Shown: positions 1-33,143 of the stretch, piece after piece
Layout: each line of letters opens with the position of its first letter
Position numbering within the stretch: the stretch's first letter is position 1
NCBI GenBank assembly: GCA_026387035.1
Contig: JAPLMM010000197.1
Span: 1 to 33,143, forward strand
Direction of reading: 5' to 3'
Length of the DNA: 33,143 nucleotides
Source of the DNA: Planctomycetota bacterium
GTDB lineage: Bacteria > Planctomycetota > Phycisphaerae > FEN-1346
Made by a program: the position numbers and the translations under genes
Notes under the pieces: generated by a model
Seen by the model: the letters and a program-made list of their open reading frames with translations, nothing else
Databases searched by the model: none
What the model was told of the DNA's origin: nothing

Positions 1-32
1 AGTCGAACTCGCGGCTTCGAAAGGAGAAATGG

Positions 33-1712
33 ATGGGCCCGACCGACACGCAAGAGGCGAAGATGTTCTGCTTCCAGTGCGAGCAGACGGCCAAAGGAAC
101 CGGGTGCACGGTGCACGGCGTCTGCGGCAAGGACCCGACGACCGCCACGCTTCAGGACCTTCTCGTTCACGCGACCAAGGGCCTCGCGATGTACGCGCAC
201 CGCGCGCGGGCCCTCGGCGCGAAGACAAGAGAACTCGACGTCTTCGCCGTCGAGGCGCTTTTCACGACCGTGACGAACGTCAACTTCGATGCCGAACGCA
301 TCGCCCAACTCGTTCGCCGCGCCGCAACCTTGCGCGACAAGGCGAAGACGCTCTACGAGTCGGCGGCGAAGAAGGCTGGCAAGACGCCCGAGAAGTTGGG
401 CGGCCCGGCAGCGTTCCAACCCGCCGGCGACCTGGACGGCCTCGTCGCGCAGGGACACGAGGTCGGCATCCTCGCCCGCAAGCGTGCGCTGGGCGAAGAG
501 GCGACGGCCCTGGAGTCGCTGGTCACCTTCGGCCTCAAGGGCGCGGCCGCGTACGCCGACCACGCCCAAATCCTCGGCCAGTCGGACGACGGCGTCTATG
601 CCTTCTTCCACGAGACGCTCGACATGCTCGCGCGCGAGAAGCCCAGCGCCGACGAACTTCTGGCCCGCGCGCTCGCCGTCGGCGAAGCGAACCTGAAGAT
701 CATGGGGCTCCTGGATGCGGCCAACACCGGGGCCTATGGCAACCCCGAGCCGACGGCGGTCCGCATCACGCCCAAAAAGGGCAAGGCGATCGTCGTAAGC
801 GGCCACGACCTCAAGGACCTCGAAGAGTTGCTCAAGCAGACGCAAGGGACCGGCATCAACGTGTACACGCACGGCGAGATGCTGCCCGCCCACGCTTATC
901 CGGGCCTCAAGAAATACCCGCACCTGGCGGGCAACTACGGCGGCGCGTGGCAGGACCAGCGAGATGAGTTCGACGCCTTCCCGGGGGCGATCCTCATGAC
1001 GACCAACTGCATCCAGAAACCGCGCGATTCCTACATCGGCCGCATCTTCACCTCGGGCCTCGTCGCCTGGCCGGGCGTTCGGCACATCGGCGACCGCAAC
1101 TTTAAGCCCCTCATCGAGGCGGCGCTTGCGGCCCCCGGCTTTGCGGAGGACGTGCCGGAAAAAACCATCCTGGTCGGCTTCGGCCACGCGGCGGTCCTCG
1201 GCGTCGCGGAAAAGGTCATCGAGGCCGTCAAGGCCGGGAAGATCCGCCGATTCTTCCTCATCGGCGGATGCGACGGCGCCAAGCCCGGACGCAACTACTA
1301 CACCGAACTCGCCGAGGCGGTGCCCGACGATTGCGTCATCCTGACGCTGGCGTGCGGCAAGTACCGGTTCAACAAGTTGGCGTTCGGCGATATCGGAGGC
1401 ATCCCGCGGCTGCTGGACTGCGGCCAGTGCAACGACGCGTACTCGGCCATCCGGATCGCGGGGGCCCTGGCGGAGGCGTTCGGCTGCGGCGTGAATGACC
1501 TGCCTCTCTCGCTCATCCTTTCGTGGTACGAGCAGAAGGCGGTGGTGATCCTGCTGACGCTCCTTCACCTGGGCATCCGGAACATCCGCCTGGGCCCGAG
1601 CCTGCCGGCCTTCGTGACGCCGGCGATGCTCAAAGTGCTCGCCGAGAAGTTCAACATCATGCCCATCTCCACGCCGAAGGCGGACCTCGAGGCGGCCCTG
1701 GCGGGGCGCTGA
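33..1712 (+). CDS. hcp: Hybrid-cluster protein (hydroxylamine/NO reductase)
   Basis: Hybrid-cluster protein, a cytoplasmic Fe-S enzyme acting on hydroxylamine or nitric oxide in anaerobes. The N-terminal cluster motif CxxC-x8-C-x5-C is seen in MFCFQCEQT...GC...GVC, the spacing of the class with a 4Fe-4S cluster at positions 3/6/15/21. Hybrid-cluster ligand motifs follow in order: GHD and HGEM (His/Glu), [32 protein letters not shown] and SWYEQKA (Glu and Lys). The full length of 559 aa is typical. The start at 33 has AAGGAG six bases upstream. Many family members begin at the internal Met at 63 (MFCFQC), which has only a weaker AAGAGG, so that is the alternative start. No partner reductase gene (hcr) is in the window. 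The promoter lies outside the window. Nitrosative-stress detoxification is inferred from the family. Confidence 0.96.
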
Positions 1713-1713
1713 G

Positions 1714-1766
1714 AGGCTGTCTCAATTTCCTCTCCCATCAAGGGCGAGGGAGTTATGAAACAGCCT
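1714..1766. terminator. Inverted repeat after hcp, possible bidirectional terminator
   Basis: An outer arm AGGCTGT (1714-1720) pairs with ACAGCCT (1760-1766), and an inner arm CTCCC (1732-1736) pairs with GGGAG (1748-1752). It begins two bases after the hcp stop and lies between hcp and the convergent minus-strand pair that ends at 1844. Only a short TTTAA follows, so it is not a canonical intrinsic terminator. Confidence 0.4.
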
Positions 1767-1843
1767 TTAAGGGAAATGGTTGCTGTCCGTCGCGGCGGGT
1801 GGGTCCATCCCCCACGACCCAGCCGCCTTCGGGCCCCGGCGCG

Positions 1844-2326
1844 CTACGGCTTGCCGGGCGAAGGGTCCGTCTCGGAGTCGTTCAGGGCTTCGAGGGCTTC
1901 GGCGTCGGCGAGGTCTTTCGTGCGGCCGGTGGCGCGTTTGTTTGCAAGGAAGGCTTCCCGGCCGATGAACGGCACGGGAACGTCGCCGTACGTGCCATGG
2001 ACCTTCCCCCCGTCCGCCTGCTTCCAGGAGGCGCCGCTCAGAGAAGTGATAAGATCAACGCGAATGGGAGGAACGCCGAGTTGCACGACCTTGCCGGGCA
2101 GGCGAAAATCGTCTTCGGTCAATTCCAGGCTTCCGAAGCCGAACTCGTCCAGCGCCGCCAGAATCCGGCGCGCGTTGCCCGCGTCGGGCCGGACGTAAAG
2201 GTCCAAGTCGCCGGTGAATCGAGGCGCACCGTGGAACGCCAGGGCGTATCCTCCGACGACGAGGTATTCAACCCTGTGTTTGTTGAACAACGCGAGCAAC
2301 TCTTTGAAGTCGGGGTAAACTTCCAT
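1844..2326 (-). CDS. Nucleotidyltransferase-like protein (DUF6036/AbiEii-type, putative toxin)
   Basis: A 160-aa protein of the nucleotidyltransferase-fold group found in AbiEii/MNT-type toxin-antitoxin pairs. Visible motifs are an N-terminal helix (FKELLALFNKHRVEYLVVGG), then GGYALAFHGAPRFTGDLDLYV, which has the GG...T.DLD(L/I)(Y/W)V signature of the metal-binding strand, and a later VDLI acidic strand. The Met at 2326 was chosen because the conserved domain starts there and the upstream in-frame stretch is low-complexity read-through of the preceding gene. Its start lies inside the upstream 62-codon gene (59-bp overlap), so the two are probably translated together. Toxin activity is an inference; some relatives are annotated only as nucleotidyltransferases. 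Confidence 0.75.
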   Translation of the reverse strand: MEVYPDFKELLALFNKHRVEYLVVGGYALAFHGAPRFTGDLDLYVRPDAGNARRILAALDEFGFGSLELTEDDFRLPGKVVQLGVPPIRVDLITSLSGASWKQADGGKVHGTYGDVPVPFIGREAFLANKRATGRTKDLADAEALEALNDSETDPSPGKP

Positions 2327-2456
2327 AGTATTGCTTCCGGTAGGCCTCGACGGCGGCCAGGCGTTCGGCGGGCGGCCGGCTGAGCCAGTAGGCGAGGTCA
2401 CGTTTGGCCGCCGCCGCATCGCCGAGGTCGCTCTTGCTGATGCGCTTTTCCATCAT
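2268..2456 (-). CDS. Small partner protein of nucleotidyltransferase pair (putative antitoxin)
   Basis: A 62-aa protein with the pattern YWLSRPPAERLAAVEAYRKQYYG followed by LPRLQRVARVV. This recurs in small proteins encoded just upstream of AbiEii/DUF6036-like nucleotidyltransferases ('W...P.ERL...E..R..YYG...RLQRV.RV'). It overlaps the downstream gene by 59 bp. A second Met directly follows the first, so the start could be 2453. A TATACT box on the minus strand ends 6 nt before the ATG, which implies a leaderless message. Antitoxin function is inferred from gene pairing only. Confidence 0.65.
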   Translation of the reverse strand: MMEKRISKSDLGDAAAAKRDLAYWLSRPPAERLAAVEAYRKQYYGSLPRLQRVARVVQQTQG

Positions 2457-2462
2457 GCCGAT

Positions 2463-2491
2463 AGTATAACGCGCCGCGGAGGACCGCGGAA
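2463..2491 (-). promoter_or_regulatory. Promoter of the nucleotidyltransferase pair, likely leaderless
   Basis: On the minus strand TTCCGC (2486-2491), 17 bp, TATACT (2463-2468), then six bases before the ATG at 2456. The -10 box is strong and the -35 weak. Transcription would begin at or within a base or two of the start codon. Confidence 0.5.
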
Positions 2492-2665
2492 GCCTTCTTT
2501 CCGCCGGCGGAAGCGGGTCCGGTTCCTCTCCATCCGATCATTCTACCATTTTCGCCGAGGGCCATCCATCGAATTGCCACGCCGGCCGACCCTGGTCAAC
2601 TGGTCCTGGCCTTCGCTAAACCGCCCACGTGAGAAAGCATGGGGAAACTCCTGCGATTTTTGGTC

Positions 2666-2693
2666 TTGACACCCTTTTCGCGCTTGCTACACT
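2666..2693 (+). promoter_or_regulatory. Sigma70-type promoter of the DUF2007 gene
   Basis: Consensus TTGACA (2666-2671), 16 bp, TACACT (2688-2693) preceded by GC. The expected start near 2700 gives a leader of about 90 nt before the start codon at 2791. Confidence 0.75.
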
Positions 2694-2790
2694 CCGCGCC
2701 GAAGAGTGGGGCTCGCCTCTTCCGCAGGCGGGTCGAATCGCAGCAACGATCTGCCGGACTGCCGGCGGACCGGACGGAGGTCATGGGGCC

Positions 2791-3261
2791 ATGTCGAGCA
2801 AACGCAGACGCAAAGACGAACCCGGCGAGCCTGAACCGTCGAAACCGAACCTCGGCGACCGCGACTACACCGAACTGGTGCTCGTCGTCCATGCGAACAA
2901 TCTGTCCGAGGCCGAACTGTATCGGGCCGAACTGGAGGCCCACGGCATCCCGGCTGTCCTGGAACAAGGCAGTGCCGGCGTCGCGGGCATCCCGGACGTC
3001 GGGGCTGGAATCCCCGTCCTCGTGCCCGAGGAACTTGCCGACGAAGCCGCCGAATTCATCGCCGAAATCGAAACCACTAAATCGGAGGACCATGCCTTGG
3101 ACGAGCGCGACGAAATCCTCGACAATGAGGGCGAAGGCGCCGAAGACCCCGACGAAAAACTCGACGAGGACGAAGAAGACTTGGACGACGAGGACCTCGA
3201 TGAGGACGAGGACTGGGACGACGAAGACGACGAGGACACGGAAGACGAGGGCGAGAAGTAG
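2791..3261 (+). CDS. DUF2007-like protein with Asp/Glu-rich C-terminal tail
   Basis: A 156-aa cytoplasmic protein. Residues ~28-90 resemble the DUF2007 'putative signal transducing' fold: [21 protein letters not shown], then GIPAVLEQ, a glycine-rich turn and [17 protein letters not shown]. From ~residue 95 to the end it is almost entirely Asp/Glu with a few Lys, Leu and Trp, a disordered polyacidic tail. The N-terminus is basic (SSKRRRKDE). GGAGG lies 10 nt before the ATG at 2791. An upstream in-frame Met at 2629 precedes the promoter's -35 and so cannot be the start. Function is unknown; a regulatory or protein-binding role is only a guess. Xylulokinase follows 146 bp downstream. Confidence 0.8.
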
Positions 3262-3407
3262 TCCTCGCGTCTTCCCTGCTCGGCCGGCTCCGATCGTCTC
3301 GCGTGCGGCGCGCGTGGCCTGCGCTTCTTCGGACCCCCGCGCCGCCCGTTCCTGTTTCCGTGCGGGCTTCGCTCCACCCGAGCCATGAAAATGCGGAGGA
3401 TCCGGAC

Positions 3408-4940
3408 ATGGCCTATCTCATCGGCATCGACATCGGAACGAGCGGCACGAAGACGCTTCTGGTGGACGCGCGCGGCAAGATCCGGGCCTCCGTCACCATC
3501 GAGTACCCGTCGTACGCCCCCAAACCAGCCTGGAGCGAACAGGTCCCCGAGGACTGGTGGCAGGCCGCCTGCAAGAGCATCCGACTGGCCTTGAGGAAAG
3601 CCAAGGTCCGGGGCGGCCAGGTCGCGGGCATCGGCCTCTCCGGACAGATGCACGGCTCGGTGTTTCTCGATAAGAACGGCAAGGTCCTTCGCCGGGCGAT
3701 CCTCTGGAACGACCAGCGGACCGGCGAGGAGTGCGCCGAGATCACCCGCATGGCTGGCGGGCGTCGCGAACTTATCCAGATGGTTTCCAACCCGGCCCTC
3801 ACCGGCTTCACCGCGCCCAAGATCCTCTGGGTCCGCAAATACGAGCCGCACCTCTACGAGCGCACCGCCCAGGTGCTCCTCCCGAAAGACTACGTCCGCT
3901 ACCGGCTGACCGGCGAGTTCGCAACCGAGGTGAGCGACGCCTCCGGGACGCTCCTGCTGGACGTGCGCGAGCGGCAGTGGTCGCGAAAATTGCTCGCGCT
4001 CCTGGACATCGACGTAGCGCTCCTGCCGCGCGTGTATGAGTCGCCCGAGGTCTCGGGGCGCCTCACGCCTCAGGCCGCCAAGGTCACCGGCCTCGCCGCA
4101 GGAACGCCCGTCGTGGGCGGCGGCGGGGACCAGGCCGCCGGGGCCGTCGGCAACGGCATCGTCCGCCGAGGCGCCATCTCGGCGACGCTCGGGACGAGCG
4201 GCGTCGTCTTCGCCCATGCCGACTCCGTCGAGACCGACCCCAACGGCCGTGTCCACACCTTCTGCCACGCCGTTCCCGGCAAGTGGCACGTCATGGGCGT
4301 CGTCCTGGCGGCGGGCGGCAGCCTCCAATGGTTCCGCAACACGCTCTGCCAGGACCTCGTCGCGGCGGCGAAAAAAAAGAAAGTGGATCCGTACGACATC
4401 ATCTCGGCCGGGGCGGCCCGCGTCCCGCCCGGCGCCGACGGCCTGTATTTCCTGCCCTACCTGACGGGTGAACGCACACCGCACGCCGACCCCGACGCCC
4501 GCGCCGCCTGGATCGGCCTCTCGAACATGCACACGCGAGCCCACATGGCTCGGGCCGTCATGGAAGGCGCCACCTACGCCATGCGCGATTGCCTCGAAAT
4601 CATTCAGGGGATGGGCGTCCCGGTCAAGGAGATCCGCGTGGCGGGCGGCGGGGCACGCAGCCGCTTCTGGCGCCAGATGCAGGCCGACGTCTATCGCCAG
4701 GCCGTCTGGACCGTCTCGAGCGAGGAAGGGCCGGCCTACGGCGTCGCACTCCTGGCGGGCGTCGGCACGGGCGTCTGGAAAACGGTGCCCGAGGCCTGCG
4801 ACGCCACCATCAAGACCCGCCGCAAAACCAGCCCCGACAAGAAGACCGTCGCGCGGTACGACGCCCTCTATCCCGAGTACGGCCGGCTGTACCACAACCT
4901 CCGCGACGACTTCAAGCGCATCGCCGCCCTGCACGCATGA
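3408..4940 (+). CDS. xylB: Xylulokinase (FGGY carbohydrate kinase)
   Basis: ATP-dependent kinase of the FGGY family; it phosphorylates D-xylulose to xylulose 5-phosphate for the pentose phosphate pathway. The 510-aa length is normal. Motifs: [10 protein letters not shown] phosphate-1 loop (res 6-15), GLSGQMHG (76-83, the MHG substrate motif typical of xylulokinases), [20 protein letters not shown] with the catalytic Asp at ~241, LGTSGVV, and the C-terminal adenosine motif [24 protein letters not shown] lies 7 nt before the ATG at 3408, which rules out the longer upstream reading. No xylose isomerase or transporter is adjacent, so xylose use cannot be confirmed, and another ketopentose or polyol substrate is possible. 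Confidence 0.92.
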
Positions 4941-5007
4941 ACAGCACTCGAACGGCGGAGGCCACCCTATTTAGCCGGCGAGTTTCCCCCTTCGCCCTTC
5001 CGCCGTC

Positions 5008-5050
5008 GCCCTGCGGGCTATGGCGGACAGGTCGGGCTACGGCGGACGAG
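5008..5050. repeat. Short imperfect repeat of GGCTAnGGCGGAC type
   Basis: Two near-identical segments, CTGCGGGCTATGGCGGAC and CGGGCTACGGCGGAC, lie in tandem. The core GGCTACGGCGGAC recurs at 8724-8736 in another intergenic gap. These look like dispersed non-coding repeats. The 4941-5175 gap holds nothing else apart from the msr promoter. Confidence 0.4.
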
Positions 5051-5121
5051 TACTCGCCGCGCATCAGCAGGCGCCCTCGGCGGTTAATCACCCGCTTTGA
5101 CTTACGCGCGGCGGAGGGGGG

Positions 5122-5150
5122 TTCCTTGGGCTCGGTTGCGAGCCTACAAT
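5122..5150 (+). promoter_or_regulatory. Candidate promoter of the msr gene
   Basis: TACAAT (5145-5150) is a good -10. Seventeen bases upstream is only a weak TTCCTT (5122-5127). Position relative to the ribosome-binding site at 5163-5170 is suitable. Confidence 0.45.
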
Positions 5151-5175
5151 TCCGGAGAGGAGAAGGAGGAAAGCC

Positions 5176-6198
5176 GTGTTCGCGGTCTGGCTGGCGTACG
5201 TCCTCGCGTGTTGCGCCCTGGTCATGTCCGGGTGCGCCGAATCCGCTTCGCCTCCAGGAGACCGACCCATGAGCGCGACGACGCGAGATCCGACGGAGCC
5301 GGCCGCGAGTTCGGGCGGGGTTCAGGCCAGCCGGCGTCCGATGCCGCCCCTCAGTGCCGAAGAGCGCCGCATCCTTCTCGACAAGGGCACCGAGGGGCCG
5401 TTCAGCGGCAAGTACTGGGACCACTTTGAGGGCGGCGCCTACGCCTGCCGCCAGTGCGGGGTCCTCTTGTACCTGTCGGACAGCAAGTTCCGCTCGGACT
5501 GCGGTTGGCCGAGTTTCGATTCTGAAATCCCCGGCGCCGTCCGGAGGCAGCCCGACGCCGACGGCCGGCGGACCGAGATCCTCTGCGCCGCCTGCGGCGG
5601 ACATCTCGGCCACGTGTTCGCCGGCGAGCGTTTCACGGAGAAGAACGTGCGGCACTGCGTGAACTCGGCGTCGCTGGTCTTCATCCCGGAGGCCGAACGC
5701 GCCGTGGGGCGGGCCTTCTTCGCCGGCGGATGCTTCTGGGGCGTCGAGCACGAGTTCGGCCAGGCGCCCGGCGTCCTGGCCGTCACGTCCGGCTACACGG
5801 GCGGCCACACCGAAAACCCCACGTACGAACAGGTGTGCACGGGCGGGACCGGCCACGCCGAGGCCGTCGAGGTCCGCTTCGACCCCAAGCGCGTCACTTA
5901 CGAGCAACTCGCGCGCCTCTTCTTCGAGATCCACGACCCGACCGAGGTCAACCGGCAAGGGCCCGACGTGGGGAGCCAGTACCGCTCGGCCGTCTTCTAC
6001 GCGGACGAGGAACAGAGGCGGACGGCCGAGGCGCTCGTTGCCCAACTCCGGGCCAACGGTTACGCCGTGGCGACCGCCATCGAGCCGGCCACGACCTTCT
6101 GGCCCGCCGAGTCTTACCACCAGGACTACCTCCGGAAGCACCCGGAGCGGCCCGTCTGCCACGCCCGCGTGCTGCGCTTCGACCAGCCCAAACGCTAG
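5176..6198 (+). CDS. msrAB: Lipoprotein MsrB-MsrA fusion, methionine sulfoxide reductase
   Basis: A bifunctional enzyme reducing both R- and S-methionine sulfoxide. The start is GTG at 5176 with AAGGAGGA five nt upstream. A signal peptide ends in lipobox VMSGC (Cys20), so the enzyme is probably membrane-anchored outside the cytoplasm. The MsrB domain is ~58-172: zinc pairs CRQC (91/94) and CAAC (137/140), WPSF, and catalytic Cys161 in RHCVNSASL. The MsrA domain is ~176-335: catalytic Cys186 in [28 protein letters not shown] and YHQDYL. The order B then A is the reverse of the A-B order in many fusions. Length is 340 aa. No thioredoxin-like or DsbD-like partner is encoded nearby. A role in repair of exported proteins is inferred. 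Confidence 0.93.
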
Positions 6199-6258
6199 TT
6201 CCACCAAGCCACGTTCGTCGAGGCAAATCCCCTGCTCTGACTTACGCTCGGGGCGCGG

Positions 6259-6414
6259 TTAGCGGCGGCGGATGCGCGCGACATGAACGAAGATGGGCCA
6301 GGCGAGGAGCGGGATGAGGACCGCGGCGAGCGTGCCCTCGGGCTCGGGCGTCTTTTCGAAGCGGCGCTTCCCGCGGTACGGCCGGAGCGGGCCGGCCTTG
6401 GCCTTCTTCGACAT
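6259..6414 (-). CDS. Small 51-aa protein, LigD phosphoesterase-like N-terminus
   Basis: A short minus-strand ORF in the 313-bp gap between msrAB and the threonine aldolase gene. GGGAGG lies about 10 nt upstream of its ATG. Residues 10-27 ([18 protein letters not shown]) match the L-x2-Y-x2-KR-x-F-x2-T-x-EP entry motif of LigD 3'-phosphoesterase domains. It then runs into a hydrophobic stretch ([18 protein letters not shown], ~29-46) and basic RIRRR, and stops. None of the three frames continues the phosphoesterase domain. It may be a truncated relic, or an unrelated small single-pass membrane protein with a chance match. The rest of the 6199-6511 gap shows nothing else. Confidence 0.4.
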
Positions 6415-6511
6415 AACCCTTGACCTCCCCTGCGGAAGATGGTCACCTTACGATACGTGCCCGGCCGCGGCGATGCAAGCGCCGGCCCGGCGCCCGCACG
6501 AGGAGCCGGCC

Positions 6512-7534
<1,023 letters not shown>

Positions 7535-7551
7535 CACCGCAGCTGTTCGAG

Positions 7552-7571
7552 CCCGCCGCGCAAGCGGCGGG
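7552..7571 (+). terminator. GC hairpin after ltaE
   Basis: CCCGCCGC (7552-7559), loop GCAA, GCGGCGGG (7564-7571), 17 bases after the stop. The stem is strong with a GNRA-type loop. There is no T-tract, so it may be a transcript-stabilising hairpin or a non-canonical terminator. Confidence 0.45.
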
Positions 7572-7615
7572 GCATCCTCCCGGCCTCGTGCGCAGAACCA
7601 AGGGAGTGGTCGCTG

Positions 7616-7699
7616 GTGCCGTTTCCAGAAAGGTAGTACCACTTTCAGCGGGGTGGCACCCGGCGTACGGAAGTCACAGCACCTTTCTGGAAGCGGCAC
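7616..7699. repeat. 84-bp nested inverted-repeat element (MITE/REP-like or structured RNA)
   Basis: Outer arms GTGCCGTTTCCAGAAAGGT (7616-7634) and 7681-7699 are reverse complements with one mismatch in 19. Between them lie an ACTT/AAGT pair and an inner GGGTG-G-CACCC palindrome, so the whole element folds on itself. It sits 20 bp upstream of the next start codon. No target-site duplication is obvious. It may be a miniature non-autonomous element or an RNA leader structure. Confidence 0.6.
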
Positions 7700-7719
7700 T
7701 AGAAGAAGGGAGACGCCTC

Positions 7720-8631
7720 ATGCGATATGCCATGGTGGTGATGCTGGTGGTGTGCCTCGCCCTCCTGGCCGGCCGCACGGCGGCGGCCGCACCTGACGCA
7801 CTGCCCGAGGGGGCGGGCGGCATCGCCGCCAAGTACCCCGGCGACTCAGGGATCGAAAAGGATGAGCGCGTGCTCCTCTACGAAAACTTCGAGACGGCCG
7901 CGCTCGACAAGAACCGCTGGACCGAAATCTCGAACAAGGCCGGGGCGCTTTCCTTTTCGGACGACGTTCCGGCGGCGAGCGCCGGGAAGAAGAGCCTCCT
8001 CGTGACAGCGACGCTCGGCGCGAACACGGGCGGGCACCTCTTTCGGCGGTTCGAGCGCGGCGTCGAGAAGATGCACGCCCGCTGGTACGTCCGGTTCGCC
8101 CCGGACTCGGACTACATCCACCATTTCGTGACGATCGTGGCGGAGTTGCCCGCCACGCGCTGGCCGACCGGCGGCGCAGGCGAACTTCCGGCCTGCGACA
8201 AAAAGTTCTCCACGGGCCTGGAACCGTGGGGACGATGGGGCAAACACCCCGCGCCGGGCGCGTGGAACTTCTACACCTACTGGTGGAAAATGAAGCAGAG
8301 CGGCGACGGGAAGTACTGGGGCAATTCCTTCATGCCCGAGCCCGCCGTCGTGCCCGAGCGCGGACGCTGGTACGCCATGGAAATGATGATCCAAGCCAAC
8401 ACGCCGGGCCGGGCCGACGGAAGGCAGGCGTTCTGGGTGGACGGGAAGAAGGTCGGCGACTTCGGCGGCATCGCGTGGCGCGCGAGCGCGGACCTCAAGG
8501 CGAACGCCTTCTGGCTGATGAGTTACGTGACGGAGCACTCCGCGAAGACGAACAAGGTGAACCGCGTGTGGTTCGACGACGTGGTGGTGGCGACGGAGTA
8601 CATCGGCCCGATCCGCAAAGCGGAGCGGTAA
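7720..8631 (+). CDS. Secreted polysaccharide-lyase-like protein (jelly-roll fold suspected)
   Basis: A 303-aa exported protein. The signal peptide MRYAMVVMLVVCLALLAGRTAAAA has a likely Ala-x-Ala cleavage near residue 23. The mature part begins with LLYENFETAALDKNRWTE, then HARWYVRFAPDSDYIHH, a Trp/Tyr-rich centre (WGRWGKHP, WNFYTYWWKM), RGRWYAMEMMIQANTPGRADG, FWVDGKKVGDFGG and WFDDVVVATEYIGP. This layout resembles concanavalin-like beta-sandwich proteins related to family 14/20 polysaccharide lyases and heparinase-type domains, but no catalytic residues can be assigned with confidence. GAAGGGAG precedes the ATG. The gene follows the inverted-repeat element directly. Substrate is unknown. Confidence 0.7.
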   Translation: MRYAMVVMLVVCLALLAGRTAAAAPDALPEGAGGIAAKYPGDSGIEKDERVLLYENFETAALDKNRWTEISNKAGALSFSDDVPAASAGKKSLLVTATLGANTGGHLFRRFERGVEKMHARWYVRFAPDSDYIHHFVTIVAELPATRWPTGGAGELPACDKKFSTGLEPWGRWGKHPAPGAWNFYTYWWKMKQSGDGKYWGNSFMPEPAVVPERGRWYAMEMMIQANTPGRADGRQAFWVDGKKVGDFGGIAWRASADLKANAFWLMSYVTEHSAKTNKVNRVWFDDVVVATEYIGPIRKAER

Positions 8632-8650
8632 TTCCGCAACGCTATCTCAA

Positions 8651-8675
8651 CGCAGAGACCGCAGAGAGCGCAGAG
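8651..8675. repeat. Three CGCAGAG repeats, 9-bp period
   Basis: CGCAGAG occurs at 8651-8657, 8660-8666 and 8669-8675. The repeats are followed by a T-run and an A-run (8682-8696) that can pair with each other. Non-coding. It could add to termination after the lyase-like gene. Confidence 0.5.
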
Positions 8676-8700
8676 ATAAGATTTTTTTACAAAAAAGGGC

Positions 8701-8750
8701 GGCGGGTCTCCCGCCTTCGCCGAGGCTACGGCGGACCGGCCTGACCCGCC
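8701..8750. repeat. Hairpin repeat GGCGGGTC...GACCCGCC, copy with insert
   Basis: Arms GGCGGGTC (8701-8708) and GACCCGCC (8743-8750) match the perfect hairpin at 18536-18563. This copy carries an extra ~30-nt, itself palindromic segment (8712-8741, CGCCG...CGGCG). Both copies lie between a plus-strand gene end and a convergent minus-strand gene, consistent with a bidirectional transcription stop. Confidence 0.5.
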
Positions 8751-8770
8751 ACGCTATTTCTCAAGGGGCG

Positions 8771-8854
8771 AGGGACAAAGGGACGAAAGGCTGGAAAAAC
8801 GCCTCCGTCCCTTCGTCCCTCTGTCCCTTCGTCCCTTCGTCCCTTCGTCCCTGT
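8771..8854. repeat. 8-bp tandem repeats (GTCCCTTC) with an inverted set
   Basis: Six 8-bp units run from 8807 to 8854 (four GTCCCTTC, one GTCCCTCT, one GTCCCTGT). At 8771-8790 the inverse-complement units AGGGACAA-AGGGACGA lie with the same period, so the region forms a hairpin. The last unit abuts the argG stop codon. Copy number is likely to vary by slippage. Confidence 0.7.
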
Positions 8855-10089
8855 CAGTCCTCGATGCCTCCGCGGCGGGCGAGGATCTCGAACGGAATGC
8901 CGCGCACCAGGGCCGCATCCTTGCATGCCGTCTGCGCGAAGCCCTTGGCCTTGATGGACCGGATTTCGGGCGAGAAGAGGCCCGTCTCGGATTCACGGTG
9001 GACGATCGTGATGTTGCCCTTGTAGAGGCTGACGCGGTACTCGCCGGAGACGAACCGCTGGCTGGCCGCGACGAAAGCGTCCAGTTCGCGCTTGAGCGGG
9101 TGGTACCACATCCCGTGGTACACGAGGTACGCCCACTTGCGGTCCACGACGGCCTTGAACTCCAGTTCGTCCTTCGTCAGGCACCACTGCTCGAGGTCGC
9201 GGTGGAGGCGGAGGATGACGTGTGCGGCGGGGGCCTCGTAGATTTCGCGGCTCTTGAGGTCCATGATGCCGTCCTCGAACATGTCGATGCGTCCGACGCC
9301 ATTCGCCCCCGCGACACAGTTGAGTTCCGGGATGAGTTTCCCCAGCGCCATCTTCTTGCCGTCGAGGTGGGTCGGAATGCCCTCGGTGAAGCGGATGGTG
9401 ATCTCCGTGGGTTTGTCGGGCGCCTTTTCGGGCGGGACGAGCCACATCCAGATGTCGTCCGGCAGTTCCTGGTCCAGACCGATGGCGCCCGAGGCGATGG
9501 ATCGGCACCACAGGGTCTTGTCGTCGCCGCCCTCGATCTGCTCGTCCACGGGGACGCCCCACGCCTCGCAGAGCGCCTTCTCTTCGCCGCGCGTCAGGTC
9601 GAAGTCGCGGACCGGGACGAGGATCTGGCACTTCGGGGCGAACATCTTAAAGACGTTGTGCATGCGGTACTGGTCGTTGCCCTTGCCGGTCGATCCTTCC
9701 ATGAGGGCGTCGCAGCCGAGTTCCTTGCCCTTGAGCGCCACCTCCCTCGCCACCAGTTGCCGCGTCATCGACGTCGAGACCGGATAGCCCTCGTAGTCGG
9801 AGTTGGCGCGGATGGCCTTGGCCAGCCAGTTCTCGGTGAACTCCTTCGTCACGTCGAGCATGATGGGCTTGACGCGGAGGACCTTGGCCTTGGCCTTGGA
9901 GACGGCGATTTCCTCGTCGCCCTGGCCGACGTCGCACGTGATGGCGACGATGTCCCGGACCTTGTAGGCGCGCCGCAAGAGTTCAACGGCCAGGCTCGAG
10001 TCCAGGCCCCCGCTATAGGCCAGCGCGACCTTCTTGACCTTGGGCACGGGGGTGGCGAAAATCCTGGCTTCGATTGCTTTCACGTCCAT
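8854..10089 (-). CDS. argG: Argininosuccinate synthase
   Basis: A cytoplasmic arginine-biosynthesis enzyme condensing citrulline and aspartate, using ATP, to argininosuccinate. The ATP-pyrophosphatase loop AYSGGLDSS is at residues 24-32. CDVGQGDE, EGSTGKGNDQ(Y/R) and the aspartate/citrulline motif region (YRMHNVFKMF, DDKTLWCRSIASG) follow. Length is 411 aa, typical of the family. AAAGGA lies ~10 nt before the ATG and a near-consensus promoter lies at 10138-10166. It is transcribed alone: argH and the other arg genes are not in the window. The gene ends against the 8-bp tandem repeat. It diverges from the rhodanese-methyltransferase gene across 89 bp. Confidence 0.97.
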   Translation of the reverse strand: MDVKAIEARIFATPVPKVKKVALAYSGGLDSSLAVELLRRAYKVRDIVAITCDVGQGDEEIAVSKAKAKVLRVKPIMLDVTKEFTENWLAKAIRANSDYEGYPVSTSMTRQLVAREVALKGKELGCDALMEGSTGKGNDQYRMHNVFKMFAPKCQILVPVRDFDLTRGEEKALCEAWGVPVDEQIEGGDDKTLWCRSIASGAIGLDQELPDDIWMWLVPPEKAPDKPTEITIRFTEGIPTHLDGKKMALGKLIPELNCVAGANGVGRIDMFEDGIMDLKSREIYEAPAAHVILRLHRDLEQWCLTKDELEFKAVVDRKWAYLVYHGMWYHPLKRELDAFVAASQRFVSGEYRVSLYKGNITIVHRESETGLFSPEIRSIKAKGFAQTACKDAALVRGIPFEILARRGGIED

Positions 10090-10137
10090 CGGTTCGTATC
10101 CTTTCGGTTCGGCCCGGCTCGGGCCTTACAGGCAGGT

Positions 10138-10166
10138 TTTTTAGCGTCGCGGGGGCCGGTTGTCAA
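10138..10166 (-). promoter_or_regulatory. argG promoter
   Basis: On the minus strand TTGACA (10161-10166), 17 bp, TAAAAA (10138-10143) preceded by GC. It leaves a leader of about 42 nt. No ARG-box-like palindrome was recognised. Confidence 0.7.
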
Positions 10167-10178
10167 TGGGGTTGTGGC

Positions 10179-10991
10179 GTGAGAGCAGACGGCGAAGCGG
10201 TTCCTCTTCCGATTCTGGACGTCCGCGCGGCGGCGCGGTTCCTGGCCGGCCACGCCCCCGGCGCGGTCAGTATCCCGCTCGACGAACTCGCCCGGCGGGC
10301 CCACGAACTGCCGCCCAAGGGCTCCGCGGTCCGCCTCTACGACGACGACCCGGCCCGCTGGAAGGCCGCCGCCGAGGCCCTTCGCCTCCGGGGATACGCC
10401 GTTCAGCCGGCGGCCCTTGCCGCGGACGACCTGCGGGAGTGCGGACCTTCGCGGGCGGCGCTCTGGCGACCCGGCCCGTTTCTCGTCGAGGCACTCGAGC
10501 ACATCGCCGCCGCGACCGGATCGCTCGCCGGCCGCGCGCTCGACATCGCCTGCGGCACCGGGCGCGATGCCGTGTACCTGGCGATGCGCGGCTACGAAGT
10601 GGACGCCATCGACCGTCTGCCGGACGCCCTCGAGCGCGCGCAGGACCTCGCGCGGCGCTCGGGCGTGCGCCTGAACACAATCCAGGCAGACCTGCGGCGC
10701 GAACCGGTCCTGCCGGCGGAAAGGTACGACCTCGTGACGGTGCTGCGGTTCCTGCATCGGCCCCTTCTGCCGGCCATTCGCGAATGTGTCGCGCCGGGAG
10801 GGTTCGTCGTTTACGAGACGTTCCACCGGCAGGACCCGGGGCGGGAAGGCCGGCCGCTCGACCCCGGCCACACCGTCGCGGACGGCGAGTTGGCGGCGGC
10901 GTTCGACGGTTTCGAGCTGGTCCTCGCGCGCGACGGCATCGCCCGCGGCGGGAGGATGTTTTCCCAGTTGCTCGCCCGCCGACCCCGATGA
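10179..10991 (+). CDS. Inactive-rhodanese/SAM-methyltransferase fusion
   Basis: A 270-aa cytoplasmic protein. Residues ~8-85 form a rhodanese-like domain (PILDVRAAARFLAGHAPGAV, IPLDEL). Where an active rhodanese has its catalytic Cys loop this one reads RLYDDDPARW, so sulfurtransferase activity is unlikely. Residues ~110-265 are a class I methyltransferase: motif I ALDIACGTGRDAVYLA, acidic motif II VDAIDRL, IQADLRREP, YDLVTVLRFLHR and GGFVVYETFH. The tail resembles TehB-like methyltransferases. Start GTG at 10179 was chosen because homology begins directly after it and the upstream stretch overlaps the argG promoter. Substrate is unknown. It is the only gene in its transcription unit, divergent from argG. 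Confidence 0.8.
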   Translation: MRADGEAVPLPILDVRAAARFLAGHAPGAVSIPLDELARRAHELPPKGSAVRLYDDDPARWKAAAEALRLRGYAVQPAALAADDLRECGPSRAALWRPGPFLVEALEHIAAATGSLAGRALDIACGTGRDAVYLAMRGYEVDAIDRLPDALERAQDLARRSGVRLNTIQADLRREPVLPAERYDLVTVLRFLHRPLLPAIRECVAPGGFVVYETFHRQDPGREGRPLDPGHTVADGELAAAFDGFELVLARDGIARGGRMFSQLLARRPR

Positions 10992-11034
10992 GGGCCGGCT
11001 GAGCAGGGCGCTGCGCCGGCGGCGAGGTACGACC

Positions 11035-11063
11035 TTGACAGACCAGAGCGGTTGGCTCATAAT
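11035..11063 (+). promoter_or_regulatory. Strong promoter upstream of the tRNA-Pro relic and GIY-YIG gene
   Basis: TTGACA (11035-11040), 17 bp, CATAAT (11058-11063). It lies 54 bp before the decayed tRNA-Pro, as expected for a former tRNA promoter, and probably now drives the GIY-YIG gene and the downstream tRNA-Pro. Confidence 0.75.
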
Positions 11064-11115
11064 CCAGTCGCGTGGGATGGGAATCCAAGGGGGCTGCCTT
11101 CGGGCGGCCCCACTA

Positions 11116-11144
11116 TCGGGGCGTAGCGCAGTTTGGTTAGCGCG
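11116..11144 (+). repeat. 29-bp direct repeat, left copy (tRNA-Pro 5' half)
   Basis: Identical to 11469-11497. The two copies are 353 bp apart and bracket the GIY-YIG gene. The identity runs from one base before the tRNA through base 26 of the cloverleaf. It reflects either tandem tRNA ancestry or an attachment-site-like duplication. Confidence 0.85.
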
Positions 11145-11166
11145 TCCCGGCGGGAAGGTCGCTGGT
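11117..11166 (+). pseudogene. Decayed tRNA-Pro lacking anticodon loop and 3' end
   Basis: The first 28 nt equal those of the intact tRNA-Pro at 11470: acceptor strand CGGGGCG, TA and the complete D arm. Next comes a different anticodon stem, TCCCG (11145-11149) and CGGGA (11151-11155), with a single G where a seven-base loop should be. AGGTC and the T-stem strand GCTGG plus one T follow, and then the tRNA sequence ends. It therefore looks like a second proline isoacceptor that lost six loop bases and everything after the start of its T loop. The GIY-YIG gene begins 14 bp later. Confidence 0.75.
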
Positions 11167-11179
11167 CAAGAAAGACGCG

Positions 11180-11479
11180 GTGTTTTGGGTATACATCCTC
11201 CGCAGTTTGCGAAACGGGAAACTTTACATCGGGAATACGAACAATCTGGACCGGCGGGTGTGGCAGCACAAGGAGGGGCGGGGAAGCCGATTCACGGACC
11301 AGAACGGGCCGTGGGAACTGGTGTATAAGGAAGAACATCCGGATCGTGTCTCTGCCGTGAGGCGCGAACGGTATCTGAAGAGTGTTGCGGGTTCGCGGGA
11401 GAAGAAGCGGTTAGCCGGCGCGAGGGCAGGCGGTTCAGTCGAACCAAAACTTGACGACGCAAATTCGGTCGGGGCGTAG
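11180..11479 (+). CDS. GIY-YIG nuclease-superfamily protein
   Basis: A 99-aa protein of the small stand-alone GIY-YIG family. The fold is visible: FWVYILRS (first motif), LYIGNTNNLDRRVWQH (YIG and the Arg of the active site), PWELVYKEEH, and RRERYLKS (catalytic Glu and Lys). The usual ~80-residue domain is complete, followed by a ~18-residue tail. The start is GTG at 11180, since the homology begins at once; no strong ribosome-binding site is visible. Its stop codon TAG (11477-11479) is bases 8-10 of the following tRNA-Pro, so gene and tRNA overlap by 10 nt. It lies between a tRNA-Pro relic and an intact tRNA-Pro. The DNA target is unknown; mobility by homing is a hypothesis. Confidence 0.85.
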   Translation: MFWVYILRSLRNGKLYIGNTNNLDRRVWQHKEGRGSRFTDQNGPWELVYKEEHPDRVSAVRRERYLKSVAGSREKKRLAGARAGGSVEPKLDDANSVGA

Positions 11480-11497
11480 CGCAGTTTGGTTAGCGCG
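11469..11497 (+). repeat. 29-bp direct repeat, right copy (inside tRNA-Pro)
   Basis: The right copy of the direct repeat at 11116-11144. It covers the acceptor strand and D arm of the intact tRNA-Pro. Confidence 0.85.
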
Positions 11498-11547
11498 CCT
11501 GCATGGGGTGCAGGAGATCGCTGGTTCGAATCCAGTCGCCCCGACCA
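11470..11547 (+). tRNA. tRNA-Pro(GGG)
   Basis: A complete cloverleaf: acceptor CGGGGCG (11470-11476) with CGCCCCG, discriminator A, encoded CCA (11545-11547). The D arm is GCGC...GCGC. The anticodon stem is CCTGC/GCAGG with loop ATGGGGT, giving anticodon GGG. The T arm is CTGG-TTCGAAT-CCAG. The C1-G72 pair is typical of bacterial tRNA-Pro. The 5' end overlaps the GIY-YIG stop codon. No separate promoter is seen, so it probably depends on the promoter at 11035. Confidence 0.96.
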
Positions 11548-11582
11548 TCTTTCCGCCGCAGGCGGATTAAGGGAACCAAATC

Positions 11583-11765
11583 ATGGTCGCCAAGGAAGCC
11601 GCAAGGCACGTCATCGACGCCATGCCCGACGATGCCAGCATGGACGACATCATTCATGCCCTCTACGTCCGCGCGAAGTTTGAGCACGGCGAGGGCGAGA
11701 TACGTCAAGGCCAAGGCGTGCCGCACGAGGAAGTCCGGCAGAGGCTTCAGAAATGGCTCAAGTAA
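11583..11765 (+). CDS. Small antitoxin of RelE/ParE-type module
   Basis: A 60-aa protein of the short antitoxin group that pairs with RelE/ParE toxins. It shows AIARHVIDAMPDD-like spacing (here AARHVIDAMPDDASMDDIIH), an ALYVRAKFEHG helix, and the C-terminal QGVPHEEVRQRLQKWLK that is conserved in this group and probably binds the toxin. AAGGGA lies ~10 nt upstream of the ATG. It begins 36 bp after the tRNA-Pro and overlaps the toxin gene by 13 bp. Autoregulation of the pair is usual for the family; no operator is evident here. Confidence 0.82.
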   Translation: MVAKEAARHVIDAMPDDASMDDIIHALYVRAKFEHGEGEIRQGQGVPHEEVRQRLQKWLK

Positions 11766-12040
11766 TGTGGGCGCCGGCGGCGCTTGCAGACGTTGAAGCC
11801 ATTGCCCAGTACATTGCCCGGGACTCCGCGGACAACGCGGCCCTTTTCGTCGCCCGGCTTATGGAAGCCACCGACCGCCTCGCCCGCTTTCCGGAATCCG
11901 GCCGCATCCTTCCCGAGATCGGCAACGCAGCATGCCGCGAGGTTATGGTCGCCCCTTATCGCATCATGTACCGCCTCGAAACCGACCAGGTTTGGATAAC
12001 GGGCATCGTTCACGGCGCGCGGAACTGGATGCCGGAATAG
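11753..12040 (+). CDS. RelE/ParE-superfamily toxin
   Basis: A 95-aa protein. MAQVMWAPAALADVEAIAQYIARD is the N-terminal helix pair, followed by ARFPESGRILPE, REVMVAPYRIMYRL and a terminal strand WITGIVHGARNW, the full ParE/RelE fold. The start at 11753 overlaps the antitoxin gene by 13 bp. A second possible start at 11765 would use TAATG stop-start coupling but removes the first conserved strand. Whether it poisons gyrase (ParE-like) or cleaves mRNA (RelE-like) cannot be told from the sequence. Confidence 0.88.
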   Translation: MAQVMWAPAALADVEAIAQYIARDSADNAALFVARLMEATDRLARFPESGRILPEIGNAACREVMVAPYRIMYRLETDQVWITGIVHGARNWMPE

Positions 12041-12163
12041 CGCGGCTTCCGGCCGACCCAGACATGAAGACCGGACCTGCGGGCCGGAGCAACAGGCACA
12101 TTTCCATGGGTCCTCGTTGGTCTGGCACTGCTCCCCCGGGTATTTTCGGCGGAACGGTATGAC

Positions 12164-12192
12164 TGGCGGGCGCGCCGGCCGGCCGGTACACT
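12164..12192 (+). promoter_or_regulatory. truA promoter, likely leaderless
   Basis: TACACT (12187-12192) ends six bases before the truA ATG (12199), with a poor -35 (TGGCGG, 12164-12169). Transcription would begin at the start codon. No ribosome-binding site precedes the ATG, in agreement. Confidence 0.5.
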
Positions 12193-12198
12193 CGGTTC

Positions 12199-12951
12199 AT
12201 GCGGTGCATCCGAATGACGGTCCAGTACGACGGGACGGCCTACCACGGCTGGCAGGAGCAGCCGGGCCTCGTGACCGTCCAGGGGACGCTGGCGGAGCGG
12301 CTGGCGACGATCCTCGTGGAGCGCCCCGCCGTCGAGGGCGCGAGCCGGACCGACGCCGGCGTCCATGCCCTCGGGCAGGTGGCGGCCGTGCAGACGGAGC
12401 GCGACATCACGCCGGCGCGCCTCCAAGCCGCGCTCAACAGCCGCCTGCCCGATGACATCGCGGTGGCCGACGTGGCCGAGGCGGCGCCGGACTTCTCCCC
12501 CTCGCACGATGCCGTCCGCAAACATTACCGCTACCGCCTCTACCGCGGCCGGGCCAAACCCATCTTCGAGGCACGATACGTCTGGCACTGGTACCGGCCG
12601 ATCGAGGTGGAACCGATGCGGGAGGCGGCGCGGCTCCTGGTGGGCCGGCACGATTTCAAGAGTTTCGAGGGCCGCGGGACCGGCCGCGAGAACACGGTCC
12701 GCGAGGTCTTCCGCCTCGACGTCACCGAAGCCGGCCGCGAAATCCATTTCGACGTCGAGGGCGACGGTTTTCTCTATCGGATGGTGCGGAACCTGGTGGG
12801 AACGCTGGTGGAGGTCGGGCGCGGGCATCGGACGGCCGAGTGGGTGGCCGAGGCTCTTGCGGCCGGGAGCCGGGAAGCGGCAGGCCCCACCGCCCCGCCC
12901 CAGGGCCTCTGCCTGATGGCCGTACACTACGCCGCCGAATCGGTCGGGTAA
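12199..12951 (+). CDS. truA: tRNA pseudouridine(38-40) synthase
   Basis: Modifies U38-U40 in the anticodon arm of tRNAs. The family start MTVQYDGTAYHGWQ-QP is seen here preceded by MRCIR. The catalytic Asp is at ~52 in GASRTDAGVHA. Other motifs: LNSRLPDDI, RKHYRYRLYRG, GRHDFKSFEGRG (the GxHDFxxF signature) and FLYRMVRNLVGTL. Length is 250 aa, full. The ATG at 12199 follows a -10 box directly. It stands alone between the toxin-antitoxin pair and a secreted protein. The 12041-12198 gap holds only the promoter. Confidence 0.96.
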   Translation: MRCIRMTVQYDGTAYHGWQEQPGLVTVQGTLAERLATILVERPAVEGASRTDAGVHALGQVAAVQTERDITPARLQAALNSRLPDDIAVADVAEAAPDFSPSHDAVRKHYRYRLYRGRAKPIFEARYVWHWYRPIEVEPMREAARLLVGRHDFKSFEGRGTGRENTVREVFRLDVTEAGREIHFDVEGDGFLYRMVRNLVGTLVEVGRGHRTAEWVAEALAAGSREAAGPTAPPQGLCLMAVHYAAESVG

Positions 12952-13011
12952 ACCCCGCTGCCGGCCCCATTTCCCGGGGAACCGGCGCCCTGCTCCGAGC
13001 GTCTAAATGTA

Positions 13012-13040
13012 TTGAATCGGGCGCGCGGCTACGTTATCAT
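13012..13040 (+). promoter_or_regulatory. Promoter of the SNase-like secreted protein
   Basis: TTGAAT (13012-13017), 17 bp, TATCAT (13035-13040). It overlaps the in-frame ATG at 13039, which excludes that codon and points to the start at 13087. Confidence 0.65.
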
Positions 13041-13086
13041 GACGGCCGAAAAAGAGATCCCGGCCCCAAGGAAAGGACTCACCCCA

Positions 13087-14337
13087 ATGCTTGCAAGCGA
13101 CGCCGGCGGCTCCAGAGCCGCCCTGGTCCTGGCTGCAGTGCTGTTCGTGGTCGTGGCCCTTCCTGGTGCGGGGCGTGCGGAGACGGCGGCCGCGGCGATC
13201 CTTCCCCCGCCACCGGCTGTTTACACGACATACCTCGCCGCCGTTACGAAGATCCAGGGCGATTCCTTCCAGTTCGAGTGGGAGGGGCGGACGATGACGA
13301 TCCGCCTCCGGGACGCCGATTCGAGCGACCTGGACCCCCCGCGCCTCCAGAGCGCCGCGTTCCTCGCTGCGCAACTGCTCGAGGCGGAACCGTTCTGGAT
13401 CTTCCCCTGCGCGCCGCTGAATCCCGGCGCGCCGGGAGAGGTCCGAGCCCGCGTGTGGACGAAGAAGGGCTGGCTCTCGGAAATCCTGATCAAGTCGAAC
13501 CTGGCGAAGCGGCGCAGCGACATGGCCGCGGTAACGTTCACTCCGGCGGAGGCCCCGCCTGCCGCGGCGCCGGCGGACGTCCCGCCGCCTCCGCCGCCCG
13601 CCTTCGCCGCCCCCATCCAGCAGATCGTCGCGGGCGACACATTCGAAGTTCAGCGCGAGGGCAAAACCGTGCGGCTCCGCCTCTACGACGCGGCATGCGC
13701 GGCGGACGCGGACCGTGCCAAGGAACTGGCCGCCAAGACCCTGGGAACCGGACCGGTCTGGATCTTCCCGTCGAGCCAGCGGAAACTGGGACCCGAGAAC
13801 GACCTGCCCGTGCGCATCTGGACCCGCGAGGGCTGGCTCGCGGACGCGCTGGTGAAGGCCGAGGCCGCCAAATACTTCGCCGACCCCGACAAGGCCCTGG
13901 AAGAGCGGATTGTGAAGAAGGGGGCGGAGCCGGCTCCACCGACCCCGGCTCAGACGCCGGCGAAGCCGACCGCGGGCGCACCAGGTTCTTCGACGCCGGA
14001 GAAGACGGTCTGGCGCCGAGTCGGGGTGTCGACCGCCATGAAGAGCACACACACCATCGAGAGCACCGTTTTCAAGATCCCCACTGCGAAATGGCGATTC
14101 TCGTGGAACCTGAAGCGCGTCATGCAACATGCAGCCATCCATGTCAACGTTTGCTACGTGGACCCGCGATATTCGGAGGTGAAACGGTCGATCACGCCGG
14201 CGGAAAGTTTCACGGCCGACCAAGGCAGCACGATCATCCGCCACGTGCCGGGCCAATTCTATCTGCGCATCCAAGGTGCGACAGCGTTGAACGTCGTCGT
14301 GGAATACATGGAACCGGCGGCATCCCCGGCCCCCTGA
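13087..14337 (+). CDS. Secreted protein with two degenerate SNase-like repeats
   Basis: A 416-aa exported protein. Signal peptide ~1-32 (LVLAAVLFVVVALPGAGRAETA). Two homologous domains follow, ~45-150 and ~178-280. Each has a VTKIQGDSFQFEWEGRTM / QQIVAGDTFEVQREGKTV hairpin, a (I/V)RLR-DA segment, a WIFP strand, an (A/P)VR(A/I)W strand and a GWL-(S/A)-(E/D)-(I/A)L(I/V)K helix. That order is the OB-fold layout of thermonucleases. The usual catalytic Arg/Asp/Glu set is incomplete (no clear second Arg), so nuclease activity is doubtful. A Pro/Ala linker leads to a different C-terminal domain of ~110 residues with VNVCYVDPRY. GAAAGGA precedes the ATG. Function is unknown. Confidence 0.65.
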   Translation: MLASDAGGSRAALVLAAVLFVVVALPGAGRAETAAAAILPPPPAVYTTYLAAVTKIQGDSFQFEWEGRTMTIRLRDADSSDLDPPRLQSAAFLAAQLLEAEPFWIFPCAPLNPGAPGEVRARVWTKKGWLSEILIKSNLAKRRSDMAAVTFTPAEAPPAAAPADVPPPPPPAFAAPIQQIVAGDTFEVQREGKTVRLRLYDAACAADADRAKELAAKTLGTGPVWIFPSSQRKLGPENDLPVRIWTREGWLADALVKAEAAKYFADPDKALEERIVKKGAEPAPPTPAQTPAKPTAGAPGSSTPEKTVWRRVGVSTAMKSTHTIESTVFKIPTAKWRFSWNLKRVMQHAAIHVNVCYVDPRYSEVKRSITPAESFTADQGSTIIRHVPGQFYLRIQGATALNVVVEYMEPAASPAP

Positions 14338-14392
14338 CCGCCCCGACGCCCGGGCAGCCCCTCCCTCCTTCGCTTCGCGGCCGGCGGGTCCC

Positions 14393-14421
14393 TTGTATGC
14401 AGGCCCCGGGGGGGCTATAAT
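14393..14421 (+). promoter_or_regulatory. panC promoter
   Basis: TTGTAT (14393-14398), 17 bp, perfect TATAAT (14416-14421) preceded by GC. The leader is about 53 nt. It likely serves panC, panD, lgt and the HEAT-repeat gene. Confidence 0.8.
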
Positions 14422-14480
14422 GCCCGGTCGCGGGTGCATCGACCGCCCGTGCCGACGACGGGACGGACGCCGGAGAGGCC

Positions 14481-15338
14481 ATGGCGGCGGTGGCAGCGAC
14501 AATCGGGCAGGTCCGGGAGGCCGTGCGGGAAGCGCGCCGGCGGGGCGAGCGGGTCGGACTCGTCCCGACCATGGGGGCGCTGCACCACGGCCACGTGGGC
14601 CTCCTGCGGGCCGCCCGCGCGGAAAACGGGTTCGTCGTCGTCAGCCTCTTCGTGAACCCGACGCAGTTTTCGCCCGGCGAAGATTACGAGTCGTATCCCC
14701 GGCCGCTGGAAAAGGACCTGAAGATTTGCCGGGACGAAGGCGTGGACCTCGTCTTCGCCCCGCAGCCGGCGGAGATGTACCCGGCGGGGTTCGCGACGAC
14801 GGTCCACGTCGCCGGGATGACCGAAAAGATGTGCGGGGCGTCCAGGCCGGGACATTTTGACGGCGTGTGCACGGTGGTGGCGAAACTCTTCGGCATCGTC
14901 CGCCCCGACGCCGCCTACTTCGGCGAGAAGGACGCCCAGCAACTGGCGGTCGTCCGGCAGATGGCACGGGACCTGAACCTGGCCGTCGAAATCCGGGCGT
15001 GCCCGCTCGTGCGGGACGCCGACGGCCTGGCGACGAGCAGCCGAAATCAGTACCTCTCGGCCCCCGAGCGCGCCAGCGCGCTGGTGCTGGGCCGGGCGCT
15101 CGCCCAGACGCGCGAACGGATCGAGGCGGGCGAGCGCGATGCGGCGAGCGTGGCCGACGGCGTCCGCCGGCTCGTCGGCGAGGAGCCCGGCGTCGCGCTC
15201 GAGTACGTGGCCGTCGTCGACCCGGACACGCTGGCGGACCTGGAGCGGATCGAGGACCGGGCGCTCGTGGCCCTGGCGGCGCGGGTCGGCCGGACGCGCC
15301 TCATCGACAACGTGCTCCTGCGGAACCTCGGGGGCTGA
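14481..15338 (+). CDS. panC: Pantothenate synthetase
   Basis: Joins pantoate and beta-alanine with ATP to give pantothenate, the coenzyme A precursor. Motifs: PTMGALHHGHVGLLRAA (the HxGH nucleotide-binding loop), VVSLFVNPTQF, YPRPLEKDL, the pantoate-binding FDGVCTVVAKLF, YFGEKDAQQL and the KMSKS-like SSRNQYLS. Length is 285 aa, full. GGAGAGG lies just before the ATG. panD, which makes the beta-alanine substrate, follows after 21 bp, so the two are an operon. panB is not in the window. Confidence 0.97.
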   Translation: MAAVAATIGQVREAVREARRRGERVGLVPTMGALHHGHVGLLRAARAENGFVVVSLFVNPTQFSPGEDYESYPRPLEKDLKICRDEGVDLVFAPQPAEMYPAGFATTVHVAGMTEKMCGASRPGHFDGVCTVVAKLFGIVRPDAAYFGEKDAQQLAVVRQMARDLNLAVEIRACPLVRDADGLATSSRNQYLSAPERASALVLGRALAQTRERIEAGERDAASVADGVRRLVGEEPGVALEYVAVVDPDTLADLERIEDRALVALAARVGRTRLIDNVLLRNLGG

Positions 15339-15359
15339 GAACGGAGGACGGATAGACTG

Positions 15360-15716
15360 ATGCAGATCAAAGTGCTGCGCGCAAAAATCCATCTGGCGAC
15401 CGTAACCGAGACGCGCCTCGACTACGAGGGGAGCATCACCCTCGACAAGGACCTGATGGAGGCCGTGGGCCTCGTGCCGGGCGAAGCGGTCCTCGTGTCG
15501 AACCTGGCGAACGGCTCGCGCCAGGTGACGTACGCCATTCCGGGCGATCGCGGCGGCGGGGCCGTTTGCCTCAACGGGGCCTCGGCCCGTCTGGCGGCGG
15601 TCGGCGACCACCTGATCATCATGGGCTTTGCGTACCTCGGGCCCGAGGAACTGGCCGGCCACGTCGCGCGAACCATCGTGCTGGGCGAGAACAATTCCAT
15701 CGTCCGCGGCCCGTAG
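15360..15716 (+). CDS. panD: Aspartate 1-decarboxylase proenzyme
   Basis: A pyruvoyl enzyme that makes beta-alanine from aspartate. The proenzyme is self-cleaved between Gly24 and Ser25 in LDYEGSITLD. Lys at ~9 (RAKIH), Tyr22 and the C-terminal VGDHLIIMGFA/ENN motifs are present. Length is 118 aa, normal. GGAGG is 12 nt upstream. The substrate link with panC directly upstream is obvious. Confidence 0.97.
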   Translation: MQIKVLRAKIHLATVTETRLDYEGSITLDKDLMEAVGLVPGEAVLVSNLANGSRQVTYAIPGDRGGGAVCLNGASARLAAVGDHLIIMGFAYLGPEELAGHVARTIVLGENNSIVRGP

Positions 15717-15739
15717 CCGGCCGCTCTCAGGAGAACGTG

Positions 15740-16765
15740 GTGCGCCCCATCCTTTTTCGCCTGGCGCTGCCCGGCACGGAACACGCCCTGACGATCTACG
15801 GGTACGGGGCGATGATGTGCCTCGGGTTTCTGTCGGCCATCCTGGTGGCCGCCTGGCGGGCGCGGAGCCGGAGGCAATCCCCCGACGTCATTTACAACGC
15901 GGGGCTCATCGCGTTCGTGTGCAGCGTGTTCGGCGCGAGGCTCTTCTATGTTCTCCAGTACCGCGAGCACTTCCGGTCGGCCCTGGACCTCGTCGCCATC
16001 TGGGAGGGCGGCCTGACGTACTACGGGGGTCTCGTGCTGGGCGCCGCGGGCGTCGTCGCGTATCTCCGGCTGTCGCGCCGGCCGGTGCTTTACTGGCTCG
16101 ACATCGTCGCCCCGAGCCTGGCGTTGGGCTTGGCGTTCGGCCGGATGGGCTGTTTTCTGAACGGGTGCTGCTATGGCGATGAATCTCACCTGCCCTGGGC
16201 GTTCGCCTGGCCCGTCGGGTCCATCCCCTGGGAGCACTCTGCGAACGCGTTCCTCGCATCCGCGGGCCTGAAGGGGGCGATTCTTTCCGCCGAGGGCTTC
16301 GGCCCGGCCCTCGGAGCGGTCACGGGTTCCCTGGCGGGGGCGCGCCAGGCGTGGACGATCCACCCGTCGCAACTGTACTCGCTGGTGAACGCGGCCGGGC
16401 TGTTCGCCGTCCTCCACCTCGCCTTCCGGTGGAAGCGTCGGCACGGCCAGATCTTTTTTTTCTTCATCCTCCTCTATGCCGTCAGCCGATTTCTCCTGGA
16501 GTACACGCGGGCGGACGAGGCGGAGACGTATCTTCTGGGGCTGCCGACGCTCCTGAGATGGCTGGGCCACGGCGCGGCGGCGGGGAACCTGGGCGGCCTG
16601 ACGATCAGCCAGAACGTGGGGGCGGCGATGGCGGCCGCGGCCGTCGCGGCTCTGGTGTGGCTGAACCGGAGCACCCATCCGCATCGGCGCACCGACTACG
16701 AACCGCCTCCCGACGAACCGAGCCCCGCCGCGGGCTCCAACCAACGAAAAGGAAAACGCCGATGA
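15740..16765 (+). CDS. lgt: Prolipoprotein diacylglyceryl transferase
   Basis: An inner-membrane enzyme that attaches diacylglycerol to the lipobox Cys of prolipoproteins, and so serves the lipoproteins encoded here. It is a polytopic protein of 341 aa. Motifs: IYGYGAMMCLGFL (first TM), GGLTYYGGLVLG, the signature region FGRMGCFLNGCCYG (Arg135, Asn141), IHPSQLYS and SRFLLEYTRADE. The core differs from the common GRxGNFxN(x)E form by the CC pair, a variant seen in some deep lineages. Start GTG at 15740 has AGGAG six nt upstream; GTG at 15737 is the alternative. It has an extra basic C-terminal tail of about 35 residues. Its stop overlaps the next start (ATGA). Confidence 0.93.
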   Translation: MRPILFRLALPGTEHALTIYGYGAMMCLGFLSAILVAAWRARSRRQSPDVIYNAGLIAFVCSVFGARLFYVLQYREHFRSALDLVAIWEGGLTYYGGLVLGAAGVVAYLRLSRRPVLYWLDIVAPSLALGLAFGRMGCFLNGCCYGDESHLPWAFAWPVGSIPWEHSANAFLASAGLKGAILSAEGFGPALGAVTGSLAGARQAWTIHPSQLYSLVNAAGLFAVLHLAFRWKRRHGQIFFFFILLYAVSRFLLEYTRADEAETYLLGLPTLLRWLGHGAAAGNLGGLTISQNVGAAMAAAAVAALVWLNRSTHPHRRTDYEPPPDEPSPAAGSNQRKGKRR

Positions 16766-18516
16766 AAACCCGCCTGACAGCCTGCGCCGTGCTCGCCTGC
16801 GCCGCCGCCCTCGTGCCGGCGACGATCGCACGCGGACAACCCTACACCCTGCGCCACCTCGCCCAGCCGGGCGACCAATACGTCTTCGAGCAGACCCTGC
16901 GGACCGAAACCGTCCAGCACCGGGGGGAAAACAGCCGGCGGACCGTCACCGAACAGACCGGCACGCGCGAGGAGTTGACGGTCGAGGCGAAGATGGAACC
17001 GCCGTCCGTGCGGGTCGTCATCTTCGAGCCGCCGCAGGAGGAACGCCTCGTCTCGCTCGAGGAGAACGGCAAGGACCGCCTCCCGGACGTGCCGGAAAAC
17101 GCACGCCGGCAGACCAGCCCGCCCCAGATCAACCTCGACGAGCGCGGCCTGCGGGGCGAACCCGCCGAACCCATCAAGCCGGTCGAGAATCCGACGGTCG
17201 CCCTCTCACTGTTTTTCGGGGCCACGCGATACCTGCCCGAGCAGGCGGTCAGCCCCGGCGACGAGTGGTCGCACGACGCGGACTTCGGCGCTGTCCGCGG
17301 GACCGTCAAGACGAAGTTCGTCGAGGTCAAGACGGTCGGCGGCCTTGCGTGCGCGGTGCTGGACGTGACGGCCACGGCCGCGCTCGCCGGAGAGATCGCC
17401 GGACGCATCACCGTCGAAAAGATCGAGTCACGCATGTCCGTCGCGCTGGACGGGAGCGGGTTGCAGCACATCACGGCCACGAACATCCTGGGCGAAAAGG
17501 GCGATGCCGCCGAACAACGCGTCACCCGCACGTTCGAGGCCAAACGCGTCAAGACCGCACGGCTCGAAGGCGACGACCTGGCGAAAGCCCGGGCCGACGC
17601 CGAACGCCTCCGCCGCGCCTTCGAGCAGGCCCAGAGCGACGACCTCGCGGCCGCCGTCGAAACCCTCCAGGCCTACATCCAGGAGATGCCCGACGGCCGG
17701 TGGACCCCCGCCGTGAAGACCCTTCACGCGAACGTGCTCCAGCGCCGGCTCCTGACGAAACCGCTGCCGCAGAACGACCTGCGCGTCGTCCTGAGGGACC
17801 TGAGGCGGGCCCACGACCAGGCCAACGCGCAAGGCAACCCCGCGGATCTGGCGGCCGTCCGCAACGCCGCCGGACAGGTCGCCGCCGCCAACCTCCAGGC
17901 CATCCTCAAGGATTCGTCGGACGAGGACCCGGTCATACGCGAGTTGGCGCTGTTCGGCATGACGTTTTCCGCGGACGCGTCGGCCCGGCAGAGGCTGGTG
18001 GAAATGACGAAGGACACCAGCCGAAGCGTGCGCGCCGCCGCCGCCATCGGACTGGCCGTCCAGCAGAAACCAGTCGATTCGGACCTCCTGCTTCGGCTCC
18101 TTAAGGACCCCGAGGAGCAGGCCCGCGGCGCCGCCGCCATCCTGGCCTACCGGACGCTCAAGCGAGAGGACGCGGGCGCGGCCAAGGTGCTGCCGATCCT
18201 CATCGAGAACCTGGCGATGAAAAACTTGTGGGCGCGGGCGCAAACCGTCGGGGCGATCGGCCTCCTGGCGCCCGCCGGCTCCACCCAGGCCGTCGGCGCC
18301 GTCCTGGGCGCCTTCAAGGCCGAGACCGCCGGGGATCTCAAGCCCATTTATCTGAATGCCCTCGAGCAGATCACGGGCGTCAAAGGCGAGGACGTCAGCG
18401 TTTATGAGGCGTGGCAGGTAAAACAGGCGGCGCCCGAGAAAGGCGAACCGAAACCCGGCGAAACGGGCGAACCCAAGGAGCCGAAGCCCGCCCCCAAGGA
18501 CACCCCGAAGGGCTAG
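16762..18516 (+). CDS. Exported HEAT-repeat protein coupled to lgt
   Basis: A 584-aa protein with a signal peptide MKTRLTACAVLACAAALVPATIARG. An N-terminal beta-rich region (~25-270) contains LFFGATRYLPEQAVSPGDEWSHD-type sequence, as in the DUF6263-like secreted domains of planctomycetes. A helical middle follows, then HEAT repeats at ~390-550 (VIRELALFGMTF, SRSVRAAAAIGLAV, EEQARGAAAILAYR, LWARAQTVGAIGLLAP). The last ~30 residues are a Pro/Lys/Glu-rich tail. It starts within the lgt stop codon (ATGA, 16762-16765), showing translational coupling. No enzymatic motif was recognised; a scaffold role outside the cytoplasm is likely. No lipobox, so it is not itself an obvious Lgt substrate. Confidence 0.75.
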   Translation: MKTRLTACAVLACAAALVPATIARGQPYTLRHLAQPGDQYVFEQTLRTETVQHRGENSRRTVTEQTGTREELTVEAKMEPPSVRVVIFEPPQEERLVSLEENGKDRLPDVPENARRQTSPPQINLDERGLRGEPAEPIKPVENPTVALSLFFGATRYLPEQAVSPGDEWSHDADFGAVRGTVKTKFVEVKTVGGLACAVLDVTATAALAGEIAGRITVEKIESRMSVALDGSGLQHITATNILGEKGDAAEQRVTRTFEAKRVKTARLEGDDLAKARADAERLRRAFEQAQSDDLAAAVETLQAYIQEMPDGRWTPAVKTLHANVLQRRLLTKPLPQNDLRVVLRDLRRAHDQANAQGNPADLAAVRNAAGQVAAANLQAILKDSSDEDPVIRELALFGMTFSADASARQRLVEMTKDTSRSVRAAAAIGLAVQQKPVDSDLLLRLLKDPEEQARGAAAILAYRTLKREDAGAAKVLPILIENLAMKNLWARAQTVGAIGLLAPAGSTQAVGAVLGAFKAETAGDLKPIYLNALEQITGVKGEDVSVYEAWQVKQAAPEKGEPKPGETGEPKEPKPAPKDTPKG

Positions 18517-18535
18517 AACTGGTTTCACAACTAAA

Positions 18536-18563
18536 GGGTGGCGGGTCTCCTGACCCGCCACCC
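18536..18563. terminator. Perfect 12-bp hairpin between convergent genes
   Basis: GGGTGGCGGGTC (18536-18547), loop TCCT, GACCCGCCACCC (18552-18563). It is nearly symmetric and lies between the plus-strand HEAT-repeat gene and the minus-strand lon, so it probably stops both. It has no T-tract. It shares its sequence with the hairpin at 8701-8750. Confidence 0.6.
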
Positions 18564-18644
18564 TCCCAAACGTCTTGGAAATCGCGGCGGTTCAGGAGAA
18601 CCGCCGCGCATAAAATACGAAACCAGGGCTAGCGCCGCCGGAGG

Positions 18645-21056
18645 TTACGCCTCCTCGCGGCGATAAAGGTGCGTGTCGGCACGGGCGCGGAACTGGCTCC
18701 TGAGACCCGGAACCACCTCGCGCAGGCAGTCTTCCACGCGCTCGACGAAGGTGAATCGGATCGCCCGACGGACCTCCTCGGGAATCTTCTCCAGGTCGTC
18801 CTCGTTGTCGCGCGGCAGGAAGATCTGCGTGATCCCCTCGCGGTGGGCGGCGAGGACCTTCTCCTTGATGCCGCCCACCGGCAGCACCCTTCCCTGGAGC
18901 GTCACTTCGCCGGTGATGGCCACGTCGTTCCGCGCCGGCCGGCCCGACAGCGCCGACGCCAGCGCGCAGACGACCGGCAGCCCCGCGCTCGGTCCGTCCT
19001 TGGGGGTGGCGCCTTCCGGCACGTGGACGTGGATGTCCACGGTGTGGCGCATCGGGATGGTTCCCGGGCGGGCGCATTTCGCGCGCACCCACGAGAGGGC
19101 CGTCTTGACGGATTCCTGCATGACGGCGCCGAGTTGGCCGGTCAGCGTCAGTTCCCCCTTGCCGGGCATGCACGAGACCTCGATGGCCATGCTCCGCCCG
19201 CCGAACTCGGTCCACGCCAGGCTCGTGACCGTGCCGACGCGTTCGGCCGGACCGGTGGGCTGGCGGCGGTAGGGCGCCGGGCCGAGCAACGCGCGGACGC
19301 GCTCGCGCTCAAGGACGCGCGGCCCGGCGGGCTCGCTCGAAGGGGGTGCGGCGGCGACCTCGGCGGCGACCTCGGCGGCGACCTTCCGCAGCATCCGCGC
19401 CAGGCACTTCCGCAGGTTCCGGACCCCCGCCTCGCGCGTGTACGCCTCGATGACGTGGCGAAGGACGTCCGTCGGCAACTCGACGGCGCCGGCCCCCAGG
19501 CCGTGCGCCTCCATTTCCTCGGCCAAGAGGTGGCGCTGGGCAATCGCGACCTTCTCTTCCAGCGTGTACCCCGCCAGTTCGATAACCTCCAGGCGGTCCA
19601 GCAGCACCGGCGGGATCGACGACGCCAGATTCGCCGTGCAGATGAACAGCACCCCCGACAGGTCGAACTCGACCTCCAGGTAGTGGTCGCTGAAGGCGTA
19701 GTTCTCGTCCGGGTCGAGGACCTCCAGGAGCGCGCTGGCCGGGTCGCCGTGCGCGTCCTCGCCCATCTTGTCGATCTCGTCCAGAAGGAACACCGGGTTG
19801 CGGACGCCCGCTTTGCGGATGGACTGAACGACGCGCCCGGGGAGTGCGCCGACGTAGGTTCGCCGGTGGCCTCGGATTTCCGCCTCGTCCCGCACGCCGC
19901 CCAGGCTCTTGCGGACGAAGCGCCGGCCCAGCGCCCGCGCGACGCTTTTGGCGAGGCTCGTCTTGCCGACACCCGGCGGGCCGACGAAGCAGAGGATCGG
20001 CTCCCGCATCCGCTTCGAGAGTTTTTTGACGGCCAGGAACTCCAGGATCCGCTCCTTCGGCTCCTCCAGACCGTAATGGTCCTCGTCGAGAACCTGCTGA
20101 GCGTGCCGCAGGTCCAGGTTGTCCTCGGTCGAGGCGGTCCACGGCATGTGGATGAGCCAGTCGAGATACTCGGTGATGACGACGGACTGAGGCGAAAGGG
20201 GGAGCATGCGGCCGAGGCGGGCGTGCTCCGCCAGCGCGAGGCGTTGGACCTCCTCCGGCATGCCCGCCGACAGGATTTTCTCCCCCAGTTCCGCGATCGA
20301 GGCACCGGCCGGGTCCTCCTGGCCGAGTTCCTCCTCGATCGCCCGCAACTGCTCCTTCAGGAAATACTCCTTCTGGCTCTGCTTGAGGCGCGAGCGGACG
20401 CGGTCGCCGATGCGGTCCTGGATTTCCAGCAGCGAAATCTCGTTCTCCAGGACCTCGGCCAGGGCGTTCAGCCGGTCGCCCGGCTCCGTCATCTCCAGCA
20501 GGCGCTGCTTATCGGAGAACGGGATCACCAGGTACGTCGCCACCAGGTCCGTCAGGCGGCCGACGTCCGAGGCCTGGCTGACGAGCCGGCCGACGCTTTC
20601 CGGCAGGCTCGGATTCTTCCCGAGGTAGGAGAAGAACCGCGCCTGGACTGTGCGCATGAGGGCCTCGGCCTCGGCATCCTCGCAGACGGGCTCCTGGATC
20701 GGCTCGGCCTCCGCGCGGAGGCATCCGCCTTCGGCGCTCACGTTCGCCGCGCGGGCCCGCTCCGACGCCTCGACGATCGTCTTGTAGATGCCGCTCGCTT
20801 CCCGGAAACACTGGAGGACCTCGCCGACGCAGCCGACCGCAAACAGGTCCTTGCCTTCGGGGTCCGCCAGGTCCGGGTCGCGCTGGGCGACCAGCAGGAT
20901 GCGGTGGTCGGCGGCCATGGCCGCGTGGACGGCCGTCACGGAGGGTTCCCGACCGACCTGGAGCGTCATCACCAGGCCGGGAAACGCCACCAGCCCGCGC
21001 AACGGAAGGACCGGCAGGCGTTTCGGCGTCGTCGAGGCTTGCGGGTCGTCGGGCAT
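18645..21056 (-). CDS. lon: ATP-dependent protease Lon
   Basis: A hexameric cytoplasmic AAA+ serine protease that degrades damaged and regulatory proteins. Length is 803 aa. Domains: N-terminal substrate domain (LPVLPLRGLVAFPG onward, ~12-205), coiled-coil linker with LKQSQKEYFLKEQLRAI, AAA+ (Walker A GPPGVGKT ~359-366, Walker B VFLLDEIDK ~422-430, sensor TANL), and the proteolytic domain with Ser690 (PKDGPSAG) and Lys733 (GGIKEK), 43 residues apart as in E. coli. A tripled VAAE segment (12-bp DNA repeat) lies at ~559-569, between the AAA+ and protease domains. It is last in the FlgI-like/smc/lipoprotein/lon cluster, 30 bp after the lipoprotein gene. No heat-shock element was identified. Confidence 0.97.
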   Translation of the reverse strand: MPDDPQASTTPKRLPVLPLRGLVAFPGLVMTLQVGREPSVTAVHAAMAADHRILLVAQRDPDLADPEGKDLFAVGCVGEVLQCFREASGIYKTIVEASERARAANVSAEGGCLRAEAEPIQEPVCEDAEAEALMRTVQARFFSYLGKNPSLPESVGRLVSQASDVGRLTDLVATYLVIPFSDKQRLLEMTEPGDRLNALAEVLENEISLLEIQDRIGDRVRSRLKQSQKEYFLKEQLRAIEEELGQEDPAGASIAELGEKILSAGMPEEVQRLALAEHARLGRMLPLSPQSVVITEYLDWLIHMPWTASTEDNLDLRHAQQVLDEDHYGLEEPKERILEFLAVKKLSKRMREPILCFVGPPGVGKTSLAKSVARALGRRFVRKSLGGVRDEAEIRGHRRTYVGALPGRVVQSIRKAGVRNPVFLLDEIDKMGEDAHGDPASALLEVLDPDENYAFSDHYLEVEFDLSGVLFICTANLASSIPPVLLDRLEVIELAGYTLEEKVAIAQRHLLAEEMEAHGLGAGAVELPTDVLRHVIEAYTREAGVRNLRKCLARMLRKVAAEVAAEVAAAPPSSEPAGPRVLERERVRALLGPAPYRRQPTGPAERVGTVTSLAWTEFGGRSMAIEVSCMPGKGELTLTGQLGAVMQESVKTALSWVRAKCARPGTIPMRHTVDIHVHVPEGATPKDGPSAGLPVVCALASALSGRPARNDVAITGEVTLQGRVLPVGGIKEKVLAAHREGITQIFLPRDNEDDLEKIPEEVRRAIRFTFVERVEDCLREVVPGLRSQFRARADTHLYRREEA

Positions 21057-21086
21057 TAGGCGCTCAACCTCTATCGGAGCCCCGCG

Positions 21087-21695
21087 CTACGGGGGCGGAT
21101 TCTTCTTGAAGAGCCAGCCCTCAAACGCGCACCGGACCACGATCGGTTCGGATTCCACAATCGCTTTCTCTGCGACGGCATCCTCTTTGAAATCAAAAAC
21201 GACGCCCGCCGTCAGTTTCAACTCCGTCTCGCCCGGCCTGAAGTACCTCGTGAAACCGCCGCCCGTATCCGGCCCGCACGGACCCCAGAAGTAGAAACTC
21301 GCGAGCGCATATTCCCGGCACCACGCACCGTCCGGGGCAAGCGTCACGCTTCTCGGCGCCTCCGACCGCCGCGCCCGAACGTCCGCGTAAACTGGCGCCT
21401 CTTCATGCCCCTGCGCGTCGCGGAGAAAGAGCCCAAGGAGCGGAAACAGCACGTCGCCGGATTCGTCCTCTCCGGGCAGAGGCCTTGGCAACGTCAGGCG
21501 GACCGGCTCCGCGCTGGAGTTGCGAATCGTCACGCGCACGCGCTCCGGGAGGCCCGGCCCGTCCGCGCCGACGCGCTCGATCGTGCAAGCCAAGTTCTGC
21601 GGCTCGGCGTCTCGGCCGGCTGTGGCCGCGCAGCCTGCCCCGGCCACCGCTGCTGTGAGAAGCGCGAGGAACGCACTTGAGATTCGCCAGACCAT
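21087..21695 (-). CDS. Putative lipoprotein of unknown function
   Basis: A 202-aa exported protein. The signal peptide ends with lipobox VAGAGC (Cys ~22). The mature part looks all-beta: CTIERVGADGPGLPERVRVTIRNSSAEPVRLTLP resembles an immunoglobulin-like 'intermediate' domain found in exported proteins, ending with FRPGETELKLTAGVVFDF. No catalytic motif is visible. It lies between smc (31 bp upstream) and lon (30 bp downstream) on the same strand, so it is co-transcribed, but nothing ties it functionally to either. Confidence 0.7.
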   Translation of the reverse strand: MVWRISSAFLALLTAAVAGAGCAATAGRDAEPQNLACTIERVGADGPGLPERVRVTIRNSSAEPVRLTLPRPLPGEDESGDVLFPLLGLFLRDAQGHEEAPVYADVRARRSEAPRSVTLAPDGAWCREYALASFYFWGPCGPDTGGGFTRYFRPGETELKLTAGVVFDFKEDAVAEKAIVESEPIVVRCAFEGWLFKKNPPP

Positions 21696-21726
21696 GCGTC
21701 CGATTCTCCGGGGCCTCCGCAGCGGC

Positions 21727-24700
21727 TCAGCCGACGGTCGCGGCCTCGGCCGCTTCCTGCGTTTGCGGCGTCTCCTGCGGCTGAGGCGTCTCCTGCGGCT
21801 GCGACGTCTCCTGCGGCTCGGCCGGTTCCTCGGCGAGGAGGCCCTGGTCGTGCAGGTCGCTGAACTTGACGCTGACTTTGCGCGAGACGCCCGGCTCTTC
21901 CATCGTCACGCCGTAAAGCACGTCCGCGATACTCATCGTGCGCTTGCTGTGCGAGATGATGACGAACTGCGACTGGTCGAGGAACTCCCTGACGAGCGAG
22001 ACGAAGCGGTCGATGTTCGCCTCGTCCAGCGACGCGTCCACTTCGTCGAGGAGGCAGAAGGGGCTCGGCCGGGCACGGAAGACCGCCAGCAAGAGCGCCA
22101 CCGCGGTCATCGCTTTTTCGCCGCCCGACAGGAGGCTGATCCGCTGGAGTTGTTTGCCCGGCGGGCGGGCCACGATCTCGATCCCGCTCTCCAGCACGTC
22201 CGTTTCGTCCTCGAGAAACACATCGGCCTTGCCGCCGCCGAACAGTTTCCGGTACAGTTCCTGGAAGTGACCTCGCACCGCCTGGAAGGTGGTTATGAAA
22301 CGTTCGCGGCTCTCGCGGTTGATGCGTTCGATGAGGTTCGCCAGGGCCGTCTGGGCCGACACCAGGTCGTCGCGCTGTTTCTGGAGGAACTCGGCCCGTT
22401 TCTCGAGGGCTTCCTGTTCCTGGAGCGCCTCGATGTTGACCGGTCCGAGGCGGTCGATCTTGCCCTGGAGATCCTTGATTTCGGCGGCGACGGCGTCCCA
22501 ATCCACCTCTTCCGGCTGCCACTGGGCGTAGCGTTCGGCGAGGTCCATCTGGAAATCATCGCGGACGCGCTCGACGAGGTCGTCGCGCTTGGTCTGGACT
22601 TCCCGCCGCGCCAGTTCCCGCCCGTGAATCTCCCCCTGGAGGCGTTCGATCTCGCCCTCGATCCCGCGCTCCTTTTCGCCGAGGGCGGCGACGCGGCCGC
22701 GCCGGTCGGCGCCCGCTTCGGCCAGGCGGCGGCCCTCGGCCTCGGCCCCCTGCTTCTCCAGGAACAGGCGCGCCAAGTCCGACTGGATCGCCAGCATCGT
22801 CCGCTCCGAATCCCGGATGCGGGTCAGGCACTCGGCGAGGTCGGCCTGGCTCTGTTCGATGCCCTGGGCCGTCGCCGCCGCGTCCCGTTCGCTCGACGCC
22901 ACCTGGTCCACCAGGGCCGTGTGCTTCTCCCGAAGGCGAGCCAGCGCCACCCGCGCCGCCGTCCGCTCCTCCTCGAGCGCGGTCCGCGCCTCCAGGAGCG
23001 TTTCCTGCTCGGCGACGAGGGCGTCGATGGATCGCTGCTGGTCGGCGGCCTGCCGGTCGAGGCTGGCGATCTCTTCCGCGAGGGCGGTGCGCTCCCCGAG
23101 GAGCCGCTCGCGCTCCGCCCCGAGGTCCGCCAGTTCGCTTTCCACGAGCGGGGCCTCGGCCGACAGTTCCTGGCGCGTCTCCGCCAGGCGCCGCTGGTGC
23201 CCTTCGACCTCGACCCGGACCATCGACGCCTCGTAAATCTCCTGGCGGAGGGCCTGCTGCTCGACGTCGAGGGCCTGAAGTTCCTCGACGGCGCGGCGTC
23301 GGCGGGCGTCGAGCGCCTCGATTTGCCGGGCCGCCGACTCCTGCTCGGCCGCGATGTTCCTCAGTTCCGACCGCCGCGAGATGAGGCTCGTCTCCGGGCC
23401 CGGCGGGCCGACGGCGACCGACCCGTCCGCTTCCAGCACGTCGCCCGTGAGGCTGACGAAGCGGTATCCGCGCAGCGGCCCGCGCGCCAGGGCGACGGCG
23501 CCTTCGAGGCTCCGGACGACGACCGTCCGCCCCAGGAGGTGCGCCACGGCCGGGAGGACGGATTCGTCCACGCGGACGTACTGCATCGCCCAGCCGACCG
23601 CTTCCGGATAGGCCGCGAGGTCTTTGCCGTCGGCGGCCGGCTCGATCGCGTCGAGCGCGAGGAACCGGACCTGGCCGGGGAGCGTGCCCGCCAGGTCGCG
23701 CGCCAGCACCAGGACGTCGTCCAGGCGTTCGGCGATGAGGAGTTTTTCGGCGGGCCCGAGGGCGGATTCGATGAGGACGGCGTGAGCGACGTCCACCTCG
23801 ATGAGGTCCGCCACCATGCCTCGCCATCGGCCGGCGTGGCCGTTGGTCCGGATCGTTTCGCGGACGCGGCGGACGGCGGCGGGAATGCCTTCGCCTCGCT
23901 TCTCCAGGTCCTCCAGGAGTTCGCGTCGGCTGGCGAGGGCGGAGGCCCGTTCTTTCGCGCGGGCGAGTTGTTCGCCGACGCTCTCGACTTCTTTCTGCTT
24001 GGCCTCGGCCTCGTGGCGTTTCTCTTCGAGTCCGCGCCGGCGTTCGGCGACGGTCGCCTCCAGCCGGGCCGCCTCGGCCTTCAATTCCACCTCGCGTTCG
24101 CGCAGGCGCTCCAGGTGGGCGGCGATCTCGTCGCGCCGCTTCGCGAGACGCTCCGCCTGGGCCGACAGGTTCTCAAGGCGCAGGTCGAGGCTCGCCAGCC
24201 GGCTCGAGCGCTGGCTTTTCTGCTGCGCCAGGTCCATCAGGTGTGCCTTGGCGTGCTCGATGCGGCCGGTGAGCGTGCGGACCCTGTCGGCGGTTTCCTG
24301 GAGGCGTTTTTCGATGTCGGCGACGGCCGTCTCCTGCCGGGCGGCCAGGTCGGCCACCTCGGCGAGGTCGCGCCGGCGGGATTCCACGAGCGCCTGGACC
24401 TCGCGCAGGTGGGCCGAGAGGTCGCCGATCTTTCGCCGGTCGCGCTCGACGATCTGCTCCAGTTCCCCGACGCGCGTCCGATGGAAGCCGATCTCGTTTT
24501 CTCCCGTCGCGATGGCCGAGCGGATCTCGCTCAGGCGGGCGTCGGTGCGGCGGGCCTCGCCCTCCAGTTCCATGAGTTCCGTTTCGAGGCGGCTTCGCTC
24601 CTCCTCCAGGGCCGCCAGCGCGCCGGATTCGCCGGCCCGCGCGTCCCCCAGGTCCCGGAGTGCCGACTCGTGGGCCTCGAGCGCCGTCGCCTGTTCGTGG

Positions 24701-25401
24701 TACTGGCTGAGGGCGTAGGAGACGCGGAGTTCCTTGAGGCGTTCGGTGTACTGGAGGAAGTTACGGGCCTTGCCGGCCTGGTACTTGACGCTGCGGAGGC
24801 GTTTTTCGACCTCCTCGAGGATGTCGCCGAGACGCACGAGGTTCTGCTGGGTGCGTTCGAGTTTCCGTTCGGCCTCGCGGCGTTTGGACTTGTACTTGGA
24901 GACGCCGGCCGCTTCCTCGAAGATGATGCGGCGTTCCTGGGGATTGGACTGCAGGAGGACGTCCACCTTGCCTTGCTCGATGAGGCTGTAGGCATCGACG
25001 CCGATGCCCGTGTCCATGAAGAGTTCGCGGATGTCGCGCAGGCGGCAGGGCTTGCGGTTCAGGAGGTATTCCGACTCGCCGCTGCGGTAGAGGCGGCGGC
25101 TGACCTCGACCTCGGTCGAGTCGATGGGCAGCAGGCCGCTCGAATTGTCGAAGGTGAGCGTGGCTTCCGCGAAGCCGAGGCTCCGCCGGCTTTCGGAGCC
25201 GGAGAAGATGATGTCGGCCATTTCGCGGCCGCGAAGGCTCTTGGCGCTCTGTTCGCCGAGAACCCACTTGACGGCGTCCACGACGTTCGACTTGCCGCAC
25301 CCGTTCGGGCCCACGATCACCGTGATGCCCGAGTCGAAATCGAAGCGGGTGCGGTCGGCGAACGACTTGAAGCCGAACACTTCCAGTCGCTTCAGTTCCA
25401 C
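21727..25401 (-). CDS. smc: Chromosome partition protein Smc
   Basis: A structural-maintenance-of-chromosomes ATPase that compacts and segregates the nucleoid, forming a dimer via its hinge. Length is 1224 aa. Walker A GPNGCGKSN is at ~31-39 and the Q-loop VKWVLGEQ at ~49-56. Coiled coils (~170-520 and ~670-1010) flank the hinge (~525-650; WRGMVADLIEVDV, GYRFVSLTGDVLEADG). The ABC signature LLSGGEKAMTA is at ~1090 and Walker B CLLDEVDASLDE at ~1116. It has an unusual C-terminal tail with four PQET-type repeats (~1197-1215), encoded by an ~18-bp DNA repeat. It is 45 bp downstream of the FlgI-like gene. The kleisin genes scpA/scpB are not in the window. Confidence 0.97.
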   Translation of the reverse strand: MELKRLEVFGFKSFADRTRFDFDSGITVIVGPNGCGKSNVVDAVKWVLGEQSAKSLRGREMADIIFSGSESRRSLGFAEATLTFDNSSGLLPIDSTEVEVSRRLYRSGESEYLLNRKPCRLRDIRELFMDTGIGVDAYSLIEQGKVDVLLQSNPQERRIIFEEAAGVSKYKSKRREAERKLERTQQNLVRLGDILEEVEKRLRSVKYQAGKARNFLQYTERLKELRVSYALSQYHEQATALEAHESALRDLGDARAGESGALAALEEERSRLETELMELEGEARRTDARLSEIRSAIATGENEIGFHRTRVGELEQIVERDRRKIGDLSAHLREVQALVESRRRDLAEVADLAARQETAVADIEKRLQETADRVRTLTGRIEHAKAHLMDLAQQKSQRSSRLASLDLRLENLSAQAERLAKRRDEIAAHLERLREREVELKAEAARLEATVAERRRGLEEKRHEAEAKQKEVESVGEQLARAKERASALASRRELLEDLEKRGEGIPAAVRRVRETIRTNGHAGRWRGMVADLIEVDVAHAVLIESALGPAEKLLIAERLDDVLVLARDLAGTLPGQVRFLALDAIEPAADGKDLAAYPEAVGWAMQYVRVDESVLPAVAHLLGRTVVVRSLEGAVALARGPLRGYRFVSLTGDVLEADGSVAVGPPGPETSLISRRSELRNIAAEQESAARQIEALDARRRRAVEELQALDVEQQALRQEIYEASMVRVEVEGHQRRLAETRQELSAEAPLVESELADLGAERERLLGERTALAEEIASLDRQAADQQRSIDALVAEQETLLEARTALEEERTAARVALARLREKHTALVDQVASSERDAAATAQGIEQSQADLAECLTRIRDSERTMLAIQSDLARLFLEKQGAEAEGRRLAEAGADRRGRVAALGEKERGIEGEIERLQGEIHGRELARREVQTKRDDLVERVRDDFQMDLAERYAQWQPEEVDWDAVAAEIKDLQGKIDRLGPVNIEALQEQEALEKRAEFLQKQRDDLVSAQTALANLIERINRESRERFITTFQAVRGHFQELYRKLFGGGKADVFLEDETDVLESGIEIVARPPGKQLQRISLLSGGEKAMTAVALLLAVFRARPSPFCLLDEVDASLDEANIDRFVSLVREFLDQSQFVIISHSKRTMSIADVLYGVTMEEPGVSRKVSVKFSDLHDQGLLAEEPAEPQETSQPQETPQPQETPQTQEAAEAATVG

Positions 25402-25446
25402 TTTGCGAGCGCTCCTTCCTCCAGCGTCGTTCCGCCGGCCGAGAGG

Positions 25447-27105
25447 CTACGGCTCCTCGACGGTGATCGGCCGGGCGATCGGGCGGTCGCCCGCCATCTG
25501 GTATTCGAGCGGCTCGAGCACGATCGTGCCCGACATGGCCCGCTTCCGGGCCAGTTCATTCACCAGGCCGACGACGTCGCTGTACCCCAGGCCCAGGCCT
25601 TGCGGCGTGGGGTTCTTATCGAGACCCAGAGGGGTGGCCATTTTCTCGATGACGTCGCGCACCTCGAGTGTCGCCTCGACCCGCAGGTCGCGGCCCTCGC
25701 GGCGCGTGAAAAGCACGGTGCGCTCCGCGCCGGCCGGCGCGGTCGCCGTCACGCGGCGCGTCTCGGCCAGCAGCGGCGCGCGGACACGGACGTCGCCGAA
25801 GATCGCCAGATGCGGCCAGAGGTTGCGCGAAACGTAGATGAACGGTTCGGCCTTGGTCGGCACGACGCTCAGCACGAACTGGTCCTCGAAGACGCGGACG
25901 ACGGCCGTGTCGGGGCCGGCGCGGCGCATCGCCCGCCACGCGGCGATGCGGACGCGGGGGCTCTTGGCGTCCAGCGCGCGGGCGAGCACCGCCAGGCCGA
26001 GGCCCTTCTCCAGCCGACCCAGCGCCTGCACCGCCGATTCCTGAAACTCCGATTGGCCGTCCAGCGCGATTCCCTGCAGCACGTGGACCGCCTCGCCGTC
26101 CTGAAGACGGGCGAGGATGCGGCCGACGTAGAAGCGGACCGACTCGCGCGGATGGTCGGCCAGTTTCCGGATCCGGGGCACGATCGACGACCCGAACGCC
26201 TCCAGGCAGACGGCGACGCGGTCCATGTCCTGGCCCGCCTCGAGGGTTTCGATGAGGAGGTTGAGGCGCTGGTCGCGGGCATCGGGCGCCTCGCGCAGAT
26301 AGATCGCGCCCACCAGGTCCAGGAACTCGGGCTTGGAGTCGCGATAGGCGGCCGGAACCTCCAGGTCCACCCGGCCGGGGTCTTGCGTCCCTTTGGCGGC
26401 GCCGGGAAAGCGCGCGTTGATGAGGCGGACCAACTGGTCCGCGGTTCGGACGGAGGGGTCGAGGAGGGCCAGGCGGAAGTGGCGCGTCTGGACAGCCCGC
26501 CCGCCGCCGAGGATCCGGCCGACGCGCGGGTCGCCGGCTGCGCTTCCCACGCCTTCGGCGGCGAAGGGCGAGACGAAGATGCCGCCTCGGCCGGTGGCGC
26601 GGCGTTCGCTGCGCATTTCGCCGCTGCGGCCGGCCACGACGCGCGACAGGTCGCACTCCATCAGGAAACCTCCCTCGAGGCTGGTCGTCTCGGTGTTCGC
26701 GAGGGCCCGAACGTCGAGGTCGAACGCCTCGCCTTCGGCCACACCCGGCGGCAACAGGCCGCCCACCGAAACCACCGCCGTGTCGGGACTCGCCAGCAGA
26801 CCTTCCGGATCGTCCACGTCATGACGCTGCATCATGGCGAGAATCTGTTGCCGAACCCCCGGCGGAACGACGCGCGTCCCCGTTCCGTCCAGACCCATCA
26901 CGAAGCCGTACCCTTGCACCGGAATGTATTCGCGTCCGGCGAAGCGTGCCTCTTCGCCGACGGTGTCCTTCAGGTAGGCGGGGAGTTGGACGTCGCGCGG
27001 CGTGCGAGGCTGGTTCGGCCCGGACCGCTGGAGACAGGAGGGTCCCGTCGCCGCGGTGCTCAGGCCCGCCAGACAGACGAGCGCGAGCACGAGACGGCGC
27101 GGCAT
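25447..27105 (-). CDS. FlgI-like domain / HEAT-repeat exported protein
   Basis: A 552-aa protein starting MPRRLVLALVCLAGLSTA, a signal peptide; a Cys in ATGPSC is a weak lipobox candidate. Residues ~55-245 resemble the flagellar P-ring protein FlgI: YIPVQGYGFVMGLDGTGT, LPPGVAEGEAFDLDVRAL, TSLEGGFLMECDLS, then SVRTADQLVRLINARF. A region of degenerate HEAT-like repeats follows (~280-400), then a C-terminal domain. FlgI itself is ~370 aa and has no HEAT segment. No other flagellar gene is in the window. It heads a minus-strand cluster with smc, a lipoprotein gene and lon. The Met at 27105 was chosen since the signal peptide begins there. A cell-envelope ring or scaffold role is inferred only. 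Confidence 0.7.
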   Translation of the reverse strand: MPRRLVLALVCLAGLSTAATGPSCLQRSGPNQPRTPRDVQLPAYLKDTVGEEARFAGREYIPVQGYGFVMGLDGTGTRVVPPGVRQQILAMMQRHDVDDPEGLLASPDTAVVSVGGLLPPGVAEGEAFDLDVRALANTETTSLEGGFLMECDLSRVVAGRSGEMRSERRATGRGGIFVSPFAAEGVGSAAGDPRVGRILGGGRAVQTRHFRLALLDPSVRTADQLVRLINARFPGAAKGTQDPGRVDLEVPAAYRDSKPEFLDLVGAIYLREAPDARDQRLNLLIETLEAGQDMDRVAVCLEAFGSSIVPRIRKLADHPRESVRFYVGRILARLQDGEAVHVLQGIALDGQSEFQESAVQALGRLEKGLGLAVLARALDAKSPRVRIAAWRAMRRAGPDTAVVRVFEDQFVLSVVPTKAEPFIYVSRNLWPHLAIFGDVRVRAPLLAETRRVTATAPAGAERTVLFTRREGRDLRVEATLEVRDVIEKMATPLGLDKNPTPQGLGLGYSDVVGLVNELARKRAMSGTIVLEPLEYQMAGDRPIARPITVEEP

Positions 27106-27292
27106 CGGCGTGCACGATGTCAGGCTAGACGGTGCGCGCATTCAGTCCCCGCTCTCTTTTCGTCCATGGTATCGACGCGCCCAGTTATCGGACTTTAGCA
27201 AAAGCGGCCCCACGGGATGAAAAAGGCGGTTTCGGCCACCGCGTCCCCCGAACGGAACCGGCCGGCCTGGCTCCGTGCCACGACCGGCCACC

Positions 27293-27321
27293 AGTCTAGA
27301 AAACCGCCCAGGCAGTGTCAA
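27293..27321 (-). promoter_or_regulatory. Promoter of the FlgI-like/smc/lipoprotein/lon cluster
   Basis: On the minus strand TTGACA (27316-27321), 17 bp, TAGACT (27293-27298). The expected start near 27286 leaves a leader of about 180 nt to the ATG at 27105. No small ORF or clear attenuator was seen in the leader. Confidence 0.75.
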
Positions 27322-27363
27322 CCCATCCGGGAGCCACAAAATCTTGGGGCCGGGGAACAACGG

Positions 27364-28116
27364 TCAGCCTCGTCCGGCGCCGACGCGCTCGGTTTCCGGC
27401 TGGCCGCGGACCATGCACCGGCCGACGTACCCCCGGCCGATGTCGGCCAGCGCCTCCATCCTCGCCGGGTCGTACGGCCGGACGCCGCGCAGCGCGGGAT
27501 CCAGCGCGTGCGTCGGCTCGAACCGCTGGAGGACCCATCGGTCGGCCCCGGCGATCCGTTCACCCATGTCATGAACTTCCCGTTCGCCGATGAAGGCGGG
27601 GCAGACGGTCGTCCGCAACTCGCACTCGGCGGCGGAGGCCGCGAGAAGGTCGAGCGATCGGCCGACGGCCTCCAGGTCCACCGCCGTCCCGCAGGCCGCG
27701 TGGTATCGCTCGTCGAGGGGGGCCTTGAAGTCCATGGAGACGGCATCGACGAGGCCGGCCTCCAGGAGTTGCGCGAGCCGGTCCGGCTGCGTGCCGTTCG
27801 TGTCGAGTTTGACGGCGAGGCCCGCGCGGCGGAACTCGGCGCACAGGAGCGCGAGGCCGGGCCAGACGGTCGGCTCGCCGCCGCAGATCACCACGCCGTC
27901 GATCCACCCGCCGCGCGATTCGATGTGCGCGAGGATCGCGGCCAGCGGAATGGTCTCGGCGGGGTCGGCGAGCAGGGCGCCGGCGTGGCAGAACGGGCAC
28001 CGCAGATTGCACCGCGGCAGGAAGACGATGGCCGCCAACCGTCCCGGCCAGTCGACCAGCGTGGTCGGATGATAGCCGGCGATGGGCGGCAACGGGGCTG
28101 TCGCGTTCGCATTCAC
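27364..28116 (-). CDS. nrdG: Anaerobic ribonucleotide reductase activase (radical SAM, NrdG)
   Basis: A radical-SAM activase that installs the glycyl radical on NrdD. The cluster motif CNLRCPFC gives Cys 36/40/43 (CxxxCxxC). The GYHPTTLVDWPGRLAAIVFLPRCNLRC-type opening and VICGGEPTVWPGL (SAM-binding GGEP) match the longer NrdG2-type activases. Length is 250 aa. The start is GTG at 28116, overlapping the stop of the redoxin gene (GTGA), so translation is coupled. It is last in the nrdR-nrdD-cupin-redoxin-nrdG series. Assignment to NrdD rather than to pyruvate formate-lyase rests on this context. Confidence 0.93.
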   Translation of the reverse strand: MNANATAPLPPIAGYHPTTLVDWPGRLAAIVFLPRCNLRCPFCHAGALLADPAETIPLAAILAHIESRGGWIDGVVICGGEPTVWPGLALLCAEFRRAGLAVKLDTNGTQPDRLAQLLEAGLVDAVSMDFKAPLDERYHAACGTAVDLEAVGRSLDLLAASAAECELRTTVCPAFIGEREVHDMGERIAGADRWVLQRFEPTHALDPALRGVRPYDPARMEALADIGRGYVGRCMVRGQPETERVGAGRG

Positions 28117-28406
28117 ACCGTGCTCACTTGCCGCACGTCGGAGAGAAACGTCTTGATCTCGGCCGACGGCGGAACACAACCTTCCCAGCGGGCCAGGGGT
28201 TCCTCGTCGTCGGACCAGAGGAGGGTGGTCGGCGCGTGGTGGACGTCGTAGAACGCGCCCTCCGCCCTGCCCTGGATGGAGTTCATGTCCACAAACGACA
28301 GGCCGATCGCGTCGGCCGCCTGTGCCTTCGCCAGCAGATGGGCCAGTTTGTCCTTGGTGCTCCGGCACATGGCGCAATCCGGTTTTCCGAACACTTCAAA
28401 CCTCAT
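28113..28406 (-). CDS. Glutaredoxin/thioredoxin-like protein
   Basis: A 97-aa redoxin. MRFEVFGKPDCAMCRSTKDKL carries the redox pair Cys11/Cys14 (CxxC) after the first beta strand; VHHAPTTLLW holds the cis-Pro loop. It lies between cupin and nrdG and is translationally coupled to nrdG, so it probably serves the ribonucleotide reductase. Some class III enzymes take electrons from such thiol proteins instead of formate (known for part of the NrdD family). GAGAGGGAGAG precedes the ATG. Confidence 0.82.
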   Translation of the reverse strand: MRFEVFGKPDCAMCRSTKDKLAHLLAKAQAADAIGLSFVDMNSIQGRAEGAFYDVHHAPTTLLWSDDEEPLARWEGCVPPSAEIKTFLSDVRQVSTV

Positions 28407-28473
28407 GGCTCTCCCTCTCCCGTTCCGTTGCGGCGGCCCCCGTCGTTTCCCCTCGGCCTCGCGGCCGTCTCCA

Positions 28474-28812
28474 TCACACGTTCACCTTGTCGGTGGGGTT
28501 GTAGGAGGACTTGATGAAGACGGCCTTGAGCGGCGTATCGGTGTCGTTGACGATGTTGTGGACCTCGCCCGCCTCGATGCGGACGGCCAGGCCGACGCGG
28601 ACGGGATGCTCCCGGCCGTCCACCACCAGGCGTCCTCCTTTGCCCTCGACGAAGTAAAAGGTTTCCTCGACCTCGTTGTGCAGATGCCGACCGAGTTCCT
28701 CGCCCGGGGCGAACAGAACGATCCCCCAGTCAATGTGCGGCCCGCGGAAGAAGTACTTGACGCCGCTCTCGCCGCCGCGATACACCTGTTCCTGTTCCCG
28801 CACGATTTCCAT
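28474..28812 (-). CDS. Small cupin-domain protein
   Basis: A 112-aa single-domain cupin. Motif 1 is GRHLHNEVEETFYFVEG (His, His, Glu metal ligands) and motif 2 is IEAGEVHNIVND with the fourth-ligand His. Substrate is unknown. It lies between nrdD and the redoxin gene on the same strand, downstream of the nrdD terminator, and 67 bp before the redoxin gene. Its role in deoxynucleotide synthesis, if any, is not evident. The cupin could instead be a metal-dependent isomerase or a small-molecule sensor. Confidence 0.83.
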   Translation of the reverse strand: MEIVREQEQVYRGGESGVKYFFRGPHIDWGIVLFAPGEELGRHLHNEVEETFYFVEGKGGRLVVDGREHPVRVGLAVRIEAGEVHNIVNDTDTPLKAVFIKSSYNPTDKVNV

Positions 28813-28869
28813 GGCCGTATTCCCGTCACGCGGCGCGCGCCGCCCCTCGGGCGGTAACGCCTGGGCCGC

Positions 28870-28928
28870 AAAAAAATGACGGGGAGCCGGGACGGCGAGT
28901 TTCGGCTTATCTCCCCGGCTCCACCGTC
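28870..28928 (-). terminator. Intrinsic terminator after nrdD
   Basis: On the minus strand the stem GACGG-T-GGAGCCGGG (28914-28928) pairs with CCCGGCTCC-C-CGTC (28878-28891), and ATTTTTTT follows (28870-28877). It begins 46 bp after the nrdD stop. It separates nrdD from cupin-redoxin-nrdG, which would be expressed by read-through or from another promoter. Confidence 0.88.
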
Positions 28929-28973
28929 AGCAAGGGGGCTCCCTCCAACCATGTGTCCGCGTAAGCGCGCGGC

Positions 28974-31427
28974 TCAGCCGGCGGCCGTGCCGAGTTCCGT
29001 CCTGGCCGCACAGGCCGACGGCGCGGGCGGACACACCGGCGTCACGGCGTAGTTGCCGCGATGCCGATCCCTCAGTTCTCCCAATTTCGACTTATTCCAG
29101 TTGGCGATACGGCTGAAGTATCCCACGATCCGCGTGATGCCGTACACATCCTCGCTCCCGCAGTAGTCGCAACGGTCCTGGAGTCTGGCCGTCCATTTGT
29201 GGCACCCGTTGCAGATGGTGAATTCGGGGCTGATCGTCAGTTGCGCCGCGATCGTTCCCTCGAACGTTCGGCGAACCAGCGCCAGGATGCTGGCGGCAGG
29301 CGGGCGTTCCTCCCCGACGAAGGCGTGGATGATGGCCCCGGACTCGATCATGGCGTGGAACTTCGCCTGTTTCTGGATGCGCGTCAGGAGGTCCACCGGC
29401 GCGTCCGCCCGCAGATGGATCGAGTTGGTGTAGTAATACTCGTCGGCCTCGATGTCGCCCTTCACCAGGCCGCGGGCGGCCGGCCAGTTCCGCATGTCCA
29501 CCTTCGCCAGACGCCGCGTCGCGCTTTCGGCCGGCGATTCCTCCAGGCTCACCTTTAAGCCGTACTGCTCGGAGTAGGCCTTGGCGCGGCTGTACATGTA
29601 CGACACGACGTACAGGCCGCGCTTCAGCGCCGCGTCCGACTCGTGCAGTTCCTCGCCGCTCATGTGCTGGATGCACTCGTTCAGGCCGATGAGGCCGATG
29701 ATGTAGGTGGCGGCGTCGAGGTCGACGTACGGCCGGCCGTCCCTGGCCTTCTGGCCGATCTGCCAGAGGGGCATCTTGGGCGACTCCATCATCGTCTTGA
29801 TGAACTCGCGCTTCTCCAGATGGGCCTGCATCGCGACGTCCATCGCCTCGCCAATATGGCTCAGCAGGGCGTCCCAGTCGCCGGTCCCCGCGCGGTAGGC
29901 CGCCTGCGGCAGGTTGATCGTCACGTTCTGGAACCCGCAGAAACGCATGCTCTCCGGGTGCCGGATCATGTGCTGGTCCTCGATCGCCGTCCGCAGCCGG
30001 CAGCACGCGCTCAGCGTCACCTCGTCGCGGTCGAAGACGAAGTACGGCACGCCGTTCTCCGAGGCGACCTGGCACGCGTACTCCAGCAGTTCCAACTGGG
30101 CCGGGTCGCGGAACGTGTCGGCGTTGATGTGGAAATCGCACTTCGGGAACGCGAACAGGTGGCCGTCGCGGTCCCCCGCGCGCCAGACGTCGAGCATCGC
30201 CCGGCAGAATCGCTGCGCCGTCGTCGCGTACTCGCCGTACGTCCGGCCCGTGTACTGGCCGCCCGGACCGATGGCCGGCACGTCCTTCAGGTAGCCCGGC
30301 ACGCCCGTGTGGATGTTGAAGTCGAGGAAGAGCGTCTGGCCGCCGCGGCTGAACGCCGATTGCGAGCACGAGAAAATCAGGTGCTGCGCCTCCTGGCGCA
30401 TCGTCTCGTCGCTCATCTCCTCGACGTACGGCGCGTACATGATATTGATGTACGCCACGCCCAGCGCCCCGGCGTAGTACGCCTGCATCGACGCCAGGAA
30501 CGTGTTCAGGTGGCCCGTCAACGTCCGCGCGTGTTTCGCCGGAGAACTTTTCGTGTCCAGGTTCCTCAGGTCCAGGCCGTACTTCTTCAGATACTCCAGG
30601 CTGTGGCTCGAGCAGTACACGCGCGTCGGGTAGCCCAGGTCGTGCACGTGGAGCCGGCCGGTGAGGTGGGCCTCGGCCACCTCGCGCGAGAAAATCTCCG
30701 ACAGAGCGAACTGTTTCAGCACCGTCTCGGCGATCGTCAGGTTGATCGCCTCCGGGTTGTTCTCCGTGATGTTCGAGTTTTCCTGGCTCTTCGAGTAGAT
30801 GAGTTGCTCCAGGTCGTAGCGCGGCATGCCGATGATCTTCTGCCGCTCCAGCCGGCCCGTCAGGCCGCGCTCGAACAGTTCGTTGTCCACCAGTTCCCGG
30901 ACCAGGCTCGTCGAAATCCGCGTCAGGCCCGACGCCAGCACCCGTTCCTCCACCGCGCTGGCCACCTTCCGGGCCGTCCGCGGGTCCAGGTGCGCCTCCT
31001 CCTCCAGGGCGCCGGCGATGCGGCCCTTGTCCCACGGCACGAGGGCGTCCTTCGCGCCCGTGTCCACCAGCAGCGCCAGGTCCGTCGTGTCGCCCGAACG
31101 TTCCCGGGCCTCCTTGCGGACCTGCGTCCGCCGCCGGGCCTGCGACCGACGGTCGCGATACAGGATGTAGGCCTTCGCCGTCTTTGCGTGGCCCGTTTCG
31201 ATCAGGACCTTTTCCACCATGTCCTGGATGTCTTCGATGCCGGGAACCTCGCCCTCGTAATGCCGGTTCAGATAATCGCACACGGCGCCGGCCAGTTCCT
31301 CGGCAATGAATCGGTCCTCTCCCCCGACCGCCTGCGCCGCCTTGAAAACGGCATCGGCGATCTTGGATGCATCGAACGGCATGATTCGGCCGTCGCGCTT
31401 CCGAACTTGTGCAATGCGCTGCCCCAT
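28974..31427 (-). CDS. nrdD: Anaerobic (class III) ribonucleoside-triphosphate reductase
   Basis: A glycyl-radical enzyme that reduces NTPs to dNTPs without oxygen. Length is 817 aa from the Met at 31427 (MGQRIAQVRKRDG). An N-terminal ATP cone (~3-95, allosteric site) is followed by a linker with a second cone-like stretch (~100-200, DALVPWDKGRIAGALEEEA), then the catalytic barrel (e.g. KYGLDLRN, FCGFQNVTINLPQ). A C-terminal zinc site is formed by Cys 739/742/753/756 (CNGC...CDYC), and the glycyl radical Gly769 sits in RIVGYFSRIANWN. GGGAGAGG precedes the ATG. nrdR lies upstream across a 168-bp spacer with possible RNA structure. The activase nrdG is three genes downstream. Confidence 0.97.
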   Translation of the reverse strand: MGQRIAQVRKRDGRIMPFDASKIADAVFKAAQAVGGEDRFIAEELAGAVCDYLNRHYEGEVPGIEDIQDMVEKVLIETGHAKTAKAYILYRDRRSQARRRTQVRKEARERSGDTTDLALLVDTGAKDALVPWDKGRIAGALEEEAHLDPRTARKVASAVEERVLASGLTRISTSLVRELVDNELFERGLTGRLERQKIIGMPRYDLEQLIYSKSQENSNITENNPEAINLTIAETVLKQFALSEIFSREVAEAHLTGRLHVHDLGYPTRVYCSSHSLEYLKKYGLDLRNLDTKSSPAKHARTLTGHLNTFLASMQAYYAGALGVAYINIMYAPYVEEMSDETMRQEAQHLIFSCSQSAFSRGGQTLFLDFNIHTGVPGYLKDVPAIGPGGQYTGRTYGEYATTAQRFCRAMLDVWRAGDRDGHLFAFPKCDFHINADTFRDPAQLELLEYACQVASENGVPYFVFDRDEVTLSACCRLRTAIEDQHMIRHPESMRFCGFQNVTINLPQAAYRAGTGDWDALLSHIGEAMDVAMQAHLEKREFIKTMMESPKMPLWQIGQKARDGRPYVDLDAATYIIGLIGLNECIQHMSGEELHESDAALKRGLYVVSYMYSRAKAYSEQYGLKVSLEESPAESATRRLAKVDMRNWPAARGLVKGDIEADEYYYTNSIHLRADAPVDLLTRIQKQAKFHAMIESGAIIHAFVGEERPPAASILALVRRTFEGTIAAQLTISPEFTICNGCHKWTARLQDRCDYCGSEDVYGITRIVGYFSRIANWNKSKLGELRDRHRGNYAVTPVCPPAPSACAARTELGTAAG

Positions 31428-31480
31428 ACCGACCTCTCCCTCTTCGTCCACAGCCCCCGTCCGCTTGGCCCCTGGTTGGT

Positions 31481-31581
31481 GAGACGCCGCCCATCCTCAG
31501 CGAGGCTTTTCGTGGGGGACGACCCCGGGGGCCGTCCCCCCACGCCTGCGCAGCATCCTGCGGACTCGCGGCGTGCGTCTC
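31481..31581 (-). ncRNA. Candidate four-way-junction RNA in the nrdR-nrdD spacer
   Basis: A closing helix joins 31481-31491 with 31570-31581 (11 bp, one bulge; ends GAGACGC/GCGTCTC). Inside lie three hairpins: 31495-31505 (CCTC-AGC-GAGG), 31511-31544 (11 bp with one bulge; arms CGTGGGGGACG and CGTCCCCCCACG) and 31549-31562 (CGCAG-CATC-CTGCG). Joining strands are 3-7 nt. It ends ~54 nt before the nrdD start. No T-tract follows on either strand, so it is not a simple terminator. Assigned to the minus strand by gene context. Predicted by eye; a chance fold in GC-rich DNA is possible. Confidence 0.45.
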
Positions 31582-31595
31582 CGAGCGTCAGGCCG

Positions 31596-32144
31596 TCAGT
31601 CGCCGCCGGCCTTCCGCTCGCCTTCTTCGGCACGTTTCGACCTCGACTCGGGGGCGGGCGACCCTCCTTGGCCCCCGGGGCCGGCACGCCCGCCCTTTCC
31701 CGTCAGCATCGGTTCCACTTCCTGCACGAATTCGCTCACGTCCTTGAAGTTCCGATACACGCTGGCAAACCGCACGTACGCCACCTGGTCCTCTTTCCGC
31801 AGGTACTTCATCACCAGGTCGCCGATCGCCCGGCTCGGGATCTCCGCGTCGTACGTCCCCGTCAGTTCGTCCTCGATCTCCTGGAGCATCTCGTCCAGAC
31901 GCTCGGTCGGCACCGGACGCTTGTGCAGCGCCAGGACCAGGCCCTGCCGGATCTTCTTCCGGTCGTAGGCTTCCCGGCTGCCGTCCTTCTTGATGACCCG
32001 GAGGCGCGGCTCCTGCTCGGCCCGCTCGTACGTGGTGTATCGGCGTCCGCAAGCCAGGCACTCGCGCCGGCGGCGGATGGCCGACCCGCTCGCGCGCGAA
32101 TCCACGACGCGGTCTTTGTCTTCGCTGCAGAAAGGACACCGCAT
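31596..32144 (-). CDS. nrdR: Transcriptional repressor NrdR
   Basis: A nucleotide-sensing repressor of ribonucleotide reductase genes. The N-terminal zinc ribbon is MRCPFC...ECLACGRRYTTYE (Cys 3/6/29/32). An ATP cone at ~49-139 follows (RVIKKDGSREAYDRKKIRQGL ... VAYVRFASVYRNF). At 182 aa it is longer than the usual ~150-160, from a Gly/Lys/Glu-rich tail (~150-182). GAGGAG is ~9 nt before the ATG. It is upstream of nrdD on the same strand, so it probably represses its own operon. Possible operators lie at 32425-32439 and, weaker, 32218-32230. Confidence 0.96.
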   Translation of the reverse strand: MRCPFCSEDKDRVVDSRASGSAIRRRRECLACGRRYTTYERAEQEPRLRVIKKDGSREAYDRKKIRQGLVLALHKRPVPTERLDEMLQEIEDELTGTYDAEIPSRAIGDLVMKYLRKEDQVAYVRFASVYRNFKDVSEFVQEVEPMLTGKGGRAGPGGQGGSPAPESRSKRAEEGERKAGGD

Positions 32145-32328
32145 TGCCGGGCGCTCCTCAACGAAGTGACCGACGCCTACGCCGCCCTCACATCATCCGC
32201 CACGCGCCACGCCCCTATACCACATGTTGGGCCTTCCGTCCAGAAAAGATTGTCGGCAATTCCGACCCGCGAGATTAGAAAAACTGAGAAAGTGCAACCG
32301 CCGACTACCCCATATCGAGCCTTCGCCT

Positions 32329-32357
32329 ATCATGCACCACCGCATCTTGCGCGTCAA
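32329..32357 (-). promoter_or_regulatory. nrdR (nrdR-nrdD) promoter
   Basis: On the minus strand TTGACG (32352-32357), 17 bp, CATGAT (32329-32334). The start near 32322 gives a leader of about 178 nt. Confidence 0.7.
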
Positions 32358-32424
32358 GGAGTTTTTTAACGGTTTTCTGGCGGCTGAAACCCCTCACAAA
32401 ATGCCATTCTCGTAAGGCCCGGCA

Positions 32425-32439
32425 ACACAATATGTTGTG
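32425..32439 (-). promoter_or_regulatory. NrdR-box-like palindrome
   Basis: Plus strand ACACAATATGTTGTG. It fits the general NrdR box pattern ACAC-(A/T)-ATAT-N-T-GTG and is nearly palindromic (CACAA/TTGTG). It lies ~70 bp upstream of the nrdR -35. Known NrdR sites occur mostly in pairs; the second copy here (32218-32230, TACCACATGTTGG) matches weakly and is far away. Confidence 0.55.
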
Positions 32440-32454
32440 GTTAAACCTCCCGAG

Positions 32455-32493
32455 TTTTCCACCGTAAAAAATTTCTTTCCACAGCAATCCACA
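32455..32493. promoter_or_regulatory. Three phased DnaA-box-like repeats
   Basis: TTTTCCACC (32455-32463), CTTTCCACA (32475-32483) and CAATCCACA (32485-32493). The last two match the consensus TTATCCACA at seven of nine positions. Start-to-start spacings are 20 and 10 bp, so all face the same side of the helix. They adjoin the NrdR-box-like site, in an AT-rich tract. Confidence 0.4.
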
Positions 32494-32575
32494 GGCCGCG
32501 CCACAATCCCTATTCCTGGGGGGCGCAGCGCCCCCAACGACCGCCCATGGGGTCCGCCACCAGCCGGCCGTCCCC

Positions 32576-32608
32576 AAAAAGAAAAAGGGGCCGGAGCCTC
32601 AAAGCCCC
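32576..32608 (-). terminator. Intrinsic terminator after the dCMP deaminase gene
   Basis: On the minus strand GGGGC (32604-32608), a 12-nt loop, GCCCC (32587-32591), then TTTTTCTTTTT (32576-32586). It lies 34 bp past the stop codon. Confidence 0.75.
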
Positions 32609-32641
32609 GCGCCCAATCGAAAACCGTCCGCCTCTTCGCGC

Positions 32642-33097
32642 CTACGCCTGCGCCGGCCGGAAGACCTCCAGCCCGACACCGCTTTCGGCCAGCAGGCGCT
32701 TCCCGAGGTCGTCGGGATAATCCTCGCGGCAGACGATGCGGCGGATGCCGGCGTTGATCGCCATCTTCGCACACATCGAGCATGGATGATGCGTCGTGTA
32801 CAGCGCCGCCCCGTCGATCCGCACCCCGTGACGCGCCGCCTGGATCATCGCGTTCTGCTCGGCGTGCAGGCCCCGGCAGAGTTCGTGCCGCTCGCCCGAC
32901 GGCACCTTCATCTTTTCACGGAGGCAGCCCACCTCCTCGCAATGCGGCACGTTGCTCGGGGCGCCGTTGTACCCCGTGGCCAAGATACGCCGGTCCACCA
33001 CCAGAATCGCCCCCACCTGCCGGCGCAGGCACGTCGAGCGCCGCGACACCTCCTCGGCGATCGCCATGAAATATTCATCCCAACTCGGTCGGCTCAT
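32642..33097 (-). CDS. dCMP deaminase (ComEB/deoxycytidylate deaminase family)
   Basis: A zinc enzyme that converts dCMP to dUMP, feeding thymidylate synthesis. Length is 151 aa from the Met at 33097 ([17 protein letters not shown]). The zinc/catalytic motif is [11 protein letters not shown] (His78, Glu80) with PCSMCAK (Cys106, Cys109). A second Cys/His cluster (HCEEVGC...HELCRG, ~52-74) is typical of the deoxycytidylate family, and TGYNGAPSN binds the nucleotide. The upstream in-frame Met at 33127 precedes the -10 box and is excluded. The -10 lies eight bases before the ATG, so the message may be leaderless. Its function fits the neighbouring ribonucleotide reductase genes. Confidence 0.94.
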
Positions 33098-33105
33098 GAC
33101 GAGGT

Positions 33106-33134
33106 ACGGTAGCGAGCGGGGGGGCAAAAGTCAA
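33106..33134 (-). promoter_or_regulatory. dCMP deaminase promoter, likely leaderless
   Basis: On the minus strand TTGACT (33129-33134), 17 bp, TACCGT (33106-33111). Eight bases separate it from the ATG and no ribosome-binding site is present. Confidence 0.55.
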
Positions 33135-33143
33135 GCGGCCGCG

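Follow-up and report, generated by a model that had tools for sequence, protein, structure and literature searches.

Why is a small nuclease gene flanked by one truncated and one intact copy of the same tRNA gene? This question is raised by a 33,143-nt stretch of DNA from a Planctomycetota bacterium (the window, meaning the whole stretch analysed). The first-pass annotation of its positions 11116-11547 had described a truncated and an intact tRNA-Pro, a GIY-YIG gene in between and a bracketing 29-bp repeat, and this reading of the layout was correct. The repeat, TCGGGGCGTAGCGCAGTTTGGTTAGCGCG, occurs exactly twice in the whole window, at 11116-11144 and 11469-11497 with 100% identity, and is its sole exact 29-nt repeat. 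Its second copy forms the 5' half of the intact tRNA-Pro(GGG) (11470-11547; ARAGORN; Rfam RF00005, 63.3 bits), starting one base ahead of it, and its first copy is the 5' arm of a relic tRNA-Pro for which neither ARAGORN nor Rfam RF00005 returned a tRNA call. In the relic, the palindrome TCCCGGCGGGA (11145-11155) takes the place of the anticodon arm, and its TCCCG/CGGGA stem encloses a single base instead of a 7-nt loop. Then comes AGGTCGCTGGT (11156-11166), comprising the variable loop and 5' T-stem and ending at the T-loop. After a further 13 nt, the GIY-YIG ORF begins with a GTG start codon (11180-11479, 99 aa), and its TAG stop codon (11477-11479) consists, as had also been noted, of bases 8-10 of the intact tRNA. 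The module is preceded by a strong sigma-70-type promoter-like site (TTGACA, 17 nt, CATAAT; 11035-11063; 11/12 matches), which is the sole one in the region (shuffles, mean 0.1), and by a leader with the GC hairpin GGGGGCTGCCTTCGGGCGGCCCC (11089-11111); all of these features are on the + strand. Given that the promoter-like site precedes all parts of the module, the nuclease gene appears to have been put between the tRNA promoter and the tRNA. Just 3' of the intact tRNA is another palindrome, TCCGCCGCAGGCGGA (11552-11566, no strand assigned), and the same 15-mer stands in for part of a tRNA-Asn copy in locus L072.

The encoded protein belongs to the GIY-YIG superfamily (PF01541, E=5e-18, 65.5 bits versus a cut-off of 22.6). 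The domain covers residues 7-77 of a 104-residue reading, with a low-confidence tail, and residues Y10, Y21, G23, R31, H35 and E68 are invariant in eight tRNA-linked homologues. Unlike classical homing endonucleases, the 99-aa protein has no additional DNA-binding region beyond the GIY-YIG domain. In domain and size it equals the UPF0213/YhbQ-like single-domain proteins (PDB 1zg2, 1ywl; best PDB sequence match, E=4e-10), for which we know of no tRNA-linked module, and the structure-specific nuclease SLX1 is also among its PDB relatives. With dN values of 0.21-0.34 and dS at least 1.5 or saturated, the nuclease is under purifying selection. Matches to PHROG homing endonucleases were weak and partial (E 0.002-0.003 over ~30 residues), and no close relatives were found in viral contigs, phages or plasmids, and a phage or plasmid origin was rejected. 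An AlphaFold single-sequence model had low confidence (pLDDT 62) and was set aside.

Modules of this kind, in which a GIY-YIG gene is accompanied by an intact tRNA and by a partial copy that has a short palindrome instead of one of its arms, were present in at least 18 genomes and at tRNA genes for Pro, Ile, Ala, Asp, Arg, Val, Asn, His, Lys, Ser or Met. The modules at the ten isotypes other than Pro were found in Planctomycetota, and similar ones occurred in Verrucomicrobiota, Babeliales and Patescibacteria records, with a less clear palindrome in the last two. In other genomes, homologues (61-72% identity) shared this construction: L009 and L010 contain relic, GIY-YIG gene and intact tRNA-Pro(CGG) in this order, and L086, from a Phycisphaerae MAG, is mirrored, with intact tRNA-Pro, GIY-YIG gene and a 3' relic. 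Because homologous modules exist in separate genomes (L009/L081, L010/L082, L086 and L221), chance or an assembly error is unlikely to be the source of the relic layout, including the missing loop bases for which an assembly error had been considered beforehand. An 11-nt palindrome always replaces the anticodon arm in the relics of this Pro clade, at the same position in L009, L010, L086 and L221 as in the window (TCCCGGCGGGA twice, TCCCGTTGGGA, TCCCGACGGGA and TCCCTTAGGGA), and all five members have TCCC-N3-GGGA in common. In four Pro modules with tRNAs that are not identical to one another, the relic 5' arm deviated from the local tRNA at 0, 0, 0 and 1 positions, indicating that the arm is local and that palindrome and gene are shared. 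The truncated tRNA-Pro copy is patterned and not a product of random decay.

These observations bear on one of two ideas put forward in the first-pass annotation, according to which the nuclease gene had invaded a tandem tRNA-Pro pair and destroyed the first copy. In this reading, the pair would be old, one copy would have decayed after an insertion, and the nuclease would be a passive passenger. While the direct repeat and the truncated copy in the window are what such a history would leave, it fits poorly with a palindrome of the same kind and length in the same place next to a relic arm that follows the local tRNA of each genome, and with modules at many isotypes and in mirrored layout. We therefore regard it as very improbable.

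To find marked tRNA-Pro halves independently of the nuclease, 347 genomes of the class were searched with the pattern GCGTCC-gap-GGAAGGTCGNNGGTTC. Of the three matches, two were intact tRNAs, which conform to such a pattern by nature. The remaining match, L221, represented a marked relic not encountered before; a GIY-YIG gene lies ~100 nt downstream of it and is followed by an intact tRNA-Pro. A wider pattern, applied to 392 genomes of the phylum, returned mostly intact tRNAs and unrelated DNA together with four true marked relics. Two of these, which are both from genome G154 and perhaps represent one locus split by the assembly, came with the beginning of a GIY-YIG gene. The other two had no GIY-YIG gene nearby: a palindrome-marked relic beside an intact tRNA-Val (L235, G232:C299) and a relic with two arms replaced beside an intact tRNA-Pro(TGG) (L254, G071:C8), both possibly non-autonomous or emptied modules. 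The first-pass annotation had named relatives without the nuclease but with the same truncated tRNA as evidence against its reading. This applies only in part, as marked relics with no adjacent GIY-YIG gene were found at these two other tRNA genes and in no case at the tRNA-Pro(GGG) locus. It had also proposed a comparison with relatives lacking the gene: same-family genomes do contain tRNA-Pro(GGG) without a GIY-YIG gene, but the surroundings are not syntenic, the neighbours of the window module being absent around the tRNA-Pro loci of relatives.

In extreme cases, marked halves form tandem arrays: L091 has three GIY-YIG genes that lie between pieces of marked tRNA-Asn, and marked 5' halves are repeated as 74-bp units in L091 and as 64-bp units in L011. 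The 74-bp units, made of the marked tRNA-Asn 5' half, are found both in L091 (G619:C406) and at a contig end of the same genome (G619:C97), and the three tandem genes of L091 come with doubly marked tRNA-Asn 3' halves in an array within which the assembly breaks. The Asn-type marked relic was also considered as a common feature of Verrucomicrobiota; a strict pattern matched one of 388 genomes, and Asn-type modules are therefore rare there. In L013, tRNA-Pro occupies positions 1426-1500 and the GIY-YIG gene follows from 1501, its frame starting within a few bases of the tRNA 3' end (CCCCGATGTATG), so that start signal and tRNA end nearly overlap.

The genome from which the window derives contains several such genes. 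Its 2.55-Mb assembly gave 33 tRNA matches and seven PF01541 matches, one of the latter in a long frame of 483 aa. All five clear short GIY-YIG ORFs lie within ~170 bp of a Pro, Asn, Val, tmRNA or Ala gene and in the same orientation, the tmRNA being confirmed by RF00023, and a sixth, weaker short ORF is 72 nt from a tRNA-SeC call. With ~34 tRNA/tmRNA genes, an estimated ~1% of the genome falls within 300 bp of one. Across 138 related GIY-YIG genes, a tRNA or tmRNA was present within 300 bp of 62, in co-directional orientation in 61. The tree of these proteins (72 columns, deep forks unresolved) contains a supported subclade in which 0/39 members have such a neighbour, compared to 62/99 outside it (Fisher p 2e-13), where 37/99 rows likewise have no tRNA within 300 bp. 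Isotype labels clustered on the tree, requiring 34 changes versus 45.8 after shuffling (0/200 shuffles as low), and the four Pro proteins that were included form a starred clade. The tRNA-free clade of small GIY-YIG proteins includes L012, L016, L122 and L157. Small GIY-YIG genes directly downstream of tmRNA were seen in L004, L026, L071, L075, L076, L079, L124 and L166; on the tree, several of them group with genes linked to tRNA-Ala, the 3' end of which is the same as that of tmRNA.

Co-directional linkage and the apparent tRNA promoter, together with SLX1 among the structural relatives, would also suit a domesticated host function, whereby co-transcription with tRNAs would serve expression and the nuclease would act on tRNA, DNA structures or phage DNA in defence or repair. 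However, GIY-YIG presence is patchy (30/61 relatives; 100/294 genomes in the phylum), single genomes carry several copies at different tRNAs, and partial tRNA duplications mark the borders. A role as a defence system was further examined with PADLOC, which gave no defence-system match. Overall, we consider a host function unlikely.

A nuclease that acts on tRNA genes is known from phages: SegB of phage T6 is a GIY-YIG homing endonuclease whose cleavage peaks lie within tRNA genes, with the motif RAWTSGAAC enriched at its cleavage sites (23/83), with recombination-dependent tandem amplification of tRNA segments, and with linkage to tRNAs in many phages (PMC13096335). The reverse complement of this motif occurs once in the window, at 11524-11532 (+ strand), which is the T-loop GTTCGAATC of the intact tRNA-Pro. 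In an automatic count over the modules, 13 of 32 GIY-facing tRNA edges were within 3 nt of the T-loop C, compared to ~3.2 expected (p 5e-6); several edges came from one locus and are not fully independent, and the count missed the window's own relic, which does end at the T-loop. Because phage integrases also use T-loops, such edges alone are no proof of SegB-like cutting.

Integrating elements classically enter genomes at tRNA genes and as a rule depend on a recombinase, and duplications from the T-loop to the 3' end resemble integrase attachment sites. The module could then be the remnant of a larger integrase-driven island with the tRNA gene as attachment site, and tRNA-integrated islands likewise show direct repeats of tRNA halves with one tRNA kept intact. 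In the window, however, as in the modules read by eye, the borders enclose the GIY-YIG ORF only, with no tyrosine or serine recombinase or integrase inside, and duplication affects both 5' and 3' halves. This origin appears very improbable to us.

Taken together, recurrence, linkage and T-loop edges favour the other of the two earlier ideas, namely that the nuclease would cut tRNA genes for its own spread. We consider it fairly probable that the window contains a chromosomal, SegB-like, tRNA-homing nuclease module, and the module is probably a compact selfish element, in which the gene for a single-domain GIY-YIG endonuclease is nested within a tRNA gene. The nuclease would cut tRNA genes of its preferred isotype, probably in the T-loop as SegB does, and repair of the break by recombination, with tRNA sequence as homology arm, would copy the nuclease gene beside the tRNA. 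The outcome would be one intact tRNA and a partial copy, so that the host keeps a working tRNA, and the nuclease gene, downstream of the apparent tRNA promoter, would be co-transcribed with it. Since the intact tRNA retains the supposed cut site, self-cutting must somehow be avoided.

How the palindromes enter the modules is a separate matter. The inner edges of partial tRNA copies coincided with palindromes in 31 of 53 cases compared to 3.3 expected (19 loci; edges of one locus are non-independent), and these edges fall at tRNA arm boundaries, around positions 27/28 and 45/46 and in the T-loop. Two palindromes are also dispersed in many genomes of the phylum, with 5-110 copies of TCCCGA-N6-TCGGGA and 16-149 copies of TCCGCC-N3-GGCGGA in six GIY-rich genomes and none for the reversed-pattern control, and with 0 and 5 copies, respectively, in the window's own genome (control 0 and 1). 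This dispersal would be expected if the palindromes were independent repeats, REP-like or similar to Rickettsia palindromic elements, that invade redundant tRNA copies, with the GIY-YIG gene only causing or tolerating the duplication. The same is suggested by genome G232, in which TCCGCC palindromes occur 294 times and no GIY-YIG match reaches E<=1e-5, and by the two marked relics L235 and L254 with no adjacent GIY-YIG gene. Owing to these relics, the palindrome may not be part of the element but a REP-like invader in its own right that enters spare tRNA copies. In contrast, the position at arm boundaries and the conservation of TCCC-N3-GGGA throughout the Pro clade connect the palindromes to the modules, as does the location of 9 of the 12 TCCCGA-N4-TCGGGA copies of G619 (Verrucomicrobiota) within tRNA-Asn arrays; seven of these belong to the GIY-YIG array and two to the contig end with the same repeat. 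In addition, GIY-YIG genes were found in 13/17 palindrome-rich versus 87/277 other genomes (p 3e-4, 294 genomes), a link that is not strict. We view independent palindromes as a serious possibility, somewhat short of even chances. The fuller version of the nuclease-driven reading, a minimal one-gene element made of a GIY-YIG nuclease and its own palindrome, is put forward tentatively and is on the doubtful side: it would swap a tRNA arm, an ssDNA hairpin, for the palindrome, use tRNA halves as portable homology arms and spread between distant bacteria via their most conserved genes, with the tRNA not being killed.

Relics were also considered as structured RNAs. Folding energies of five relics were ordinary (z -1.0 to +0.8; intact tRNA -2.3), which leaves selection on an RNA fold unsupported and gives no obvious answer to the arm replacement. 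In the phylum sample, G232, G254 and G191 carry 178-294 copies of TCCGCC-N3-GGCGGA per ~2-2.5-Mb genome in a REP-like manner. REPs with TnpA-REP (RAYT) are similar in that short dispersed palindromes accompany a small nuclease-type gene, but RAYT is a Y1/HUH enzyme whereas the window protein is a GIY-YIG nuclease, and to our knowledge REPs are not known to replace tRNA arms.

The modules share with free-standing SegB of T-even phages the linkage of a GIY-YIG gene to tRNA genes and the lack of restriction to one isotype overall, and the T-loop is matched by the motif enriched for SegB (PMC13096335). SegB differs in being phage-borne and in having a C-terminal part past the catalytic domain (PMC13096335). 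The genes described here are chromosomal, single-domain and ~90-110 aa in length, come with palindrome-marked partial tRNAs and form isotype-clustered clades, and their products are putative tRNA gene cutters. In the literature searched (open-licence papers), chromosomal one-gene modules with palindrome-marked tRNA halves were not described, and only the SegB paper (PMC13096335) bears on them. As such, tRNA-linked GIY-YIG homing nucleases are already known from phages. In several phyla, a single gene of ~100 codons appears to reside at tRNA and tmRNA genes with an isotype preference and to leave recognisable palindrome-marked tRNA halves behind. If it moves, it would be among the very small elements that target tRNA genes and would correspond, in bacteria, to the SegB system of phages. 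This would explain many small GIY-YIG genes without an assigned role, as well as many of the truncated tRNAs seen in metagenome assemblies.

The 3' flank of the intact tRNA-Pro (11583-12040, + strand) contains a 60-aa ORF that matches no family and, after it, a gene for a ParE/RelE-type toxin (PF05016, E=6e-19), which together likely constitute a toxin-antitoxin pair.
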